Shown here: positions 1 to 64,000 of the stretch, piece after piece
Position numbering within the stretch: the stretch's first letter is position 1
Layout of the letters: each line of letters opens with the position of its first letter
Assembly (NCBI GenBank): GCA_022843585.1
Contig: JALHNJ010000007.1
Span: forward strand, 62,001-126,000
From: Chitinophagaceae bacterium
GTDB taxonomy: Bacteria; Bacteroidota; Bacteroidia; Chitinophagales; Chitinophagaceae
Length of the DNA: 64,000 bases
Reading direction: 5' to 3'
Made by a program: the position numbers and the translations under genes
The notes under the pieces: model-generated
What the model was told of the DNA's origin: nothing
What the model saw: only the letters and a program-made list of their open reading frames with translations
The model's database searches: none

Positions 1-272
1 ATGCTGGCCGGGTAGCCACCGGCGAAATTGGATTAGTGAAAAAAGATATTGTGTACTCCGGCGATGTATTAAATGCTACAGCTCGTATGGTTGCCTTGTG
101 TAATCATTACAAAGCTGATTTGCTGATTTCAGATATGCTATTTGAAAAACTTAAAACAAATAGTAACTATCAGTTTCAGTATGTAGATAGCCCGGATTTG
201 CGGGGCAAGCAGGCTAAACTCGGATTATATAGTGTAACAAAAAAAATCACCCCTTCACATAATCATAAATAG
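1..272 (+). CDS. Adenylate/guanylate cyclase, class III, C-terminal fragment
   Basis: Only the last ~89 codons are in the window. The reading frame is open from base 3, so the gene starts upstream of base 1. The visible part has the end of a class III nucleotide cyclase catalytic domain: an AGRVATGEIG strand, then VYSGDVLNATARM, which corresponds to the conserved substrate-binding segment with Asn and Arg (N..AR), then the usual closing LRGKQAKLGLYSV. Such enzymes make cAMP or cGMP, or act as degenerate sensors. The N-terminal domains that would tell which are not visible. Its stop lies inside the 3' end of the convergent ppk gene (26-bp tail-to-tail overlap). A GTG at 36 is internal and is not a real start. 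Confidence 0.8.
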   Translation, partial: AGRVATGEIGLVKKDIVYSGDVLNATARMVALCNHYKADLLISDMLFEKLKTNSNYQFQYVDSPDLRGKQAKLGLYSVTKKITPSHNHK

Positions 273-2331
273 CTTGCTGTGCTGCCAATGGCAAGCCATC
301 GGAACTTACCCGTTCGTTTTCGAGATTGTTACTCAATAAAACTGCCTTACGGTTATCTTGTAATTGCAGTTGTAGTATATGTTCAATCTCAGCTTGCAAC
401 GATTTGTCATAAATCGGGAAAACAACTTCAATACGACTATGGAGATTTCGGTTCATCCAGTCGGCACTTCCCATATAATATTCAGGTTCTCCATCGTTAT
501 GAAATACAAATACCCTTGCATGTTCCAGATACCTGTCAACAATGCGCCGGACTTTAATATTCTCACTTTGTCCGGTTACACCTGGCGCCAAACTACAAAT
601 ACTTCGTACCAACAGATCTACCTGTACTCCTGCCCTGCTGGCTTCGTATAGTTTTTCTATCATGGCTCTTTCCTGCAGGTTGTTCAACTTAATAATTATC
701 CGTGCGGATCTTCCTTTCGATGCGTTCTTAATTTCACGGTCAATCAGTTTATTAAACCGCTTGATCATATTGAACTGTGAAACCAACAAATGTTTAAATG
801 AAATCTTCCCATACAAAACAGGCTGTGTTCTTGATTGCAGATACACAAACAATTGCTCCAGCTCATCTGCAAATTCAGGCTGTGTAGTAAAAAGAACATG
901 GTCGGTATAAAAACGTCCGGTTGATTCATTAAAATTACCAGTGGCCATAAAAGAATAATTCTTCCATTGCTTGCCTGCCTGCCGGTCAGGCAGGTTCTCC
1001 CATCTTTTTACCAGCGCCACTTTTGCATGCACTTTTAAACCCGGTATGCTGTTGATGATCTTTATGCCCGCTGCTTTCATTTTCTTACTCCACTTCAGGT
1101 TATTGGCCTCATCAAACCTGGCTTTTAATTCCACGAACACAGTCACTTTTTTACCATTTTTAGCAGCACTGATCAGCGCATTTACAATATGCGAATCCGC
1201 AGCTACCCGGTACAGTGTAACATATATTTCTTTTACCCCCGGATCTATTGCTGCCTCATTAAAAAACCGGAGTATATAGTTATAAGAGTGATAAGGCAAG
1301 TGCAGCATTTTTTCTTTCGCAGCAATACTCTGAAAAATGGAATGATGAGTATCAAACTCCGGGTGCAGAACCGGCGACCAGTTAGTATAGGTAAGCTTCC
1401 CTTTTACAGGATTTGGTAAGCTTCCCAAATCTTTTAGATTATGATAGCGGCCACCTTCTACCATTTCTTCTTTACGAAGAAGAAAATATTTTTGAACAAA
1501 ATCTCTTACCTCTGCAGGCATTGCGCTATCATATAATAAACGGGTAGCATGCCCTACTTCTCTTTTCTCTAATTGTTTTTCTATTTTTTCGGCAAGGTCG
1601 CCAATAAATTCATCCTCCAGGTTCATCTCAGCATCACGGGTCAATTTTATACTCCATGCTCCGTGAATAAGGACAGCTGGAAAAATTTCTTGTAAATTTT
1701 CCCGGATGACCTCATCCAAAAACAAGAGATAATTGTCATTGCCAAGCATAGGTAGTTCCGAAAAGCGGGGCAAATTAGAAGAGGGAATATTTAATACCGC
1801 ATACTGATGTTTACCGGGTTGGTCTGCTGGTTCTATATCTACAATAAAATACAACGCATTGTTCTCCAAAAAAACATTGGGCTGATTTTCTTTTTGGAGC
1901 AATACGGGTTGCAGAAACGATAATACTTTAGATAGAAAATATTCCCGTATTGTTTCTTTATGTTCTGGCCGTATAGGCTCTCCGTAATAAAGGAAGATAT
2001 TATTTTGTTGTAATTCCGGGATAATCTCCTGGCTTAAAATGCGGCCAAATTCTTTCTGGTGACTGAGCACTGCATCCTGCACCTGCTGCACCAATTCTTT
2101 CGGGTATTCATCCCGCAACGATATTTTTTTTGCATCAATACTGGTAAAGGCAAAAATAGACGGCATCCGAACCCTGAAAAACTCATCCAGGTTAGATGAA
2201 AAAATGGATAGAAAAGAGATTCGGCTATACAAGGGCACCGTTTTATCCGCTGCTTCCATCAATACCCGTTTATTAAAACTAAGCCAGCTTAAATCCCGGT
2301 TTAAAAAAACATACTTATTATCATCTGCCAT
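247..2331 (-). CDS. ppk1: Polyphosphate kinase 1
   Basis: 694 aa, the normal PPK1 length. It polymerises the gamma-phosphate of ATP into polyphosphate through a phospho-histidine intermediate. Visible hallmarks are the N-terminal NRDLSWLSFNKRVL segment, the catalytic-His segment GLKVHAKVAL, the MATGNFNESTGRFYTDH motif and the second His region EHARVFVFHNDG near residue 590. An oddity lies between RWEN and the NYSFMATGN strand: an extra loop (NLPDRQAGKQ) encoded by an almost perfect palindrome at 974-994, which matches palindromes found between genes at 32.6 kb. The frame is kept and no catalytic motif is touched. The start ATG at 2331 is followed directly by the conserved N-terminus. The gene is monocistronic in appearance, convergent with the cyclase and without a partner phosphatase (ppx) in the window. 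Confidence 0.95.
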   Translation of the reverse strand: MADDNKYVFLNRDLSWLSFNKRVLMEAADKTVPLYSRISFLSIFSSNLDEFFRVRMPSIFAFTSIDAKKISLRDEYPKELVQQVQDAVLSHQKEFGRILSQEIIPELQQNNIFLYYGEPIRPEHKETIREYFLSKVLSFLQPVLLQKENQPNVFLENNALYFIVDIEPADQPGKHQYAVLNIPSSNLPRFSELPMLGNDNYLLFLDEVIRENLQEIFPAVLIHGAWSIKLTRDAEMNLEDEFIGDLAEKIEKQLEKREVGHATRLLYDSAMPAEVRDFVQKYFLLRKEEMVEGGRYHNLKDLGSLPNPVKGKLTYTNWSPVLHPEFDTHHSIFQSIAAKEKMLHLPYHSYNYILRFFNEAAIDPGVKEIYVTLYRVAADSHIVNALISAAKNGKKVTVFVELKARFDEANNLKWSKKMKAAGIKIINSIPGLKVHAKVALVKRWENLPDRQAGKQWKNYSFMATGNFNESTGRFYTDHVLFTTQPEFADELEQLFVYLQSRTQPVLYGKISFKHLLVSQFNMIKRFNKLIDREIKNASKGRSARIIIKLNNLQERAMIEKLYEASRAGVQVDLLVRSICSLAPGVTGQSENIKVRRIVDRYLEHARVFVFHNDGEPEYYMGSADWMNRNLHSRIEVVFPIYDKSLQAEIEHILQLQLQDNRKAVLLSNNLENERVSSDGLPLAAQQAIYDYVKG
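974..994. repeat. CCTGCCTG palindrome inserted inside ppk1
   Basis: Arms CCTGCCTG (974-981) and CAGGCAGG (987-994) with a 5-nt centre form a GC-rich hairpin in an AT-rich gene. The same palindrome type occurs twice in the intergenic region near 32.61-32.67 kb. In ppk it encodes LPDRQAG in frame. Confidence 0.8.
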
Positions 2332-2538
2332 ACTGTGGAAAGGTTTATGGACTAAGATAATGGATTAAGCGAATATTTCTATAATCATTGTACAGAATCT
2401 GTTTTTAGCGGCTGAAAGGTTAATTTTTAGCCAGAATCCAGTTCTTTTCATTTGAAAATTCCTAATGTGATCTATACCTGATTAAAGTCAGTATAAGGGA
2501 CAGGCATAAATAATAACTTGCAGCTATTAAAAAGGTAA

Positions 2539-2919
2539 ATGGATAAAGCAATACTTATATTTTTAAGCCTGTTACTATTAAACAGTACTACTGAATTGCA
2601 CCAGTTGTGGAAATTACCTTTATTATCCCGGCATTACCAGGAGCATTGTAAAAAAGATCCGACCCTGAACTTTTTTACATTTCTCAAAATTCATTACTCA
2701 AACCATATTGGCCATAAAGACAATGATGATGGTAAGGACCGGGAGCTTCCTTTTAAGTCAACAGGGACAATTGCGCATACTGATATTTCTGATTTTACAA
2801 TAAAGTTGATCCTGTCTTCTGATTCGAACAACAATTTTCCTGTAGCAAATACTTACCATCCCGAAGGCATACTTTGCCATAAAGCATTTTCTATTTTCCA
2901 TCCTCCCCGCTTCAGTTGA
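2539..2919 (+). CDS. Conserved hypothetical protein, N-terminal hydrophobic segment
   Basis: 126 aa. Residues 4-15 are strongly hydrophobic (a signal or membrane anchor), followed by a polar body containing TELHQLWKLPLLSRHYQEH and LPFKSTGTIAH, and ending in FHPPRFS. I recall similarly built small proteins in Bacteroidota genomes near metal-efflux or redox genes, but no efflux gene is present here, so the function is unknown. The body is His/Asp rich (HIGHKDNDDGKD), which could bind metal; this is inference only. A perfect hairpin (2940-2963) separates it from the next gene, with which it may be co-transcribed. Confidence 0.55.
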   Translation: MDKAILIFLSLLLLNSTTELHQLWKLPLLSRHYQEHCKKDPTLNFFTFLKIHYSNHIGHKDNDDGKDRELPFKSTGTIAHTDISDFTIKLILSSDSNNNFPVANTYHPEGILCHKAFSIFHPPRFS

Positions 2920-2939
2920 TTATGTTTTAATAGGTATTA

Positions 2940-2963
2940 CACAACAGCTTAAATACTGTTGTG
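2940..2963 (+). terminator. Hairpin between two small genes (possible weak terminator)
   Basis: Perfect 8-bp stem CACAACAG/CTGTTGTG with an 8-nt loop. No T-run follows, so it may be an mRNA processing or stability element rather than a terminator. Confidence 0.45.
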
Positions 2964-2989
2964 CATTTCTAATATTTAATATTATAACA

Positions 2990-3511
2990 ATGAATGAAGC
3001 ACAAATTCACCTGGCGTTAAATCATGCGCCATTATTTCTATCTGCTTTTGGTGGAGTCCTGTTAATACTTGGAATGACCAGAAAAAATAATTCTTTCAAG
3101 CAACTCTCCTTATACCTGTTGGTATTAGCCGCCATTTTTACAGTCCCTGTTTTTCTTACCGGCGAAGGAACAGAAGAGATGGTAGAAAATAGTCCCGGCA
3201 TCAATGAGGCAATGATAGAACAGCATGAGGACATGGCAAAAATTGCCCTAATTGTTATTTGTATCAGCGGTGCTGTAGCGTTGATTGGGCTACTTTTTAA
3301 GAAAAATGCTGGGCTATCAAAATTAGTTTTCGTAAGTGTTCTCTTTCTTTCTTTTGCCTCTTTCGGCACAATGGCACAAACAGCACATCTAGGCGGTTTA
3401 ATCAGGCACAGTGAGTTGCAGAATGCTACGCCAACTGTGAGTGAAGGAGCAGAAAACAATAAGAATGTTGAAGGAACAAATAAGAACAATAATAATGACG
3501 ATGATGATTAA
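2990..3511 (+). CDS. Four-helix membrane protein, DUF2231-like
   Basis: 173 aa with about four transmembrane helices: near residues 13-27, 38-57, 82-101 and 108-127. The first helix follows IHLALNHAPLF and the last is followed by AHLGGLIRHSE, so conserved His residues face the membrane boundaries. This layout resembles small heme-binding or DUF2231-type membrane proteins. I infer a redox or electron-transfer related role, but no enzyme partner is adjacent. The C-terminal 30 residues are a low-complexity Asn/Asp tail (NKNNNNDDDD). A strong hairpin terminator follows the stop at 3521-3546. Confidence 0.6.
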   Translation: MNEAQIHLALNHAPLFLSAFGGVLLILGMTRKNNSFKQLSLYLLVLAAIFTVPVFLTGEGTEEMVENSPGINEAMIEQHEDMAKIALIVICISGAVALIGLLFKKNAGLSKLVFVSVLFLSFASFGTMAQTAHLGGLIRHSELQNATPTVSEGAENNKNVEGTNKNNNNDDDD

Positions 3512-3520
3512 CCAAATTAT

Positions 3521-3550
3521 AAAAGAGAGGAATGTTCCTCTCTTTTATTT
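3521..3550 (+). terminator. Intrinsic terminator after the DUF2231-like gene
   Basis: AAAAGAGAGGAA (3521-3532) pairs with TTCCTCTCTTTT (3535-3546), then T-rich sequence. The arms are A/T flanked, so it can work in both directions. Confidence 0.8.
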
Positions 3551-3634
3551 TGTATAACAGTAAGGATATAGTTGGAAAAGCACAGAAACATAATTTATAC
3601 CTTTAAACATGTTTCTTAATTCTAAAATTATTAT

Positions 3635-3948
3635 ATGCCAGATCTAAGAAGTATACAAACAGAAGTTGACACAAGCTATTTATATAAAAAATCAGCTGAA
3701 AAAGAAGAGGATAAAACTATATCAGAAATTTTCAGCAGATGAGTGAGATTGAACATGGTCATGCAATTGCCTTCTTACAAAAACTTAATCTTTCTGAAAG
3801 CAATATGCCCTCCCCTTCTTTTCGGGTAAAGGCCCTCAACCGTATCGGTAAAATTTTTGGTTATGATTATGTGCTTGGCGTATTAATGGATACAGAAAAG
3901 AGTCTATCCAATTCTATTAAAAATCTTAAAAGAAAACGAATCAGGCAG
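3635..3948 (+). pseudogene. Decayed ferritin-like domain of a VIT1/CCC1-type iron/manganese transporter
   Basis: Two overlapping frames together give one rubrerythrin-like domain. Frame one starts at ATG 3635 (MPDLRSIQTEVDTSYLY) and stops at TGA 3740-3742. Frame two continues through QQMSEIEHGHAIAFLQKL to YDYVLGVLMDTEKSLSNSI. Adding one T to the TTTT tract at 3729-3732 joins the two as EIFQQMSEIEHGHA, so a single-base loss in a homopolymer explains the break. The EIEHGH segment is the iron-ligand helix of ferritin-like domains, and the GYDYVLGVLMDTEKS segment is the linker that in full-length proteins leads to the VIT1/CCC1 membrane domain. That membrane part is missing: similarity ends just before the rimO stop codon (3949). 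A separate short gene starting at ATG 3739 is possible but less likely. Confidence 0.65.
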
Positions 3949-5271
3949 TCACCGGATCAGAATCACTTCACCTTCCAAATCGTAATCGTAAGCTTTGGTG
4001 ATCTTTACATTCACAAATTCACCAATAGGTAATTTACTTTTGGAGTGAATGACCACTTCATTATCAACTTCCACGGAGTCAAACTCGGTACGGCCAAGAT
4101 AGCGACCCGCTTCTTTTTTATCGATCAGTACTTTAAATTCTTTGCCTACTTTTTCCTGGTTCAATTCCAGCGAAATTTCCTGCTGCACTTCCATTACCTC
4201 TTGTGCTCTTCTTTCTTTCTCCTCGTTCGGCACATCATCAATTAATGAATAACCGCTGGTACCTTCTTCATGCGAATAAGTGAAGATGCCCATCCGGTCA
4301 AAGCGTTGACGCTGTAAGAATCCTTTTAACTCCTCTACATCATCTTCTGTCTCTCCCGGAAATCCCGCAATCAATGTTGTGCGTAAACAAATACCGGGAA
4401 CCTTTTCACGGATGGCGGCTATAAGATCTTCCATTTCTTCACGGGTAATCTGCCGCTTCATAGCTTTCAACATATTGTTGGCCGCATGTTGCAATGGCAT
4501 GTCGAGGTAATTACAGATATTCTCTCTATCCCGCATTACATCCAATATCTCTAATGGAAATTTAGAAGGATAGGCATAATGAAGCCGGATCCAAACCAGT
4601 CCTTCAATATCTGCCAGTCTATTCAACAGGTCAGGCAACATTCTCTTTTTATAAATATCGAGACCATAATAAGTCAGTTCTTGTGCGATCAGCATTATTT
4701 CCTTCACACCTTTCCTGACAAGACTTTCAGCTTCCTTCACCAACTCTTCTATCGGTCTGCTTACATGCTGCCCTCTCATTAATGGAATGGCGCAAAAAGC
4801 ACAGGTACGGTTACAACCTTCTGAAATTTTGAGGTACGCATAATGCTGTGGAGTAGCCAGCAATCTTTCCCCAATCAATTCCATTTTATAGTCGGCCTCA
4901 AATTGCTTTAAAATGAGGGGCAATTCCATCGTTCCGAAATACGCATCTACTTCCGGTATTTCTGCTTCCAGGTTGTTTTTATATCGTTCGCTCAAACAAC
5001 CAGTGACATATACCTTGTCCAACTTACCTCTTCGTTTTAGTTCAACCTGGTCAAGAATGGTATTGATACTTTCCTCTTTAGCTTTATCAATAAAGCCGCA
5101 AGTATTCACCACAACAATGTTGTGATCCGATTTCTTATTCTCATGCACCACATCGATTTCGTTAGCCAGCAACTGTCCGCTCAGCACTTCGCTATCCACC
5201 ATGTTTTTGCTGCACCCAAGGGTGATGATGTTTACCTTATCTCTTTTTAGTGTTTTTGTTTTCATTCCCAT
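3949..5271 (-). CDS. rimO: Ribosomal protein S12 methylthiotransferase RimO
   Basis: 440 aa. A radical-SAM methylthiotransferase that adds a methylthio group to a conserved Asp of ribosomal protein uS12. The N-terminal MTTase domain carries the three cluster cysteines C20 (ITLGCSKN), C58 and C92. The radical-SAM cluster is C153-x3-C157-x2-C160 (CNRTCAFC). A TRAM domain follows near residues 370-440. The TLGCSKN start distinguishes RimO from MiaB. It lies 19 bp downstream of ftsY on the same strand, so it is probably the last gene of the rpmB-rpmG-DUF4295-ftsY-rimO block, a ribosome/translation-linked cluster. Its stop abuts the decayed ferritin remnant on the other strand. Confidence 0.95.
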   Translation of the reverse strand: MGMKTKTLKRDKVNIITLGCSKNMVDSEVLSGQLLANEIDVVHENKKSDHNIVVVNTCGFIDKAKEESINTILDQVELKRRGKLDKVYVTGCLSERYKNNLEAEIPEVDAYFGTMELPLILKQFEADYKMELIGERLLATPQHYAYLKISEGCNRTCAFCAIPLMRGQHVSRPIEELVKEAESLVRKGVKEIMLIAQELTYYGLDIYKKRMLPDLLNRLADIEGLVWIRLHYAYPSKFPLEILDVMRDRENICNYLDMPLQHAANNMLKAMKRQITREEMEDLIAAIREKVPGICLRTTLIAGFPGETEDDVEELKGFLQRQRFDRMGIFTYSHEEGTSGYSLIDDVPNEEKERRAQEVMEVQQEISLELNQEKVGKEFKVLIDKKEAGRYLGRTEFDSVEVDNEVVIHSKSKLPIGEFVNVKITKAYDYDLEGEVILIR

Positions 5272-5290
5272 TTATCTACCAGTTGGCAGA

Positions 5291-6256
5291 TTATTTACTT
5301 TCTAAATTAAACAAACTGTCTACAAACTCATGCTTATCGAATACCAGTAAATCTTCCATTTTCTCACCTACTCCTATAAACTTCACGGGTATTTTAAATT
5401 GATTGGCGATGGCTAAGACAACACCACCTTTTGCCGTCCCATCCAGCTTGGTTATAGCCAATGCTGATACATCTGTTGTTGCCGTAAAATGCTTTGCTTG
5501 CTCCAATGCATTCTGTCCTGTAGAACCATCTAATACTAAAAGCACTTCGTGAGGTGCATCTGGTATTGTCTTCTGAATCACCCGTTTAATTTTTCCCAGT
5601 TCATCCATTAAGTGAGCCTTATTATGCAAACGCCCAGCTGTATCTATCAGCACTACATCGCTTTGCTTTGCCACTGCACTTTGCACTGTGTCGAAGGCAA
5701 CCGCAGCCGGATCGCTGCCCATATCTTGTTTTACGATCGGCACACCAACTCTTTCACTCCAGATCGTTAACTGGTCAACAGCGGCGGCTCTAAATGTATC
5801 GGCCGCACCCAGCAAAACACTCTTTCCAGCCTTTTTAAAATTATAAGCTAGTTTGCCGATAGTAGTTGTCTTTCCAACACCATTCACACCCACTACTAAT
5901 ATAATATAAGGCTTTGTTGGTAAATCAGAATCAAAAGCATAACTATTTGATTCAGGCGCATCTACCAACATTGATTCAATTTCTTCCTGTAGCATTTTAT
6001 TGAGTTCGGATGAACCCATGTACTTGTCTTTTGCTACCCTCTTTTCAATTCGTTCAATGATCTTTACCGTTGTTTCAATCCCAACATCCGCACCTACCAA
6101 TGCCTCTTCCAGGTTGTCAAGCACTTCTTCATCAACCGTACTTTTGCCGGCTATGGCCTTGGTTATTTTAGCCAGAAATCCTTCCTTGGTTTTTTGTAAC
6201 CCCTGGTCCAGGCTTTCCTTTTCTTTTTTGCCGAATAATTTATTGAAGAATCCCAT
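5291..6256 (-). CDS. ftsY: Signal recognition particle receptor FtsY
   Basis: 321 aa. GTPase receptor that docks SRP-ribosome complexes at the inner membrane for co-translational insertion. The short N-terminus (MGFFNKLFGKKEKE) is an amphipathic membrane-targeting type without the long acidic A domain of E. coli. The N domain is residues ~20-100. The G domain has the P-loop GVNGVGKTTT (123-132), DTFRAAA (153-159), DTAGR (205-209) and TKLDGTAKGG near 270. All catalytic elements are present. The partner Ffh is not in the window. It is preceded by a ~150-bp spacer that carries a dispersed repeat and followed closely by rimO. Confidence 0.96.
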   Translation of the reverse strand: MGFFNKLFGKKEKESLDQGLQKTKEGFLAKITKAIAGKSTVDEEVLDNLEEALVGADVGIETTVKIIERIEKRVAKDKYMGSSELNKMLQEEIESMLVDAPESNSYAFDSDLPTKPYIILVVGVNGVGKTTTIGKLAYNFKKAGKSVLLGAADTFRAAAVDQLTIWSERVGVPIVKQDMGSDPAAVAFDTVQSAVAKQSDVVLIDTAGRLHNKAHLMDELGKIKRVIQKTIPDAPHEVLLVLDGSTGQNALEQAKHFTATTDVSALAITKLDGTAKGGVVLAIANQFKIPVKFIGVGEKMEDLLVFDKHEFVDSLFNLESK

Positions 6257-6273
6257 TTGCTTTTATTTTGTTT

Positions 6274-6335
6274 CTCGCAAAGACGCTTAGCCGCAAAATT
6301 CAAATTCGCCAATAACGAGTTTGCGCCTTTGCGAG
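6274..6335. repeat. CTCGCAAAG inverted repeat, copy 1
   Basis: CTCGCAAAGACGC at 6274-6286 is answered by GCGCCTTTGCGAG at 6323-6335 (12 of 13 pair). The stretch 6274-6298 is the reverse complement, with one mismatch in 25, of 21321-21345. Further copies are at 26.3 kb and, partial, at 26.88 kb. It sits in the spacer between the DUF4295 gene and ftsY. Confidence 0.8.
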
Positions 6336-6409
6336 CCAATTGGATTTAAACAACAAAAGCCATCCGTTTTGTCACGAATAGCTTTCGAATATAATTACCT
6401 AACGCAAAA

Positions 6410-6583
6410 TTACTTTTGAGCTAAGAAGTCTTTCACTTTGTCTTTGTGAATGATCTGCTCTTTAAAAGTGTAAGCACCTGTTTTAGGGCTGCGTACAGCC
6501 TTGATCACCTTTGTCCAGTTCTTTGCTTCGGCTGATGCCTTAAGGTCTTTTACTTTTGCGTTCTTTGAAGCTGCTTTTGCCAT
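6410..6583 (-). CDS. DUF4295 small ribosomal protein (bL38)
   Basis: 57 aa, MAKAASKNAKVKDLKASAEA followed by a body with KAVRSPKTGAYTFKEQ and ending KVKDFLAQK. This is the DUF4295 family, restricted to Bacteroidota and normally encoded directly after rpmB and rpmG, as here. The family has been recognised in Bacteroidota ribosome structures as an extra large-subunit protein (bL38); I state this from memory. The ATG at 6581-6583 is 2 bp downstream of the rpmG stop, so translation is tightly coupled. It is highly basic with no signal peptide. A dispersed repeat follows before ftsY. Confidence 0.88.
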   Translation of the reverse strand: MAKAASKNAKVKDLKASAEAKNWTKVIKAVRSPKTGAYTFKEQIIHKDKVKDFLAQK

Positions 6584-6585
6584 GA

Positions 6586-6768
6586 TTACTTGATTTCTTT
6601 ATGAACAGTTACTTTTTTCAAAATTGGATTGAACTTTTTAAGTTCTAACCTTTCAGGGTTATTCTTTTTATTTTTTACAGTGATGTAACGGCTGGTGCCG
6701 GGCTTACCACTTGTTTTGTGTTCGGTACATTCTAAAATTACCTGTACACGACTTCCTTTCTTTGCCAT
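6586..6768 (-). CDS. rpmG: 50S ribosomal protein L33
   Basis: 60 aa, with the L33 core [18 protein letters not shown] then [20 protein letters not shown]. Only one cysteine (in LECTEH) is present, so this is the zinc-free (C-minus) form. It lies between rpmB (22-bp gap) and the DUF4295 gene (2-bp gap), the standard Bacteroidota order. Confidence 0.95.
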
Positions 6769-6790
6769 GATTATTAAACTTTAAATTCGA

Positions 6791-7027
6791 TTAGATTTTT
6801 TCACCCTGAGCTCTTAGCTCTTTTACTACGCTAAGAAGTCCATTCTTATTAATAGTACGAAGTGCAGTAGTTGATAATTTCAACGTAATCCACTTATCTT
6901 CTTCGGCAAGGTAAAAACGCTTCTTCTGCAAATTCGGCAAAAAGCGACGCTTTGTTTTGATGTTCGAGTGAGAAACTTTGTTTCCACCTATCGGAACTTT
7001 ACCTGTAACCTGACAAACTCTGGCCAT
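6791..7027 (-). CDS. rpmB: 50S ribosomal protein L28
   Basis: 78 aa, starting [20 protein letters not shown] and containing [17 protein letters not shown], the L28 hallmark. It is the first gene of the block: a consensus TAnnTTTG -7 element lies ~23 bp upstream of its ATG. The single N-terminal Cys shows it is the zinc-free form. Confidence 0.95.
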
Positions 7028-7049
7028 AATTGATACTTTTTTCGGACGG

Positions 7050-7057
7050 CAAAGGTA
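7050..7057 (-). promoter_or_regulatory. -7 promoter element for rpmB operon
   Basis: On the minus strand TACCTTTG is an exact match to the Bacteroidota -7 consensus TAnnTTTG, 22 bp before the rpmB start. I could not see a clear -33 TTG at the usual spacing. Confidence 0.6.
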
Positions 7058-7236
7058 AGGGAAAGAAATTGATAATTAAGAAGGATTAATGAAAATTTTA
7101 GGCCTAGTCCGTCCGGCTTTTACCCACAGGCTGTGGAAACCGGTTTTACCTTGAATTTCAACGGCTAAAATACAGATTTTGAGCCCGACAGCCAATGGAA
7201 TATGTTCTAAAGCTGGCTATATCATTCCATCTCTCC

Positions 7237-7269
7237 TTTTGCCCAATTGCTTGTTTTCAAATAACTTCG
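7237..7269 (+). promoter_or_regulatory. Probable promoter of lipoamide dehydrogenase
   Basis: TTTTG (7237-7241), a 20-nt spacer, then TAACTTCG (7262-7269), one mismatch from TAnnTTTG. The 5' UTR would be ~45 nt to the ATG at 7317. This supports the downstream start over the upstream in-frame ATG at 7179. Confidence 0.5.
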
Positions 7270-7316
7270 CCACTCCAATCGAAGATTTAAACACTAAAAT
7301 CCCAAATCAAATCAAT

Positions 7317-8720
7317 ATGGCATACGACTTAGTAGTTCTCGGTAGCGGTCCTGGTGGTTATGTGGCAGCTATCCGTGCATCGCAGCTCGGTTTTAAAACA
7401 GCAATTATTGAAAAAGAAAGTCTTGGTGGCATTTGCCTCAACTGGGGCTGTATTCCTACTAAAGCATTGCTGAAGAGTGCGCAGGTGATGGAAGATATTA
7501 AACATGCCAGCGGCTATGGAATTGAAGCAACCGGTAAAGCCAATTTTGAGGCAGTAATAAAAAGAAGCCGTGGTGTTGCAGATAAGATGAGCAAAGGCGT
7601 TCAGTTCTTGATGAAGAAGAATAAGATCGATGTAGTGATGGGCTTTGGAAAACTGAAAGCAAAAGGTCAAATAGAAGTAACTGCTGCAGATGGCAGTAAA
7701 AAAATAGTAGAAGGTAAACACATCATTATTGCAACAGGTGGCCGCAGCCGTGAGCTACCTGCTTTAAAGCAAGATGGTAAAAAGATCATTGGGTATCGGG
7801 AAGCAATGAATTTACCAACACAACCAAAATCAATCATAGTAGTTGGCAGCGGCGCTATCGGTGTTGAGTTTGGTTATTTCTACAACAGCATGGGAACGAA
7901 AGTTACCATCGTTGAGTTCTTACCAAGAATTGTTCCTGTTGAAGATGAAGAAATTTCTAAAGAACTGGAAAAAAACTTTAAGAAAAGTGGTATCGATATA
8001 ATGGTGAACAGCGAAGTGACTGCTGTTGATACATCAGGTGCTGGAGTAAAAGCAACCATAAAAACTGCAGATGGTGAAAAAGTATTAGAAGCCGATATAT
8101 TACTAAGTGCTGTTGGTGTAGCGGCTAATATTGAAGGCATCGGTTTAGAAGAACTAGGTATTAAAACTGACAAAGGCCGCATTATGGTTGATAAATATGG
8201 CCAAACAAATATTCCGGGTTTTTATGCAATTGGTGACTGTGCCCCGGGCCAGGCTTTGGCCCACGTTGCCAGTAAAGAGGCCATCATTACAGTAGAGAAC
8301 ATTGGTTACAACGAAAAGAAATTCAATCACCAGCCTGAAGCATTGGATTATAATAATGTGCCAGGATGTACATATTGCTATCCTGAAATTGCATCTGTTG
8401 GTTATACAGAGAAGCAAGCAAAAGAAGCTGGTTATGAAGTAAAAGTTGGTAAGTTTCCATTAAGTGCAAGTGGTAAAGCCTCAGCTGCCGGACATCCGGA
8501 AGGATTTGTAAAAGTAGTATTTGATGCAAAATACGGTGAGTGGTTAGGTACACATATGATTGGTTACAATGTAACAGAGATCATTATTGAAACGGTATTA
8601 GGCAGAAAATTAGAAACTACTTATCATGAAGTATTGAACAGCATACATCCTCACCCAACAATTAGTGAAAGTGTGAAAGATGCCATTGAAGTAGCGTATG
8701 GCGAAGCGATACATTTGTAA
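7317..8720 (+). CDS. lpdA: Dihydrolipoyl dehydrogenase (E3)
   Basis: 467 aa from the ATG at 7317. An in-frame ATG at 7179 adds 46 residues with no family similarity and lies upstream of the likely promoter, so I reject it. The enzyme reoxidises dihydrolipoamide of 2-oxoacid dehydrogenases using FAD and NAD+. It shows the FAD-binding GSGPGG (residues 9-14), redox disulfide C40-LNWG-C45, NAD-binding GSGAIGVEFG near 180, a second FAD segment YAIGDC, and the C-terminal catalytic HPHPTISE. All key residues are present. The E2 gene at 24.7 kb could be a partner but is not linked. A strong terminator follows at 8742-8773. Confidence 0.96.
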   Translation: MAYDLVVLGSGPGGYVAAIRASQLGFKTAIIEKESLGGICLNWGCIPTKALLKSAQVMEDIKHASGYGIEATGKANFEAVIKRSRGVADKMSKGVQFLMKKNKIDVVMGFGKLKAKGQIEVTAADGSKKIVEGKHIIIATGGRSRELPALKQDGKKIIGYREAMNLPTQPKSIIVVGSGAIGVEFGYFYNSMGTKVTIVEFLPRIVPVEDEEISKELEKNFKKSGIDIMVNSEVTAVDTSGAGVKATIKTADGEKVLEADILLSAVGVAANIEGIGLEELGIKTDKGRIMVDKYGQTNIPGFYAIGDCAPGQALAHVASKEAIITVENIGYNEKKFNHQPEALDYNNVPGCTYCYPEIASVGYTEKQAKEAGYEVKVGKFPLSASGKASAAGHPEGFVKVVFDAKYGEWLGTHMIGYNVTEIIIETVLGRKLETTYHEVLNSIHPHPTISESVKDAIEVAYGEAIHL

Positions 8721-8741
8721 GAACTGTTTTTTATAGACTTG

Positions 8742-8773
8742 AAAGGGATTATGAGAAAACTTATAATCCCTTT
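8742..8773 (+). terminator. Intrinsic terminator after lpdA
   Basis: 14-bp stem AAAGGGATTATGAG/CTTATAATCCCTTT (one G-T wobble), AAAA loop, followed by a run of T. It sits between convergent genes. Confidence 0.9.
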
Positions 8774-8774
8774 T

Positions 8775-9293
8775 TTATTTTCCCCTCGAAAAAATGTATA
8801 CATCACCGCCATTTTCTGTACAAGGAATAAATATTTTTTTTGGTATGCTATCTAAATAACTTATTAATGTTTTCTGATTACAGTATTCATTATTAAAATC
8901 GAAAACAAGATTATTATTATCAAGTGACTTTGGTAATGACCAAATTGGTCCTAATTGATATTGACCGATTAGCTCATTAATCTCATTAAATATATATATT
9001 GAACTATTTGCTCTTCTGGAATCTTTAAGTAGCCCAGAATATGCAATACAGTTTATGAATTTAAAAGCCTTACTTTTTGCAGTTGTTGTTTTTCCCAAGT
9101 AAACTAAGCTGTATTCTAAATAACCTTTATCTGGATACATTTTAAAAATATATTCACTGCCTGGTTTATTCTTAGCTAATACTTCCTTTTGATATTCAAG
9201 CAAAGTAATATCGCCGTCACTTTCCTTGACTTTTTCTTGGCATGATAAAATATATGAAGAGATAATAATGAGTGTGAATAATCGCATTTTCAA
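8775..9293 (-). CDS. Hypothetical lipoprotein
   Basis: 172 aa, starting with a hydrophobic signal (LFTLIIISSYI) and a lipobox-like LSC at residues 16-18, so probably a lipoprotein. The mature part (GDITLLEYQKEVLAK, then mixed beta-rich sequence) matches no family I recognise. The region is more AT-rich than its neighbours, which may mean recent acquisition or fast evolution. It has its own unit: terminators flank it on both sides. Confidence 0.6.
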   Translation of the reverse strand: MKMRLFTLIIISSYILSCQEKVKESDGDITLLEYQKEVLAKNKPGSEYIFKMYPDKGYLEYSLVYLGKTTTAKSKAFKFINCIAYSGLLKDSRRANSSIYIFNEINELIGQYQLGPIWSLPKSLDNNNLVFDFNNEYCNQKTLISYLDSIPKKIFIPCTENGGDVYIFSRGK

Positions 9294-9332
9294 ATTTAAT
9301 TCAAAAGAAGTTTTGGTTTTGCTAACTAATAA

Positions 9333-9361
9333 AAAAGCCCCGGAATTACTCCAGGGCCTTT
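9333..9361 (-). terminator. Intrinsic terminator region upstream of the lipoprotein/after the M43 protease
   Basis: On the minus strand AAGGCCCTGGA, a short loop, TCCGGGGCTT and then a T-run (AAAAAA on plus at 9331-9336). It closes the metalloprotease gene, whose stop is at 9392. Confidence 0.75.
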
Positions 9362-9391
9362 GCTTGCCATTTGCATATGTTGGTTGCGACC

Positions 9392-10603
9392 TTATAACTT
9401 GATAAACTTCTGATTGATAGACTCCCCATCTTCTTTTTTCGTTGCAAGGAAATACATTCCCGGCTGCAATCTGCTAATATTAATTGGTTGAACTTTAGCT
9501 GTAATAGCCACAGTCATAACTGTTTGTCCGCTCAGGTTCATAATAAAAATTGTTTTACCGATCCACCTGGCATCATACGATAAATCAAGTGTCATACTGG
9601 TAGTTGCCGGGTTTGGGTAAAGGTTTGGCTTCAACCATTGCGGTGCTTCATCCGGTAAAGGTGACTCAAAGATCAATGGCACATCTAATCCCTTGGATGA
9701 TAATAGCGAATTGCGAATACCACCATTGGCAAATAAAGCTCTCATTCTTGCTTTTTGTCCTTCTGTAAAAAGATTGACACATTCATCGCTGGTAAAATCC
9801 ATGTAGTTCATATACATATCCCCTGTTGTTGTATTACCACAGGTACGTCTGATACCGGTCGGGCATCCTACAGTATAATCGGCTTGTTTTGGCGTGTCTG
9901 CCACACCATCATCTCCGCAATATTCATCACCCCATAAATGTTTAAGATTTAACCAGTGCCCTGCTTCATGTACTAATGTTTTAAACCCATCGCCAAAAGC
10001 AGTGGTGCTTATTACAATTCCATCTTTATCAGCTGGGCCTCCTATTACGCTGGCATAACCAGCATAATTTTCCATGTTACAAACCCAAATATTCAAATAG
10101 CTTTTAGTATCCCAGGCGTTGGCACCAGTTTCAGCAGCCATTTTCATTTTATCATCCGGTCCCCAGGATTTTACGGGTGTATATTTTCGGTTGATACCCG
10201 ATGTAGATCTTTTACGGGGATCTGAAGTGGCCAAATGAAATTCAATTTCTATATCGGCTGCAAGGCTTTTAAAATGGGCTGGTGTATTTGCGGTATCTGC
10301 ATGCTGACGGCGAAAACTTTTATTTAATGTTTCCAATTGAGCAGCTACCTGTGCGTCAGTTATTTTTTCTTCCGGAAAATGATACAGGTTATGAATAACT
10401 ACGGGTATGCGAATGATAGCACTTTCAGTAACTATCGTACTTCCATTTGTAGCAATATATTGATTGGTAAAATTTTCGATAGCATGTACGTTTTGCGCCG
10501 AAATGGAAGTAGCTGGGGAAAAGCACTTACGTTGCGCAGTCACCTGTGAAGATGATAGCAGTATAAAAAAGGTAACAGTTATTAACGCCTTCATAGTTTC
10601 CAA
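9392..10603 (-). CDS. Secreted M43-family zinc metalloprotease with T9SS sorting tail
   Basis: 403 aa. Signal peptide residues 1-23 (MKALITVTFFILLSSSQVTA after an alternative upstream Met). The zinc site HEAGHWLNLKH is at 212-222 (HExxHxxxxxH, third ligand His222) and the Met-turn YMNYMDFT is at 264-271, which defines the pappalysin/cytophagalysin (M43) family. Cys pairs flank the site (CGDDG, VGCP, RRTCG, DECV). The last ~75 residues form a type-A T9SS C-terminal domain: LYPNPATTSMTLDL, then GMYFLATKK and FIKL at the end. So it is exported by Sec, then across the outer membrane by the T9SS. No T9SS machinery gene is in the window. Confidence 0.9.
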   Translation of the reverse strand: METMKALITVTFFILLSSSQVTAQRKCFSPATSISAQNVHAIENFTNQYIATNGSTIVTESAIIRIPVVIHNLYHFPEEKITDAQVAAQLETLNKSFRRQHADTANTPAHFKSLAADIEIEFHLATSDPRKRSTSGINRKYTPVKSWGPDDKMKMAAETGANAWDTKSYLNIWVCNMENYAGYASVIGGPADKDGIVISTTAFGDGFKTLVHEAGHWLNLKHLWGDEYCGDDGVADTPKQADYTVGCPTGIRRTCGNTTTGDMYMNYMDFTSDECVNLFTEGQKARMRALFANGGIRNSLLSSKGLDVPLIFESPLPDEAPQWLKPNLYPNPATTSMTLDLSYDARWIGKTIFIMNLSGQTVMTVAITAKVQPINISRLQPGMYFLATKKEDGESINQKFIKL

Positions 10604-10858
10604 ATCATTGAGATTACGCTATGACAAAAAATATTGCCATGAGTCGTTCATGAGAAATTGGAAGTAATAAAGGATAGTTTGGAAATAACTAAAGGCGATT
10701 CAGGGATGGGATTTTTGGGGAAGAATTTTCTTCGTAGCACCAAATACTGATCAAATATAATTCTTTTAATTTATTGTGCAACACCTATTTGTATCGTATT
10801 TTTCCTATAATGGCTTACTCTTATAATCGAATTAACAGGCATAACCACCGCCAGCACT

Positions 10859-10866
10859 TATTTTTG
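10859..10866 (+). promoter_or_regulatory. -7 promoter element for glutamine cyclotransferase
   Basis: TATTTTTG matches TAnnTTTG, 20 bp before the ATG at 10887. No obvious TTG at -33. Confidence 0.5.
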
Positions 10867-10886
10867 CAACAACACAATCTTTATTC

Positions 10887-11675
10887 ATGAAAAGAATACT
10901 TGCTTTAGCCCTTATACTCAGCCTTGCATCTTGTAAAAATGATGATGGGAATGATCCTGTTGGACCAAAACCAGATGCTCCAAAAAGTATCAGTTACTCT
11001 ATAATTAATACCTATCCGCATGATACTTCTTCATACACTCAGGGCTTGTTAATATATAAAGGTGAGCTTTATGAAGGAACAGGTAACTATGGATTTTCAA
11101 AACTGAGGAAAGTTGATTTAAAAACAGGGAAAGCTATTCAGGAAATTTCTTTAGACTCTATGTATTTCGGCGAAGGTGTTACGATATTAAATGACACCAT
11201 TTATCAACTTACCTGGAAAGAGAAAAAAGTGTTTGCCTATACACTGAAAGATTTTAAAAAAGTAAAAGAATTTTTCATTGATACAGAGGGATGGGGATTA
11301 ACCACAGATGGTAAAAATCTTATTGTAAGTACGGGAGGTAGTGATCTATATTTTTATGAACCTACTAACTTCCAACTAATAAAAACGCAAACCGTAACCG
11401 ATGCCGGAAGCCCTTCTTTCAACTTAAATGAGTTGGAGTTCATTGATGGGTTTGTCTATGCTAATCAATATCAATATCCGTATGTTTTTAAAATAAATCC
11501 TGAAACGGGGCAAATAGTGGCTAAAATCGATTTGAACAAAATGTGGGATCGGGTAAAAGCTATTGACCCTCATGCTGAAGTTCCTAATGGTATTGCCTAC
11601 GATTCAGCCACAAAGAAAATATACGTTACAGGGAAATTATGGCCAGAATTATACGAAGTACAGTTTAGTCAATAA
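10887..11675 (+). CDS. Glutaminyl-peptide cyclotransferase (plant/bacterial type), lipoprotein
   Basis: 262 aa. It converts N-terminal Gln of peptides to pyroglutamate. The N-terminus is a lipoprotein signal with lipobox LASC (residues 13-16), so it is anchored and faces the periplasm or surface. The body is the five-bladed propeller of the glutamine cyclotransferase family: SSYTQGLLIYKGELYEGTG, FGEGVTILND.IYQLTWKE, EGWGLTTDG, LNELEFIDGFVYANQY and PNGIAYD...IYVTGKLWP. The catalytic Glu (GEGVT / LNELE) is visible. In Bacteroidota this activity is linked to pyroglutamate capping of exported proteins. The 3' end overlaps the convergent methyltransferase by 11 bp. Confidence 0.9.
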   Translation: MKRILALALILSLASCKNDDGNDPVGPKPDAPKSISYSIINTYPHDTSSYTQGLLIYKGELYEGTGNYGFSKLRKVDLKTGKAIQEISLDSMYFGEGVTILNDTIYQLTWKEKKVFAYTLKDFKKVKEFFIDTEGWGLTTDGKNLIVSTGGSDLYFYEPTNFQLIKTQTVTDAGSPSFNLNELEFIDGFVYANQYQYPYVFKINPETGQIVAKIDLNKMWDRVKAIDPHAEVPNGIAYDSATKKIYVTGKLWPELYEVQFSQ

Positions 11676-12558
11676 CATAAATCACCGAGCTGCATTTCTT
11701 TACATCCATCAAAGCCGTAAAATTTGAACGCAGCCCGTTAAAGAAAGCAGCTACAAGATTGGTGCTTCCATTTTTATATTTACTGCTGAGCATAGAAATA
11801 TAAAAGCTATCGTACCACATGGCCTTGTGGTCTTTTATCTTCAATCCATGTTTTGCCATTAACACTTGCATAGAACGGGGGGAGAAATGATATAAATGCC
11901 GTGGCACATCATAAGCGGCCCAATACTCTATATAAATAGCTGCATCAGTGGAAGTATAATTAGGTACTGCTATAAATATTTTGCCATTAGGCTTGAGCAG
12001 CGATTTCAATTGTTGGACATAATCATTCAACTCATGCACATGCTCCAGTACATGCCAGAGTGTGATCGCATCAAAACTTGCCAGCGGGAGTTGAAAAAAC
12101 TGGTTGATGTCTGCTAATTCTAATCCGTATAATTTTTTAGCCACTGCTTTGGCACCAGCATCCGGTTCCAAACCTGTTACCTGCCAGCCTTGCTGTTTCA
12201 TTTCATTAACGAAAGCTCCTGTTCCACTACCCACATCTAATAAATTTCCTTTACTAACTCCTGTTGCTGTAATTACCAGTTTACTTTTTTGCAGCAAGGT
12301 TTTTTTTCTTACTGCCTGGTACAAACGATTTATCAATCCCCTGGAAGTATTGGAATGTGAAATATAATTTTCTGATTGATAGTAAGGAGCAATTGAATCT
12401 GCATCAGGTATATTTTGTGTAAACCGGAGAGTGCAGGATTTACATTCAACTATTTCAAACAGGTCGCCGCTTACCGTATAATCTTTTGCAGATAGTACTG
12501 GTTTCAGATCAGTTGAATCACAAACGGGACATGTAGTATGATGAATAATAATACTCAT
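11665..12558 (-). CDS. Class I SAM-dependent methyltransferase with N-terminal zinc ribbon
   Basis: 297 aa. An N-terminal treble-cysteine ribbon (CPVCDS at 10-15, CKSC at 39-42) is followed by a Rossmann methyltransferase core: LLDVGSGTGAF (SAM motif I), WHVLEHVHELNDYV, and KPNGKIFIAVPNY (motif III region). This layout is that of small-molecule or sugar C-methyltransferases often in polysaccharide or surface loci. The substrate cannot be told. It is a single gene with tail-to-tail overlap with the cyclotransferase, 36 bp from the next minus gene. Confidence 0.8.
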   Translation of the reverse strand: MSIIIHHTTCPVCDSTDLKPVLSAKDYTVSGDLFEIVECKSCTLRFTQNIPDADSIAPYYQSENYISHSNTSRGLINRLYQAVRKKTLLQKSKLVITATGVSKGNLLDVGSGTGAFVNEMKQQGWQVTGLEPDAGAKAVAKKLYGLELADINQFFQLPLASFDAITLWHVLEHVHELNDYVQQLKSLLKPNGKIFIAVPNYTSTDAAIYIEYWAAYDVPRHLYHFSPRSMQVLMAKHGLKIKDHKAMWYDSFYISMLSSKYKNGSTNLVAAFFNGLRSNFTALMDVKKCSSVIYVID

Positions 12559-12594
12559 AACGTAGCCGCAAAGTAAATGGAAATGAAATAAAAA

Positions 12595-13242
12595 TCAGGG
12601 AAGTATTTTATACGTTGTATTCGTTACTGAAGGTACAAGCACTTGATTGTTGGAAGTAGATGAAACGCTTATTCCATTCTGTGAGAAGTGCCAACCGATA
12701 AATACAAAGGCCGCCAACGCAATTGCCAGCGCATAAGCCCACCAGTATGATTTATTTGCTTCCGGATGACTAAGCATCTCTACCATTTCCGCTGAAGTTC
12801 TTTGGTCTTCTCCTACCCTAACGTTATGTTCTGCTTTTTCCCGTATCACTTTTTCAGCGGCTACGGGAGTTTCATAAGCAATTGAAATAACATCGGAAGA
12901 GAATTTTATTTCGCCGCCTAATCCTTTTGTTATTGTGCCAACTCCATTCCAATTGATCGTATCACCGTTCTCAACTTGTTTTTTCAAATCAAAAGCAAAG
13001 TCGTTAAACTTCAATATGGCATCTCTTTCACCTAAGTCCAAGGCATTTGCTAACCAACTAAAAAAATTGGTCGTTGGTGAAGTTGCAGCAGATTTCATGC
13101 TGATGGTATAGGCAGGCGGGTTTATCCTTTTATTAGAAAATTCTACCTGGGCTGGTATTTTTTCTAATAAAAAAGTGCCGATGCCCGGCACTGGTAATTT
13201 GTTATGTTGTAGTAAGTATTGATAAAGCTTTTCGTACATCAT
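12595..13242 (-). CDS. Membrane-anchored HU-CCDC81 (HU/IHF-like) protein
   Basis: 215 aa from the ATG at 13242, which overlaps the stop of the beta-barrel gene as ATGA; the longer frame to 13314 lies inside that gene. The start MMYEKLYQYLLQHNKLPVPG and then GIGTFLLEK matches the first bacterial HU-CCDC81 repeat, and the following LKKQVENGDTINWNGVGTI the second. These are HU/IHF-superfamily folds proposed for roles in chromosome partitioning or division. A transmembrane helix (WWAYALAIALAAFVFIGWHF) lies near the C-terminus, leaving a ~30-residue Ser/Thr-rich periplasmic tail with no SPOR domain, unlike the common family architecture. Translational coupling ties it to an outer-membrane barrel and a TPR protein. 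Confidence 0.75.
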   Translation of the reverse strand: MMYEKLYQYLLQHNKLPVPGIGTFLLEKIPAQVEFSNKRINPPAYTISMKSAATSPTTNFFSWLANALDLGERDAILKFNDFAFDLKKQVENGDTINWNGVGTITKGLGGEIKFSSDVISIAYETPVAAEKVIREKAEHNVRVGEDQRTSAEMVEMLSHPEANKSYWWAYALAIALAAFVFIGWHFSQNGISVSSTSNNQVLVPSVTNTTYKILP

Positions 13243-14903
13243 CGGGTCTTTTGGTCGAACGAAAATACGACTCCGCCGACAAAGTTGAACCCATAAACCG
13301 GATATTGACTCCAACGCTGGTATTCTTTATTAAATACATTGTTGAATTGCGTCCAGAGATTAAGGTTTTTAGTGATCTTAAACTCCAATCCGGCACTCAG
13401 GTCGAATGCACCACCAAGACGACCAGGTGAGGTATCTTCTTCAATAAAAAATGGGCCTCTCCACGCAAACAAATCGGTTTTTAACCAAAGGTCTTTTATT
13501 ATTTGCAAACGCATAGCAGCTTTTAGCTCAAGTGGTATGAGGCCGTATGCTTTCTCATTATCCTGCAAACCCGTAAATTGATTGAAAGAAACTCCGGTAA
13601 TTAAGGAGAATTTCTCATGAATGGTAAAACCTAATTCACCGCCAAAATTTAAGACTTTGATTTGTCTTTCATTCACCACATTAAATGATTTACCATCTCC
13701 TCCTGCCGATGTATCATTGATAAACAATGGTTGATTGGTTAATTTATTGAACGCCACTTTTGCAGCATAACTAAAATGACTTCCAACAGATCCTTTAAAT
13801 CCGGCAAAACGTTCTTCGATCCAGGTGTTTTTAAAAGATGTTGGCATCCACAACCATGGATTTTGTGATACTAAGTATTGATAACTGTTTTTGCGAATGT
13901 AGCCTGTCCATCCTGCCTGGAAAGTGAATCGTTCATCATCTGTACTGATATCAGCCAATACATTCGGGAACATTTTAAATGTCTTATTATCCCATGATGG
14001 ACGAATACCAACCTGTGCATTAATATTAGAACCTTTAAATAAAACGGAAGGCGACAAATAATACATAGTATTATTAATGGCAGTTTTATTTTTAGGGCTG
14101 AGGCGTGTAAGGTCGAAAGTTACACCCAGCTTAACAGCAAATGACTTTCCGATCGTTTTTTCCAATGGCAGGTTCAAGACTGTATTGCTCTCAGAGTTCT
14201 TTAAATAATCGCTGAATACATCGATCTTAACCTCTGGTGCATAGGTTAACCCAAACTCCGTCTTATTAATATTATGCATGGCAATACGGGCAGAGATAGT
14301 CTGGAAGTTCACTTTTAATGAATCCAGGGGGAATGTAAGTGAAGTTGGGAGATAACCATACTTATACATTTTTTCCTGTTTCATGCCAAGGCTTGCATTC
14401 CACTCAAGGTTATTGCCCGACTTAAAGAAACCCGCCAAGTTTACGTTGGTATTGGAGAATTTTTGAAAATCTCTTTTTCCATCAGAACCAACATGCTTTG
14501 CATAAATATTTAAACCAGCAGTTTTGCCATCACCCAATGAAATGCCGGCTTGTATAAACGGTGTCCGCAAACTTCCAAAACCAGCTTTAATATAGCTGCT
14601 ATTATCAAATCTACCTGCTGTATCAATATCCAATGCAAGAGGTTTCAACGAACCTGGCTGGTAAGCAAATAGCAAATTCTGATTAGGAATATTATAATTC
14701 AGTTTTGCTTTTGTAGTATCTGGTGCTGGCGGTGTTGCGTTGAAATTAATTTTTGCTGCTTCTCTTAATACAGGTTTAAAGCTTGATACGATGTCAATAC
14801 CACCTTTGCCGGTAGTATCTTTTTGAGCATTGGCACCCAAGATTGCAAGAATACCTGTTACTAAAAAAGAAAACTTATATATAGACTGTTTGTTCATTGT
14901 CAA
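13239..14903 (-). CDS. Outer-membrane beta-barrel protein (TonB-dependent-receptor-like barrel without plug)
   Basis: 554 aa. Signal peptide to ~residue 26 (LVTGILAILGANA). Then IDIVSSFKPVLREAAKINFN and a long run of alternating aromatic/polar beta strands (YIKAGFGS..TPFIQAGISLG; FKITKNLNLWTQFNNVFN), ending GFNFVGGVVFSF with terminal Phe-type strands. No TonB plug domain or carboxypeptidase-like leader is seen, so it is probably a porin or scaffold barrel rather than an active TonB receptor. It lies 9 bp after the TPR gene and overlaps the HU-CCDC81 gene by 4 bp, so the three form one operon. Confidence 0.75.
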   Translation of the reverse strand: MTMNKQSIYKFSFLVTGILAILGANAQKDTTGKGGIDIVSSFKPVLREAAKINFNATPPAPDTTKAKLNYNIPNQNLLFAYQPGSLKPLALDIDTAGRFDNSSYIKAGFGSLRTPFIQAGISLGDGKTAGLNIYAKHVGSDGKRDFQKFSNTNVNLAGFFKSGNNLEWNASLGMKQEKMYKYGYLPTSLTFPLDSLKVNFQTISARIAMHNINKTEFGLTYAPEVKIDVFSDYLKNSESNTVLNLPLEKTIGKSFAVKLGVTFDLTRLSPKNKTAINNTMYYLSPSVLFKGSNINAQVGIRPSWDNKTFKMFPNVLADISTDDERFTFQAGWTGYIRKNSYQYLVSQNPWLWMPTSFKNTWIEERFAGFKGSVGSHFSYAAKVAFNKLTNQPLFINDTSAGGDGKSFNVVNERQIKVLNFGGELGFTIHEKFSLITGVSFNQFTGLQDNEKAYGLIPLELKAAMRLQIIKDLWLKTDLFAWRGPFFIEEDTSPGRLGGAFDLSAGLEFKITKNLNLWTQFNNVFNKEYQRWSQYPVYGFNFVGGVVFSFDQKTR

Positions 14904-14912
14904 TTTCGTTTA

Positions 14913-17900
14913 TCAATTATTAACCTTACTTGATTTCTCTTCTTCTTCAATCACTACATTCAGCTTAGCCTGTGCTTCGCTTTTCAGTTCAGCATTCAAT
15001 GTATTATCAACAATGCTTTGGAAAGTAGCTTTTGCATTGAAATAATCCTTCTGTTTTAAATACACATCACCCAATAGTATATAAGATTTCGTCACCCAGT
15101 AATCATAAGAGCCTGATTTATTAATTGTTTCGAACGCCGCTTTTTCTGCATCAGCCAATTTGTTTATCTGGAAAAGACAGTTAGCAATTTCATACCGGGC
15201 CTCAGCTGCTAATGCTGCTTTATTTAATTGTACAACTGATTTATAGGTAGCTATAGCCAGATCATACTGCCCATCTACCTGGTGAGATTTTGCAATAGCC
15301 ATATTCGCTAAGGATTTATCATCGCCACTGCTTCCTTTTGCAGCGGTAAGCTCTTTCGCATTCTCTACTGCTTCTTTCCATTTTTGTAACTGATACTGGC
15401 TGCGTAACAAACCTCTCATTGCTTCCAGTTTATTTTCCTGGCTGGCTGTAATTTGTTTCAGTTGAGCAAAATAGGTTTCCGCTTTTGCATAGTTTTTCAA
15501 TTCAAAGAAATTGATCCTTGCACCTGTAAGCACAGCTCTTTCCGCATATTTGTTTGGTGCATTTGCAGCAACAGCATCATAACCGATCATTGCATTTGCC
15601 CAATCTTTTCTTGCATTATAAATTTCTGCCCTGTTAAAATTTGCATCTAATGCATACACACCGTCAGGGAATCTTTGCAGGTAATTATTAAAGCCAGCTA
15701 ATGCTGCATTCATATTCTGGTCATCATATTGTTTTTCTGCTGCTCCATAAGTCAACGAATCTTCTGTACTTACACTTAAGGGACGACCTACCTGGCGCAT
15801 GAATACTGCGTACTCATCCGGCTTGCCGTCCTCTATATAAATTGTTCTTACATTATCTATTGCATCTTCTGCTTCCGGAGAGTTTGGATATTTGTCTATT
15901 AGCTCCTGGAATGTTTTTATTGCCTGGGGATTATTATTAAGATTGTAATAAGACGTTCCTACTTTTAAATAAGCCTGGGGAACAAGACTTGCATTACCAC
16001 TTGTCTTTATTACATTTTGCAAATAGGGAATAGCTTCTGCAAATTTCTCATCACTCATGTAGGTATTTGCTACTTCCATATTTGCATCCGTAACCAATGA
16101 AGAAGTTGGGAATTTCCGCATCATGGTGTTCATCAGGGCGATCTTCTCTTTAGGGCTGTTTACACCAGCCAACATAGCATTTTGGAAAGTTGCATAATCT
16201 TCTGCTGGCCATGAAAGCTTGATCACATTATCATACATCGTTTTTGCCTTCGAATAATTTTTCAGCATGAAATAATTATCGGCTGTTCGGATATAGGCAT
16301 CTTGTGTAAAGGCATCCGTATTCAATGCCGGGGCTTTTGCCAAAGGCTCAAAGAAACTAAGTGATACAGGATAATTTTCTTTACGCAGATAAGAATAACC
16401 AAGATTATAGCGGGCATTGGTAATATTTGTTTCCCCGCTGTTTGGTGCTCCATTATCAATATAAGCATGATAATATTTAATAGCTGTATCCAACTTATTG
16501 TTGCGATACCCAATTTCACCTTTCCAGAAATACGTTAACGGCAGAACGGTTCTATTATATGGATCATCTAAAACTTTATCGAGTAAAGCATCTGCTTCCC
16601 CGAGTCTTCCATCATTCACCATTTCTGTTGCACGGCCGTATAAAATTCTTGGGTAAAGTCGCTTTGCATTTTCAGATGGCTTTGCTAAACTTTCTAACAA
16701 TGCCTGTGCATCTCTGTAGTTATTGGTATTAGCCAATACATCTACCAATAATTCTTTTGCTTCGGTGTTATAGGTTGAGTTGGGATAATCAGTCATGAAA
16801 CTACTTAAACTGTTCAATGCCTCATCCTGATAACCTAGTTCATAAGAAAGTTTGGCATATTGATATTTTGAAATTTCCTTTTGTGCTGCATTACTGCTGT
16901 TGGAAGAACAAAACAAGAATGCATTTCTTGCATTTGCTTTCTGTCCCGTTTTTAAATATGCATCGCCCAGTAAATACATCGCATGCTGACTTAAAGAATC
17001 ATCTTTTCCGCTTAACTGCTTAAAGCCTTCAATAGCTTTATTTAATTGATTGGCCTGATAATAAGAGTAAGACAATTCATACAAATCTTCTCTTCTTACT
17101 TTTTTGGAGCGACTAACATAATCTTCCAGGTAAGGCAATGCTTTTGCATAATCCTTTTTTTCAAAATAAGCATGGCCGATCAGTTGTTTTAATTCCAAAT
17201 CATAATACTGGGAACTACTGCCAGATTGTAATTTCTGTTGTATATAAGTGATGGCTTCATCTTTCTTTCCTTGTATATAATATATCTGTGCGATATAATA
17301 CGGAACGACGGTACCATAATTCTTTTCGTTTTCAACAATTTTAAAACTTTGCAGCGCATCATTGTACTGCCCATCTCTGAAAGCAAGAAACCCGTAATAA
17401 TAATTTGCATCCATATAATTGGGATCGTCCTTGATGGTGCGGATGCTATTAAATAATGGCTTTGCCTGTGCAAAATTTTGCAGGTTGAAATAAGAATAAC
17501 CGAGATGAAATTTCATATCAGCAATCTCTCTGTTGCTCAAGTTTTCAATGGCTGTTTGTTCGTAGCGTTGCACTGCTTCTGCAAACCGTTCGGTGCGGAA
17601 CAGGTATTCGCCCAAATGAAAATTCATCATCTGGGTTCGGGCAGTATTTTTTTCTACATCAATATATTCCTTGGCTTCGTCTTCTGCCCTTCCTTCGTTT
17701 TGCTTGAGTGCACAAACAATGGCGTAATAATTTATTTCCTGAACAGTGATCGGCCTGTTTACCTTGTCGGTTTCCCGAACGGCTTGCTTCAATTCTTTAA
17801 AAAGAGGATAAGCCAGACTGTATTGCTCTTTTTGAAAATATTCCTTTGCTTCCTTGAAAGTTGTTTCAGGATCGGAATAGTAACGGGTTTGTTGTGCAAA

Positions 17901-17951
17901 TACAGAAATTGAAAGGAAAATGGCGAGTGCTAATAAACTTTGATACTTCAT
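14913..17951 (-). CDS. Large exported tetratricopeptide-repeat protein
   Basis: 1012 aa. Signal peptide MKYQSLLALAIFLSISVFA is followed almost entirely by TPR units: for example TVQEINYYAIVCALKQNEGR, AQPLFNSI-type helix pairs, PQAIKTFQELIDKYPNSPEA, and YNLGYSYLRKENYPVSLSFF. At least 20 repeats are apparent. YfgC/BamD/TolA-binding-like proteins have this build, but none this long in those families. It is the promoter-proximal gene of a three-gene operon with the beta-barrel and the HU-CCDC81 protein. I infer a periplasmic scaffold; there is no catalytic motif. Confidence 0.85.
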   Translation of the reverse strand: MKYQSLLALAIFLSISVFAQQTRYYSDPETTFKEAKEYFQKEQYSLAYPLFKELKQAVRETDKVNRPITVQEINYYAIVCALKQNEGRAEDEAKEYIDVEKNTARTQMMNFHLGEYLFRTERFAEAVQRYEQTAIENLSNREIADMKFHLGYSYFNLQNFAQAKPLFNSIRTIKDDPNYMDANYYYGFLAFRDGQYNDALQSFKIVENEKNYGTVVPYYIAQIYYIQGKKDEAITYIQQKLQSGSSSQYYDLELKQLIGHAYFEKKDYAKALPYLEDYVSRSKKVRREDLYELSYSYYQANQLNKAIEGFKQLSGKDDSLSQHAMYLLGDAYLKTGQKANARNAFLFCSSNSSNAAQKEISKYQYAKLSYELGYQDEALNSLSSFMTDYPNSTYNTEAKELLVDVLANTNNYRDAQALLESLAKPSENAKRLYPRILYGRATEMVNDGRLGEADALLDKVLDDPYNRTVLPLTYFWKGEIGYRNNKLDTAIKYYHAYIDNGAPNSGETNITNARYNLGYSYLRKENYPVSLSFFEPLAKAPALNTDAFTQDAYIRTADNYFMLKNYSKAKTMYDNVIKLSWPAEDYATFQNAMLAGVNSPKEKIALMNTMMRKFPTSSLVTDANMEVANTYMSDEKFAEAIPYLQNVIKTSGNASLVPQAYLKVGTSYYNLNNNPQAIKTFQELIDKYPNSPEAEDAIDNVRTIYIEDGKPDEYAVFMRQVGRPLSVSTEDSLTYGAAEKQYDDQNMNAALAGFNNYLQRFPDGVYALDANFNRAEIYNARKDWANAMIGYDAVAANAPNKYAERAVLTGARINFFELKNYAKAETYFAQLKQITASQENKLEAMRGLLRSQYQLQKWKEAVENAKELTAAKGSSGDDKSLANMAIAKSHQVDGQYDLAIATYKSVVQLNKAALAAEARYEIANCLFQINKLADAEKAAFETINKSGSYDYWVTKSYILLGDVYLKQKDYFNAKATFQSIVDNTLNAELKSEAQAKLNVVIEEEEKSSKVNN

Positions 17952-18163
17952 TTGGGATGTCCTTTAAACCGGTGGTCCCGTTTTTTGCGGGATAATTCCT
18001 AACGCTGCGAATATTCAAATTATTTCAGGTCAGACCAAACATCATTCCAAACAGATGTGGATAAGTGCTGTATGGATATATGTTTTAACATTTCGTTCAT
18101 GTTAGCAGCTAAAATTTCGAATAAAATATCTTTTAGTAATATTGCTGCTGAAAAATCAAACCC

Positions 18164-18571
18164 ATGAAAAAACTATTCAGTACAAAATACTCCGACAACT
18201 CCATTTCATTTGCATTATTGTTGCTCCGCTTATCTCTTGGAGGCTTAATGATAACACATGGTTTTAAAAAGCTGATGAACTTTGCCGCAAAATCGGCCAC
18301 CTTTGCCGACCCTTTTGGTATTGGCGGACCAGCGTCCATGAGTTTAACAATTTTCGCAGAATTCTTTTGCGCCATTTTCATTGTAATTGGGCTAATGACA
18401 AGATTAGCCTGCATTCCATTGATAATAGCAATGTCAGTAGCCCTGTTTATGTCGCATGATGGGAAGATTTTTACCGAAGGTGAAATGGCCGGTTTGTACC
18501 TTTTGGGATATATCGCTTTATTTTTTACAGGGCCAGGCAAAATCAGTATGGACAGATTGATAGGGAAATAG
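18164..18571 (+). CDS. DoxX family membrane protein
   Basis: 135 aa with four transmembrane helices. It begins KKLFSTKYSDNSISFALLLL, then RLSLGGLMITHGFKKLMNF (the DoxX first-helix motif with His and Gly) and FAEFFCAIFIVIGLMTRLAC (DoxX signature). The family is involved in redox or quinone-associated roles in some bacteria; no specific function can be assigned here. It is the first of a row of plus-strand genes (18.16-20.6 kb) with short gaps. Confidence 0.85.
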   Translation: MKKLFSTKYSDNSISFALLLLRLSLGGLMITHGFKKLMNFAAKSATFADPFGIGGPASMSLTIFAEFFCAIFIVIGLMTRLACIPLIIAMSVALFMSHDGKIFTEGEMAGLYLLGYIALFFTGPGKISMDRLIGK

Positions 18572-18587
18572 TTATTACCTTCCTAAT

Positions 18588-19163
18588 ATGAGAAAAGTAC
18601 AGCTAATAGAATATAGCATAATAGTCATTGGACTTATTTTTGGCTACCAATTTATTACAGGCTTTTTAAAAGTAATAATACAAATTACTTACAATTTTAT
18701 TGGTAGTCCTGAGGGTTTCCGTACCATCCTCATTCCATCCTTATTGACAGCTCTCATATATGCCATCAGTTTCGTTGTGTTAATTAGAAAAAGCAAACAA
18801 ATTGCGGCTTTTTTAAACAAAGGCCTGACTAATGATTTTGCTCACCTGAAAATTGATACAAAATCATTGTTGCGGATTGTATTGATTGGTATTAGCTTTA
18901 TTACAGTTCTATCAAACATTCCTTACTTTATAGTATTGGGTATAGAACTTATAAATAGTCCTGGTATTGATAATGTGGAATATGAAGGAGCTATGGAAGA
19001 TTCCTATAATGATCCCTTCTACACCTTCGAATTCTATTCCCCATTGATACAAATAATAGTTTCTTTAATAATTCTTTGTTTCTCTAACCGAATCAGTGGT
19101 TGGTTTATCCGAAAGAAAGATCAGGAAGCTATTGTTTTTGAATCTGGTGAAGAAAAAATATAA
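18588..19163 (+). CDS. Four-helix hypothetical membrane protein
   Basis: 191 aa. Hydrophobic stretches at ~7-28, 45-63, 90-112 and 148-168, with a loop FAHLKIDTKSLLRIV. It resembles small uncharacterised DUF2975-like membrane proteins, but I cannot name the family confidently. The gap to DoxX is 16 bp and to the thioesterase 2 bp, so it is operonic. Confidence 0.55.
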   Translation: MRKVQLIEYSIIVIGLIFGYQFITGFLKVIIQITYNFIGSPEGFRTILIPSLLTALIYAISFVVLIRKSKQIAAFLNKGLTNDFAHLKIDTKSLLRIVLIGISFITVLSNIPYFIVLGIELINSPGIDNVEYEGAMEDSYNDPFYTFEFYSPLIQIIVSLIILCFSNRISGWFIRKKDQEAIVFESGEEKI

Positions 19164-19165
19164 TT

Positions 19166-19576
19166 ATGTTTTCAACCGATACACAAATACGGGTACGCTA
19201 CGCAGAAACTGACCAGATGGGAGTAGTGTATCACAGCAATTACTTTCCATATTTTGAAGCAGCAAGAGCGGAGTCCATCCGGCAACTAGGATTTACCTAT
19301 GCCGATATGGAAAGGATGGGTGTGATAATGCCGGTGGTGGATGTACATTGCCGCTATTTACGACCCGCATTGTACGACGATCTGCTAACGATCAAAACAA
19401 TGTTGAAAGAGTTGCCGGTTCATCATAAAATCGAATTTCATCATGAAGTGTATAATGAAAAAAATGAATTGCTGGCTGTGGGCAAATTGATCCTATATTT
19501 CATGGAAGCCAAGACCATGAAAAAAACGGTGATGCCTCCTCTACTACTGGAAAAGTTACAACCCTATTTTTACTAA
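19166..19576 (+). CDS. Acyl-CoA thioesterase, YbgC/4-hydroxybenzoyl-CoA thioesterase type
   Basis: 136 aa hotdog-fold enzyme that hydrolyses acyl-CoA. The signature RYAETDQMGVVYHSNYFPYF carries the catalytic Asp16 and His22 context of the YbgC subfamily, followed by EAARAESIRQLGFTYADME. Starts 2 bp after the previous stop. In other bacteria ybgC belongs to the Tol-Pal locus, but no tol genes are here. Confidence 0.88.
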   Translation: MFSTDTQIRVRYAETDQMGVVYHSNYFPYFEAARAESIRQLGFTYADMERMGVIMPVVDVHCRYLRPALYDDLLTIKTMLKELPVHHKIEFHHEVYNEKNELLAVGKLILYFMEAKTMKKTVMPPLLLEKLQPYFY

Positions 19577-19585
19577 TTTTATTGA

Positions 19586-20617
19586 ATGGAGAATTTAGAT
19601 GAGCCTTTGCAGGAAATGAGTACTACCGAACCGACACCTGCGGTTGAAGAAGCGATTATTTATCCTCCAAAATTTGAAAAAGAAGATAAATCTGCTAATA
19701 TCTGGCTACGTTCTTTTGCAAGTCTTGCTGCTTATCTCATTCTAGGTTACTATATTTTTCCGAGTTATAAAATGCTGTTGCTGATCACAGCGATCGTTAT
19801 GATCCATGAATTGGGACATTTTTTTGCCATGAAATTTTTTCGGTACAATGAACTGGGTATTTTTTTTATACCGTTGCTGGGTGCTTATGTTTCCGGCACA
19901 AAAAGAGAAGTGTCGCAAAAACAATCCGCTATTATTTTATTAGCAGGGCCTTTGCCGGGTATTATCATTGGGAGTATTTTATACCTGATCGATCAAAATA
20001 GTTCAGGTCATTATTTGTTTGATATACCGTATGAAAGAATTGGATTACTGTTTGTGATTCTAAATCTTATTAACCTGCTGCCTGTATATCCTTTAGATGG
20101 AGGTCAATTATTGAATAGAATATTTATTGACGAAGAAAGCATGGTGAGTAAAATATTTATTGGTTTGTCAATTGGGGCCCTCGCTTTTTTTGCCTGGAGA
20201 ATGTATACAACTACCGGAAGTTCATTTTCTTTTATCTTGTTGCTATTCCCCATTATGATGCTACTGCGGCTTTTTGGCGACAACAAATTAAGTTCCATAG
20301 AAAAAAGAATAGAAACCGAAGGAATAAATACGGATCTAGAATATGAAGAATTAGCAGATAAAGATTACTGGCGGATCAGGAATATAATGATTGAAGAACA
20401 TTCTTCATTTAAAGATGTACCGAAAGCTCCGCCATTTGAATACGATGTAAAAGAAGAACGGATAATGACTACCATTCAAAGTTTGTTGCACCGCCACCTG
20501 ATCCAGGATGTTTCTATTGCCGGAAAAGTGCTGATCTTTCTTATTTGGGCGGCTGGACTTGCTTCTCCCTGGCTATTGAATATGGACATGAGTTTCTTTA
20601 GTCGGTTTGATTTCTGA
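19586..20617 (+). CDS. Site-2 protease family membrane metalloprotease (M50)
   Basis: 343 aa. A zinc site HELGH (74-78) lies in the second transmembrane helix of a six-helix protein, and a second motif LDGGQLL near residue 171 supplies the Asp ligand. No PDZ domain is visible, unlike RseP (partial copy at the end of this window), so it belongs to the PDZ-less M50 group. The N-terminal ~40 residues are polar and cytosolic. The C-terminus continues for ~110 residues after the catalytic core with two more hydrophobic segments. The substrate is unknown; S2Ps cleave membrane-embedded regulators. Confidence 0.85.
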   Translation: MENLDEPLQEMSTTEPTPAVEEAIIYPPKFEKEDKSANIWLRSFASLAAYLILGYYIFPSYKMLLLITAIVMIHELGHFFAMKFFRYNELGIFFIPLLGAYVSGTKREVSQKQSAIILLAGPLPGIIIGSILYLIDQNSSGHYLFDIPYERIGLLFVILNLINLLPVYPLDGGQLLNRIFIDEESMVSKIFIGLSIGALAFFAWRMYTTTGSSFSFILLLFPIMMLLRLFGDNKLSSIEKRIETEGINTDLEYEELADKDYWRIRNIMIEEHSSFKDVPKAPPFEYDVKEERIMTTIQSLLHRHLIQDVSIAGKVLIFLIWAAGLASPWLLNMDMSFFSRFDF

Positions 20618-20691
20618 CCTTAAATAAAAGATTCTCTCCGTAATCTGACATTCGAAGGATTGATTTATCTTACTAGTACAAACCTCAAATC

Positions 20692-21267
20692 ATGAAAAAA
20701 TATTTTCTTCCTGCATTGTTATTTGTTCTTATCTGTTGCAAATCGGGTGATAAAAAAAATGAAGCTGTAACTCCAACTGACAGTATGGCTTCAAATACAG
20801 ATACTGTTACTACTCCTTCCGATCAACCAGCCAGCAGCGGCAAAATAGATATTGAGACATTTGGCGATATTAAAATTGGCCAGCCGCATGAAAAAACGGT
20901 GGAAGCATTGGGAGAACCTGATAGCAAATCACCAGCGGTGGAATGGGGTGCCGATGGATTAATGCATGAGGACTGGACTTATAACGCAAAGGGGTTAATA
21001 CTAAATATGAGCTATGCAAAAGGCATTTCGGAAGGCACCAAATATATTTCGTCCATAAGGGCCAATGAAAAATGCACATTCAAAACAAGAGCAGGAACGG
21101 GTATTGGCAGTAGCTATACCGAAGTGCAGGAAGCCTACAAAAGAGATATTGATGCAAGTGCAACCGATAAAGAGCAAATTACTGTTGGCTCTATTTACGG
21201 CGGTATTATTTTCACTTTTAAGAATGAAAAAGTAGCTACTGTTTTTCTTGGAGCAGCAGCTGAATAA
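20692..21267 (+). CDS. Hypothetical lipoprotein
   Basis: 191 aa. Signal peptide with a Cys-rich lipobox (LLFVLICCKSGD; lipidated Cys at ~16 or 17), a ~35-residue low-complexity linker (DSMASNTDTVTTPSD), then a small domain with repeated motifs GDIKIGQPHEKTVEALGEPD and GTGIGSSYTEVQEAYKRDID. This repeated G-x-G-SS-x-x-x-V-x-x-x-x-G pattern resembles BamE/SmpA-like small lipoprotein domains, but I would not assign that name. A CTCGCAAAG inverted repeat follows the stop. Confidence 0.65.
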   Translation: MKKYFLPALLFVLICCKSGDKKNEAVTPTDSMASNTDTVTTPSDQPASSGKIDIETFGDIKIGQPHEKTVEALGEPDSKSPAVEWGADGLMHEDWTYNAKGLILNMSYAKGISEGTKYISSIRANEKCTFKTRAGTGIGSSYTEVQEAYKRDIDASATDKEQITVGSIYGGIIFTFKNEKVATVFLGAAAE

Positions 21268-21274
21268 ATATTTT

Positions 21275-21345
21275 CTCGCAAAGGCGCAACGACGCAAAGA
21301 ATAAAATAACGATTCTCAAATTTTGCGGCTTAGCGTCTTTGCGAG
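21275..21345. repeat. CTCGCAAAG inverted repeat, copy 2
   Basis: CTCGCAAAGGCGC (21275-21287) and GCGTCTTTGCGAG (21333-21345) form the ends of a 71-bp imperfect palindrome in the convergent spacer between two genes. It also acts as the transcript end of the lipoprotein gene (T-run follows at 21346). Confidence 0.8.
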
Positions 21346-21352
21346 ATTTTTT

Positions 21353-21778
21353 TTAAACTCTATTATAATCTCCCCGCCAGTTTTGTATAGCTTGCTTGAT
21401 TTGTTTCTGCGACATTTTCTCAGCTACGGCTTTTTTTGCTAAAGCAGGCATTTCATCATCGCTTGCAAAACGCAGCGCAATGATTTGACTTAATCTTATT
21501 TCTTTATCGAATGGTTTTCCTGTAAGAATATAGTGACGAAAATTTTCTTCGGCTCTTATTGCTCTGTCTTGAGCTTTTAAAGCAAATACTCTTGCATACC
21601 AAAAGATGCCAATTAAACCGAGGAACACAACAACAAGTAACGCTGCAGAATAATGAGTGTGTGCATCCGCCTTTATTAGATTAACTATACTGCCAATTAG
21701 ACCAGCCAAAATTAATAAACCTGTAATACCATGGTAGCCTGCTACCAATCTAGTGTGATTTTTAAAATTTTGTTCCAT
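21353..21778 (-). CDS. DUF6526 family membrane protein
   Basis: 141 aa. Two hydrophobic helices (GITGLLILAGLIGSIVNLI, AALLVVVFLGLIGIFWYARVF) are followed by the family motif LKAQDRAIRAEENFRHYIL and a C-terminal half IALRFASDDEMPALAKKAV ending NWRGDYNRV. This uncharacterised family is common in Bacteroidota. Function is not known. It is convergent with the lipoprotein and 112 bp from dacB. Confidence 0.8.
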   Translation of the reverse strand: MEQNFKNHTRLVAGYHGITGLLILAGLIGSIVNLIKADAHTHYSAALLVVVFLGLIGIFWYARVFALKAQDRAIRAEENFRHYILTGKPFDKEIRLSQIIALRFASDDEMPALAKKAVAEKMSQKQIKQAIQNWRGDYNRV

Positions 21779-21860
21779 AAGTAGTTTATTGTTTGTGGTT
21801 TTTAGTTTGTATTTCGTCTCCCAAAATAGTCTTTTACTTTCACAATATCGGAGTCTAAAG

Positions 21861-21890
21861 CCCCTCCTTCGGAGGGGTTTGGGGAGGCTC
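21861..21890. repeat. GC-rich palindrome after the dacB stop
   Basis: CCCCTCC (21861-21867), TTC, GGAGGGG (21871-21877), then TTTGGGGAGGCTC. It acts as the 3' hairpin of dacB. A closely related structure (six C, TTC, six G, then G7) lies inside cinA at 23770-23793. Confidence 0.75.
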
Positions 21891-23270
21891 CTATTTCAGC
21901 TCATCCAGCACTTTATACATTTTGTTGACTACCGAAGCCGTGCGGCCACTATAATTATTTATCAGGAACGAAAAAATATACTCTCTTCCATCCTTTGCTT
22001 TATGATAACCGCAGAAACCTTTTACATCACTGATGGTACCGCTTTTCATAGTCATTCCATTATAGATGGGCAAAGAGTTATAGAAAGATTGAAACCAGAC
22101 TTTTGTTTTCGCATATTTTAAAATTTCTACCTGTGCATGAGTGGTTACCCGATTGAGAGGTGAAAGTCCGGACCCATCGGCCATATTCAGTTCATCCGGG
22201 TCCAATCCTTTTTCTTTCCAGAATTTTTTAACGATAGCTACGCCGCTATCTGTTGAACCAAAGCCTTGTTTTTCATAAGCGAAAGTTTTTATTAAAGCTT
22301 CGCCATAAAGGTTGATACTTTTTTTGTTGAACCAGTAGATGATAGAATCGAGGGAGGGGGAAAAATGAGTGTAGAAGATGTGATTTTGTTTCAATGATTC
22401 AATATACTCATTTGTAAAGTCATCTTTGAGATCATTAAAAAATATTACACCTTGTGTTTGTGATACTAAATCATTCATCAATTCTGTGTAAGGTTGTTTT
22501 GAAGAACCGGAAATGATAAATTTCTTTTCGCCCATAGGGATTGTGCCTTTTACAGATTTGTCGAAATAGATATAGGCGTTATCACCTGTTCCTTTATCAG
22601 CTGCTTTTAGTTCGTTGATTTGAGGAGTTTGCCAACTATTATTTATTATCTTGACGTTGCCACCTATTTTATTTTCAGAACTTAAATGAAGCTCATACTG
22701 ATTTTCTTTCCAGTTTATAAAAAATGTTCCTGCTCCATAATAGTTTCCGATGTCTTGCCAAATCCATCCATCAGGAATTGACTGATGAGTAAAATTCGGT
22801 GCAGAAAAAACAATTCTACCATCAACGTAGCTTATTTTAAGTTTGACAAATTCACTTATCCATTTTTTTATTACTGTGCCATCAGCAGTTGATTTCCATC
22901 TCCAACTTCCTAATGTAGGGTCTCCAGAACCCAAAATATAGATATTCCCATGTAAAATACTATCCTCAATTCTTCCATTATACCCTAGAATTGTCTTATA
23001 CCTAAACTCCTTCCCCAACAATTCAAAAGCCGTAACACTGGTAATAATTTTTTGTGTAGAAGCAGGTGCTAAACCTATTTGCGAGTTTTTATCAAACACC
23101 ACCGCTCCAGTTTTTGCATCTATCACATACAAGGAACTGATGGCATGTTTTAACTGGCTATCGGCTTCAAATTGTTGAAAGGCTTTTTGTAAACGCTGTG
23201 ATACGGTTTGGGCAACGATACTACTAACCAGTAACAAACAACCCGATACCAGTAAGAAAACTTTTTTCAT
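21891..23270 (-). CDS. dacB: D-alanyl-D-alanine carboxypeptidase/endopeptidase PBP4 (S13)
   Basis: 459 aa. Signal peptide MKKVFLLVSGCLLLVSSIVA. The nucleophile motif is S71-T-Q-K74 (APASTQKI). The SxN-type motif ADGSGLS and KTG-type motif MKSGTI are present in the C-terminal half. These define the penicillin-binding protein class C (S13), which trims and cleaves peptidoglycan cross-links in the periplasm. It is monocistronic, ends at a GC-rich palindrome and faces cinA divergently across a 59-bp spacer. Confidence 0.93.
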   Translation of the reverse strand: MKKVFLLVSGCLLLVSSIVAQTVSQRLQKAFQQFEADSQLKHAISSLYVIDAKTGAVVFDKNSQIGLAPASTQKIITSVTAFELLGKEFRYKTILGYNGRIEDSILHGNIYILGSGDPTLGSWRWKSTADGTVIKKWISEFVKLKISYVDGRIVFSAPNFTHQSIPDGWIWQDIGNYYGAGTFFINWKENQYELHLSSENKIGGNVKIINNSWQTPQINELKAADKGTGDNAYIYFDKSVKGTIPMGEKKFIISGSSKQPYTELMNDLVSQTQGVIFFNDLKDDFTNEYIESLKQNHIFYTHFSPSLDSIIYWFNKKSINLYGEALIKTFAYEKQGFGSTDSGVAIVKKFWKEKGLDPDELNMADGSGLSPLNRVTTHAQVEILKYAKTKVWFQSFYNSLPIYNGMTMKSGTISDVKGFCGYHKAKDGREYIFSFLINNYSGRTASVVNKMYKVLDELK

Positions 23271-23283
23271 AGTTCAGTGGTTA

Positions 23284-23291
23284 TAACTTTG
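23284..23291 (+). promoter_or_regulatory. -7 promoter element for cinA
   Basis: TAACTTTG, an exact TAnnTTTG match, 38 bp before the cinA ATG. Confidence 0.55.
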
Positions 23292-23329
23292 CCGTCAAAT
23301 TACTTCTTTTCGTTCTAATCATATCTTAA

Positions 23330-24607
23330 ATGAGTACGAATTCTGTTAACGCCTCTATCATCACCATTGGCGATGAATTATTGATAGGTCAAACCATTGA
23401 TACCAACTCTGCTTTTATTGCACAAGAGTTGAATAAGATTGGTGTTTGGGTTCGCCGCCGTGTTGCCGTGGGTGATGTATATGATGATATCTGGAATGCA
23501 TTGGATGAGGAAGGAGCACAATCAGATATTGTTATTATAACTGGCGGTCTCGGCCCTACTGCGGATGATATTACAAAACCATTACTGTGCAATTACTTTG
23601 GTGGCAAACTGGTTTTAGATGAAAAAGTATTAGCTCATGTAAAATATTTATTTGAACAAGTTTTTCGCCGCCCGGGTGCTTTGCTGGAAAGGAATATTAA
23701 ACAGGCAGAAGTACCGGATGTGTGTACGGTTTTGCATAATGCGAGAGGGACGGCGCCGGGGATGATGTTCCCCCCTTCGGGGGGCGGGGGGGCTTTGTTT
23801 TTCTCCCTCCCCGGTGTACCCCACGAAATGAAAGGCCTTATAAAAGATGAAGTAATTCCAAGGCTATTAAAAGAATTCGAACTGCCCACCATCATTCACA
23901 GAACTGCTTTCACTGCCGGAACCGGTGAATCAATTTTGGCAGAATTATTAACTGAGTTTGAAAAATCATTACCTGAATCTATAAAATTAGCTTACCTGCC
24001 TAATTATGGCATGGTAAAGCTTCGGCTTACTGCAAGAGGCAATAATAAAGAAGAAGTAGAAAAAGAACTGCTCCCCTATTTTGAAAAATTGCAGGATCTC
24101 ATAAAAGAATATTTGGTAACGAATGAAGATGTTGGATTGGAAATAGTAGTTGGAAATTTATTGAAAGCAAAAAATAAAATGATGGGTACAGCCGAAAGCT
24201 GTACGGGCGGATATATTGCTCATTTGATAACAGCTGTGGCAGGTTCATCCGACTACTATAAAGGAAGTATTATAAGCTATGCAAATGAAGTAAAAGAAAA
24301 TGTATTGGGTGTGCGACGTGATACTTTATCGACTGTGGGTGCGGTAAGCGAAGAGACCGTAAAAGAAATGGTAGCAGGAGCTATTAAAACATTGAATGTT
24401 GATTATGCAGTTGCTACTTCCGGCATTATGGGCCCTGGCGGTGGCAGCGAAGAAAAACCTGTTGGTACGGTTTGGCTGGCGGTCGGCAACCATCAAAAAA
24501 TTGAAACCCTGAAACTGAATCTCCGTTTCGATCGCCAACGAAATATTGGTATGACAGCGGCCAATGCCCTCAATTTGCTCCGCAAATTTATCATTGCTAA
24601 CGGTTGA
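23330..24607 (+). CDS. cinA: CinA family protein (competence/damage-inducible; NMN amidase-like C-terminus)
   Basis: 425 aa. The N-terminal molybdopterin-binding-like (COG1058) domain begins SIITIGDELLIGQTIDTNSA and contains TGGLGPTADDITK. The C-terminal PncC domain has TAESCTGGYIAHLITAVAGS and SGIMGPGGGS. These recycle NMN and ADP-ribose-type metabolites. Oddity: at the normally conserved APGMxF..GKVxFxLPGVP stretch, an extra glycine-rich loop (FPPSGGGGALFF) is encoded by CCCCCCTTCGGGGGG plus a G7 run at 23770-23793. The frame is intact. The gene is divergent from dacB. Confidence 0.93.
   Translation: MSTNSVNASIITIGDELLIGQTIDTNSAFIAQELNKIGVWVRRRVAVGDVYDDIWNALDEEGAQSDIVIITGGLGPTADDITKPLLCNYFGGKLVLDEKVLAHVKYLFEQVFRRPGALLERNIKQAEVPDVCTVLHNARGTAPGMMFPPSGGGGALFFSLPGVPHEMKGLIKDEVIPRLLKEFELPTIIHRTAFTAGTGESILAELLTEFEKSLPESIKLAYLPNYGMVKLRLTARGNNKEEVEKELLPYFEKLQDLIKEYLVTNEDVGLEIVVGNLLKAKNKMMGTAESCTGGYIAHLITAVAGSSDYYKGSIISYANEVKENVLGVRRDTLSTVGAVSEETVKEMVAGAIKTLNVDYAVATSGIMGPGGGSEEKPVGTVWLAVGNHQKIETLKLNLRFDRQRNIGMTAANALNLLRKFIIANG
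23770..23793. repeat. GC palindrome insertion inside cinA
   Basis: C6-TTC-G6 (23770-23784) then C-G7-C. It is structurally like the palindrome downstream of dacB 1.9 kb away, and it adds a proline/glycine-rich loop to CinA without breaking the frame. Confidence 0.7.
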
Positions 24608-24637
24608 TAGCCTTTTATAACCAAATCATTACCTTTG
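24604..24637 (+). promoter_or_regulatory. Probable promoter for the E2 gene
   Basis: TTG (24604-24606) with a 23-nt spacer to TACCTTTG (24630-24637), an exact TAnnTTTG match. The spacing is longer than the typical ~19-21. Confidence 0.5.
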
Positions 24638-24667
24638 GCCGGTTAAAATTGCTTGTCTGTCTTGTTC

Positions 24668-24722
24668 ATCCGTGTTAATGCAGTTGAAGTGTGCGACGCA
24701 ACGAAGATGATAGTAGCAATGC
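24668..24722 (+). repeat. GTGCGACGCAA repeat, copy A (left flank of the E2 gene)
   Basis: 24668-24701 is the reverse complement of 26218-26251 with 33 of 34 positions identical, so the E2 gene lies between inverted copies. The following AAGATGATAGTAGCAATG is shared with copies at 32.67 kb and 61.65 kb. Confidence 0.85.
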
Positions 24723-24747
24723 CGCTGACTAACAAAAAAAATTATCT

Positions 24748-26100
24748 ATGGCTGTTGTTGATTTAATAATGCCGAAACTGGGTGAAAGTATAATGGAAGC
24801 AACCGTGTTGAAATGGTTCAAACAACCCGGCGACGAAGTAAAAATGGATGAAACTGTATTGGAAATTGCTACCGATAAAGTAGACAGTGAAGTGCCGAGC
24901 ACCGCAGCCGGTGTAATTGAAGAGATTTTATTTAATGTAAATGATGTGGTTCCGATCGGAACAGTGATCGCAAAGATCAGAACTTCTGCTACGAGTGATG
25001 AGCCACGAATGGCGAGTAACACACCCACAACTCCAGTGGTTGAAAAAGTTCAAGACGCAGTGGTTGTAGAAACTACTCAACCACAAACGGCTCCTTCGGA
25101 AGGCTCAGGATTCAAACCACAAACTAATTCCGGATCTCGTTTCTACTCTCCCCTTGTATTAAATATCGCCGCTAGCGAAGGTGTGAGCATGACGGAATTG
25201 GAAAATATTCCAGGGACTGGTAATGAAGGGCGGGTGACGAAGAAAGATATTTTGCAGTATGTGAGCGGAAGAAAGTCTGGAGTTAGGAGTCAGGAATCAG
25301 GAGCCAAGAACTCCGAAATGATAATACCTGTTTCAAGAGTAGAGGCACAACAAGAAACTGGCAACCAGCAACAGGTAACTAAATTTCAAGGAAATGTGGA
25401 GATCATTGAAATGGATCGGATGCGTAAATTGATCGCTGATCATATGGTTCGCAGCAAGCATACCAGTCCGCATGTTACCAGTTTTACCGAAGCTGATGTT
25501 ACTAATTTAGTGCAGTGGAGAGACCGTGTGAAAAAAGATTTTGAAAAAAGAGAAAATACAAAGATCACTTTCACCCCGTTGTTCATAGAAGCAATCGTTC
25601 GATGCATTAAAAGATTCCCATTGATCAATAGTTCGCTGGATGGTTATAATATCATTGTGAAAAAAGATATTAATATCGGAATGGCTACGGCCTTGCCAAG
25701 TGGTAATTTGATCGTTCCGGTCATTAAAAATGCGGACCAGTTGAATTTGGTTGGCCTTACTAAACAAGTAAATGGATTGGCCGATGCGGCCCGCAACGGA
25801 AAACTAAAAGTTGACGATACAACTGGTGGCACTTTTACATTGACCAATGTGGGAACCTTTGGTAGTTTAATGGGAACACCTATCATTAACCAACCACAGG
25901 TCGCTATTATGGCGGTAGGCGCCATTAAAAAACGTCCCGTTGTGATCGAAACACCTGCCGGCGATAGCATTGCCATCCGCCACATGATGTACCTCAGCAT
26001 GAGCTACGATCATCGCATTGTGGATGGAAGCCTTGGTGCTACTTTTTTAACAGCTGTTGCGAAGGAGTTGGAAAATTTTAAAAGTGACAGGGAGTATTAA
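24748..26100 (+). CDS. 2-oxoacid dehydrogenase acyltransferase (E2)
   Basis: 450 aa. The lipoyl domain (1-80) has its modified Lys44 in EIATDKVDSEV. The peripheral-subunit-binding domain is at ~130-170 (LVLNIAASEG...GTGNEGRVTKKDIL). The C-terminal catalytic domain ends with SYDHRIVDGSLGATFL (HxxxDG motif, catalytic His). It transfers the acyl group to CoA in a pyruvate, 2-oxoglutarate or branched-chain complex; the sequence alone does not say which. Neither E1 nor E3 is adjacent (E3 is at 7.3 kb). The two flexible linkers carry repeat-derived sequence: a CCTTCGGAAGG motif at 25093-25103 and four tandem GGAGTCA-type heptamers at 25279-25306. Confidence 0.92.
   Translation: MAVVDLIMPKLGESIMEATVLKWFKQPGDEVKMDETVLEIATDKVDSEVPSTAAGVIEEILFNVNDVVPIGTVIAKIRTSATSDEPRMASNTPTTPVVEKVQDAVVVETTQPQTAPSEGSGFKPQTNSGSRFYSPLVLNIAASEGVSMTELENIPGTGNEGRVTKKDILQYVSGRKSGVRSQESGAKNSEMIIPVSRVEAQQETGNQQQVTKFQGNVEIIEMDRMRKLIADHMVRSKHTSPHVTSFTEADVTNLVQWRDRVKKDFEKRENTKITFTPLFIEAIVRCIKRFPLINSSLDGYNIIVKKDINIGMATALPSGNLIVPVIKNADQLNLVGLTKQVNGLADAARNGKLKVDDTTGGTFTLTNVGTFGSLMGTPIINQPQVAIMAVGAIKKRPVVIETPAGDSIAIRHMMYLSMSYDHRIVDGSLGATFLTAVAKELENFKSDREY
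25279..25306 (+). repeat. Four tandem 7-bp units inside the E2 linker
   Basis: GGAGTTA, GGAGTCA, GGAATCA and GGAGCCA in a row. They encode SGVRSQESGA in the linker between the E3-binding and catalytic domains. 28 bp is not a multiple of three, so unit loss or gain would shift the frame unless compensated. Confidence 0.75.
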
Positions 26101-26152
26101 CCGCTGATTAAAGAATTAATTTGATTAACGCTGATAGTTAAATAACAACATT

Positions 26153-26182
26153 AATCGTACAAACTACTTGTACGATTTTTTT
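26153..26182 (+). terminator. Intrinsic terminator after the E2 gene
   Basis: AATCGTACAA (26153-26162), 5-nt loop, TTGTACGATT (26168-26177), then a T7 run to 26182. Confidence 0.9.
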
Positions 26183-26208
26183 ATTTTGCCATCGTCCATT
26201 TCTCTGGG

Positions 26209-26251
26209 CATCGTTCCTTGCGTCGCACACTTCAACGGCATTAACACGGAT
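26209..26251 (-). repeat. GTGCGACGCAA repeat, copy B (right flank of the E2 gene)
   Basis: Inverted counterpart of 24668-24701 (33/34 identical). It continues into GGAACGATGCCC on its minus strand, shared with the 34.62 kb copy. Confidence 0.85.
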
Positions 26252-26275
26252 AAGCATTTTCAAATACCCTGTACT

Positions 26276-26312
26276 CGTTGCGACTTTGCTCCTTTGCGTC
26301 TTTGCGAGAAAA
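26276..26312 (-). repeat. CTCGCAAAG repeat, copy 3
   Basis: On the minus strand CTCGCAAAGACGCAAAGG, the same unit as at 6274 and 21275. A fragment (CTTTGCGTCTTTTTTG) recurs at 26875-26890, between the phosphatase and the next gene. Confidence 0.75.
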
Positions 26313-26323
26313 CTTATCGGGAT

Positions 26324-26833
26324 TTATTCAGTAGGCACTCCGTAAGTCCTCCCCTTGAAAATATACTTACTGCCCTTTCTTTTTATTTCATACAGGTTAT
26401 CATAGTCTGTATCTTTTAGATCGCCGGGAACAACTGTGGAACCGGTTAGCATATTGGCAATATCATCAATCGTGTTAGAATGGCCAACCACCAATATATC
26501 CCCTTTCTTTATTGATTTCAACTTTTGAATAAATGCAGTTGCCGAATCTTTGCCGGGGCTATAAAATTCTGTTTGCACTTTATCCAGATACTCATCCAAT
26601 GGTTTTGCAGTACCCGTAGTTCGCTTAAATTTTGTAGAAAATATGTACTTGATGTTTTTGCTTTTAAGCTCTTCTTTCAACGCCAAAGCTCTTTCATTTC
26701 CTGCGTCGCTTAGCTCTACATCGCTGCTCATATTGGCAGCGGCCACCGTCTTTTCGCCATGGCGAACAATATAGATGGTATTTCCACAAGAACTAATAAA
26801 AAACAACCCTGCTGCGAATAATAAATATTTCAT
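26324..26833 (-). CDS. SixA/PhoE-like histidine phosphatase, lipoprotein
   Basis: 169 aa. A lipoprotein signal with lipobox SSC (residues 14-16) and then the histidine-phosphatase start IYIVRHGEK (RHG at 24-26), with a second catalytic His in VVGHSNTIDDIAN. Length and motifs fit the SixA-like subfamily (phosphohistidine phosphatase or phosphoglycerate-mutase fold). A lipid-anchored phosphatase acts outside the cytoplasm, so phospho-donor proteins of the usual SixA kind would not be its substrate; a small phosphorylated metabolite or sugar phosphate is more plausible. Divergent from the next gene. Confidence 0.8.
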   Translation of the reverse strand: MKYLLFAAGLFFISSCGNTIYIVRHGEKTVAAANMSSDVELSDAGNERALALKEELKSKNIKYIFSTKFKRTTGTAKPLDEYLDKVQTEFYSPGKDSATAFIQKLKSIKKGDILVVGHSNTIDDIANMLTGSTVVPGDLKDTDYDNLYEIKRKGSKYIFKGRTYGVPTE

Positions 26834-26922
26834 AATAATTTCTTTAACAATCTAAAATTAAACTACTCTTTCATTCTTTGCGTCTTTTTTGTAAATTAGT
26901 TATACTAAACCCAGATAACACT

Positions 26923-27639
26923 ATGAAATCATTATCAGAAACCTGGTTCGCCGAAGGCCGTATTGATTTTGAATTGAAGAAATACACCCTCCTCGCCTAC
27001 CTGCAGGAAGTAAACAAATACTTCAACGAAAATAAGTTGTACCCGCAACTGGCCGACATGGTCTTCCATTATAACAACATTGTCGCCTTCCGGGAAAATA
27101 AGAAATACCTGCAAGAGCATTTTCCTAAGAAAATGACCGGCATACAAATGGAAAAACTACAATTGCTTTACCAGCAAATGATAGAAGATGATGAACTGAT
27201 GCAGGAGTTGGAAGATATTATTCACTATGCCGCCGGCAAAATGAAAACAACCATCCAGAATGCTACCGGTATTTATGAGTTTGTAGAAGAGCAAATTGAA
27301 ATAACTCCCATTGGCATTATTCCATTGGATATACAGGAAGGCTATTTCTTTTTAAGTAGTGGCAATACCAAAGAAACAAGTGTGTATCACTACCGTCTTT
27401 CCATTTTTGAAAAACATGATGAAAAATACCGTAGCATCAGAACATTATTTATTGATAACTGGCAGCGGGGTATTTCTCACACTTATGAAAATATTAAATC
27501 AGAATTGATACGACGCTGGAAAGACCTTCCCAACCCGGCAGTATATGCTATTGAAACGGAATTGAATTTTCCGGTGGATGAAACTTTATTACCAGTAGCC
27601 AAGAGAAGTTTGGTGAAGTTTATTTCTACGGCTGCTTAA
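26923..27639 (+). CDS. Conserved hypothetical protein
   Basis: 238 aa from the ATG at 26923 (MKSLSETWFAEGRIDFELKK). An in-frame ATG at 26878 would add 15 residues and sits inside a repeat fragment, so I choose the later start. A helical first half (LADMVFHYNNIVAFRENKKYL; MEKLQLLYQQMIEDDELMQ) leads to a more mixed second half with EQIEITPIGIIPLDIQEGYF and VDETLLPVAKRSLVKFIS. It has no signal or membrane segment, so it is cytoplasmic. I recognise it only as a conserved protein of Chitinophagaceae and cannot give a function. Confidence 0.6.
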   Translation: MKSLSETWFAEGRIDFELKKYTLLAYLQEVNKYFNENKLYPQLADMVFHYNNIVAFRENKKYLQEHFPKKMTGIQMEKLQLLYQQMIEDDELMQELEDIIHYAAGKMKTTIQNATGIYEFVEEQIEITPIGIIPLDIQEGYFFLSSGNTKETSVYHYRLSIFEKHDEKYRSIRTLFIDNWQRGISHTYENIKSELIRRWKDLPNPAVYAIETELNFPVDETLLPVAKRSLVKFISTAA

Positions 27640-27642
27640 TAA

Positions 27643-27670
27643 GGATGCCACGGTTAAAACCGTGGCATCC
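27643..27670. terminator. Bidirectional hairpin between convergent genes
   Basis: Perfect 11-bp stem GGATGCCACGG/CCGTGGCATCC with loop TTAAAA. It serves both the plus-strand hypothetical gene and the minus-strand S9 peptidase. No long T-run follows on either side. Confidence 0.7.
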
Positions 27671-27695
27671 TATACATACATGATAACGGATTAAC

Positions 27696-30644
27696 TTATT
27701 CCACAATTTCCAATCCCCAATCTTTTCCTTTCTTTACTGCTGGAACACCTTCGGTGATCCATTTAGCAGGCTTCTCTCCTTTTAACAACCAGTCGAAGAA
27801 TTGTTGCTCTCTTATTTGAATATCTTTTTTATTCTTTCTTTCTACCAGGTTGTGTGCTTCGCCATTATAGTTCAGCATCCATACTTTTTTATTCATTCTG
27901 CGCATTGCAGTAAATAATTCTATGCCCTGGTACCAGGGAACAGCACCATCTGCATCATTGTGCATGATTACCATTGGTGTTTTAATTTTTGGCACATGAA
28001 AAAGGGGTGAGTTCAAAATATATAAATTTTGCTTTTCCCATAATGTCGCTCCAATTCGGCTTTGTGTTTTTTCGTACTGAAATTGGCGGTTGATACCACC
28101 TTCCCAACGGATACCACCGTATGCACTGGTCATATTTGCAACTGGCGCACCAGACCAGGCGGCTTTGAACATATCAGTCATAGTAACTAATTGTGCCACC
28201 TGAATACCACCCCAGCTTTGTCCTTGTATGCCGATATTAGCACCATCAATCCATTTGTTTTTTGCAATCAGATCTTTGGCCGCACTCACTACATAATCAT
28301 AGGCACTTTTGGCAGGGTAGCCAATGGTATAATGAATATCCGGGGAGAAAACTACATATCCACGACTTACAAAGAAAGAAATATTCAACCGGCTACCAGT
28401 TGGTGTTGGTGGAATATAACCATGTAATGTTTCAGAATGTGTTTCATAGAAATACATGATCATTGGGTATTTTTTTGTCGGATCAAAATTTTCGGGCTTA
28501 TATAAAATACCTTCTGACATTTTTCCATTGAATGCTTTCCATTTGTATAGCTCTGCTGTACCCCAATTGTAATCTTTTTGCTGCGGGTTGGTAGAGTACA
28601 ATTTTGTTTCACCGGATAAATCACTACTTACAAATAACTCTGGAGAAACTTCATAACTCTCTTTCGTGTAAATATATTTATCAGCATCCTTAGCTTTAGC
28701 AGGATTTCCTACCGATGCTTTTACTTTTGATAATTGAACAGGTAGCATTTTAGATAATAACTTATAACTGGCAAAACCATCTTCTTTACCTGTTTCACTA
28801 AATGTTTGTAATAATAAGGTCTGACCTGGTTTCACAAAACGTTCCTCCCTGTCAGTTGAGACATAGCGATACCGGGTTTTAGTTTTGCGTCCCTGACCGC
28901 CAGTAATTAACAATGGAGCCATTTTCCCTCTTGGGTCCACCTGCCAAACATCGTATCGATCATACACAAATAAGGCATCATCATTCTCCTGCCATCGCAT
29001 TATTCCGTGAGGAGAAGGATCGCTTGGCGAATCATGATCCTCATCATACAAAGGCAATTTTATTTTAGCCGTAATATTTCTTGCAGAATCGCCATCCCAG
29101 GCAAAATAATGTCTTGCTTTACTGTCATACCACATGATATATTTTCCAGCAGGGGAAATCATCTGCGGAGCAATGAAACCAGTCATATCTTTTTTTACCA
29201 ATTTGGTAGTTCCCTCATTTATATTAATGGCATAGATATCTTTTTTGGTATTACCGGTCCATTGACTTTCTATTCTTTTTCCAAAATCCGTTACTCCTAC
29301 AAATTGATCCCCATCACCTTCGTTGGTTTGATATACCGTTGGCAATTGTTCTGTTGCCAACTGCTTCAGCGTTTTATTATCAAATTGGTAAACGGCCAGG
29401 TAGTTGGTTTGCAGATCTCTTTGCAAGCGGCTTAACTGTGTAGTTTGTAAATAATCATCATTGTAATGCCATACGTCCACTTTCACAAGATCAATATCTA
29501 TCAAAGTAGTATCCTTTGGTGGTTGTATCGGTGCTGTTCCAAAGAACAATCGCTTACCCGATTTGCTGAAACTAACATTTCCAAACTCACTTATCGTCAT
29601 TCCTAATTGCATACCTACCGAATTTTTATCGGCCAACATGGTTGCACTATCCATTCCTGCAGTGTAATACCAGAGCTTATAGAATTTTTGTAATTCTTTT
29701 GGTTTCGCATCTCTTTCTGCCAAATAAGCAACTTGAGAACCATCTTCAGAAAAAGAGAAGTTCTTAAAATCATTGCCGCCTTTACTCAATAGAATTGTTT
29801 TACCTTCTTTTAAATCATAAAGAGATACAGATTGTTTGCTTAAAGAATCTTTAGGATTTTTTGCTTGCTCAATAATCAGCTTCTGTCCTTTTTTACTAAA
29901 ACTATATTCCAACACATTGCTAAAAATTTTCTCTTTCCCATCTATTAGATTCCTCACCACCAAATCTGTTCCTGCATCAACGGGACCGGAAGGTGTTTCG
30001 TCGCCTTCTGCATCAATGTTTGAGTCGGGAGTCAATACGCCTTCATCATCACTATCATCCCGGTTCTTTTTTTTCTTTTCTGGTATTGTAGCAATCACTT
30101 GCTTTAGAGAATCAATTACTTTACCGAGACTATCAGCAATTCGTTTATCAGTATTATCTGGTTTTTTGGGTGCTTCTTTTTTCTCAATTGTTTTTTCCAA
30201 ATGATAAGCTACCCAACCTGCTTCTTTCTCCGGTACTTTATAATTTTTTACTCTGGGCAATTTCCAAACACTGTCTTTGCCTAGTTCAACAATAGCAAAA
30301 GAATCTTTTGGCATATCGTCGGGTCTTTTCTTTTTGATGCGGGCATCTCTGGTGTCTTTAAAAACGGGTTTAATACGAAATACAGCATAGCGGCTGTCTT
30401 CTGTTATTACCACATTATATCCACGGGCAATTACTTTTTTGTAGCCTGCGTCTGATGATTGTATCACCAGTTCATTATCACCTTCCTGCGGATTGATAGA
30501 ATATACTACCCATTTACCATCATTACTGATCATTCGTTCACCGATGCTTTGCCAGCTATCGTAGACGGAATGATCCAATGGTTTTTTTTGTGCAAATACT
30601 GAAGTTGCCAATAGCAACATTGAAATACTAAAGAGGAGCCTCAT
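27696..30644 (-). CDS. S9-family serine peptidase (prolyl-oligopeptidase/DPP-type), exported
   Basis: 982 aa from ATG 30644, whose product begins with a signal peptide (MRLLFSISMLLLATSVFA). The frame runs 22 codons further upstream, but that part lacks a signal. A beta-propeller region covers the first ~700 residues and the alpha/beta-hydrolase is C-terminal with nucleophile motif GQSWGG, Asp in HNDADGAVPW and His in GEAHNL. A ~40-residue acidic/basic low-complexity insert lies near residues 180-230 (DDSDDEG). The family cleaves peptides after Pro or Ala; the specificity here is not assigned. It is periplasmic or surface exposed. Confidence 0.9.
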   Translation of the reverse strand: MRLLFSISMLLLATSVFAQKKPLDHSVYDSWQSIGERMISNDGKWVVYSINPQEGDNELVIQSSDAGYKKVIARGYNVVITEDSRYAVFRIKPVFKDTRDARIKKKRPDDMPKDSFAIVELGKDSVWKLPRVKNYKVPEKEAGWVAYHLEKTIEKKEAPKKPDNTDKRIADSLGKVIDSLKQVIATIPEKKKKNRDDSDDEGVLTPDSNIDAEGDETPSGPVDAGTDLVVRNLIDGKEKIFSNVLEYSFSKKGQKLIIEQAKNPKDSLSKQSVSLYDLKEGKTILLSKGGNDFKNFSFSEDGSQVAYLAERDAKPKELQKFYKLWYYTAGMDSATMLADKNSVGMQLGMTISEFGNVSFSKSGKRLFFGTAPIQPPKDTTLIDIDLVKVDVWHYNDDYLQTTQLSRLQRDLQTNYLAVYQFDNKTLKQLATEQLPTVYQTNEGDGDQFVGVTDFGKRIESQWTGNTKKDIYAININEGTTKLVKKDMTGFIAPQMISPAGKYIMWYDSKARHYFAWDGDSARNITAKIKLPLYDEDHDSPSDPSPHGIMRWQENDDALFVYDRYDVWQVDPRGKMAPLLITGGQGRKTKTRYRYVSTDREERFVKPGQTLLLQTFSETGKEDGFASYKLLSKMLPVQLSKVKASVGNPAKAKDADKYIYTKESYEVSPELFVSSDLSGETKLYSTNPQQKDYNWGTAELYKWKAFNGKMSEGILYKPENFDPTKKYPMIMYFYETHSETLHGYIPPTPTGSRLNISFFVSRGYVVFSPDIHYTIGYPAKSAYDYVVSAAKDLIAKNKWIDGANIGIQGQSWGGIQVAQLVTMTDMFKAAWSGAPVANMTSAYGGIRWEGGINRQFQYEKTQSRIGATLWEKQNLYILNSPLFHVPKIKTPMVIMHNDADGAVPWYQGIELFTAMRRMNKKVWMLNYNGEAHNLVERKNKKDIQIREQQFFDWLLKGEKPAKWITEGVPAVKKGKDWGLEIVE

Positions 30645-30690
30645 AAAAAATAGTTTTGAAGGCTCTAAAGATAATGGGGAATCAGGAATA

Positions 30691-31548
30691 TTATTCAGGC
30701 TTTTTACCAACGATAAGTCCGTATTGCCATAAACCTTTTTTCAGGCCGTTGTATTGATAGCGGCAAGCTTTGATATTGTTTTTTTGCATATCTGTTGCTG
30801 GTTTTGAGAAATTGATCTTCTTCCAGAGTAAATACAAGCTGGCTAAGTAGTAAAACCGGTATAAGCGGCGGGAAGAATGAGCTGCTTCTTTAGAAATATT
30901 ACGATAATTAATATTTGTAAAGCCTTCATTGCTCATAAAAGATTGAAATCGTTCAGGAGATTCTAAGTAGTTAACCAGCCAGCCATCTATCCAATTCCTG
31001 ATTATTGGGTGTTCATTATTTTCAAACCGAGTTACAAATCCATCGGCCACCACTAACCTTCCGCCTGGTTTTAATAACCGAAATGCTTCTTTAATAAATT
31101 GCTCTTTGCTGTCTGCATAGCAAATACTTTCACATCCCCACACTACATCAAAACTTGCATCAGGAAAATCCGTCATGCAATAATTCATCACTTTGAAGTT
31201 GACCAGATGATGTACGCCTCTTTTTTCTGCGTTAGTGTGGGCCTGTTGTACTTGTCGTTCACTTAAAGTGATACCTGTTACTTTGCATCCAATTGTTGAA
31301 GCCATAAAAATGCTGCTACCTCCTACTCCGCATCCGGCATCTAATACATGGTCGGTTGATTTTATGGCTGCGGCTTCTATCATTACTTCATTCATACGAA
31401 GTAGTGATTCAGGAAAAGATCTTACTTTTTTATCCCAGTAGCCGTAATGAATAGCCAGGCTGTTATTCATATCCCAGGAATCTTTGTACGCATTTTCTGT
31501 GTCCTTATAGTATTGTATGATGTTGTTGTGATAATCAGTCGGCTGCAT
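30691..31548 (-). CDS. Class I SAM methyltransferase (cyclopropane/tocopherol-type small-molecule)
   Basis: 285 aa. SAM motif I VLDAGCGVGGSSIF near residues 68-82, motif II region DASFDVVWGCESICYADS, motif III LLKPGGRLVVADGF. The N-terminus NNIIQYYKDTENAYKDSWD and the WDM-HYGYWD segment resemble gamma-tocopherol/sarcosine-type methyltransferases; the substrate is unknown. The gene overlaps the upstream EamA transporter by 14 bp, so the two are translationally coupled and may serve one metabolite. Confidence 0.8.
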   Translation of the reverse strand: MQPTDYHNNIIQYYKDTENAYKDSWDMNNSLAIHYGYWDKKVRSFPESLLRMNEVMIEAAAIKSTDHVLDAGCGVGGSSIFMASTIGCKVTGITLSERQVQQAHTNAEKRGVHHLVNFKVMNYCMTDFPDASFDVVWGCESICYADSKEQFIKEAFRLLKPGGRLVVADGFVTRFENNEHPIIRNWIDGWLVNYLESPERFQSFMSNEGFTNINYRNISKEAAHSSRRLYRFYYLASLYLLWKKINFSKPATDMQKNNIKACRYQYNGLKKGLWQYGLIVGKKPE

Positions 31549-32428
31549 GTTGTGTTAATTTTCGTTCTTCCCGTACCAGTAAAATAACATGAGTGATCAA
31601 TGCAATAGCAATAATTGCAAAACCAATATAAAACCATTTGCTGAGCAACTCGTTTTCGTTGTACACAGCAAAGGCTAGTAAGATTCCATAAACAGGCTCC
31701 AGGTTGAAAGTGAGGTTTACTGTAAACGCAGACAATCGTTTCAATGCATAACCTGAAAGTTGAAATGCAATGACTGAGCAAAACCATGAAAGCACCAGCA
31801 ACCAACCCAGATTTTCAAGGCTTGGCAAAAAAGTTTCTGTAGGAAACTGTTGTAAATAAAAAGGAAGCAATATTGATAACGTTAGGAAGCCGCCGGTTTG
31901 CTGCCAGGTAAGCATTGTTTCTACATTCATCCTTTTTAAAAACTCCCGGTTGTAAATAGGAAACAGGGATGCTAATATTGCGGATATGATACCGATAATG
32001 ATGCCGGTTTTATATTGCTCATCAAAATGGAAGATGACGTAAATACCGACAATTGTAATTATACCTAAGAATAATTCCATCCAATTAATTCTTTTCTTCA
32101 ATATAAATGGCTCAAATAGTGCAGTAAAAAAACTTATGGATGAAAAACAAACTAATGCCACCGACACATTTGCATATTTAATAGAACCATAAAAAGTAAC
32201 CCAGTGCATAGCAGCAATAAAACCAACGGCAGCAATTTTTAAAATATCAATGGCCGGGATCTTTTTTATTTTCTTCATCAGCCCAAATAGAATCCACATG
32301 GTGACTGCGGTCAATAAAAGCCGGTACCAAACGATCATGCCTTCATTCAAAGTGATAAGCCGGCCTAATATGCCAGTAAAGCCAGCTAAGAAAACAGCTA
32401 TATGAAGTTGGATGAAGGCTTTTTTCAT
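31535..32428 (-). CDS. EamA/DMT-family transporter
   Basis: 297 aa with ten predicted transmembrane helices in two five-helix repeats, the EamA (drug/metabolite transporter, RhaT-like) layout. Visible are FLAGFTGILGRLITLNEGM at the start and a Lys/Arg-rich C-terminal end. These proteins export or import metabolites such as amino acids or purines. The gene's 3' end overlaps the methyltransferase by 14 bp. Confidence 0.85.
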   Translation of the reverse strand: MKKAFIQLHIAVFLAGFTGILGRLITLNEGMIVWYRLLLTAVTMWILFGLMKKIKKIPAIDILKIAAVGFIAAMHWVTFYGSIKYANVSVALVCFSSISFFTALFEPFILKKRINWMELFLGIITIVGIYVIFHFDEQYKTGIIIGIISAILASLFPIYNREFLKRMNVETMLTWQQTGGFLTLSILLPFYLQQFPTETFLPSLENLGWLLVLSWFCSVIAFQLSGYALKRLSAFTVNLTFNLEPVYGILLAFAVYNENELLSKWFYIGFAIIAIALITHVILLVREERKLTQHAAD

Positions 32429-32610
32429 TGAGGCTCTAAACTAAGAAAAAGACCCCACCCAACAATTAATACGAATATCAACAACTCCGTTCCCTTCTCC
32501 TTGAGAAGAGGGTGGAAGTATTTCCGAATTTTATGAATATTGATGGGTGAGGTATTATTTGCACTACAATACCTGATACTATTAAATGACACTTGCAAAA
32601 TGCCGAATAG

Positions 32611-32703
32611 AACCTGCCTGACGGCAGACAGGTTACCGAACGATGAAGAGCCTGCCTGTCGGCAGACAGGTGCGACGCAACAGAAGAGGAAAGTAGCAAT
32701 GCA
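32611..32703 (+). repeat. Cluster of two CCTGCCTG palindromes and a GTGCGACGCAA copy
   Basis: AACCTGCCTGACGGCAGACAGG (32611 on) and CCTGCCTGTCGGCAGACAGG (32651-32670) are palindromes of the type inserted in ppk1. The second is joined directly to TGCGACGCAACAGAAG and then AGTAGCAATGC, matching 24691-24722. The spacer 32429-32718 between EamA and the GT2 gene holds nothing else I can name. Confidence 0.85.
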
Positions 32704-32718
32704 GCTAGGTAAATAAAA

Positions 32719-33516
32719 TTACTCTGCTACCACCTCATTTTGATGAAGAGCCTTAACCGAACCGGTTACGACTTTAGTTTTTTTTACCCTCTTTCTATAA
32801 TTGGTAAACAGGCTGTGCCAGCGGAGCTTAAGTACTCCTAGAATTCCTTCTTTTACAATGCCTTTGTTCATTTTAGAAACACCATAAGCTCTGTCCTGGA
32901 AAATGATGGGTACTTCTTTTAATTTGAAACCAAGTTTCCAGGTGGCAAATTTCATTTCGATCTGGAAGGCATACCCTACAAATCTTATTTCATCGAGATT
33001 GATGGTTTCCAAAACTTCTTTTTTATAGCAAACAAAACCTGCAGTCGGATCTTTAACCGGCATCCAGGTTATCATTCTTGTATATAATGAAGCCCCTTTC
33101 GATAAGGCGATCCTGTTTTTGGGCCAGTTAACAACGCCGCCACCTTTTACATATCTTGACCCAATGGCCAGATCAGCACCTTCATTTTTGCAGGCACTGT
33201 ATAATCGTGGCAGGTCTTTGGGATTATGTGAAAAATCTGCATCGATCTCAAATATATATTGATAATCTTTTTCAATGGCCCACTTAAAGCCATGAATGTA
33301 AGCGGTACCTAAACCAAGTTTACCGGTTCGTTCTTCTATAAATAATTGACCAGAAAATTTAGATTGTAACTCTTTTACGATTGCGGCAGTGCCATCAGGT
33401 GAGCCATCATCAATCACCAAAATATGAAAGCCTTCTCCAAGGTTGAAGATGGCATGAAGAATACTACTGATATTCTCTTTTTCATTAAAAGTTGGTATGA
33501 TAACTAATTTCTCCAC
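32719..33516 (-). CDS. GT2 glycosyltransferase, polyprenyl-phosphate mannose synthase-like
   Basis: 265 aa. The GT2 start VIIPTFNEKENISSILHAI is followed by the donor-binding FEIDADFSHNPKDLPRL (DxD-type) and SRYVKGGGVVNWPKNRIALS, the segment typical of dolichol-/undecaprenyl-phosphate mannose synthases. There is no C-terminal membrane domain; the last ~35 residues are basic. It would load a sugar on a lipid carrier for O-mannosylation or surface glycans. It is transcribed alone. Confidence 0.85.
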   Translation of the reverse strand: MEKLVIIPTFNEKENISSILHAIFNLGEGFHILVIDDGSPDGTAAIVKELQSKFSGQLFIEERTGKLGLGTAYIHGFKWAIEKDYQYIFEIDADFSHNPKDLPRLYSACKNEGADLAIGSRYVKGGGVVNWPKNRIALSKGASLYTRMITWMPVKDPTAGFVCYKKEVLETINLDEIRFVGYAFQIEMKFATWKLGFKLKEVPIIFQDRAYGVSKMNKGIVKEGILGVLKLRWHSLFTNYRKRVKKTKVVTGSVKALHQNEVVAE

Positions 33517-33686
33517 TAATACTCCAAATGGTTCGTAACGAATTTACAATAATAGGAAGTAGCAAACCTGTTAATTTTTTTGCTGTGAATAATTTGATTA
33601 TAACTGCCACAAGGAATTCGCCGCAGCCGTCCATCCGCTACTGTATGCATTTAATTACGGCTCATTTCACAGGTTATTAGCATTCA

Positions 33687-34454
33687 CTAACTCTTTTTAA
33701 GGATGGTTCTGGTGTAGATCTCAGTCAATTTTTGCTTGGTATGTTGGGGAAAATCGCCTTTCATCATCCAATCATAGTACTGAGGCTCAGATTTTAATAT
33801 ATCTGCAACAGGGCGGCCTTTAAATTTGCCAAAATTGAAAACTTCTATCCCATTCTCCATAATAAAACGGCGGGCAAAATCCACGATCTGGTCTTCACCG
33901 ATTACTTTAAGAATAGAATCAATACTATTGCCCAACTCCGGGTAGCGTTCAATTTGCGACTCCAGTATTTCATGTGTAGCCGATGCATCTACCTCTGCAC
34001 TGTGTGCGCCGTCAAGAGCTTTACCACAATAGAATTTATAAGCTGCTCCAAGTGTACGTGGCTCCATTTTATGAAAGATGTTTTGAACATCCAGCAACTT
34101 ACGGTTCTTCATATCAAAATCAACCTGCGAACGCAAAAATTCTTCCATTAGCAATGGAATATCAAATCGGTTAGAATTATAACCGGCAAAATCGCAGCCA
34201 TCCAGCATTTGCTTTATTTCCTGCGCTACTTGCTTAAAACTGGGAGCATCTTTTACCATCTCATCAGTAATTCCATGTATATCGCTGGATGCTTTTGGAA
34301 TGGGCATGCCGGGATTAATGAGTTTCCGTTTAACGCTTTTTGTTCCGTCCGTCAGGATCTTCACAATTGCGATCTCTACAATTCTGTCTGTTCCTAAATT
34401 AACGCCGGTAGTTTCCAGGTCAATAAAAGCGAGGGGTTTTTTAAGTTGCAACAT
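33687..34454 (-). CDS. DnaQ-like 3'-5' exonuclease with ExoX-type C-terminal domain
   Basis: 255 aa. A DEDDh exonuclease core: FIDLETTG (D, E), HGITDEMVKDAP, YNSNRFDIPLL (D) and AHSAEVDASATHE (H and D). The C-terminal piece FGKFKGRPVADILKSEPQYY with GDFPQHTK is the short domain found after exonucleases of the ExoX/DnaQ-like group. It is not fused to a polymerase and has no PHP domain, so it probably trims nucleic-acid ends in repair or RNA turnover. A plausible promoter on the minus strand is TTTTG-18-TAACTTTA near 34498-34528. Confidence 0.85.
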   Translation of the reverse strand: MLQLKKPLAFIDLETTGVNLGTDRIVEIAIVKILTDGTKSVKRKLINPGMPIPKASSDIHGITDEMVKDAPSFKQVAQEIKQMLDGCDFAGYNSNRFDIPLLMEEFLRSQVDFDMKNRKLLDVQNIFHKMEPRTLGAAYKFYCGKALDGAHSAEVDASATHEILESQIERYPELGNSIDSILKVIGEDQIVDFARRFIMENGIEVFNFGKFKGRPVADILKSEPQYYDWMMKGDFPQHTKQKLTEIYTRTILKKS

Positions 34455-34831
34455 CAGGGTTAGTTTCTCTTATTTTATAATATGGCCGGTAAAGTTAACA
34501 GTTTACAATAGGTAACAAAATCAAATTTGGGCCCTAAATATTTGTGCGCCAAAGATAACGGAGGATGAAGCTTTGCATTAAGTTACTTATTTGTTTACAA
34601 TCGTTCGGTTCAATGAGCATCGTCCCTTGCGTCGCTCCATTCATCGTCCCATTCTTTGGGCATCATTGTGCCACTGCAAAATCCTGCAATTCTCAAAAAG
34701 CTCCTAAGTAGTAACATTTATAACACAAAAACAACAGCCTTTTCCCTATGCAAAATGCCGCAACTAAGCTATCTTTACGGTCTTATACTAAAATCCATTT
34801 TTATTCGTTTAACAGTCAAATATCCCGGAAA
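34455..34831. other. 377-bp spacer between exonuclease and small lipoprotein
   Basis: It holds the exonuclease promoter region (34480-34530), a degenerate GTGCGACGCAA repeat copy near 34618-34635 and AT-rich sequence after it. I see no gene or structured RNA. Confidence 0.5.
34618..34635 (-). repeat. GTGCGACGCAA repeat, degenerate copy C
   Basis: CATCGTCCCTTGCGTCGC matches the minus-strand form at 26209-26226 (CATCGTTCCTTGCGTCGC) with one difference. Confidence 0.7.
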
Positions 34832-34957
34832 ATGAAAAATAAGTTTCTTTTAGCAGTACTTCTTTTCGCAGTTGTTGCCACTATAACATCCTGCTATTCA
34901 TCCCGCAAATCGGGCTGCCCAACCAATGTAAACTCAACTGGCAAATTCAGAGGCTAA
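34832..34957 (+). CDS. 41-aa small lipoprotein
   Basis: From the ATG at 34832: MKNKFLLAVLLFAVVATIT, lipobox SC at ~20-21, then YSSRKSGCPTNVNSTGKF and RG. An in-frame upstream ATG at 34748 would add 28 polar residues before the signal and is unlikely. Such tiny Bacteroidota lipoproteins with one extra Cys and a C-terminal basic tail recur; function unknown. It lies just upstream of the his leader, but a promoter separates them, so it is probably not part of that operon. Confidence 0.6.
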   Translation: MKNKFLLAVLLFAVVATITSCYSSRKSGCPTNVNSTGKFRG

Positions 34958-35056
34958 GGTTTTCAGCACATTTACATTCTAAAATAATTGTTATTCAGCA
35001 AAGACTGAGATTAACAACCATTCTTTTAGTGTATAAGGAATTATTACTTGCATAAA

Positions 35057-35087
35057 TTGGAACAAGAATAAATAATCCCTACTTTTG
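35057..35087 (+). promoter_or_regulatory. Promoter of the his operon leader
   Basis: TTG (35057-35059), 20-nt spacer, TACTTTTG (35080-35087), a full match to the Bacteroidota TTG-N~20-TAnnTTTG pattern. Transcription would start near 35091-35094, only 3-6 nt before the leader ATG at 35097. Confidence 0.7.
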
Positions 35088-35096
35088 ACTTCAATC

Positions 35097-35153
35097 ATGA
35101 CAACATACACACATAATCATCATCATTTCTTGCTCTCTACGAGTAGGCCATGA
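35097..35153 (+). CDS. his operon leader peptide (18 aa, four His codons)
   Basis: The reading frame is ATG to TGA, product MTTYTHNHHHFLLSTSRP. His codons are at 35112-35114 and 35118-35126. The ORF is followed by a terminator and then hisG, the expected arrangement of a histidine attenuator. With a promoter whose +1 lies 3-6 nt upstream, translation would be nearly leaderless. Codons 16-18 hold the antiterminator arm (35142-35149), so a ribosome at the TGA would hide it, while a ribosome stalled at the His codons would not. Confidence 0.8.
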   Translation: MTTYTHNHHHFLLSTSRP

Positions 35154-35188
35154 GGGTATTATGCTTAAATCATAATAAAGGGCTTACT
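35142..35188 (+). promoter_or_regulatory. his antiterminator pairing
   Basis: AGTAGGCC at 35142-35149 can pair with GGCTTACT at 35181-35188 (8 bp, one G-U), which is the 5' arm of the terminator stem. The two structures are mutually exclusive. Confidence 0.65.
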
Positions 35189-35206
35189 AAACAGTAAGCC
35201 CTTTTT
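35177..35206 (+). terminator. his operon attenuator terminator
   Basis: AAAGGGCTTACT (35177-35188), loop AAAC, AGTAAGCCCTTT (35193-35204), then TT: a perfect 12-bp stem and T-run 28 nt before hisG. Confidence 0.88.
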
Positions 35207-35233
35207 ATTTGTAATACATCCAACAAACAAATT

Positions 35234-36094
35234 ATGCAGGAAATATTAAGAATAGCGGTACAAAAATCGGGTCGCCTTTATGAAGGCTCCATGAAACTGC
35301 TCAAAGAATGTGGTATTGAGATCAGCAATGGCAACAATCAGCTAAGAGTAACAGCCGCCAATTTCCCGGTAGAGGTTTTCTTTTTGCGGGATGATGATAT
35401 TCCTGAATATGTACAGGATGCCGTGGCAGATATTGGTTTCGTAGGTGAAAATGTAGTAACCGAATCGAATAAACAAACAGATAGTATTGAAAAACTGGGT
35501 TTTGGAAAATGCCGTCTTTCAATTGCAGTACCTAAAAACGGGAACATGCGAACAGTGAGTGACCTGGAAGGAAAAAAAATTGCTACCAGTTACCCATTCA
35601 TTCTTTCCAACTTTCTTAAAGAAAGAAATATAACCGCTTCCATTCATGAAATAAGCGGCTCAGTAGAAATTGCTCCGAAGATCGGACTAGCGGATGCGAT
35701 TTGTGATTTGGTTAGTTCGGGTAGTACCCTTTTTACCAATGAGCTGAAGGAAATGGAAGTTATACTATCATCAGAAGCAGTATTGATCAGCAACAAAGAA
35801 TTAAGTGCAAATAAAAAGATCATACTTGAAAGTCTTTTATTCCGCATCCGCTCAGTAAAAAAAGCCAGAAATAATAAATATGTGCTGCTGAATGCTCCTA
35901 ATTACAAACTCGATACCATTTGCAGTTTACTACCCGGTATGAAAAGTCCAACAATTCTGCCACTGGCAGAATCCGGTTGGAGTTCAGTTCATTCTGTGAT
36001 CAACGAAAGTGATTTTTGGAATGTGATTGAGAAGCTGAAAGTCGCAGGAGCACAAGGAATATTAATTATACCAATTGAAAAGATGATCGTATGA
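35234..36094 (+). CDS. hisG: ATP phosphoribosyltransferase (long form)
   Basis: 286 aa. First step of histidine biosynthesis: ATP + PRPP to phosphoribosyl-ATP. The length and the C-terminal domain (from ~residue 212: YVLLNAPNYKLDTICSLLPG) mark the long, allosteric form that needs no HisZ. Motifs include VAVPKNGNM-like SIAVPKNGNMRTVSDLEGK and SGSVEIAPKIGLADAICDLV (PRPP/substrate loops). It begins 28 bp after the attenuator and overlaps hisD by 4 bp. Confidence 0.96.
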   Translation: MQEILRIAVQKSGRLYEGSMKLLKECGIEISNGNNQLRVTAANFPVEVFFLRDDDIPEYVQDAVADIGFVGENVVTESNKQTDSIEKLGFGKCRLSIAVPKNGNMRTVSDLEGKKIATSYPFILSNFLKERNITASIHEISGSVEIAPKIGLADAICDLVSSGSTLFTNELKEMEVILSSEAVLISNKELSANKKIILESLLFRIRSVKKARNNKYVLLNAPNYKLDTICSLLPGMKSPTILPLAESGWSSVHSVINESDFWNVIEKLKVAGAQGILIIPIEKMIV

Positions 36095-37368
36095 TGAAAG
36101 TTTTTACATACCCGGACAAGAAAAAGTGGAACAAAATAATTCAGCGGCCTGTTGCTGATAATGCCGAACTAGGAAAAACTGTAAATAAAATTTTGGAAAA
36201 AGTAAGAAATAAAGGCGACAAAGCTGTTTTGCAGTACACCAAAGATTTTGATGGCGTAAAACTAAAATCACTTTCAGTCACCCCGGATGAAATAACGAAT
36301 GCAGATAAATTAGTTAGCAATGAATTAAAAACTGCTATTCAACAAGCAAAAAAAAATATAGACACATTTCATGTAGCTCAAAAAGATGAAGTAAAAATAA
36401 TTGAAACGATGCCTGGCGTAGTTTGCTGGCGTCAGTCAATAGGTATAGAAAAAGTCGGGCTATACATTCCCGGTGGCTCTGCCCCACTCTTTTCCACGGT
36501 ATTGATGCTGGCGGTGCCTGCACAAATTGCAGGATGTAAGGAAATTATTCTTTGCTCCCCACCATCAAAAGATGGAACAATTGATCCGGCTATTATATAT
36601 GCTGCAGCTATTTGTGGCGTCACAAAAATTTATAAAGTTGGTGGTGTGCAGGCTATAGCTGCAATGGCGTATGGAACGGAAACAATTTCAAAGGTGTTTA
36701 AAATATTTGGCCCCGGTAACCAATATGTAACACAGGCTAAACAACTAGTGCAGCAGCAAGCTGTAGCTATAGATATGCCCGCAGGCCCCTCGGAAGTATT
36801 GGTGATTGCCGACGAAACAGCCATACCGGAATATGTAGCAGCCGACCTTTTATCACAGGCAGAACATGGGCCGGACTCCCAGGTGATTTTAATAACCACC
36901 AGTGCTGCATTCGCTACAGCAACTACAGCAGCGATTGAAAAACAATTGCAGGATCTACCAAGAAAAGGTATTGCAAAAAAAGCATTGGAAAATAGCAAGC
37001 TGGTAATTGTTGCAACTATAACAGAGGCAATTGAGTTATCAAACCTATATGCACCGGAACACCTGATACTTTCCTGTGCCAATGCAATAGAAGTTTCAAA
37101 ACAAGTGATTGCAGCTGGTTCTGTATTCATTGGCAACTATTCCCCTGAGAGTGTGGGAGATTATGCCAGCGGCACCAACCATACTTTGCCAACCAATGGT
37201 TATGCTGCTATGTACAGCGGTGTTTCATTAGATAGTTTTACCAAAAAGATCACCTATCAGCAATTAACAAAAGAAGGTTTAACAATGATCAGCAATACTG
37301 TAATGGAAATGGCAGAAGCAGAAGGATTAACAGCCCATAAGAATGCAGTGGCTATTCGTTTAAAATAA
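36091..37368 (+). CDS. hisD: Histidinol dehydrogenase
   Basis: 425 aa. It oxidises histidinol to histidine with NAD+ and zinc. Typical segments are YIPGGSAPLFSTVLMLAVPA, GPGNQYVTQAKQLV, IDMPAGPSEVLVIADE, AEHGPDSQVILITT, and GSVFIGNYSPESVGDYASG with GTNHTLPTNGYA at the C-terminus. The zinc ligands (Q..H, D, H) are in these segments. Start codon overlaps the hisG stop (ATGA); the second Met, 3 bp later, is equally possible. Confidence 0.96.
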   Translation: MMKVFTYPDKKKWNKIIQRPVADNAELGKTVNKILEKVRNKGDKAVLQYTKDFDGVKLKSLSVTPDEITNADKLVSNELKTAIQQAKKNIDTFHVAQKDEVKIIETMPGVVCWRQSIGIEKVGLYIPGGSAPLFSTVLMLAVPAQIAGCKEIILCSPPSKDGTIDPAIIYAAAICGVTKIYKVGGVQAIAAMAYGTETISKVFKIFGPGNQYVTQAKQLVQQQAVAIDMPAGPSEVLVIADETAIPEYVAADLLSQAEHGPDSQVILITTSAAFATATTAAIEKQLQDLPRKGIAKKALENSKLVIVATITEAIELSNLYAPEHLILSCANAIEVSKQVIAAGSVFIGNYSPESVGDYASGTNHTLPTNGYAAMYSGVSLDSFTKKITYQQLTKEGLTMISNTVMEMAEAEGLTAHKNAVAIRLK

Positions 37369-37372
37369 TAAC

Positions 37373-38425
37373 ATGGAATTCAACTTAGATAATTTAGTAA
37401 GAGAGAATATTAAAAGGATGACTGCTTATTCATCTGCACGGCATGAATACAGCGGAACGGCAAGCATTTTTTTAGATGCAAATGAAAATTCATTTGGCTC
37501 CCCGCTGTCTGAAAATTATAATCGCTACCCCGACCCTTTACAATTAAAGCTAAAAGAAAAATTAAGTAATATCAAAGGTGTTCCTTTTCAAAATATTTTT
37601 TTAGGGAATGGCAGTGATGAAGCAATTGATCTGCTGTTTAGAATATTTTGTGAGCCGGGAAAAGACAATGTTATTATCTTCCCTCCTACTTATGGCATGT
37701 ATGAAGTATGTGCTGAAATGAATAATGTGACAGTAAAAAAGGTATCGCTTACAGAAAATTTTCAGTTAGATCTGAGTGCCATAGAAAAAGCTATTGATGC
37801 AACTACAAAATTAATTTTTGTTTGCTCCCCAAATAATCCCACTGGCAACAGTATTAACAGAAATGATATTGAAGTAATACTGAATAATTTTGATGGGCTT
37901 GTAGTGATTGATGAAGCTTACATTAATTATGCGAAGCAAAAAACATTTATACCGGAGCTAACAGAGTATCCAAATCTTGTTATACTGCAAACATTGTCCA
38001 AAGCCTGGGGTTTAGCAGGACTTAGACTAGGCATGGCTTTCGCCGGACAACCGATTATTGATTACCTAAACAAAGTAAAATATCCCTATAACATTAATAC
38101 GGCTACGCAGAATTTAGCTATTGAGGCATTGAGCAATATTTCCAGCATTAACAACTGGACAAAAACTACCGTAGAGCAAAAAGAGTGGCTGAAAGAAGAA
38201 TTATTGGAGCTGGAATTTGTGCAGACCGTTTATCCCTCTGATGCTAATTTTATTCTGGTGAAGATGACAGATGCTAAAAAAGTTTATAATTATTTATCGG
38301 CTAAAGGTATAATCGTAAGAGATCGTTCCAATATTATTTTATGTGATGACTGTCTTCGCATAACTATTGGAACACCGGATGAGAACAAACAATTGGTTGA
38401 AGCACTAAAACTTTACGGCGCATGA
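37373..38425 (+). CDS. hisC: Histidinol-phosphate aminotransferase
   Basis: 350 aa PLP-dependent aminotransferase. It has [47 protein letters not shown] and the PLP-lysine motif [14 protein letters not shown]. The C-terminal Arg in [11 protein letters not shown] recognises the substrate phosphate. Gap of 4 bp after hisD and a 4-bp overlap with hisB. Confidence 0.95.
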
Positions 38426-39561
38426 AAAAAATATTATTTATTGATAGAGACGGCACATTGATAAAAGAAGCCCCTCCTACTTACCAATTGGATTCATTTG
38501 ATAAACTGGAATTTTACCCGGATATGTTTAGCTGGATGAAAAGAATAGCCACTGAATTGGATTTTGAATTAGTGATGGTAACCAACCAGGATGGATTAGG
38601 AACGGCTTCTTTCCCGGAAGAAACATTCTGGCCTGTTCAAAATTTTGTAATAAAAAGCTTGATAAACGAGGGAATAAACTTTGCTGAGGTATTTATTGAT
38701 AAGACATTCCCCAACGAGAATGCTCCAACCCGCAAACCCGGAACGGGGATGTTAACTCAATACATAAATAACTCTGCTTACGATTTAAGAGGCTCATTTG
38801 TCATTGGTGATAGAATAACGGATGTGCAACTAGCAAAAAATTTAGGTTGTAAAGCGATCTGGCTAAACAATGATGCTAATCTTGGAGCAGCCGAAATAAA
38901 TGATGATTTGCTAGCCCTTCAACCCACTATAGCACTAGAGACAATTGCATGGAAAGATATTTATGAATACCTGAAATTGGGTGAACGGGTAATACAACAT
39001 GACAGAAATACGAATGAAACAAAAATTGCGGTCCTTATAGATCTTGGTGGAAAAGGCATATCACAAATAGACACCGGCTTGAATTTTTTCAATCATATGC
39101 TGGAGCAACTTAGCCGCCATAGCGGTATTGATCTGTCTGTAAAAGTAAACGGTGATTTACAAATAGACGAGCACCATACAATAGAAGATACAGCGATTGC
39201 TTTAGGCGAAGCATTTTCGTTGGCGTTAGGTAATAAAATCAGTATTGAACGGTATGGTTTTACCCTGCCAATGGATGATTGCTTAGCACAAGTAGCTATT
39301 GATTTTGGTGGCCGGAGCTGGCTGGTATGGGAAGCTGATTTTAAAAGAGAAAAAATTGGTGACATGCCTACTGAAATGTTTTATCATTTCTTCAAATCAT
39401 TTGCAGATGCCGCCAAATGTAATCTGAATATAAAAGCGGAAGGTGATAATGAACACCATAAAATAGAATCGATCTTTAAAGCTTTGGCTAAAGCTATTAA
39501 AGGTGCGATTAAAAGAGATGTAAATAATTTGCAATTACCAAGTACAAAGGGAGTGCTATAG
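38422..39561 (+). CDS. hisB: Bifunctional histidinol-phosphatase / imidazoleglycerol-phosphate dehydratase
   Basis: 379 aa. The N-terminal ~165 residues are a HAD phosphatase (FIDRDGTLI with nucleophile Asp; [22 protein letters not shown]). The C-terminal part is the IGP dehydratase, with metal motifs [20 protein letters not shown] and [12 protein letters not shown]. Both halves look complete. The fused form is as in enterobacteria and many Bacteroidota. The stop is immediately followed by a palindromic repeat. Confidence 0.95.
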
Positions 39562-39590
39562 TGTCTGACGTCTCGCAGAGCGTCTGACAC
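39561..39590. repeat. GTGTCTGACG palindrome between hisB and hisH
   Basis: GTGTCTGACG (39561-39570) and CGTCTGACAC (39581-39590) pair at 9 of 10 positions, with CTC/GAG in the centre, followed by TTTT. This is a repetitive-extragenic-type hairpin. It begins on the last base of the hisB stop and may partly terminate or stabilise the operon mRNA. Confidence 0.75.
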
Positions 39591-39635
39591 TTTTATAACT
39601 GGCCTGGCCAATATTAACAATAGCCTGAAGATAAA

Positions 39636-40229
39636 ATGAATACAGTAATAATCAAATACAATTCCGGCAATATCCAATCAGTACAATTTGCATTGGAGAG
39701 AATTGGCATTAATGCAATTGTAACAGATGATGCGGCGCAAATAAAATCAGCAGATAAAGTAATCTTTCCCGGTGTAGGAGAAGCCAGTTCTGCTATGAAC
39801 TTTTTAAAAGAAAGAAAATTGGATGAGCTGATTATATCATTAAAGCAACCTGTACTCGGCATTTGCCTCGGCATGCAATTGCTTTGTAAATATTCTGAAG
39901 AAAATGATACGAATTGCCTCGGCATTTTTGAAAATGTAACAGTTAGAAAATTTCATGCTACTGAAGCAAATTTAAAAATTCCGCAAATCGGCTGGAACAG
40001 TATCAGCAACCTGCAATCTGGTCTGTTTAAAAACATAGACAACAACAGCTATTGTTATTATGTACATGGATATTATGCAGAACAGAATGAGCATACAATC
40101 GCTACAACAGAATATGGAATAGCATATAGTGCAGCTATTCAAAAGAACAATTTTTACGGCGTGCAATTCCATCCAGAAAAAAGCGCAGCGGTAGGTGAAC
40201 AAATTTTAAAAAACTTTTTAGCTATATAA
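39636..40229 (+). CDS. hisH: Imidazole glycerol phosphate synthase, glutamine amidotransferase subunit
   Basis: 197 aa class I glutaminase. Nucleophile in LGICLGMQLL, catalytic His and Glu in GVQFHPEKSA, and KVIFPGVGEASSAMNFL at the start. It supplies ammonia to HisF. It is separated from hisB by a 74-bp spacer with a hairpin and followed by hisA. Confidence 0.95.
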   Translation: MNTVIIKYNSGNIQSVQFALERIGINAIVTDDAAQIKSADKVIFPGVGEASSAMNFLKERKLDELIISLKQPVLGICLGMQLLCKYSEENDTNCLGIFENVTVRKFHATEANLKIPQIGWNSISNLQSGLFKNIDNNSYCYYVHGYYAEQNEHTIATTEYGIAYSAAIQKNNFYGVQFHPEKSAAVGEQILKNFLAI

Positions 40230-40234
40230 ATACA

Positions 40235-40951
40235 ATGACAATAATTCCTGCAATAGATATTATAGAAGGTAAATGTGTAAGATTAACAAAAGGCGATTAC
40301 AGCCAGAAAACCATTTACAATGAAGACCCTTTGGAAGTTGCTTTACAATTTGAAGATGCTGGTTTAAAGCGATTGCATCTTGTTGACCTTGATGGCGCAA
40401 AAGAAGGTGATGTAAAAAACTGGAAAGTACTGGAGAAAATAGCCAGTAAAACTAAGTTAGAAATTGATTTTAGCGGTGGCATCAGTAGTCAAAAAAACCT
40501 TGAAATTACTTTTGAATCAGGAGCAGCTTATGCTGCTGTTGGAAGCATTGCTGTTAAAGATGAACTTACTTTTACCGGATGGCTATTAGCATTCGGACCC
40601 GAACGATTTATTATAGGTGCTGATGTTAAAGATGAAATAATTGTAATCAAAGGATGGACAGAAACAACCACTTTGACAGTTTCTGAATTGATTTCTACAT
40701 ACAAAACAAAAGGAGTAAAACAGTTCTTTTGCACGGATGTAAATAAAGATGGGTTGTTGCAAGGCCCTTCCCTGTCACTCTATAAAAAGATCATGAACGA
40801 GCATCCTTCCATTGATCTGATAGCCAGCGGTGGTGTTTCAACTATTAAAGAATTAGAAGAGTTGAGGGAAGCAGGCTGCCATGGAGCCATTATTGGAAAA
40901 GCGATTTACGAAAACAGGATTTCTTTATCTGACCTGAAGAAATTTATATAA
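40235..40951 (+). CDS. hisA: ProFAR isomerase
   Basis: 238 aa TIM barrel. [20 protein letters not shown] and the [13 protein letters not shown] segment at the start, [16 protein letters not shown], and a C-terminal [18 protein letters not shown] with [13 protein letters not shown] are the hallmarks. Catalytic Asp residues are in PAIDI and CTDVNKDG. One-base overlap with hisF. Confidence 0.95.
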
Positions 40952-41706
40952 TGCTAACAAAACGAATCATACCATGTCTTGATATTAAGGATGGCAGAAC
41001 TGTAAAGGGCACCAACTTTATTGAGTTGCGTGATGCCGGCAACCCGGTTGAATTAGCCATGCGTTATTGCGAAGAAGGTGCCGACGAATTGGTTTTTCTT
41101 GACATTACTGCAACTACCGAAAAAAGAAAGACCCTGGCAAAACTGGTAAGAAAAATTGCTACGCACATAAATATTCCATTTACTGTGGGTGGCGGTATCA
41201 GTACCGTGGAAGATGTAAGTGTATTATTAGAAAATGGTGCCGATAAAATTTCTATCAATACATCTGCCGTAAAAAATCCGCAATTGATAAATGAGCTTGC
41301 AAAAAATTTCGGTAGCCAGTGTGTAGTAGTTGCGATTGATGCAAAAATTATTGATAACGACTGGAAAGTAGTAACACATGGCGGTCGCAATGCAACCACC
41401 CTCCTTACTATAGATTGGGCAAAAGAAGCTACTGAAAGAGGTGCTGGTGAATTATTATTAACTTCTATGGAAAACGATGGAACCAAAGTAGGGTTTGCTC
41501 TTGAGATTACTAAGGAAATAACCAACAGTGTTACTGTTCCGGTAATTGCTTCCGGGGGTGCAGGGAGTATGGAACATTTCGCCGATATATTTCAACAAGC
41601 TAATGCAGATGCAGCACTGGCAGCAAGTATTTTTCATTTTAAAGAGATAGCTATACCTGATTTAAAACAATATTTAAGGAATCAAAACATCGCTGTTCGG
41701 TTATGA
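40951..41706 (+). CDS. hisF: Imidazole glycerol phosphate synthase, cyclase subunit
   Basis: 251 aa TIM barrel. [52 protein letters not shown] and [17 protein letters not shown] are conserved. Asp11 (LDIKD) and the second catalytic Asp ([11 protein letters not shown]) are present. The stop is overlapped by the ATG of the next small ORF (ATGA). Confidence 0.96.
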
Positions 41707-41867
41707 TCTTCATTGTTTTCATATCATTGGCCGCTACTTACTTTTTTATACAGTATTTTGAAAATCGCCATAGTCAAAGAATAAAAGAGCAACGGGAAAG
41801 AAGACAAGAAGCGTTCAACAACTTACTCACTACTATTCGAAAAAACGAAAATTCGGAAAAAATATAA
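41703..41867 (+). CDS. 54-aa membrane protein within the his operon
   Basis: The [22 protein letters not shown] (residues 1-19) is one transmembrane helix, followed by a highly charged tail ([15 protein letters not shown]) ending ENSEKI. Its ATG overlaps the hisF stop as ATGA and it ends 10 bp before hisIE, so it is translated within the operon. It has no similarity to a His enzyme. A role in holding a His enzyme or in signalling at the membrane is inference only. Confidence 0.7.
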
Positions 41868-41877
41868 ACCAAATAAT

Positions 41878-42474
41878 ATGAAACCTGATTTTTCAAAATA
41901 TAGCGATAGGCTTGTTCCGGCTATTATACAAGACAGTATCAGCCAAAAAGTATTAATGCTGGGATTCATGAATGAAGAAGCATTGGAAAAAACAAAAGAA
42001 GAAAGCAGGGTTACTTTCTATAGCCGAAGTAAACAACGCCTCTGGACAAAAGGTGAAACTTCAGGCAATTATTTAAACGTAAAAGAAATAATAGCTGACT
42101 GCGATAACGATACCTTGTTAATCAAAGTTCAACCTGATGGACCTGTATGCCATACAGGAGCAGACACATGTTTTAATGAAAATAATTCTTCTTTTAGTCT
42201 TGAAAAACTGGAACAAATTATAGCCGATAGAAAAAATAATGCTTCAGAAACTTCTTACACTTCTTCTTTATTTTCAAAAGGCATCAATAAAATTGCGCAG
42301 AAAGTAGGTGAAGAAGCTGTGGAGCTTGTTATTGAAAGTAAGGATGATGATAAAGAAAAATTTTTAGGCGAAGCTGCTGACTTGCTATTCCATTATCTCA
42401 TTTTATTAAATGCAAAGGGGTATTCATTAAATGACGTAGAACAGATATTAGCTGCCAGGCACAAAAATAAATAA
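41878..42474 (+). CDS. hisIE: Phosphoribosyl-AMP cyclohydrolase / PR-ATP pyrophosphatase
   Basis: 198 aa fusion. HisI part: SRSKQRLWTKGETSGNYL and the zinc site DCDNDTLLIKVQPDG, PVCHTGADTCF. HisE part: KIAQKVGEEAVELVIESK and FLGEAADLLFHYLILL. It does the second and third steps of the pathway. It is the last his gene; convergent with the kinase gene 4 bp away. Confidence 0.95.
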   Translation: MKPDFSKYSDRLVPAIIQDSISQKVLMLGFMNEEALEKTKEESRVTFYSRSKQRLWTKGETSGNYLNVKEIIADCDNDTLLIKVQPDGPVCHTGADTCFNENNSSFSLEKLEQIIADRKNNASETSYTSSLFSKGINKIAQKVGEEAVELVIESKDDDKEKFLGEAADLLFHYLILLNAKGYSLNDVEQILAARHKNK

Positions 42475-42478
42475 TTTT

Positions 42479-44677
42479 TTACAACGATGGTATTGCAACA
42501 AATAGTGTACAGCCTTTTCCAGGTTCTGTTTGCACATCTGTTTCACCATTGTAGAAATTTACTCTTTCGTAAATATTTGACAGCCCAATGCCACGATGTG
42601 TTTGTTTCGGACAGAATCCAATTCCATCGTCTTTAATAATAAGGTGAGTATCTCCATCCCTATTCTGCAACACAATATCTACCCTCTTCGCTTTGCTATG
42701 TTTAAGAATATTCTTTAGTTGTTCTTGCACAATTCGCAAAAGGGTAACTTTCTTTCCCTGAGAAAGCATTTCGTTTTCATAATCGAAAACAAACTTTATT
42801 TTAATATCTGTAGCAAGATGAATATCATCTATTAAAGTTTGAATACTTTCTACAAGACTTTTTCCGGTAAGTTGTGGCAATACCAGCTCCTTCGATAATT
42901 TTCGAATTTCTTCTATAGCCAGTAGAATATAATCAACCGTCTTTTTCTTTGTGGCCTTTTCTTCTTTACCAATAGGCTTCATCATGTCTACAAAGAGTTT
43001 CGCCGTAGATAATATCTGGTTAACATTATCGTGAAGTTCATGGCCAATTCTTGTACGTTCCTTTTCTTGTGCTCTTATGATAGTTTCAGAAATCTCTTTT
43101 TGGCGTTCTAACTTTTCCGTCATTAACTCTCCTTCCAGCTGCTTAAGATTAGTAACATCATGCAATGAGCCGATCATTTTAACAGGCAACCCGTTTTCAT
43201 AAACGATATAACCTTTATCCCGCACATGTTTGTAGGTACCGTCGGCGCATTTGAAAAGATATTCTTCCTCCCATGATTGTTCTTTGTTATCCGTACTTTC
43301 TTTTACTTTATCGCTAACTCTGTTCCTGTCATCCGGATGTATTCGACGTAACCACCAAGAAAGACCTTTCGGTGCATCCATATTGTACCCGATCATATCC
43401 ATTAATGCATCGTTACGAAATATTTGCCCGGTTTGCATATCCCATTCCCAAATCGCATCTGAAGTAGCTCTGGTCAACAATAACAGCCGGTCATTTGACT
43501 GGCGTAGTCTTTTTTCTATTTCGTATTTATCGGTAAGATTAATAGCATAACCACCTAATAATCGCTTACCTGATGTACTATCAATTTCAAAAAGGCTGAT
43601 ATGAAAAACTAGGTTGGTGCCATCGGCCAGTTCAGCTCTTTCAATATGTTCTGCAGGTTTGCCGGTTCGCAATACTTCAACATGCTTGGCATACATGTTA
43701 GCAACAATAGAACCGGGTACTAGTTCTGTTATCTTCTTATTCAATGCATCAGCTTCTTCCAATCGAAAATATTGCAGGAAGGTATGGCTCGCAAAAACCA
43801 AATACTCATCTTCATCAACTACCCACGCCAGATTAGGCGTTTGCTTCATAAATGCTTTGAATAATGCATCTCTTTCTTTTAACTGACTTGAAAGTAATCT
43901 CTCCTTGGTTATATCAATAATATTGGTAACTACAGAAAAAACCGTATGAGTAACTTCATCAAATAATGGTTGGGAGCTAAAGTGTAACCACCTGGTTTCC
44001 CCATTACGAAGGCGAACGATCAACACTTCAGCTTGTGGCTGCCCTGTTTTTAATGCCTGCATAAAAGGTGTATCAGCAAATAAAACTGCATTATTGCTTT
44101 CATTAGTAATTTGCCATGCTAAATTCCAGAGACTTTCAATATCAGTAAGTTGATACAGTCGCTCTAGTGTAGTACTAAATATTTCAGCAGCCCGCTGGTT
44201 AACTGCTATCAATTCTCCGTTTATATCCTGGAAAAGAATTCCCGCACTCAATCCTTCAACAATTAGTTGATAATTTTTTTCACCTAATTTATTATACTGG
44301 CTTAACCTTTTATCATCAAGAATTTTATGGCCAACACATAAAAACATATTACGACCTTCCTCATCAATGGTTGAACTGATCTGCCATTTTGTAGGATGAT
44401 AATAACCGTTTTTTAAATAAAGCTCCATTGAACTGGTAGTACAATTAGCCGCCTCTTTAATTGCAGATTTAAAATCATTAACATTGACCGGGTGGAGGAA
44501 ATCAAAAAAGTTTACACCTTTCGTTTTCAGGTTTTGGAGGTGAAGAGTTTTCACCATGTTTGCATTGGCACTTATTATTTTGCCATCTTCATTAATAAGA
44601 GATAGAAGAAGCTCCCGACCCTGTTCACTTTCACTAATAATCTTCTTTAACGCAGACCACTTCGCTTTCATTTTCAC
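42479..44677 (-). CDS. Soluble PAS-domain histidine kinase (HisKA_3/NarX type)
   Basis: 732 aa with no transmembrane helix. Four PAS modules: ~20-110, ~130-250, ~270-390 and a PAS_3-type at ~400-520 (RLLLLTRATSDAIWEWDMQT). The dimerization/phosphorylation helix has the phosphate-accepting His in KERTRIGHELHDNVNQI, then a HATPase_c domain with GIGFCPKQTHRGIGLSNI (G1 box). It is a NarL-partner type kinase, so the adjacent RR at 44706 and the LuxR-type RRs nearby are the likely partners. The signal it senses is unknown. Confidence 0.9.
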   Translation of the reverse strand: MKMKAKWSALKKIISESEQGRELLLSLINEDGKIISANANMVKTLHLQNLKTKGVNFFDFLHPVNVNDFKSAIKEAANCTTSSMELYLKNGYYHPTKWQISSTIDEEGRNMFLCVGHKILDDKRLSQYNKLGEKNYQLIVEGLSAGILFQDINGELIAVNQRAAEIFSTTLERLYQLTDIESLWNLAWQITNESNNAVLFADTPFMQALKTGQPQAEVLIVRLRNGETRWLHFSSQPLFDEVTHTVFSVVTNIIDITKERLLSSQLKERDALFKAFMKQTPNLAWVVDEDEYLVFASHTFLQYFRLEEADALNKKITELVPGSIVANMYAKHVEVLRTGKPAEHIERAELADGTNLVFHISLFEIDSTSGKRLLGGYAINLTDKYEIEKRLRQSNDRLLLLTRATSDAIWEWDMQTGQIFRNDALMDMIGYNMDAPKGLSWWLRRIHPDDRNRVSDKVKESTDNKEQSWEEEYLFKCADGTYKHVRDKGYIVYENGLPVKMIGSLHDVTNLKQLEGELMTEKLERQKEISETIIRAQEKERTRIGHELHDNVNQILSTAKLFVDMMKPIGKEEKATKKKTVDYILLAIEEIRKLSKELVLPQLTGKSLVESIQTLIDDIHLATDIKIKFVFDYENEMLSQGKKVTLLRIVQEQLKNILKHSKAKRVDIVLQNRDGDTHLIIKDDGIGFCPKQTHRGIGLSNIYERVNFYNGETDVQTEPGKGCTLFVAIPSL

Positions 44678-44705
44678 TAAATTATTTTTACTTATTCTTT
44701 TGAAT

Positions 44706-45083
44706 TTATTTTACAACTGCATTTTCACGAATAAGTGCAGGAACTTTTCCAAAATCATTAGATTTATCAATAAAGTGTTTAGCACCTAACTCAAAACATT
44801 GCTGACGATAATACTCATCAAAATGGTTGGTGATCATAACAACCTCACATTTGTAATTTTTCTCCCTGATATATTTTAGAATATCAATTCCATTTTTACC
44901 AGGCAGATTAATATCAAGGAGAACTACATCAGGCTTCTCTAAATCAAGCTGAATTTTTGCTTCTTCAAAATCAGTAGCTACAACAGTGTGGCTTACATTG
45001 GTCTCTTCTTCCAATAAGCCGATCATACGATCAACAAAATTCAGATTGTCATCAACAATTAATATTACCTGACCTTTATTCAT
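44706..45083 (-). CDS. Single-domain response regulator
   Basis: 125 aa receiver only. The acidic pair is D11/D12 in LIVDDN, the phosphorylated Asp is D57 (VVLLDINLPG) and Lys107 is in HFIDKSND. There is no output domain, so it may relay phosphate or act by protein contact. It lies 28 bp upstream (on the minus strand) of the 732-aa kinase and probably works with it. Confidence 0.9.
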   Translation of the reverse strand: MNKGQVILIVDDNLNFVDRMIGLLEEETNVSHTVVATDFEEAKIQLDLEKPDVVLLDINLPGKNGIDILKYIREKNYKCEVVMITNHFDEYYRQQCFELGAKHFIDKSNDFGKVPALIRENAVVK

Positions 45084-45179
45084 GAGGTTATCATACGGCT
45101 ACAAAGAAAGCACCAACAGAACGTAATAACTGTACGGGAATATGTATTATTAATGTAGCTATGCTACTACATTTTGCAA

Positions 45180-45209
45180 AAAACAGCTTGACTTAAATCA
45201 AGCTGTTTT
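45180..45209 (-). terminator. Terminator overlapping the 3' end of a response-regulator gene
   Basis: AAAACAGCTTGA/TCAAGCTGTTTT, 12-bp stem with loop CTTAAA. Its upstream arm (on the minus strand) is made by the last codons of the 209-aa regulator. Confidence 0.85.
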
Positions 45210-45822
45210 CAATAGCATACCGGGTTAATTCTGCATTGTTGCGCATATTCATCTTTTCCATAATACGGGAGCGGTAAGTACTAACAGTTGTGGCGCTAAG
45301 TGAAAGTTGAGTTGCTATATCTGAAATTGATTTTCCTGAAGCTATTAATTTGAAAACATCAAACTCTCTATCTGATAACGATTCATGCAGAGGCAAATCA
45401 GTAGTAACACCGAAAGAGTTGGCTAATTTATCGGCTATTCCGGGAGTAATAAATTTCTTTCCGTTTATAACTGTTTCTATAGCCCGAACAAGGTCATCAT
45501 GAATTGTTTCTTTACCCAGATAACCAGAAGCTCCGGCTTTCAATACCCGTATAGCATACTGTTCTTCGGGGTACATACTCATGATGAGTACGGGCAATTT
45601 GGGGAGCAATTGCTTGAGTTGCTGTAGTGCATCCAGGCCACTTCTTCCCGGCATGTTCATATCACATATAACCACATCCCAGGTTTCTTTTATTGCCTGA
45701 GCAATCAATGATTCCGCATCGCCAGCTTCTCCTATAGTAATAAAAGGATACTGCTCCGTAAGAATTTGTTTAAGGCCCCTTCGGACTATAGCATGATCAT
45801 CAGCAATAAGTATCCGTATCAT
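45193..45822 (-). CDS. NarL/FixJ-type response regulator with LuxR HTH
   Basis: 209 aa. Receiver with D8/D9 (IADDH) and phosphorylated D54 (VVICDMNMPG), and a LuxR-type HTH at ~145-209 (LSDREFDVFKLIASGKSISD..., STYRSRIMEKMNMRN). It is 9 bp downstream of the 12-PAS kinase gene on the minus strand, so it is its likely partner. It presumably activates or represses genes on phosphorylation. Confidence 0.92.
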   Translation of the reverse strand: MIRILIADDHAIVRRGLKQILTEQYPFITIGEAGDAESLIAQAIKETWDVVICDMNMPGRSGLDALQQLKQLLPKLPVLIMSMYPEEQYAIRVLKAGASGYLGKETIHDDLVRAIETVINGKKFITPGIADKLANSFGVTTDLPLHESLSDREFDVFKLIASGKSISDIATQLSLSATTVSTYRSRIMEKMNMRNNAELTRYAIENSLI

Positions 45823-45831
45823 AAAGATTCT

Positions 45832-48800
45832 TTATTTAGGGCTAAATGGAATTTTTACGCTAATTGTTGTTCCCTTTCCCAGTTCACTTATCGTTTCAAA
45901 AGCACCTCCCATCATAAGTGCTCTTTCATTCATACCCAGTATACCCAATTTTTTAGTGCCACTTGTTGCAAATTTATCAAATCCTTTACCATTGTCAGTT
46001 ATATCTAAAGTTATACCATCAGTATCTTGTCTTAAATTAACTTTCACCTCCTTTGCACCAGAATGTCTTGCAACATTAGTTAAAGATTCCTGGAAAATTC
46101 TGAATAAACCTGTTTTAATATTTTCTGGCAATTCCATATTCAACACATCATTTGAAAATATGGTTTTAATATCTGATCGCTTTTCAAACTCTTCTAACTG
46201 CCACTCCATTGCTGCTACTAATCCTAAATCGTCAAGCAAGCTTGGTCGGAGGTCAGATGCTATTCTTCTTACTGTTTTTACGGTACCATCCAACATCTCT
46301 AACAAGTCTTTTATTTTCTGTTTTACTGGTGCTATTGCGTCAGGTCCAATTTTTTTATTTAACCAGGATACATCCATTTTAAGTACAGTGAGATGCTGCC
46401 CAAGCTCATCATGAATTTCACGGGCAATATGTGTTCTTTCTTCCTCTCTTATGTTATTTAAGTATCCTGTTAATTGCCTTAACTGATCCGACGTTCGTTT
46501 TATTTCTGCCTCGCTTTTTAGTTTTTCTGTAACATCTATAGCTACAACTAACCTGCCTGGGATATTATTATACAGAATGTCGTGAGAATTTATTTCAACA
46601 TCGATAAATGCTCCATCCTTCTTTTTATGCTTCCAAACCCCGGTACTACGAATACCTGGCTGATATTTCTTGGATTCAGCAATAAACCGATCTTTATCTT
46701 CCTCTGGCCTTAAGCTAATTAAGTCCAATTCCATAAACTCTTCTTTTGAGTACCCATAATGAATTATTGCAGCCTCATTAACATCAAGAACTTGATAATT
46801 ACCAGTTCCATATACCCACATTGGTAATGGGCTATTTCTGAAAAGCAGTCTATACTTTTCCTCGCTTGCTTCAAGCTCTTTTTGGGCTTCTTTGAGAGCC
46901 GATACATCAATACCGGTTCCAATTAATGACCGTTTATTATCAATTTCTAAACGGGACGCTTTAAAATAATAGGGCCTTCTTTTTCCATCTTTAAAAACAA
47001 AATCTGCCTCCGCATCTCCCTCTCCTTCATTAAATACCTTTTTAATCCGCTCCTCAATAAGAGCAAGCCCCTCGCCTTCAAAAAAATTAACTGGGCGCAT
47101 CTTTGAAATTTCGATTGCCGAATAGCCTGAAACCACTTCAAACTGCTTATTCCACCTCAAGAATCGGCGATTTTCATCATACCAATAAAAAATACCCGGT
47201 AAACTATCAATCAACTTATCTGACAAATCCCTTTCTAACTGTAATTTTTTCTGCGCATCTATCCTGTCTGTTAAATCTCTTATTACAGATAAAAAGCGAC
47301 CATCTGGTAATTTCTGTGACCGGACTTCTGTCTGCACTTCGGTGCCGTCTTTCCGCTTCATTATTCTTTGTTTTACTGTGGAGGCCCCTCCGCTAAGTAC
47401 ATCATACCTTACCGGACTAGCTGACAACTCTTTTGCAGTAAGAATTTGTGATAGCGACATATTTGCTAACTCTTCTTTAGAATACCCAAGCAACTCAACA
47501 GCACCGCTATTTACATCCAGAATTCTTCCCGCTGCATCATACAAGGCAATGGCATCAACAGCCTGCTCTACTAATGTGCGGTATTTTTCTTCATTTAGTT
47601 TTATTGTTTCTGCTGCTTTTTTTCGTTCTGTAATATCTCTTATGAATGCACAGAAAAATTCACTGGCTCCCTGCTTTACCGGGGTAATACTGATTTCTAC
47701 CGGAAATTCATGTCCGCTTTTGTTTAGCGCCGACATTTCCAACAATTTATTCAGAACAGGTCCTTCACCAGTTTTAATATAATGTTGTATTCCTTTTTTA
47801 TGATGGTCCCGGTACTTTAATGGTATGATAGTTTCTTCGAGAGTCTTGCCGAGAATTTCTGATTCCTTCCAGCCAAAAATCTTTTCCGCCTGTGGCGTCC
47901 AGAAAATAATAGCACCTTCTAAATCAATGCTTACAATGGCATCAAGTGCAGAGTTCATTATTAACCTGCGTGTTTCTTCTGCACTCCTGATCAGTTCTTC
48001 GGATTTTTTCCGTTCTGTTATGTCTATAATACTTCCCCGTACCAGCGTTTTATCTTTCGATGGCAGTAAGGCAAGCCAAACTTCACAAGGAATTAGTTTT
48101 CCCTCAGCATCCCTATGAATCCATTCAAATGAAGTTTTTTTCCCACTTACAGCCAGGTTGATCTTATCAATTGCCATTTCAACTGATGATATTCCCCCCG
48201 GTTGAAAGTCCGGACTTAATTCCGCGGGGCCAACTCTCATTAATTCTTCTTTCGACATTTTAAAAAGACGGGTAGCACTTTCACTTACACTACTAAATTT
48301 TTGTGTATCCATGTCAAGTACCACCAATGCTTCAGGTGCATTTTCTACCAGGGTACGATAAAGATTTTCACTTTCCAGTATTTTTTCTTCAGCTGCTTTC
48401 CTGGCAGAAATATCTTTTGTAGATATATAAACACCTATCACTTCTCCGCTTTCGTCTTTTACCGGCAGATAATTAACTAATACCCACGGAGGAAAATTTT
48501 CAAGGTGAATGCTAAGCTCATACTCGACCTTTTCACCTAAAAATGCTCTCTTCAAACTTGTGCGGATAGGCTCATCTTTTTCATCTGGTATGAGATTCAA
48601 AATATTCATACCAACTGTAACTGGCTTGCCCCATGCTTTTTCAAGATTATACTGTGCCACTTTGTTGATTAAAGTAACCCTGCAATCCCTGTCCAACACA
48701 TAAAAACTTTCTGCAGCACCTGATAAAACATAGTGCATATTTTTCTCAGAATTACGTAAAGCCTCTGTCGCCAGCTTTCTTTCTGTTATATCATCAATCG

Positions 48801-51750
48801 TCCCGATATACCCCGTTATCATTTCATTGTTATTATAGAGAGGCACTGCATTGCCGCTAACCCAGCGTATACCGCCATTTTTGTGCACCAGGCGATACTC
48901 TGACATTGACACAACACCTTCGGCTGATTTTTTATACCAACTGCTTTGCAGTTCGCCTACATCATCAGGATGTACTGCATCAATCCAGCCATCACCCATT
49001 GCCTCTTCAAACGTCATTCCGGTAAATCTTAGCCATGTTTCATTTACATAAGTAGTTTTACCAGTAATATCAGTTTGAAAAATTCCTACTGGTGCATTTT
49101 CTGTAAGTGTACGGAATCGAAGTTCATTATTGATTAGTTTTTCTTCTGCCCTTTTCCTTTCTGTTATATCACGGCCAAATGCAATTATTTTACCACCCTC
49201 TAATAAACGGGCCGTTACTTCAACATCGAGCAGCGACCCGTCTTTTTTCTTTAACTGCCGGTTAATTCTTATTGGTTGCCCGGCTAAAAGTTCAGCATAC
49301 TTCTCAGGATTTTCAATAATATTACCTGTTAAAAAATCCTGTAAGCGTAAAGATGTAAACTCATCGTAAGTATACCCCATCATTGCAGCGGCACTATTAT
49401 TAAAGTTGTATACTGTTCCATCAACGGAATAGATAATTATAGCATCAGTTGCCTGCTCAATAAGTGAGCGGTAACGTTCTTCACTTGCACGCAACTCTTT
49501 TTCAGCAAGATATATTTCTGTTACATCAACCATTGACCCAATCATTCTGGATGCTTTACCATCGTTATCCCGAATGATATGTCCCCTATCCAGAAAATGT
49601 AAATAGGTGCCGTCTGCTTTTGCGTACCTGTATTCCTCTTTCCATACAAGTTCATTACCTGCAAATGTTATTTTTAATTTTTCCTTCACCCTTAAAATAT
49701 CGTCAGGATGTATGTTTTGGTACCAATTATCTATAAGAACTATTTCCTTTTTTTTACTAAAGCCCATCTTAGTATAGTAGCTATCATTCCACCACAGGCT
49801 ATCATTGGTAAGATCCCAGTCCCATACAAAATCACTGGTTGCCTTTGCAATAATCTGAAAACGGGCATTTGCTTTTAAAACCTCCTCTTCTGTTTTCTTC
49901 TTTTCGCTAATGTCCCTTATAAATACAAGCAGGCGGCCATCATTTAAAAGTCTTGCATTAACTTCTACCAGTACCGGATCACCATATTTATTCCTGATTA
50001 GCCGTTCGGTAATTACATTCTTTCCTTCCTTTAATTCTTCAAAGTGAAAAGGATGTTGCTTAAAATCCTCCTTATCAACTATATCAAAAATGCTGAGTTC
50101 CGAAAGTTCTTCTTTAGAATACTGGGAAATGTTACAAGCTGCGGGATTTGTAACAATAAACTTTCCATTTGTATCAGCTACAAAAATTCCATCCGTAGCC
50201 TGATCAATGAGGCCTCTGTATTTTTCTTCGCTTTGACTTAACTCTTCTCTGGCAAGAAAAAGATCAGTTACATCTGCCATTGATCCTATCAACCGAATGG
50301 CCTTACCGTTTTCATCCCGCATTACATATGACCTGTCGTAAATATGAAGATAAGTGCCGTCCGCTTTTTTAAACCGATATTCATCACTCCATGTAGCAAG
50401 AGTAGTTCGTGTAAGAATATACTCAATGTGTTCCTGTACCCTTTGTTTATCATCCGGATGAAGATGATCATCCCAAAAAGAAGTGTTGGTAATAGTTTTA
50501 TTGTCGCTAAACCCGAATTTATTATAGAAATTATTATTCCACCAAACACTACCCCCCTCCCGTAAGTCTGCATCCCATACAACGTCATTTGTAGCACTTG
50601 CAATTATATTAAACCGCTCAAGTGCCTCTTTTAACTCGGCCGTCTTTTCTGCTACCTGGCTATTAAGTTTTTGATTAAATTCTGTAAGTAATTGCTCCGA
50701 TAATTTCTTTTCAGTGATATTTCTATGAACAATACTATACCCAGTGACATTATTATTTTTATCCTTAAGTTGCGTATAGGAACCTTGTATATAAATTGAT
50801 TGCCCGTTCTTTTTTTTATACTCCAGCTCTTCTGACAAATATGCTGACTTTTTAAAAAGATTAATGATGCGTTCTTTCTCATATGGTAATTTTTCAGCCT
50901 GTAAGAGTTCCTGGTAATTTTTCCCGATTGCTTCATCTTTCGAATAACCATAAACTTCTGTGGCACCATTATTCCAACTTTGAATCGTAAAATCTTTATC
51001 AACTGATATAATTGCTTCTCCTGCCTGGTCTACAATATCAGCCAGATAAGAAATTCTTTTTTCATTTTTCTCTCTTTGCTTCAGATCACTAAAAATGCGA
51101 AAGAAAAAAAGGCATAAAAAAATTAGAAATAATGCTGCTAATATTCCAAAAAGCTTTGCTGTTTCTCCGGCAACAGTTTCCCGGTCTGCGTTGGATCTGT
51201 TTAATAGTTCCCTGTCTTCTGTTTCAATTTGAAGAATTGTCTCCCGAATTTTTTCCATCAACTCCATTCCTTTGCCGGACTGGAGTATTTTCGTAGCCGT
51301 ATCCCGGCCTAACTTATCAATAATTTGAATAGAGCTATTGGCGAATAATACTTTTTCCCTTACTAATTGTAATAAATGGATAAGCTCTTGTTTACGGTTC
51401 GGATATACAGAAAAAAGCTCCCGTATTGCGTTGGTGTCTTTATCTAGTTTTTGAAGTCCCAGGTTATAAGGCTCAAGAAATTCTTTATTGGTTGAAATTA
51501 TATATCCCCGCTGACCGGTTTCAATATCCTGCATATCATCCATTATAGCTTCCATTGCCCGTAATGATTGCAGCGTTTTATTGACTAACTGGTTATCTGC
51601 TGCCGCTTTTTCCATGTTACGGTAGCTATACCACGCAAAAAAAGAGATGACAAAAAGAGAGATTATAAGACCGAAAAAAATGTTACGTCGTGTATAGAAA
51701 TAACGCATGGTGTAAGGCTTGCTTTGACAACTATCTGTTGCATCAATCAA
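45832..51750 (-). CDS. Twelve-PAS membrane histidine kinase
   Basis: 1972 aa. An N-terminal transmembrane helix (~24-42), a CHASE3-type extracytoplasmic region (~45-195, NKEFLEPYNLGLQKLDKDTN) and a second helix (~198-222). I then count twelve PAS modules (repeating patterns such as FRTLTENAPVGIFQTDITG, FQIIAKATSDFVWDWD and YRTLVEQAVDAIALYDAAG), each with a PAC-like closing strand, then HisKA_3 (EERTHIAREIHDELGQHL) and HATPase_c (DNGKGFDKFA, LGILGMNERALMMGG). An ATG 14 codons in (51708) is another possible start. Co-directional with the regulator genes on both sides (gaps of 9 and 17 bp). Confidence 0.93.
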   Translation of the reverse strand: MIDATDSCQSKPYTMRYFYTRRNIFFGLIISLFVISFFAWYSYRNMEKAAADNQLVNKTLQSLRAMEAIMDDMQDIETGQRGYIISTNKEFLEPYNLGLQKLDKDTNAIRELFSVYPNRKQELIHLLQLVREKVLFANSSIQIIDKLGRDTATKILQSGKGMELMEKIRETILQIETEDRELLNRSNADRETVAGETAKLFGILAALFLIFLCLFFFRIFSDLKQREKNEKRISYLADIVDQAGEAIISVDKDFTIQSWNNGATEVYGYSKDEAIGKNYQELLQAEKLPYEKERIINLFKKSAYLSEELEYKKKNGQSIYIQGSYTQLKDKNNNVTGYSIVHRNITEKKLSEQLLTEFNQKLNSQVAEKTAELKEALERFNIIASATNDVVWDADLREGGSVWWNNNFYNKFGFSDNKTITNTSFWDDHLHPDDKQRVQEHIEYILTRTTLATWSDEYRFKKADGTYLHIYDRSYVMRDENGKAIRLIGSMADVTDLFLAREELSQSEEKYRGLIDQATDGIFVADTNGKFIVTNPAACNISQYSKEELSELSIFDIVDKEDFKQHPFHFEELKEGKNVITERLIRNKYGDPVLVEVNARLLNDGRLLVFIRDISEKKKTEEEVLKANARFQIIAKATSDFVWDWDLTNDSLWWNDSYYTKMGFSKKKEIVLIDNWYQNIHPDDILRVKEKLKITFAGNELVWKEEYRYAKADGTYLHFLDRGHIIRDNDGKASRMIGSMVDVTEIYLAEKELRASEERYRSLIEQATDAIIIYSVDGTVYNFNNSAAAMMGYTYDEFTSLRLQDFLTGNIIENPEKYAELLAGQPIRINRQLKKKDGSLLDVEVTARLLEGGKIIAFGRDITERKRAEEKLINNELRFRTLTENAPVGIFQTDITGKTTYVNETWLRFTGMTFEEAMGDGWIDAVHPDDVGELQSSWYKKSAEGVVSMSEYRLVHKNGGIRWVSGNAVPLYNNNEMITGYIGTIDDITERKLATEALRNSEKNMHYVLSGAAESFYVLDRDCRVTLINKVAQYNLEKAWGKPVTVGMNILNLIPDEKDEPIRTSLKRAFLGEKVEYELSIHLENFPPWVLVNYLPVKDESGEVIGVYISTKDISARKAAEEKILESENLYRTLVENAPEALVVLDMDTQKFSSVSESATRLFKMSKEELMRVGPAELSPDFQPGGISSVEMAIDKINLAVSGKKTSFEWIHRDAEGKLIPCEVWLALLPSKDKTLVRGSIIDITERKKSEELIRSAEETRRLIMNSALDAIVSIDLEGAIIFWTPQAEKIFGWKESEILGKTLEETIIPLKYRDHHKKGIQHYIKTGEGPVLNKLLEMSALNKSGHEFPVEISITPVKQGASEFFCAFIRDITERKKAAETIKLNEEKYRTLVEQAVDAIALYDAAGRILDVNSGAVELLGYSKEELANMSLSQILTAKELSASPVRYDVLSGGASTVKQRIMKRKDGTEVQTEVRSQKLPDGRFLSVIRDLTDRIDAQKKLQLERDLSDKLIDSLPGIFYWYDENRRFLRWNKQFEVVSGYSAIEISKMRPVNFFEGEGLALIEERIKKVFNEGEGDAEADFVFKDGKRRPYYFKASRLEIDNKRSLIGTGIDVSALKEAQKELEASEEKYRLLFRNSPLPMWVYGTGNYQVLDVNEAAIIHYGYSKEEFMELDLISLRPEEDKDRFIAESKKYQPGIRSTGVWKHKKKDGAFIDVEINSHDILYNNIPGRLVVAIDVTEKLKSEAEIKRTSDQLRQLTGYLNNIREEERTHIAREIHDELGQHLTVLKMDVSWLNKKIGPDAIAPVKQKIKDLLEMLDGTVKTVRRIASDLRPSLLDDLGLVAAMEWQLEEFEKRSDIKTIFSNDVLNMELPENIKTGLFRIFQESLTNVARHSGAKEVKVNLRQDTDGITLDITDNGKGFDKFATSGTKKLGILGMNERALMMGGAFETISELGKGTTISVKIPFSPK

Positions 51751-51767
51751 TTAACACATAGAAAGTA

Positions 51768-52403
51768 CTATAACCCATGAGAATTAATAAAATTGACCAA
51801 TGCTGCCGTATTTTTTAAATTCAGTTTTTTAAGAATATTATACCGGTGCACCTCAACAGTTTTTAAAGATATGTCCAAACGCACAGCAATTTCTTTTGAA
51901 GACAGTCCTTCCCTTATAAGCTTAACAATATCTAGTTCCCGCTTAGAAAGTAAGTTTAAATCGGTCTTTACTCCGTCATCTTCAAGTTCCTGTTGAGCAA
52001 GAATATTTTTCACTTCATCACATATATATTTCTTACCGTCGTTTACTTCTATAATCGCAGACAGCAACTCGTCCTTAGATGAATTTTTAGTAACATAACC
52101 CACCGCACCCATTTGCAACATTTTGCGGGCATAGGCGGGCATGGTATGCATAGAAATGCCTATTATTTTTGAGGTAGGGGAAACTTTACGAACAAGCTTT
52201 GTGGTTTCAAAGCCGTTTACAGGCGACATATTAATATCCATCAACACAATTCTAGGTTTAAGTGTTTTAGCAATTTCAACAGCCTCTTCAGCATTGCTGG
52301 TCTCACCTATTACCTCAAATCTGCTATCGCTATTGAGAATAAAGGACCATGATTCTCGTATAAGTTTATGATCGTCAACTAATAGAATTGAAATCTTGTC
52401 CAT
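51768..52403 (-). CDS. NarL/FixJ-type response regulator with LuxR HTH
   Basis: 211 aa. Receiver D10/D11 (LVDDH), phosphorylated D56 (IVLMDINMSPVNG), HTH at ~148-211 (LSKRELDIVKLIREGLSSKE, TVEVHRYNILKKLNLKN). It lies 17 bp upstream of the 12-PAS kinase and begins the unit regulator-kinase-regulator. Confidence 0.92.
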   Translation of the reverse strand: MDKISILLVDDHKLIRESWSFILNSDSRFEVIGETSNAEEAVEIAKTLKPRIVLMDINMSPVNGFETTKLVRKVSPTSKIIGISMHTMPAYARKMLQMGAVGYVTKNSSKDELLSAIIEVNDGKKYICDEVKNILAQQELEDDGVKTDLNLLSKRELDIVKLIREGLSSKEIAVRLDISLKTVEVHRYNILKKLNLKNTAALVNFINSHGL

Positions 52404-52573
52404 GTTACAGTTATTAGGTTTAGTGCTTGGTTATATAAGATAAGCAAAAAAAGGAATAACAATTGGAAAACAATCACACTAAAACAGATGAAACTAACTA
52501 AAATCAAGTTTTAAGTATATACACTTAGTATAAAAACATCATTTACTGCACCTTATAGTACATATATAACAAT

Positions 52574-52601
52574 GTGCCGGATACATAAAGTTATCCGGCA
52601 C
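52574..52601 (-). terminator. Hairpin downstream of the SusCD operon
   Basis: GTGCCGGATA (52574-52583), 8-nt loop, TATCCGGCAC (52592-52601): 10-bp stem, 22 bp after the last stop codon of the operon. The T-run is weak. Confidence 0.65.
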
Positions 52602-52622
52602 ACTAAATTAAAAGTTACAGCC

Positions 52623-53501
52623 TTACTGCTTCTTCAACTTAATAAGATATTTTCCATAGCTCCCGATTGTAACAGTATGATCAAGATACACACCAAAAGA
52701 CTGTTCGCAAGGTGAAACTACATTATCGTTACTTGGAGATGTATTAACAGACATTATTCCAAATGGATTCCATGGATAATCACCATACTGTTGTTTTACT
52801 ACTGATGTTACATTAGTTAAAGGATCAATAGTAACTACTATTGGCTGATTGTTGGTTGGTGCCAGGTACCTGAATGATAAATGTGTGGCATCAATCTGTG
52901 TTACAGTAATTACATCACCCGGAAAATAATCTTGCCATTCATCTACTACCACTTCATAATTACCTGTAGTATACAATGCTGAATTGTATTGACAAATTGC
53001 TGAGAACCTAACACTGGGGCTAAAGCCCGGATGATCTGGCTGAAATGCTGCTGCATAACCCAACCCTATTTCAGGGAAGGCCTGGTAGAGTTTACCTGAT
53101 TGAGCATATACGTCAGCTCCTACATCATAATTATCGCCTAATGCAATGGGTACGCCAAACAAAGTAGCAATTTGTGCAGCAGTAATAGTTAACGTAGTTG
53201 GGAAACTTGTTACTCCTGCCTGATATACTCTAACATTCGAGTTGCTATTATTCTTACGAATTACAATATCAAACTTAGAAGGTGGAATATCGTTTGGAAA
53301 ATAGAGGCTTACATTAACCTTTCCGTTAAATCCGCCAAGATTAGTCATATCAATAGCTGCACTCCCCGTTGCATCTTTTACAATTTTTGGGGCAGGCACT
53401 CTTTCGAGAGCTACTTCCTTTGGAACAAATCCGTCATTCCTTTCGCAGCCTGTAAAGGCAATAGCTGCAAGAAGAAAATATAATATACTATGCTTTTTCA
53501 T
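52623..53501 (-). CDS. SusCD-associated surface lipoprotein
   Basis: 292 aa. Signal with lipobox TGC (residue 19) in LAAIAFTGCER. The rest is beta-rich (FNGKVNVSLYFPNDIPP, YEVVVDEWQDYFPGD, LIKLKKQ), with no catalytic motif. It is last in the SusC-SusD operon, where accessory lipoproteins usually help to bind the substrate or act in the outer-membrane complex. The exact family is not recognised. Confidence 0.75.
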   Translation of the reverse strand: MKKHSILYFLLAAIAFTGCERNDGFVPKEVALERVPAPKIVKDATGSAAIDMTNLGGFNGKVNVSLYFPNDIPPSKFDIVIRKNNSNSNVRVYQAGVTSFPTTLTITAAQIATLFGVPIALGDNYDVGADVYAQSGKLYQAFPEIGLGYAAAFQPDHPGFSPSVRFSAICQYNSALYTTGNYEVVVDEWQDYFPGDVITVTQIDATHLSFRYLAPTNNQPIVVTIDPLTNVTSVVKQQYGDYPWNPFGIMSVNTSPSNDNVVSPCEQSFGVYLDHTVTIGSYGKYLIKLKKQ

Positions 53502-53529
53502 GTTAATGATTTTAGCTTTTTTAAAAAAA

Positions 53530-55215
53530 TTATGGCATCCAGAATACTTTAAAAGTAGAAGGTGCTTTTTGAGAGGGTGCTTTACCGTTTAACTCTAACT
53601 CGGTTTGACTCCATGGTAATGAAAGTGGAAAATTATTGCCCAATTGTACCGGAACAGCCAACTGTGGAATTACAGCCGGGTTACCATTGACGGGTGGCTG
53701 TACTAATCCTCCGGGTGCCATGGTTGTATTTCTCGGATCGAACAAAACGGGATATCCGGTTCTTCGATAATCAGTGTATTGATCAACCGATGAACCAACA
53801 CTTGCAAGCCATTTCTGTGTCATAATATATTCTAGTTTTTTATCCGTGTTCCCGGCATCATACAATGCAAGGATGGCATTGATATAATCAGTTTGTGGGC
53901 CTAATGCAGGTACAGCTTGCACTGGTTTTACGTAAGCAGTTATTACATAATCTACCTGCGCCATTGATGCAGACATGGCTGCACTAAATACTGCTCTTGC
54001 ATTTCCGGGTATTACACCTGCATTTATTAATTCTGCTTCGAGATATAATCTATCGGCGTAGGTAATTAATTTATATGGAGCCGCACCCGTTCCACTTGCA
54101 TTATTTGCTACTCCACCTAAACCATCATCATACCTGCCACCAACGGGATAAATTCCAAACAAGCTGATAGCATTCTGTTGAGAGCCATTTCTATTAGGGC
54201 CTACAGACCCAAAATAGATACTTACAAAAGCCCCATCCCTATACTCACTTGAATTAGGTGTTGTTCCGTTCGGTTTGATTTGGTTATAGATATAGTATGG
54301 AATCCTGGGATCTGTAATGCCGCTAAATACTGGATTATATCCTTTCATAATTTCATAAAACCAGGGACTTACATGTTGTGTACGTTGTGTTGCTGTATAG
54401 TCGGCAAACCCTGGATTACGGTCTGAAAGCAATGCAGATCCAAAAGGCATTACAAAACTTTCGTTGACTGCATTAATTAAATTAGCTGGATTAGATAATA
54501 ATGCAGTAACCTGAGCTGTTACATTCTGTACTTTCCTCATTTGCGTATACAGTTTCAGTTTCAATGTATTCGCAGCTTTCAACCATTTTATATTAGCATT
54601 ACCTACCGGATTATATCCACCATAGATTACATCATCTGCTCCAGGTTTTGAAGGATTAACTGCGGGATTGTTTAAATCTGTAATACCAGCATCTATCATG
54701 CTTATTAGCTGCGGATAAATAGCGGCATCGTCATCAAAAACTGGTTGCTTTATTCCTTCTTTAAATCGGTTGAATTCTGAAAAAGGCACATCACCCCATA
54801 CATCAACCATTTGGCTAAATGCATATGCTTTTAAAATTTTAGCGATTCCAACATATACATAACGACTTTCAATTGTACCTTGATTAATTACCGCATCTAA
54901 ATCCGTGATAGCAGCATGTAATATTGCCCACGAATTAACAACTATACCATCATTCCCATTCATTCCGTATTGATCCGACTCTTCTCTGGTACTTTGCTGA
55001 TGCATATACACCGAAAGACCATCTGATAAGCCGGTACCATAGTTGGTTGCCAATGCTGTACCGATCTGTAATTCTGCAGAAGTTAGCAAGGTAGAAACCG
55101 GCACTTTAGTAGGATCATTTAGATTTTTGTTTACATCTAGAAATTTTTTGCACCCTACTACCGACAGCATCACCGCTGCTGTGAGTAAGTAAATGATTTT
55201 TTTATGTTGTAGCAT
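53530..55215 (-). CDS. SusD/RagB-family nutrient-binding lipoprotein
   Basis: 561 aa. Lipobox VGC (residue 22), then KKFLDVNKNLNDPTKVPVS, the SusD-like_2 start. The TPR-like helices include ILKAYAFSQMVDVWGDVPFS and LYLEAELINAGV. It caps the SusC barrel from outside and binds the substrate. Located between susC and the third lipoprotein with short gaps (22 and 28 bp). Confidence 0.92.
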   Translation of the reverse strand: MLQHKKIIYLLTAAVMLSVVGCKKFLDVNKNLNDPTKVPVSTLLTSAELQIGTALATNYGTGLSDGLSVYMHQQSTREESDQYGMNGNDGIVVNSWAILHAAITDLDAVINQGTIESRYVYVGIAKILKAYAFSQMVDVWGDVPFSEFNRFKEGIKQPVFDDDAAIYPQLISMIDAGITDLNNPAVNPSKPGADDVIYGGYNPVGNANIKWLKAANTLKLKLYTQMRKVQNVTAQVTALLSNPANLINAVNESFVMPFGSALLSDRNPGFADYTATQRTQHVSPWFYEIMKGYNPVFSGITDPRIPYYIYNQIKPNGTTPNSSEYRDGAFVSIYFGSVGPNRNGSQQNAISLFGIYPVGGRYDDGLGGVANNASGTGAAPYKLITYADRLYLEAELINAGVIPGNARAVFSAAMSASMAQVDYVITAYVKPVQAVPALGPQTDYINAILALYDAGNTDKKLEYIMTQKWLASVGSSVDQYTDYRRTGYPVLFDPRNTTMAPGGLVQPPVNGNPAVIPQLAVPVQLGNNFPLSLPWSQTELELNGKAPSQKAPSTFKVFWMP

Positions 55216-55237
55216 GACTTAAAGAGTTTGTGATTAA

Positions 55238-58200
55238 TTAAAACGTTACATTAAGATTAAAGCCAAATCTTTTTGCAGTAGGTGCTGCATCCAGTTCAAT
55301 ACCTTGTATTACTGTAGCTCCATATGCACCAACCTCCGGGTCAAAATTTACATACTTAGGTGTGTTGGGTGCAAGGAACCAAAGATTACGGCCGCTAAGT
55401 GATACTGATATATCAGTAACTTTTAACTTGCTTACGAAATTCTTTGGCAGGCTATAACCCAGTGTTATTTCTCTAAGCCTGTAAACAGTTCCATCAAACA
55501 CATTAAACTCATCAGATGAATTGATACCAAAACCACCTACACCAGTCACTCCTGTAAAGAATAAATCGTTCGTACTGATTCTGGTTTGATTTTGTACTGT
55601 TTTACCGCCTGACAATATTGGTTGGTGCGTATTGGGATTTCCATAAACACCAGGGATTATCCATAGCGTTTCTCTGTCTTCTGTATCTTTTGTTACACCT
55701 CTGCCTAACAAACTATAAATAGAATTTGAATAGAAGTCTCCTCCTTTTGTCATATCAAATACTGCAGCAAGAGTGAATCCTTTATAGGTTATAGAATTGC
55801 TGATACCTAACTTGAAGTCGGGGTTAGGATCTCCAATCTCACCCTGATCAAGAGATTCAATGATCCAGCCAGTTGTTGGATCAATCAACAATTGACCATC
55901 ATCTGAACGATCTGCCACCTGTCCTCTTAAGTAACCGAATGGTTTGCCGGGCTCCAACCAGGCAGATACACCGCCTGTAAATCCACCACCCAAACTTGTT
56001 CTTTCCAAACCATCTACTAATTTTTCTACGATGTTCTTATTCTTGGTAAATGCGCCTCGAATTTCCCAAGTAAGATTTTTTGAAACTATTGGTCTTACGG
56101 TTAAACCTATTTCAACACCTTTATTACTGATCTCCCCAATATTTGTATTGAAAGAAACATAACCTGTAGATGTTGGTACACTAACCGGATAAATAAGGTC
56201 AGTTGTAGTTTTATCATAAGCGGTAAAATCAAGATTTATTCTTCTCTTAAAAAATGAAAGATCAAGTCCAACTTCTAATTCTTGCGTAAACTCGGGGGTT
56301 AGATCCGGATCAACAGTTAGTCCACTATTTGGCAATCCACTTAAGCTTGCATAGGGAAGACCTAAGAAATTAACAGTGCTTAATGTAAACACATCTTCAC
56401 CATTATGTGGCGGCGCATCATTACCTACTTTAGCCCAACCTGCTCTTATTTTACCATAGTCAAACCAATTTGATCTAAGTTTGAATGCATCACTAAATAC
56501 TAAAGAACCAGAAACTCCCGGATAGAAGTAGCTGGCATTTTTGTATGGCAAAGTAGAAGTTCTGTCATTTCTACCCGAGACATTTATGAACGCAAAGTTT
56601 TTGTAGCCTAAAGTAGCATCACCAAAAAATCCAACGATTCTTCTTTTGCTTCTTGTATCGGCAGCAAAAGTTTTCTCAACTGTATTAGAAAGATTAAAAA
56701 TTCCGGGTACAATAAAATCACTTCCTATATCGGCTTGTCTTTTAGAATTTCGCTGATTAATGTCGTTTCCTAACTTAAAGTCCAGTGAAAAATCATTACC
56801 TATTTTGGGAGTAAATACTACCACTAATGTTGATTGTAACTCTTGTGCCCGAAGGTTATCTTTTATAAGTTGCCCTAACCCTGAGGCTGCTCTTGAAAAT
56901 TCGTCTGTTACCTCATCTCTGTTTACATGGGTAGAGTTAAGGCCTATATTATAATTAACGTTTATCCAATTGTTTACTTTATAACCTAACCGGAGACCTA
57001 ATACCATTCTTTCTTCGATAGTTGTTATTACATTATGATAAGCTGCCCATCTTGGATGATCGTAGTTACCTGCAATAAATGCCAATGGCACTCCGCCTAG
57101 ATCCTGGGAAGGGAGACCAAATAAATCCCAATTCCTTGCCATGTGCATGGTACGTGCAAACTGTGATGAAGCACCGGGAGTTTGATTATTTCCAAAGAAA
57201 CCTCCTTTTTGTTTTGACCTTGCATAGCTAAGGTTACCGCCAACCGTAAATCCCTTATGTTTTGTTTGTCCACCAACACTTACATTATTTCGAATATAAC
57301 TTGAGTTTTCAACATACCCCAGGTGATTAACATTGGAAGCCGTTAAGCCCAGCGATGTATTTGCATCTCCCCCGTTTACATTAATTGAGTTTTCATACAA
57401 CATACCCGTTCTAAAAGCGTCTTTCACATTATTAGGAAATGCTTTGTAGGCTGCATTGTTATTGGGAAATAATTCAGGATAGGCCGCCAGGTAAGTTGCC
57501 CATGCTGCAATTGAATCAACACCGGAAGCACTGGGACGAAGAATGTTACCATCCTGATCATACACATTACCTAACCCAAATCTTGCACCCCATGATCCGT
57601 TTGAACCTGTACGGGGATCAAAGTTGGCACCAGAACCATACGTATTTTGATATTCTGGTAAGTTAGAAATCCTTTCTGCTGAAATTCCTGATTTAAAGCT
57701 TACATTAAAAGGTTTTGCTCCTTTTCTTGCACTACCCGATTTTGTTGTTATAACTACTACACCTCTCGAAGCCCTGGAACCATATAATGAAGCAGCTGCA
57801 GCACCCTTTAGAATACTAAAACTTTCAATATCATTAGGATCAAGATTTGCAAGACCACTACCATAGGCTGTTCCTCCAGCTGTTTGACTGGTTGTTGTTA
57901 ATTGATCATTACTATAAGGAATACCATCTACTACAATCAGTGGCTGTGTTTCTAAACCAAAAGAAGAGTTGCCTCTTATTTGTATACGGGTAGCAGCTCC
58001 AGGTGTTCCCTGGGATTGTCGTATATCCACACCGGGTACTTTTCCTTGTAACCCTTTTAATAAATCTGGCTCGGATTTTTGTAACACAGAATTAGGGTCA
58101 ACTTTTGTAACAGCATATCCTAATGCTTTTTCTGTGCGGCGAATGCCTAATGCTGTTACTACAACTTCTGAACCTGTTGTAACAATTCTTTTTACAGGAA

Positions 58201-58471
58201 TAGAGATCGAACTATTCTCTCCTACAGTTACTTCAGTTGTTTCCAGGCCAGCACCGGATACAATAATCACATCTCCATTTTTTGCCTGGATGCGAAACTG
58301 GCCATTATTATCTGCCGCCACACCTCCGCTGGTTCCTTTTATTCTTACAGAAGCTCCAGGCACAGTTGCGCCGGCTTCGTCGGTCACCGTACCGGTAATA
58401 GTCCGGGTTTGACCAAAGGCTAATGTTACAATTAACATCAGCACAATAAAGAGTGATGCAATTTTTCTCAT
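55238..58471 (-). CDS. SusC/RagA-family TonB-linked outer-membrane transporter
   Basis: 1077 aa. Signal peptide, then an N-terminal carboxypeptidase-regulatory-like (PF13715) domain at ~22-95 (TITGTVTDEAGATVPGASVR), a plug with DLLKGLQGKVPGVDIRQSQ, IRGNSSFGLETQPLIVVDG and SILKGAAAASLYGSRASRG (typical SusC signature), then a 22-strand barrel ending FGFNLNVTF. It is the upstream gene of the operon. The substrate is unknown; the lack of nearby glycosidase or peptidase argues against a classical polysaccharide utilisation locus. A terminator-like hairpin stands 150-180 bp upstream of the start. Confidence 0.94.
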   Translation of the reverse strand: MRKIASLFIVLMLIVTLAFGQTRTITGTVTDEAGATVPGASVRIKGTSGGVAADNNGQFRIQAKNGDVIIVSGAGLETTEVTVGENSSISIPVKRIVTTGSEVVVTALGIRRTEKALGYAVTKVDPNSVLQKSEPDLLKGLQGKVPGVDIRQSQGTPGAATRIQIRGNSSFGLETQPLIVVDGIPYSNDQLTTTSQTAGGTAYGSGLANLDPNDIESFSILKGAAAASLYGSRASRGVVVITTKSGSARKGAKPFNVSFKSGISAERISNLPEYQNTYGSGANFDPRTGSNGSWGARFGLGNVYDQDGNILRPSASGVDSIAAWATYLAAYPELFPNNNAAYKAFPNNVKDAFRTGMLYENSINVNGGDANTSLGLTASNVNHLGYVENSSYIRNNVSVGGQTKHKGFTVGGNLSYARSKQKGGFFGNNQTPGASSQFARTMHMARNWDLFGLPSQDLGGVPLAFIAGNYDHPRWAAYHNVITTIEERMVLGLRLGYKVNNWINVNYNIGLNSTHVNRDEVTDEFSRAASGLGQLIKDNLRAQELQSTLVVVFTPKIGNDFSLDFKLGNDINQRNSKRQADIGSDFIVPGIFNLSNTVEKTFAADTRSKRRIVGFFGDATLGYKNFAFINVSGRNDRTSTLPYKNASYFYPGVSGSLVFSDAFKLRSNWFDYGKIRAGWAKVGNDAPPHNGEDVFTLSTVNFLGLPYASLSGLPNSGLTVDPDLTPEFTQELEVGLDLSFFKRRINLDFTAYDKTTTDLIYPVSVPTSTGYVSFNTNIGEISNKGVEIGLTVRPIVSKNLTWEIRGAFTKNKNIVEKLVDGLERTSLGGGFTGGVSAWLEPGKPFGYLRGQVADRSDDGQLLIDPTTGWIIESLDQGEIGDPNPDFKLGISNSITYKGFTLAAVFDMTKGGDFYSNSIYSLLGRGVTKDTEDRETLWIIPGVYGNPNTHQPILSGGKTVQNQTRISTNDLFFTGVTGVGGFGINSSDEFNVFDGTVYRLREITLGYSLPKNFVSKLKVTDISVSLSGRNLWFLAPNTPKYVNFDPEVGAYGATVIQGIELDAAPTAKRFGFNLNVTF

Positions 58472-59327
58472 ACAAGAGTTTTAAGATTTAAGAAAGAGTT
58501 AAAAACTGAAGACCAGCATTAACCCAATTGTGCTTCGGCAAACCCTGTGTATAATCACAAAACAGAAAAATAGATACCTGGGAGACTAAAAAGAATGTTC
58601 TAAAGATTTTACTATCAGCTATAAAAAAAGAGCAGGTAGTAGAAACCACCTGCGTTGTGTAATTAACGTTACACATGAGAAAACTTATAAAAAATGCGAT
58701 TGAAGTAAGAATTAAAAACTAAAGTAACAGAATAAATACATCACATAACCAATAGCAACACCTGTAAATTCACCAAAGCGAAATAATCAGTCACGAAAAA
58801 CATTTATTGGTGTTAGACAAAACAATCAGGATAAACGTTGAAGATGTATAAATTGTTACATGGCAATATATCGATACTATAAGTACTATTAAATCAGTCT
58901 GCCCAATCAATACACTGCTTATCCCTGTTAAAAACAGGTAGCAATCAAAAATGTCCGCTTATCATTAAACGAAGTATAATCTCAACAAATTGAATGGCTC
59001 TTCGAAACGAAATAAGAGATGATGAACTCGAAAACAATCATACTTAAAATGAACGATCGTTAATCTTTAGTAGTGAAATTAGCTGCATGTTTTTGCTGAC
59101 GTACAAAGAGTTCATGCATTCAATAATAACAAAATACTAAACCAATCAGGAAACTTTAAAACCAACAATTGCTGTTTTATTACGTTCAACATCGGCTTGA
59201 TACCGTTTATCACTAAGTAGGTAAAAATGGAAGCTAAAAAAGCAGCATTAAAATATTTCAACATCTCTATACAATTGAGACTGTTACTGTAGCAGATGTA
59301 ATAAATCAAAAAGACGAATCGATTTAT
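58472..59327. other. 856-bp divergent intergenic region between susC and lytS
   Basis: It holds, on the minus strand, a hairpin plus T-run at 58625-58653 and a second hairpin GTGTAA/TTACAC at 58657-58674. It also has a perfect 6-bp hairpin CCTGTT/AACAGG at 58924-58938 and a 10-bp palindrome AACGATCGTT at 59052-59061. No gene of convincing quality is present. Confidence 0.6.
58625..58653 (-). terminator. Intrinsic-terminator-like hairpin in the susC leader
   Basis: On the minus strand GCAGGTGGT, loop, ACTACCTGC and then TCTTTTTTT. It lies ~155 bp upstream of the susC start in the direction of transcription, so it could attenuate susC or end an upstream small RNA. A 62-codon ATG frame (58676 to 58488) runs through it. 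Confidence 0.7.
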
Positions 59328-60404
59328 ATGTATTATATCATGAACCAAAGCCACTCTGACCAACGAACAACCAAAAACACTACCTATTTTAAAAATGAAT
59401 GGGTATTCCGGCTTATTGCTACACCTTTCTTTGCCATTTTTGTTCCAAATATTACACCGCTTGTTTACCCACAAAATGAAACTGCCACATCACTTATTAT
59501 TAATTACGCATACTTTGCTCTCCTTGTCCATTTATTATGGACTGGTAATCGCTGGATTGTTTTCAACTTGCGAAAGAATAATCAATGGATAAAACGACCA
59601 ATCATTAAGTCTGTTTACATAGTTTCTATCCATTTAATTTTTTCCTTTTTCCTGTCCCTGATACTTCATTATACATGGAACACACTTATAGCTTACCACC
59701 CTGTTCCATTGGAGAATATTTTAATGGCCTCATTCATCGCTGCCATTCTATCAATTTTAATCGCCACACTTTATGAGATTGTATTATTAACAAGAGAAAG
59801 AAGAATGGACCTGTTAACTACTGAGAAACTAAGCAACGCAAAAGTACAGGCCGAATTAAATACACTTAAAAGCCAGATTGACCCACATTTTATTTTTAAT
59901 TCTTTAAATACTTTATCTGCCTTGATCATTGACAATAAGGATAAGGCTTTACTCTTTAATGAAAGACTTGCTAAAGTGTACCAGTATATCCTTGCTAATA
60001 GAAGTAATAATCTTGTATCTGTAAAAGAAGAACTCCATTTTATAAAAGACTACTTCTTCCTGCTCAAAATTCGTTTTGAAGATTCCCTTCACATCAGTAT
60101 GAATATTGAACAAACCGCTCTGAACCGGTATTATCTACCCACCATCGCTATACAAACAGCTATTGAAAACGCTATCAAACACAACCAATTCTCAAGTATG
60201 CTGCCATTATGGATTTCAATTGATGTAACCAATGATTACGCTATTGTTGCAAATAATAAACGGCCCGTAAAATACAAAGTTCCCTCTTCGGGCTTAGGAC
60301 TTATTAATCTCGATAACCGGTATAAGTTAGTGCTAAACAAGTCAATCCATATTGATGAAACGAACGAAGATTTTACCCTCTATTTACCCATCATAAAAAA
60401 ATAG
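59328..60404 (+). CDS. LytS/YehU-type sensor histidine kinase
   Basis: 358 aa. Four hydrophobic helices (~26-46, 53-72, 92-118, 131-155), then the His_kinase domain with phosphorylated His187 in QIDPHFIFNSLNTL (HxxxN-type) and the ATPase segment with N box AIENAIKHNQF and GLGLINLDNR. There is no PAS, GAF or other sensor domain, so sensing is by the membrane part. Start at 59328 or the next Met (59340); I keep the longer one. Adjacent to and 6 bp upstream of its partner regulator. Confidence 0.9.
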   Translation: MYYIMNQSHSDQRTTKNTTYFKNEWVFRLIATPFFAIFVPNITPLVYPQNETATSLIINYAYFALLVHLLWTGNRWIVFNLRKNNQWIKRPIIKSVYIVSIHLIFSFFLSLILHYTWNTLIAYHPVPLENILMASFIAAILSILIATLYEIVLLTRERRMDLLTTEKLSNAKVQAELNTLKSQIDPHFIFNSLNTLSALIIDNKDKALLFNERLAKVYQYILANRSNNLVSVKEELHFIKDYFFLLKIRFEDSLHISMNIEQTALNRYYLPTIAIQTAIENAIKHNQFSSMLPLWISIDVTNDYAIVANNKRPVKYKVPSSGLGLINLDNRYKLVLNKSIHIDETNEDFTLYLPIIKK

Positions 60405-60410
60405 CCTGCC

Positions 60411-61169
60411 ATGATTAAAGCCATAATTATAGAAGACGAAAAACCCGCCGCTGCCAATCTTGCCAAAAAAATTTCCCAGGCCGACAATAGTATTGTGGTT
60501 GAAGCTACTCTTTCAACTATTGAAGAAAGTGTTCAATGGTTGTCAAGCCATACATTGCCAGAACTTATTTTCCTTGACATTCATCTATCAGACGGGCTTT
60601 CTTTTAATATTTTTAAAGAAATAAAAATAACTAGTCCGGTAATATTCACTACTACTTACGACAGTTATTTAATGGAAGCTTTTGAATTGAACAGTATAGA
60701 TTATTTATTAAAACCTATCGAAACATCCAGGCTAAATGATGCATTGGAAAAATTTAGAAATACTAAAAACTATTACTCTGAAAATATTTATAAACTAATT
60801 CAGAAAGTGGATAACAGCACACATTCAAAATACAGGCTGATAGCACGCAAAGGCCTTGAACATGTACCTTTAAAACTGGATGATATAGCTTTATTCTATA
60901 CCGAAAATCGCCTTACTTTTTTAATTGACCGGGATGGGAAAAAATATATTGCCGATAATAATTTATCAGCTTTAGAGAATGAGCTTGACAAATCAAAATT
61001 CTATCGGGCAAACAGGCAATACATTATCAACATAGATTTCATTAAAGGATATAAAACGGCAGAGAAAGTAAAGATTTCTGTGGAAATGGCAGTTGATACT
61101 ATTAAATCTCCTGTAATGATAAGCCAGGATAGTGCTGCGGATTTTCGGGAATGGATAACGCAGGTGTAG
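60411..61169 (+). CDS. LytTR-type response regulator
   Basis: 252 aa. Receiver D9 (IIEDE), phosphorylated D56 (IFLDIHLSDG), Lys101 in DYLLKPI, and a LytTR DNA-binding domain at ~140-250 (HVPLKLDDIALFYTENRLTF, FYRANRQYIINIDFIKGYK). It works with the upstream kinase. Divergent SusCD genes are next door, so these may be its target; there is no proof. Confidence 0.92.
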   Translation: MIKAIIIEDEKPAAANLAKKISQADNSIVVEATLSTIEESVQWLSSHTLPELIFLDIHLSDGLSFNIFKEIKITSPVIFTTTYDSYLMEAFELNSIDYLLKPIETSRLNDALEKFRNTKNYYSENIYKLIQKVDNSTHSKYRLIARKGLEHVPLKLDDIALFYTENRLTFLIDRDGKKYIADNNLSALENELDKSKFYRANRQYIINIDFIKGYKTAEKVKISVEMAVDTIKSPVMISQDSAADFREWITQV

Positions 61170-61182
61170 GGATAAATATAAT

Positions 61183-61221
61183 AAAGGGCCATTCAATTGT
61201 TGCATATTGAATGGCCCTTTT
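61183..61221. terminator. Bidirectional terminator between LytTR gene and tmRNA
   Basis: AAAGGGCCATTCAAT (61183-61197) pairs exactly with ATTGAATGGCCCTTT (61206-61220) with an 8-nt loop: a 15-bp stem flanked by A and T runs. Confidence 0.9.
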
Positions 61222-61223
61222 AT

Positions 61224-61593
61224 TGTGGAGGCGACCGGAGTCGAACCGGTGTCCAAACATATTCGCCGAAAGCCTTCTACATGTTTATTCAATTTTAGTT
61301 TGTCGGGAATTAACTGGAAAAAGACAACCGATTAATTCCTTAGCTGAATAGGCTTAAGCAACTGGCACAGCCTGCAGTTGCAGCATCTTGTTTTGTTTTT
61401 AAGTCGGCGGCGGGGCGTGGTAACAAGCCAACCTGCCCGGCGGCCCTAATGACTACTTAATCACTGATTAGGCAGCCATGGCATACTGAGTATTGCCATT
61501 TGAGATTTTCGTATTCAGATTAAACTGCTAATTACGCAACGCAGTACATGCTTATACTCTCAAAGATCTATGCTGTCAAAACCAAACGCCCCC
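61224..61593 (-). ncRNA. ssrA: Transfer-messenger RNA
   Basis: About 370 nt. The 5' end GGGGGCG (61593-61587) pairs with CGCCTCC (61233-61227) as a 7-bp acceptor stem with one G-U, and GGTTCGACTCC forms the T-loop near the 3' end. The 5' domain has TTGGTTTTGACAGC, a tmRNA signature. The tag frame at 61497-61468 reads GNTQYAMAA then TAA, ending in AA as usual. It frees stalled ribosomes together with SmpB. The 3' terminal A-C-A after the acceptor is encoded, CCA is not. Downstream a strong terminator is shared with the LytTR gene. Confidence 0.92.
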
Positions 61594-61640
61594 ATTACTT
61601 TTATTGAAGTTATTTCAATTAGGTTTTTATTTACCAGGCT

Positions 61641-61672
61641 ATTTACTACTATCATCGCCTGTTGCGTCGCAC
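61641..61672 (-). repeat. GTGCGACGCAA repeat, copy D
   Basis: On the minus strand GTGCGACGCAACAGGCGATG followed by ATAGTAGTAAAT, which aligns with 24691-24722. It lies upstream of the tmRNA 5' end (tmRNA starts at 61593). Confidence 0.8.
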
Positions 61673-61849
61673 TCTTGTACCGTAGGAATGCTACTCACCA
61701 TTTTCAAAGTGCAAGACTGTATTCCTAATTGATTTTATTTCAAATCAGCCGGTAAAAATACGAAATTTAAAATCATAGCCACAAATCAATTAAAACATTT
61801 TCCCCTGCATAACATTTCATTTTAACAAAACAAGTAGCTTTATCCCACT

Positions 61850-63646
61850 ATGGTAAATAATCCTGAAATATTTTATACTCAACGGATAAAAGAATTAAAA
61901 GACGAAAAGGCAAAACAACTCGGGCGGAAAAATCAAATGGCATGGCTACGGTTCTTCTCTGTGGTGGCCGCATTTACAGCAGCATGGTTTCTATGGCCAT
62001 TTGGCCTACTTCCCGGTCTTGCCTCTTTCATCGTATTTATTGGGCTATTCATTTATTTTTTAAAACAAGACATCAATAACAACGAAGAAATTGAAAATAC
62101 AGAACGACTAATCACAATCAACGAATCGGAGTTACAGGTGCTTAATCATCACTTTCTGCATTTACCAGAGGGAAACCATCACCAGGTGGCAACTCATCCT
62201 TACACCAACGACCTGGATATTTTTGGAAGAGCTTCTCTTTATCAATACATCAACAGAGCTACCTCTCAACAAGGTAATGCTCTAGTTGCAGAATGGTTGA
62301 TGCAGCCGGCTGCTGTATCTGTTATTCAAGAAAGACAGGAAGCTGCAAAAGAATTAGCAACTAAAACTAATTGGCGCCAACAACTACAAGCTTACGGAGT
62401 TGCCGAACCCATTACCCTCGCCACAGAGCAAAAAATTACCAACTGGCTTACAGAAGAAAATAAATTCATTCATAAAACAGGTTGGAGAATTGTACGAGTT
62501 CTTTTACCGGCAATAAGTCTTACTGTACTGGGTCTTTTTCTTACCAGTGTAATTGAAGCCAATCGATTTTTACCTGCTGCTGTGTTATTACTGATTATTG
62601 CATCCGGCATTTCAAAATTAGTACTACCCGCACATTACAAACTGAGTAAGATTGCACCGGAACTGGAAACATTATTCAATAGTATTGGCTGGATAGAAGA
62701 ACATGATGTCAAAAACTCCTACCTGCTTCGCTTACAAAAAATCTTTAATCAGCCCGAAGAAAAAGCTTCCCATAAAATAAAAGGTCTTACTCAGATATTA
62801 GAAAGGTTAGACTTGCGCCTCAATTTCATTGTATTCATTCCATTAAACACTTTTCTTTTCTGGGATTTGCAACAGGTTTTTGCTCTAGAAAAATGGAAAG
62901 AGAACAATAAACAAAGTATCGACCATTGGTTTGCCGGTCTCGCTGAAATGGAAGCTATCTCCACCATTGGTAATCTTACGTTCAATCATCCAGCATGGAC
63001 ATTTCCAGCTATCAGCAATGAAGATGCTGTATTCGAAAGTGTGGACTTAGGTCATCCATTAATTCCAATTGATAAAAGAATAAATAATTCTTTTTCTACA
63101 AAAGGCGATAATCAATTAAATCTTATTACAGGTTCTAACATGGCAGGGAAAAGCACTTTCCTTCGCAGCATTGGTGTAAATATGGTGTTGGCCATGATGG
63201 GCGCCCCGGTTTGTGCCGACAGTCTTATTCTCTCCCACATGAAAGTAATGAGCAGTATGCGCATCAGCGATAATCTTGAGGAAAGCACTTCTACTTTTTA
63301 TGTCGAATTAAAAAAACTAAAAGAAATTATTGAAGCCGTAAACAGAAATGAAAAAGTGTTCTTGTTATTAGATGAAATATTAAGAGGAACCAATTCAGCA
63401 GACAGGCATATCGGTTCTAAATCACTTATCAAACAACTCATTCATCATAATGCTGCCGGAGTACTGGCTACACATGATTTGGAATTAGCAAAACTTGCAA
63501 CAGATTATCCTGCTAATATTCAAAACTATCATTTTGATGTGCAGGTAGCCAACGATGAATTGTACTTCGATTATAAATTAAAAAGAGGCATCTGCCAAAG
63601 CATGAATGCCTCTATATTGATGAAGAAGATTGGAATAGAATTGTAA
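61850..63646 (+). CDS. Membrane-anchored MutS-family ATPase
   Basis: 598 aa. It begins with a coiled region, then a hydrophobic pair of helices (~30-71, WLRFFSVVAAFTAAWFLWPF) and another pair (~200-245, VLLPAISLTVLGLFLTSVIE). The C-terminal half is a MutS-type ATPase: Walker A GSNMAGKSTFLRS (~428-440), MSSMRISDNLEES, Walker B LLLDEILRGTNSADR (~505-519) and THDLELAKLA. The mismatch-recognition (MutS I) domain with the Phe-x-Glu motif is absent, as is a Smr domain. So it is unlikely to be a canonical mismatch repair protein. Single gene; a -7-like TAGCTTTA lies at 61835-61842. Confidence 0.85.
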   Translation: MVNNPEIFYTQRIKELKDEKAKQLGRKNQMAWLRFFSVVAAFTAAWFLWPFGLLPGLASFIVFIGLFIYFLKQDINNNEEIENTERLITINESELQVLNHHFLHLPEGNHHQVATHPYTNDLDIFGRASLYQYINRATSQQGNALVAEWLMQPAAVSVIQERQEAAKELATKTNWRQQLQAYGVAEPITLATEQKITNWLTEENKFIHKTGWRIVRVLLPAISLTVLGLFLTSVIEANRFLPAAVLLLIIASGISKLVLPAHYKLSKIAPELETLFNSIGWIEEHDVKNSYLLRLQKIFNQPEEKASHKIKGLTQILERLDLRLNFIVFIPLNTFLFWDLQQVFALEKWKENNKQSIDHWFAGLAEMEAISTIGNLTFNHPAWTFPAISNEDAVFESVDLGHPLIPIDKRINNSFSTKGDNQLNLITGSNMAGKSTFLRSIGVNMVLAMMGAPVCADSLILSHMKVMSSMRISDNLEESTSTFYVELKKLKEIIEAVNRNEKVFLLLDEILRGTNSADRHIGSKSLIKQLIHHNAAGVLATHDLELAKLATDYPANIQNYHFDVQVANDELYFDYKLKRGICQSMNASILMKKIGIEL

Positions 63647-63663
63647 TTAAGAACTTCAAACTA

Positions 63664-64000
63664 TTACTTACCCCAACCAAACCAATCATTACCATTTGCA
63701 TACAACATCAAAGCAATTAGTATTACAAAGCCTGCGACTTGCGCATACTCCATAAACTTATCACTTGGTTTTCTGCCGGTAATCATTTCCCAAAGGGTAA
63801 ACATAACATGGCCGCCATCCAACCCTGGAATTGGCAATATGTTCATGAATGCAAGTATAACAGAAAGCATAGCTGTTAATCTCCAGAAAGATTCCCAATC
63901 CCAAACTGGTGAGAATATAGAGCCCATTGATTTAAATCCACCAACGGCTTTGTAACCTTCAGTCTTTGGATTTACGATTGCTTTGAACTGGGTTACATAA
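63664..64000 (-). CDS. rseP: RseP-type site-2 protease, C-terminal fragment
   Basis: The frame is open to the window edge (64000), so the start lies beyond. The visible ~112 residues have KTEGYKAVGGFKSMGSIF, a hydrophobic helix with LAFMNILPIPGLDGGH (the LDG zinc-ligand motif), and TLWEMITGRKPSDKFM, all typical of the RseP/MmpA C-terminal end. The HExxH half is outside the window. Confidence 0.85.
   Translation of the reverse strand, partial: YVTQFKAIVNPKTEGYKAVGGFKSMGSIFSPVWDWESFWRLTAMLSVILAFMNILPIPGLDGGHVMFTLWEMITGRKPSDKFMEYAQVAGFVILIALMLYANGNDWFGWGK

What the first reader, a model, noticed from the sequence alone, without database searches (positions are those of the whole stretch)
35057..35206. 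A complete histidine attenuator from a nearly leaderless transcript
The sequence shows a full Bacteroidota-type promoter (TTG-20-TACTTTTG), an 18-codon ORF with four His codons (one, then three in a row), and a perfect 12-bp terminator before hisG. The segment AGTAGGCC in codons 16-18 can pair with the 5' arm of the terminator (8 bp, one G-U), giving an antiterminator. Ribosomes stalled at the His codons would leave this segment free (read-through); ribosomes reaching the TGA would cover it (termination). The expected +1 lies only 3-6 nt before the ATG, so the leader would be translated without a normal 5' UTR. His attenuation is best known from Proteobacteria; I know of little experimental work in Bacteroidota.
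Basis: partly seen in the sequence, partly recalled or inferred. Interest (0 to 1): 0.75.

Follow-up and report, generated by a model that had tools for sequence, protein, structure and literature searches.

The report
Histidine attenuator widespread in Bacteroidota
In front of the histidine-making genes lies a tiny decoy gene full of histidine codons whose slow translation would keep the genes on; many related bacteria carry the same kind of switch, often starting almost at the very end of the message.

Summary
Window 35057-35206 holds a Bacteroidota-type promoter, an 18-codon leader (MTTYTHNHHHFLLSTSRP), an antiterminator segment and a 12-bp terminator before an intact hisGDC(NB)HAF(IE) operon. 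Comparison supports the interpretation. All 37 full-length hisG genes in 97 genomes (own and relatives) follow a His-rich short ORF, as do 190 of 211 hisG upstream regions from a wider, not random, sample; 171 of the 190 have a terminator. Leader tail and terminator arm stay paired although their sequences differ between families. In the Chitinophagaceae-dominated pool the ATG lies 4-13 nt from the -7 box in 63 of 73 full-promoter leaders, against 4 of 19 control genes. Limits: genomes with a divergent hisG mostly lack the leader (4 of 23), and tree-corrected compensation is undecided. Rfam His_leader does not match. The same design with Lys codons precedes asd (14) or dapA (1) in 15 genomes. 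Start site, termination and histidine response are inferred. Real; new variant of a known kind.

The parts
35057..35059 (+). -33 element TTG of a Bacteroidota-type promoter (promoter type recalled)
   Evidence: TTG 17-22 nt before a TAnnTTTG box in 73 of 106 His leaders of the Chitinophagaceae-dominated pool
35080..35087 (+). -7 element TACTTTTG; predicted start of transcription about 35091-35094 (inferred from recalled promoter geometry)
   Evidence: perfect TANNTTTG within 80 nt of the leader ATG in 141 of 188 leaders, expected 0.06 per shuffled region
35097..35153 (+). leader ORF MTTYTHNHHHFLLSTSRP* with His codons 6, 8, 9, 10 (35112-35114, 35118-35126)
35112..35126 (+). strand a: His-codon region, pairs with strand c and its flank (35150-35163) when no ribosome is on it
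   Evidence: free fold; a:c in the pool -10.82 vs -9.06 permuted, 0 of 5000; pair counts
35142..35149 (+). strand b: antiterminator 5' strand AGTAGGCC (codons 16-18)
35158..35163 (+). strand c: ATTATG, pairs with a (CATAAT 35112-35117) or with d
35171..35176 (+). strand d: CATAAT, pairs with c inside the antiterminator hairpin
   Evidence: fold of the c-d stretch in the pool -4.31 vs -2.03 shuffled
35177..35188 (+). strand e: terminator 5' arm AAAGGGCTTACT; 35181-35188 also pairs with b
35193..35206 (+). strand f: terminator 3' arm AGTAAGCCCTTT (to 35204) and T tract (35202-35206)
35234..42474 (+). controlled operon hisG, D, C, B (NB fusion), H, A, F, IE
   Evidence: ORFs; NCBIfam models

Best explanation
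A ribosome-mediated transcription attenuator of the his operon. RNA polymerase starts a few bases before the leader ATG; a ribosome loads on the nearly 5'-terminal AUG, with no room for a Shine-Dalgarno site, and follows the polymerase. (1) Histidyl-tRNA scarce: the ribosome stalls on His codons 6-10, covers strand a and leaves b free; c pairs with d, b pairs with e, the terminator cannot form and the operon is read. (2) Histidine plentiful: the ribosome reaches the stop codon, covers b, e pairs with f and transcription ends. (3) No ribosome: a pairs with c, which keeps b away from e, and the terminator forms. Shown by sequence and comparison: the parts, their pairing potential, conservation and co-change. 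Inferred: start site, translation of the leader, coupling, response to histidine.
For: 37 of 37 full-length hisG genes in 97 genomes (own included) have a His-rich short ORF upstream: 30, G074 as L146 (L364 starts with GTG and lies about 330 nt upstream). Wider sample: leader in 190 of 211, terminator in 171 of the 190. Leader tail vs own terminator arm -12.9 kcal/mol, 167 of 171 at -8 or lower, against -8.8 (54%) for arms of other families and -7.2 (35%) for shuffled tails. Computed states: ribosome at the last His, b:e in the minimum-energy fold in 158 of 171 (shuffled 186 of 513); at the stop, 1 of 171 (shuffled 149 of 513); free RNA, a:c in 108 of 171 (shuffled 183 of 513). a:c is specific within the pool: -10.82 vs -9.06 permuted, 0 of 5000. 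Cells changed on both sides, a:c and b:e together: 54 vs 28.2 +/- 5.0. Last His codon to first b:e pair: median 13 nt, middle half 12-14, n 104. The eight his proteins pass NCBIfam cut-offs.
Against: No RNA-seq, reporter or toeprint. 21 of 211 regions show no ATG leader and 19 of 190 leaders no terminator by my criteria (L074 looks like a miss of the T-tract rule). Divergent hisG genes mostly lack a leader: 4 of 23. In one search two of five measures do not exceed shuffles (pairs with a change on both sides 7 vs 6.2; further pair types 21 vs 21.2), and only 7 of the 54 cells are in b:e. The 595 of 675 pairs were counted in a register chosen to maximise pairing, which favours the observed value. 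In one search the own arm beats 90% of foreign arms in only 72 of 171. a:c is absent in family f37 (-3.35 vs shuffled -3.14); b:e was not found for the stalled ribosome in any of 7 f24 leaders. In free RNA b:e still wins in 62 of 171, about the shuffled rate (164 of 513), so state 3 is not uniform. The tree-corrected test had 4 independent contrasts, too few. The terminator (-16.7) is stronger than the antiterminator (-13.9), so the switch relies on folding order.
Confidence: 0.88

Rival explanations
1. Translational rather than transcriptional attenuation: the hairpins act on hisG translation start rather than on transcription.
For: Some known attenuators replace the terminator with a hairpin that hides the ribosome site (PMC9413887, passage). 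The f23, f63 and 5 of 8 f28 leaders have no intrinsic terminator that I could find.
Against: Here a 12-bp hairpin with a T tract ends about 28 nt before hisG, and 171 of 190 leaders have a hairpin with a T tract.
Confidence: 0.05
2. The hairpin only terminates an upstream transcript and the His-rich ORF is incidental.
For: A plus-strand 41-codon ORF, 34832-34957 (MKNKFLLAVLLFAVVATITSCYSSRKSGCPTNVNSTGKFRG), ends about 220 nt before the hairpin, so the hairpin could serve it.
Against: A promoter lies between that ORF and the hairpin, and His ORF, pairing and spacing recur together in relatives; shuffles and antisense rarely give such ORFs.
Confidence: 0.03
3. A metabolite- or protein-binding element (riboswitch, T-box, HisR-like repressor) does the sensing, the ORF being incidental.
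For: Other phyla use T-boxes and HisR for his genes (PMC9413887, abstract and passages).
Against: The only Rfam match in the window at gathering score is a tmRNA elsewhere; 11 hisG loci gave only seven matches far below their cut-offs up to E 5. The His run sits a fixed ribosome-like distance before b. DNA-binding control was not tested.
Confidence: 0.03
4. An attenuator as described, but with an ordinary 5' UTR because another promoter is used.
For: 18 of 106 pool leaders have no perfect TANNTTTG box within 80 nt, and 10 of 73 full promoters lie 15 nt or more from the ATG. In f25 8 of 15 boxes and in f24 6 of 7 lie 16-19 nt away.
Against: 63 of 73 full-promoter leaders of the pool have the box at 4-13 nt against 4 of 19 control genes of two genomes (rows are related, so the Fisher p of 1e-7 overstates).
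Confidence: 0.2

Closest known systems
E. coli/Salmonella his operon attenuator (Rfam RF00514 His_leader)
   Same: His-codon leader before hisG, terminator versus antiterminator, same operon gene order (E. coli order from PMC8305728, passage).
   Different: No RF00514 match in the window's genome (the control rings in E. coli and C. glutamicum) nor in 11 hisG loci, own included, up to E 5. Near-leaderless start; antiterminator b:e encloses c:d instead of lying beside it (E. coli layout recalled).
His-leader attenuators proposed in Firmicutes
   Same: Short ORFs with three to five His codons in a row and alternative hairpins before his genes (PMC9413887, passages; before hisS/hisZ in PMC2965389, passages).
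   Different: Those are a few lineages of another phylum; this one recurs in 19 of 23 family codes with a close HisG match and has its own promoter type.
Leaderless poly-cysteine attenuators of mycobacteria (Canestrari et al. 2020)
   Same: Short ORF with runs of the sensed codon at the 5' end of the message (paper not held; seen only as a citation and as sentences in other papers).
   Different: Those are described as acting on translation of downstream genes; here an intrinsic terminator is used.
Bacteroid-trp motif (RF01692)
   Same: A cis-regulatory candidate of Bacteroidetes (table entry in PMC2864571, passages; link to trp genes recalled from its name).
   Different: No match in the window's genome (the control rings in Bacteroides ihuae).

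Membership tests
Ribosome-mediated amino-acid attenuators (his/trp type) | short leader ORF with codons for the end product, before the operon that makes it | tested here: met
   190 of 211 regions
Ribosome-mediated amino-acid attenuators (his/trp type) | intrinsic terminator between leader and operon | tested here: met
   171 of 190 leaders
Ribosome-mediated amino-acid attenuators (his/trp type) | antiterminator exclusive with the terminator, exposed by a stall at the control codons and covered at the stop | tested here: met
   computed folding in the window and 158 vs 1 of 171; f24 is an exception (0 of 7)
Ribosome-mediated amino-acid attenuators (his/trp type) | protector helix formed without a ribosome | tested here: inconclusive
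   present in the window, 63 of 104 of the pool and 15 of 23 f25 by minimum-energy fold; no excess energy in f37
Ribosome-mediated amino-acid attenuators (his/trp type) | response to charged tRNA in cells | not testable with these tools
   no expression data
Rfam RF00514 His_leader | match to the covariance model | tested here: not met
Rfam RF01692 Bacteroid-trp | match to the covariance model | tested here: not met
Leaderless mRNA | start codon at or within a few bases of the 5' end | tested here: inconclusive
   box-to-ATG distance 9 in the window, 4-13 in 63 of 73; 5' end not mapped

The most novel reading that the evidence does not exclude
Bacteroidota hold an old, module-like class of leader-peptide attenuators, near-leaderless in the Chitinophagaceae and their kin, with a nested antiterminator (b:e around c:d) and an a:c protector. 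It serves histidine in every family code of the window's class that was sampled (10 of 10) and in several beyond it, and, with Lys codons, the lysine-pathway genes asd and dapA in near relatives. It would imply that transcription and translation are tightly coupled in this phylum, that ribosomes load efficiently on 5'-terminal AUGs without a Shine-Dalgarno site, and that lysine, elsewhere sensed by a riboswitch (recalled), is sensed here by a ribosome.
Probability: 0.6. Interest if true: 0.8.

Novelty: new variant of a known kind. Interest (0 to 1): 0.66.

Why it matters
Ribosome-mediated attenuation only works if a ribosome follows the polymerase closely. Finding it so often in a phylum reported to lack Shine-Dalgarno sequences in general (PMC3155529, abstract) makes coupling and start-site choice in Bacteroidota directly testable with one short leader. 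It would also supply a histidine-responsive, and probably a lysine-responsive, switch, and it is a candidate family that Rfam release 15 does not match. In ten full-text searches (open-licence PMC papers only, mostly seen as listings) I saw no description of a his attenuator in Bacteroidota. Nearest in print: a B. thetaiotaomicron transcriptome paper that notes short ORFs in long 5' UTRs reminiscent of attenuating leader peptides (PMC7366714, passage), and a survey of leader genes that counts them in Bacteroidetes for reinitiation (PMC4833913, passages).

Tried and rejected
First extraction of relatives seemed to leave 11 loci without the leader; they were minus-strand loci read in the wrong orientation, and all 11 have it once turned. 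Rfam at permissive E gave seven matches far below their cut-offs, among them Thr_leader at 22.6 bits (cut-off 55) over the leader of L021. Tree-corrected independent pairs at single positions were too few to decide. Covariance model R1 uses only the terminator as structure; weak extra hits in the window's genome were inspected and only the his and asd leaders look real. Of 18 non-hisG places fetched (of 22 listed; G004, G039, G025 and an antisense hit in G010 were not fetched), L321, L334 and L336 were dropped as spurious. L096 was dropped from the pair table because its arm lacks the core. L112 and L119, duplicates of L023 and L029, were dropped from later counts. Divergent hisG (E 6e-27 to 2e-56; L247-L269): a His-rich ORF with any start in 4 of 23, two of them probably chance; six other strong or middling families gave 4 of 6. 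The leader count takes ATG starts only, so families that may use GTG (f44: 0 of 2 there, a GTG ORF in L243) are undercounted. The 80 extra upstream regions were picked by hand from the listed matches for family spread and favour close HisG matches; that list was itself capped.

Full report
What is there. The window reads TTG (35057) - 20 nt - TACTTTTG (35080-35087) - 9 nt - ATG (35097), then an 18-codon ORF, MTTYTHNHHHFLLSTSRP, with TGA at 35151-35153, then a 12-bp hairpin (35177-35188 / 35193-35204) with a T tract, then hisG at 35234. Downstream lie hisG, D, C, a fused hisB, H, A, F and a fused hisIE; each protein passes the cut-off of an NCBIfam equivalog or equivalog-domain model. A 41-codon plus-strand ORF ends at 34957, upstream of the promoter.

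Folding. The free leader 35093-35215 has a minimum energy of -34.6 kcal/mol, z -5.68 against 200 shuffles. The stretch 35138-35191, which a ribosome stalled at the last His codon would leave exposed before the terminator's second arm is made, folds as b:e with an inner hairpin c:d (-13.9 kcal/mol). With a ribosome at the stop codon nothing is left to pair with e (footprint taken as 15 nt past the P-site base, recalled). So the window alone shows three states: stalled = read-through, stop = termination, empty = termination.

Conservation near home. A HisG search of 97 genomes (own included) found 37 full-length genes and two fragments. I examined upstream of all 37: 30 through L001-L030, six through L359-L364 and G074 as L146. 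All 37 have a His-rich short ORF (at least 3 His in 8 residues); in L364 it starts with GTG and lies about 330 nt upstream. Leaders such as MKKYTHNHHHFLLCQGRP, MKFSTTHIHHHHTYLRR and MNINVHTHHHHHFLPRG share little but the His run. L359-L361 show no terminator in the printed stretch.

Wider conservation. hisG was found in 332 of 395 genomes drawn from the phylum. From these, 80 named contigs and the relatives I assembled 213 non-identical upstream regions, 211 after two duplicates were removed. A His-rich ATG ORF is present in 190 of 211 (192 of 213 before removal), in 132 of 4260 shuffles and in 6 of 213 antisense copies. A hairpin with a T tract follows in 171 of the 190. By family code the leader is present in f25 23 of 23, f24 7 of 7, f37 12 of 13, f28 8 of 8, f23 5 of 5, f18 5 of 5, f50 5 of 7, f31 3 of 4, f29 2 of 3, f30 1 of 3, but f39 0 of 3, f68 0 of 3, f44 0 of 2, f46 0 of 1; 19 of 23 codes have at least one, some of the single cases (f30, f42) being doubtful. 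The sample is not random: one search supplied the best 30 loci and I chose 80 more by hand. Genomes with a divergent hisG mostly lack the leader (4 of 23). The trait thus goes with the close HisG type, not with the whole phylum as defined by the genome set.

Antiterminator. The leader tail pairs with its own terminator arm at a mean of -12.9 kcal/mol (167 of 171 at -8 or better), with arms of other families at -8.8, shuffled tails at -7.2. On average the own arm beats 84% of foreign arms; it beats 90% in 72 of 171 and all in 32. The sequences are replaced between families: GGTAGGCC with GGCTTACC in the Chitinophagaceae-dominated pool, TCAAGCGA with CGTTTGA in f25, GCGCCGG with CCCGGCG in f37, AGGTAG with CTACCT in part of f18. 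Inside the pool the core hardly varies. At the pair equal to 35142:35188 (A-U here), 60 of 103 have G-C, 26 G-U, 8 A-U and 9 something else; at 35146:35184 (G-U here), 57 have G-U, 43 A-U, 2 G-C and 1 no pair; at 35144:35186, 96 have U-A, 3 C-G and 4 others. Over 75 distinct combinations 595 of 675 pairs are standard against 578.5 +/- 4.0 when arms are shuffled (0 of 2000), with the caveat that the register was chosen to maximise pairing. On a HisG tree only four independent contrasts remain at the first position, too few for a verdict.

Protector helix. In the pool a:c averages -10.8 kcal/mol, against about -9.0 for partners taken from other members of the pool and -5.6 shuffled; 0 of 5000 permutations reach the observed mean. 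Counting a:c and b:e on 46 aligned leaders gives 54 cells changed on both sides against 28.2 +/- 5.0, and the score collapses when partners are slid by one to three columns; two other measures do not exceed the shuffles, and only 7 of the 54 cells belong to b:e. f25 and f24 have a:c too; f37 does not.

Spacing. The first b:e pair lies a median of 13 nt after the last His codon of the run (middle half 12-14, n 104; 15 in the window), about what a ribosome covers ahead of its A site (recalled). In the listing, b commonly overlaps or abuts the stop codon in the pool. This placement is hard to explain except by a ribosome acting as the ruler.

Near-leaderless start. In the pool, 88 of 106 leaders have a perfect TANNTTTG within 80 nt, 75 of them 4-13 nt from the ATG. 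Requiring the TTG element as well, 63 of 73 are at 4-13 nt, against 4 of 19 genes with such a promoter in 800 kb of two related genomes. If transcription starts 4-7 nt after the box (recalled), the leader's 5' UTR is about 0-8 nt. In B. thetaiotaomicron about 3.7% of 5' UTRs were shorter than 10 nt (PMC7366714, passage), so this would be unusual. In f25 8 of 15 boxes and in f24 6 of 7 lie 16-19 nt away, in f37 7 of 7 lie 21-33 nt away, so the trait is not universal.

Relation to known systems. It works like the classical his attenuator. By that family's own test it is not a member of Rfam His_leader. [quoted passage not shown] a 2022 study added Firmicutes his leaders and its main text holds no word beginning with Bacteroid (PMC9413887, passages); a 2021 study of his genes in this superphylum has one mention of attenuation, for enterobacteria (PMC8305728, passages).

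Beyond histidine. A model built from 46 His leaders hit 37 of 97 genomes and found, besides hisG leaders, a second set of places. Of 18 fetched (of 22 listed), 15 carry a Lys-rich leader with 3-5 Lys (for example MITMKHTKRNKKHF), a TAnnTTTG or TAnnTTCG box 5-10 nt before the ATG in 14 of 15, and a terminator in 15 of 15. The next gene is asd in 14 and dapA in one by NCBIfam cut-offs. Tail-to-arm pairing is stronger than the mean of shuffles in 13 of 15 and a:c pairing in 15 of 15. The window's own genome has one before asd (L320). This suggests a shared design rather than a histidine oddity; that it senses lysine is inferred from its codons and genes.

Noticed in passing
L320 (window's genome, contig C1 423016-423160) and L322-L333, L335, L337: Lys-rich leader ORF (e.g. 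MAATKHTKRNKKHP) with a promoter box close to its ATG, antiterminator and terminator before asd (14) or dapA (1): a probable lysine leader-peptide attenuator; no Rfam match in the four loci scanned.
   Followed up: partly
L097, L126, L128, L129, L136, L139, L174, L360, L361: A second kind of His leader ends in or near HHSS (HHLS in L129) and has an inverted repeat straddling the stop codon (e.g. ATTCCTCTT/AAGAGGAAT in L126; ATCTCTC/GAGAGAT in L129 looks compensatory), with no intrinsic terminator found. How it would act is unexplained.
   Followed up: no
L196-L200 (family code f23): His-rich leaders before hisG without a terminator by my criteria (0 of 5); some seem to have only weak A+T-rich hairpins before T runs. 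Possibly another mode of termination.
   Followed up: no
L096, L108 (contigs titled Pyrinomonadaceae / Acidobacteria): hisG 64-65% identical to the window's with a His-rich leader in contigs labelled as another phylum: transfer or misbinning.
   Followed up: no
window 34832-34957, plus strand: Small ORF MKNKFLLAVLLFAVVATITSCYSSRKSGCPTNVNSTGKFRG, lipoprotein-like by eye; a similar stretch seems to lie upstream of the leader in L015.
   Followed up: no
window 61223-61593, minus strand: tmRNA gene (Rfam RF00023, 111 bits).
   Followed up: no
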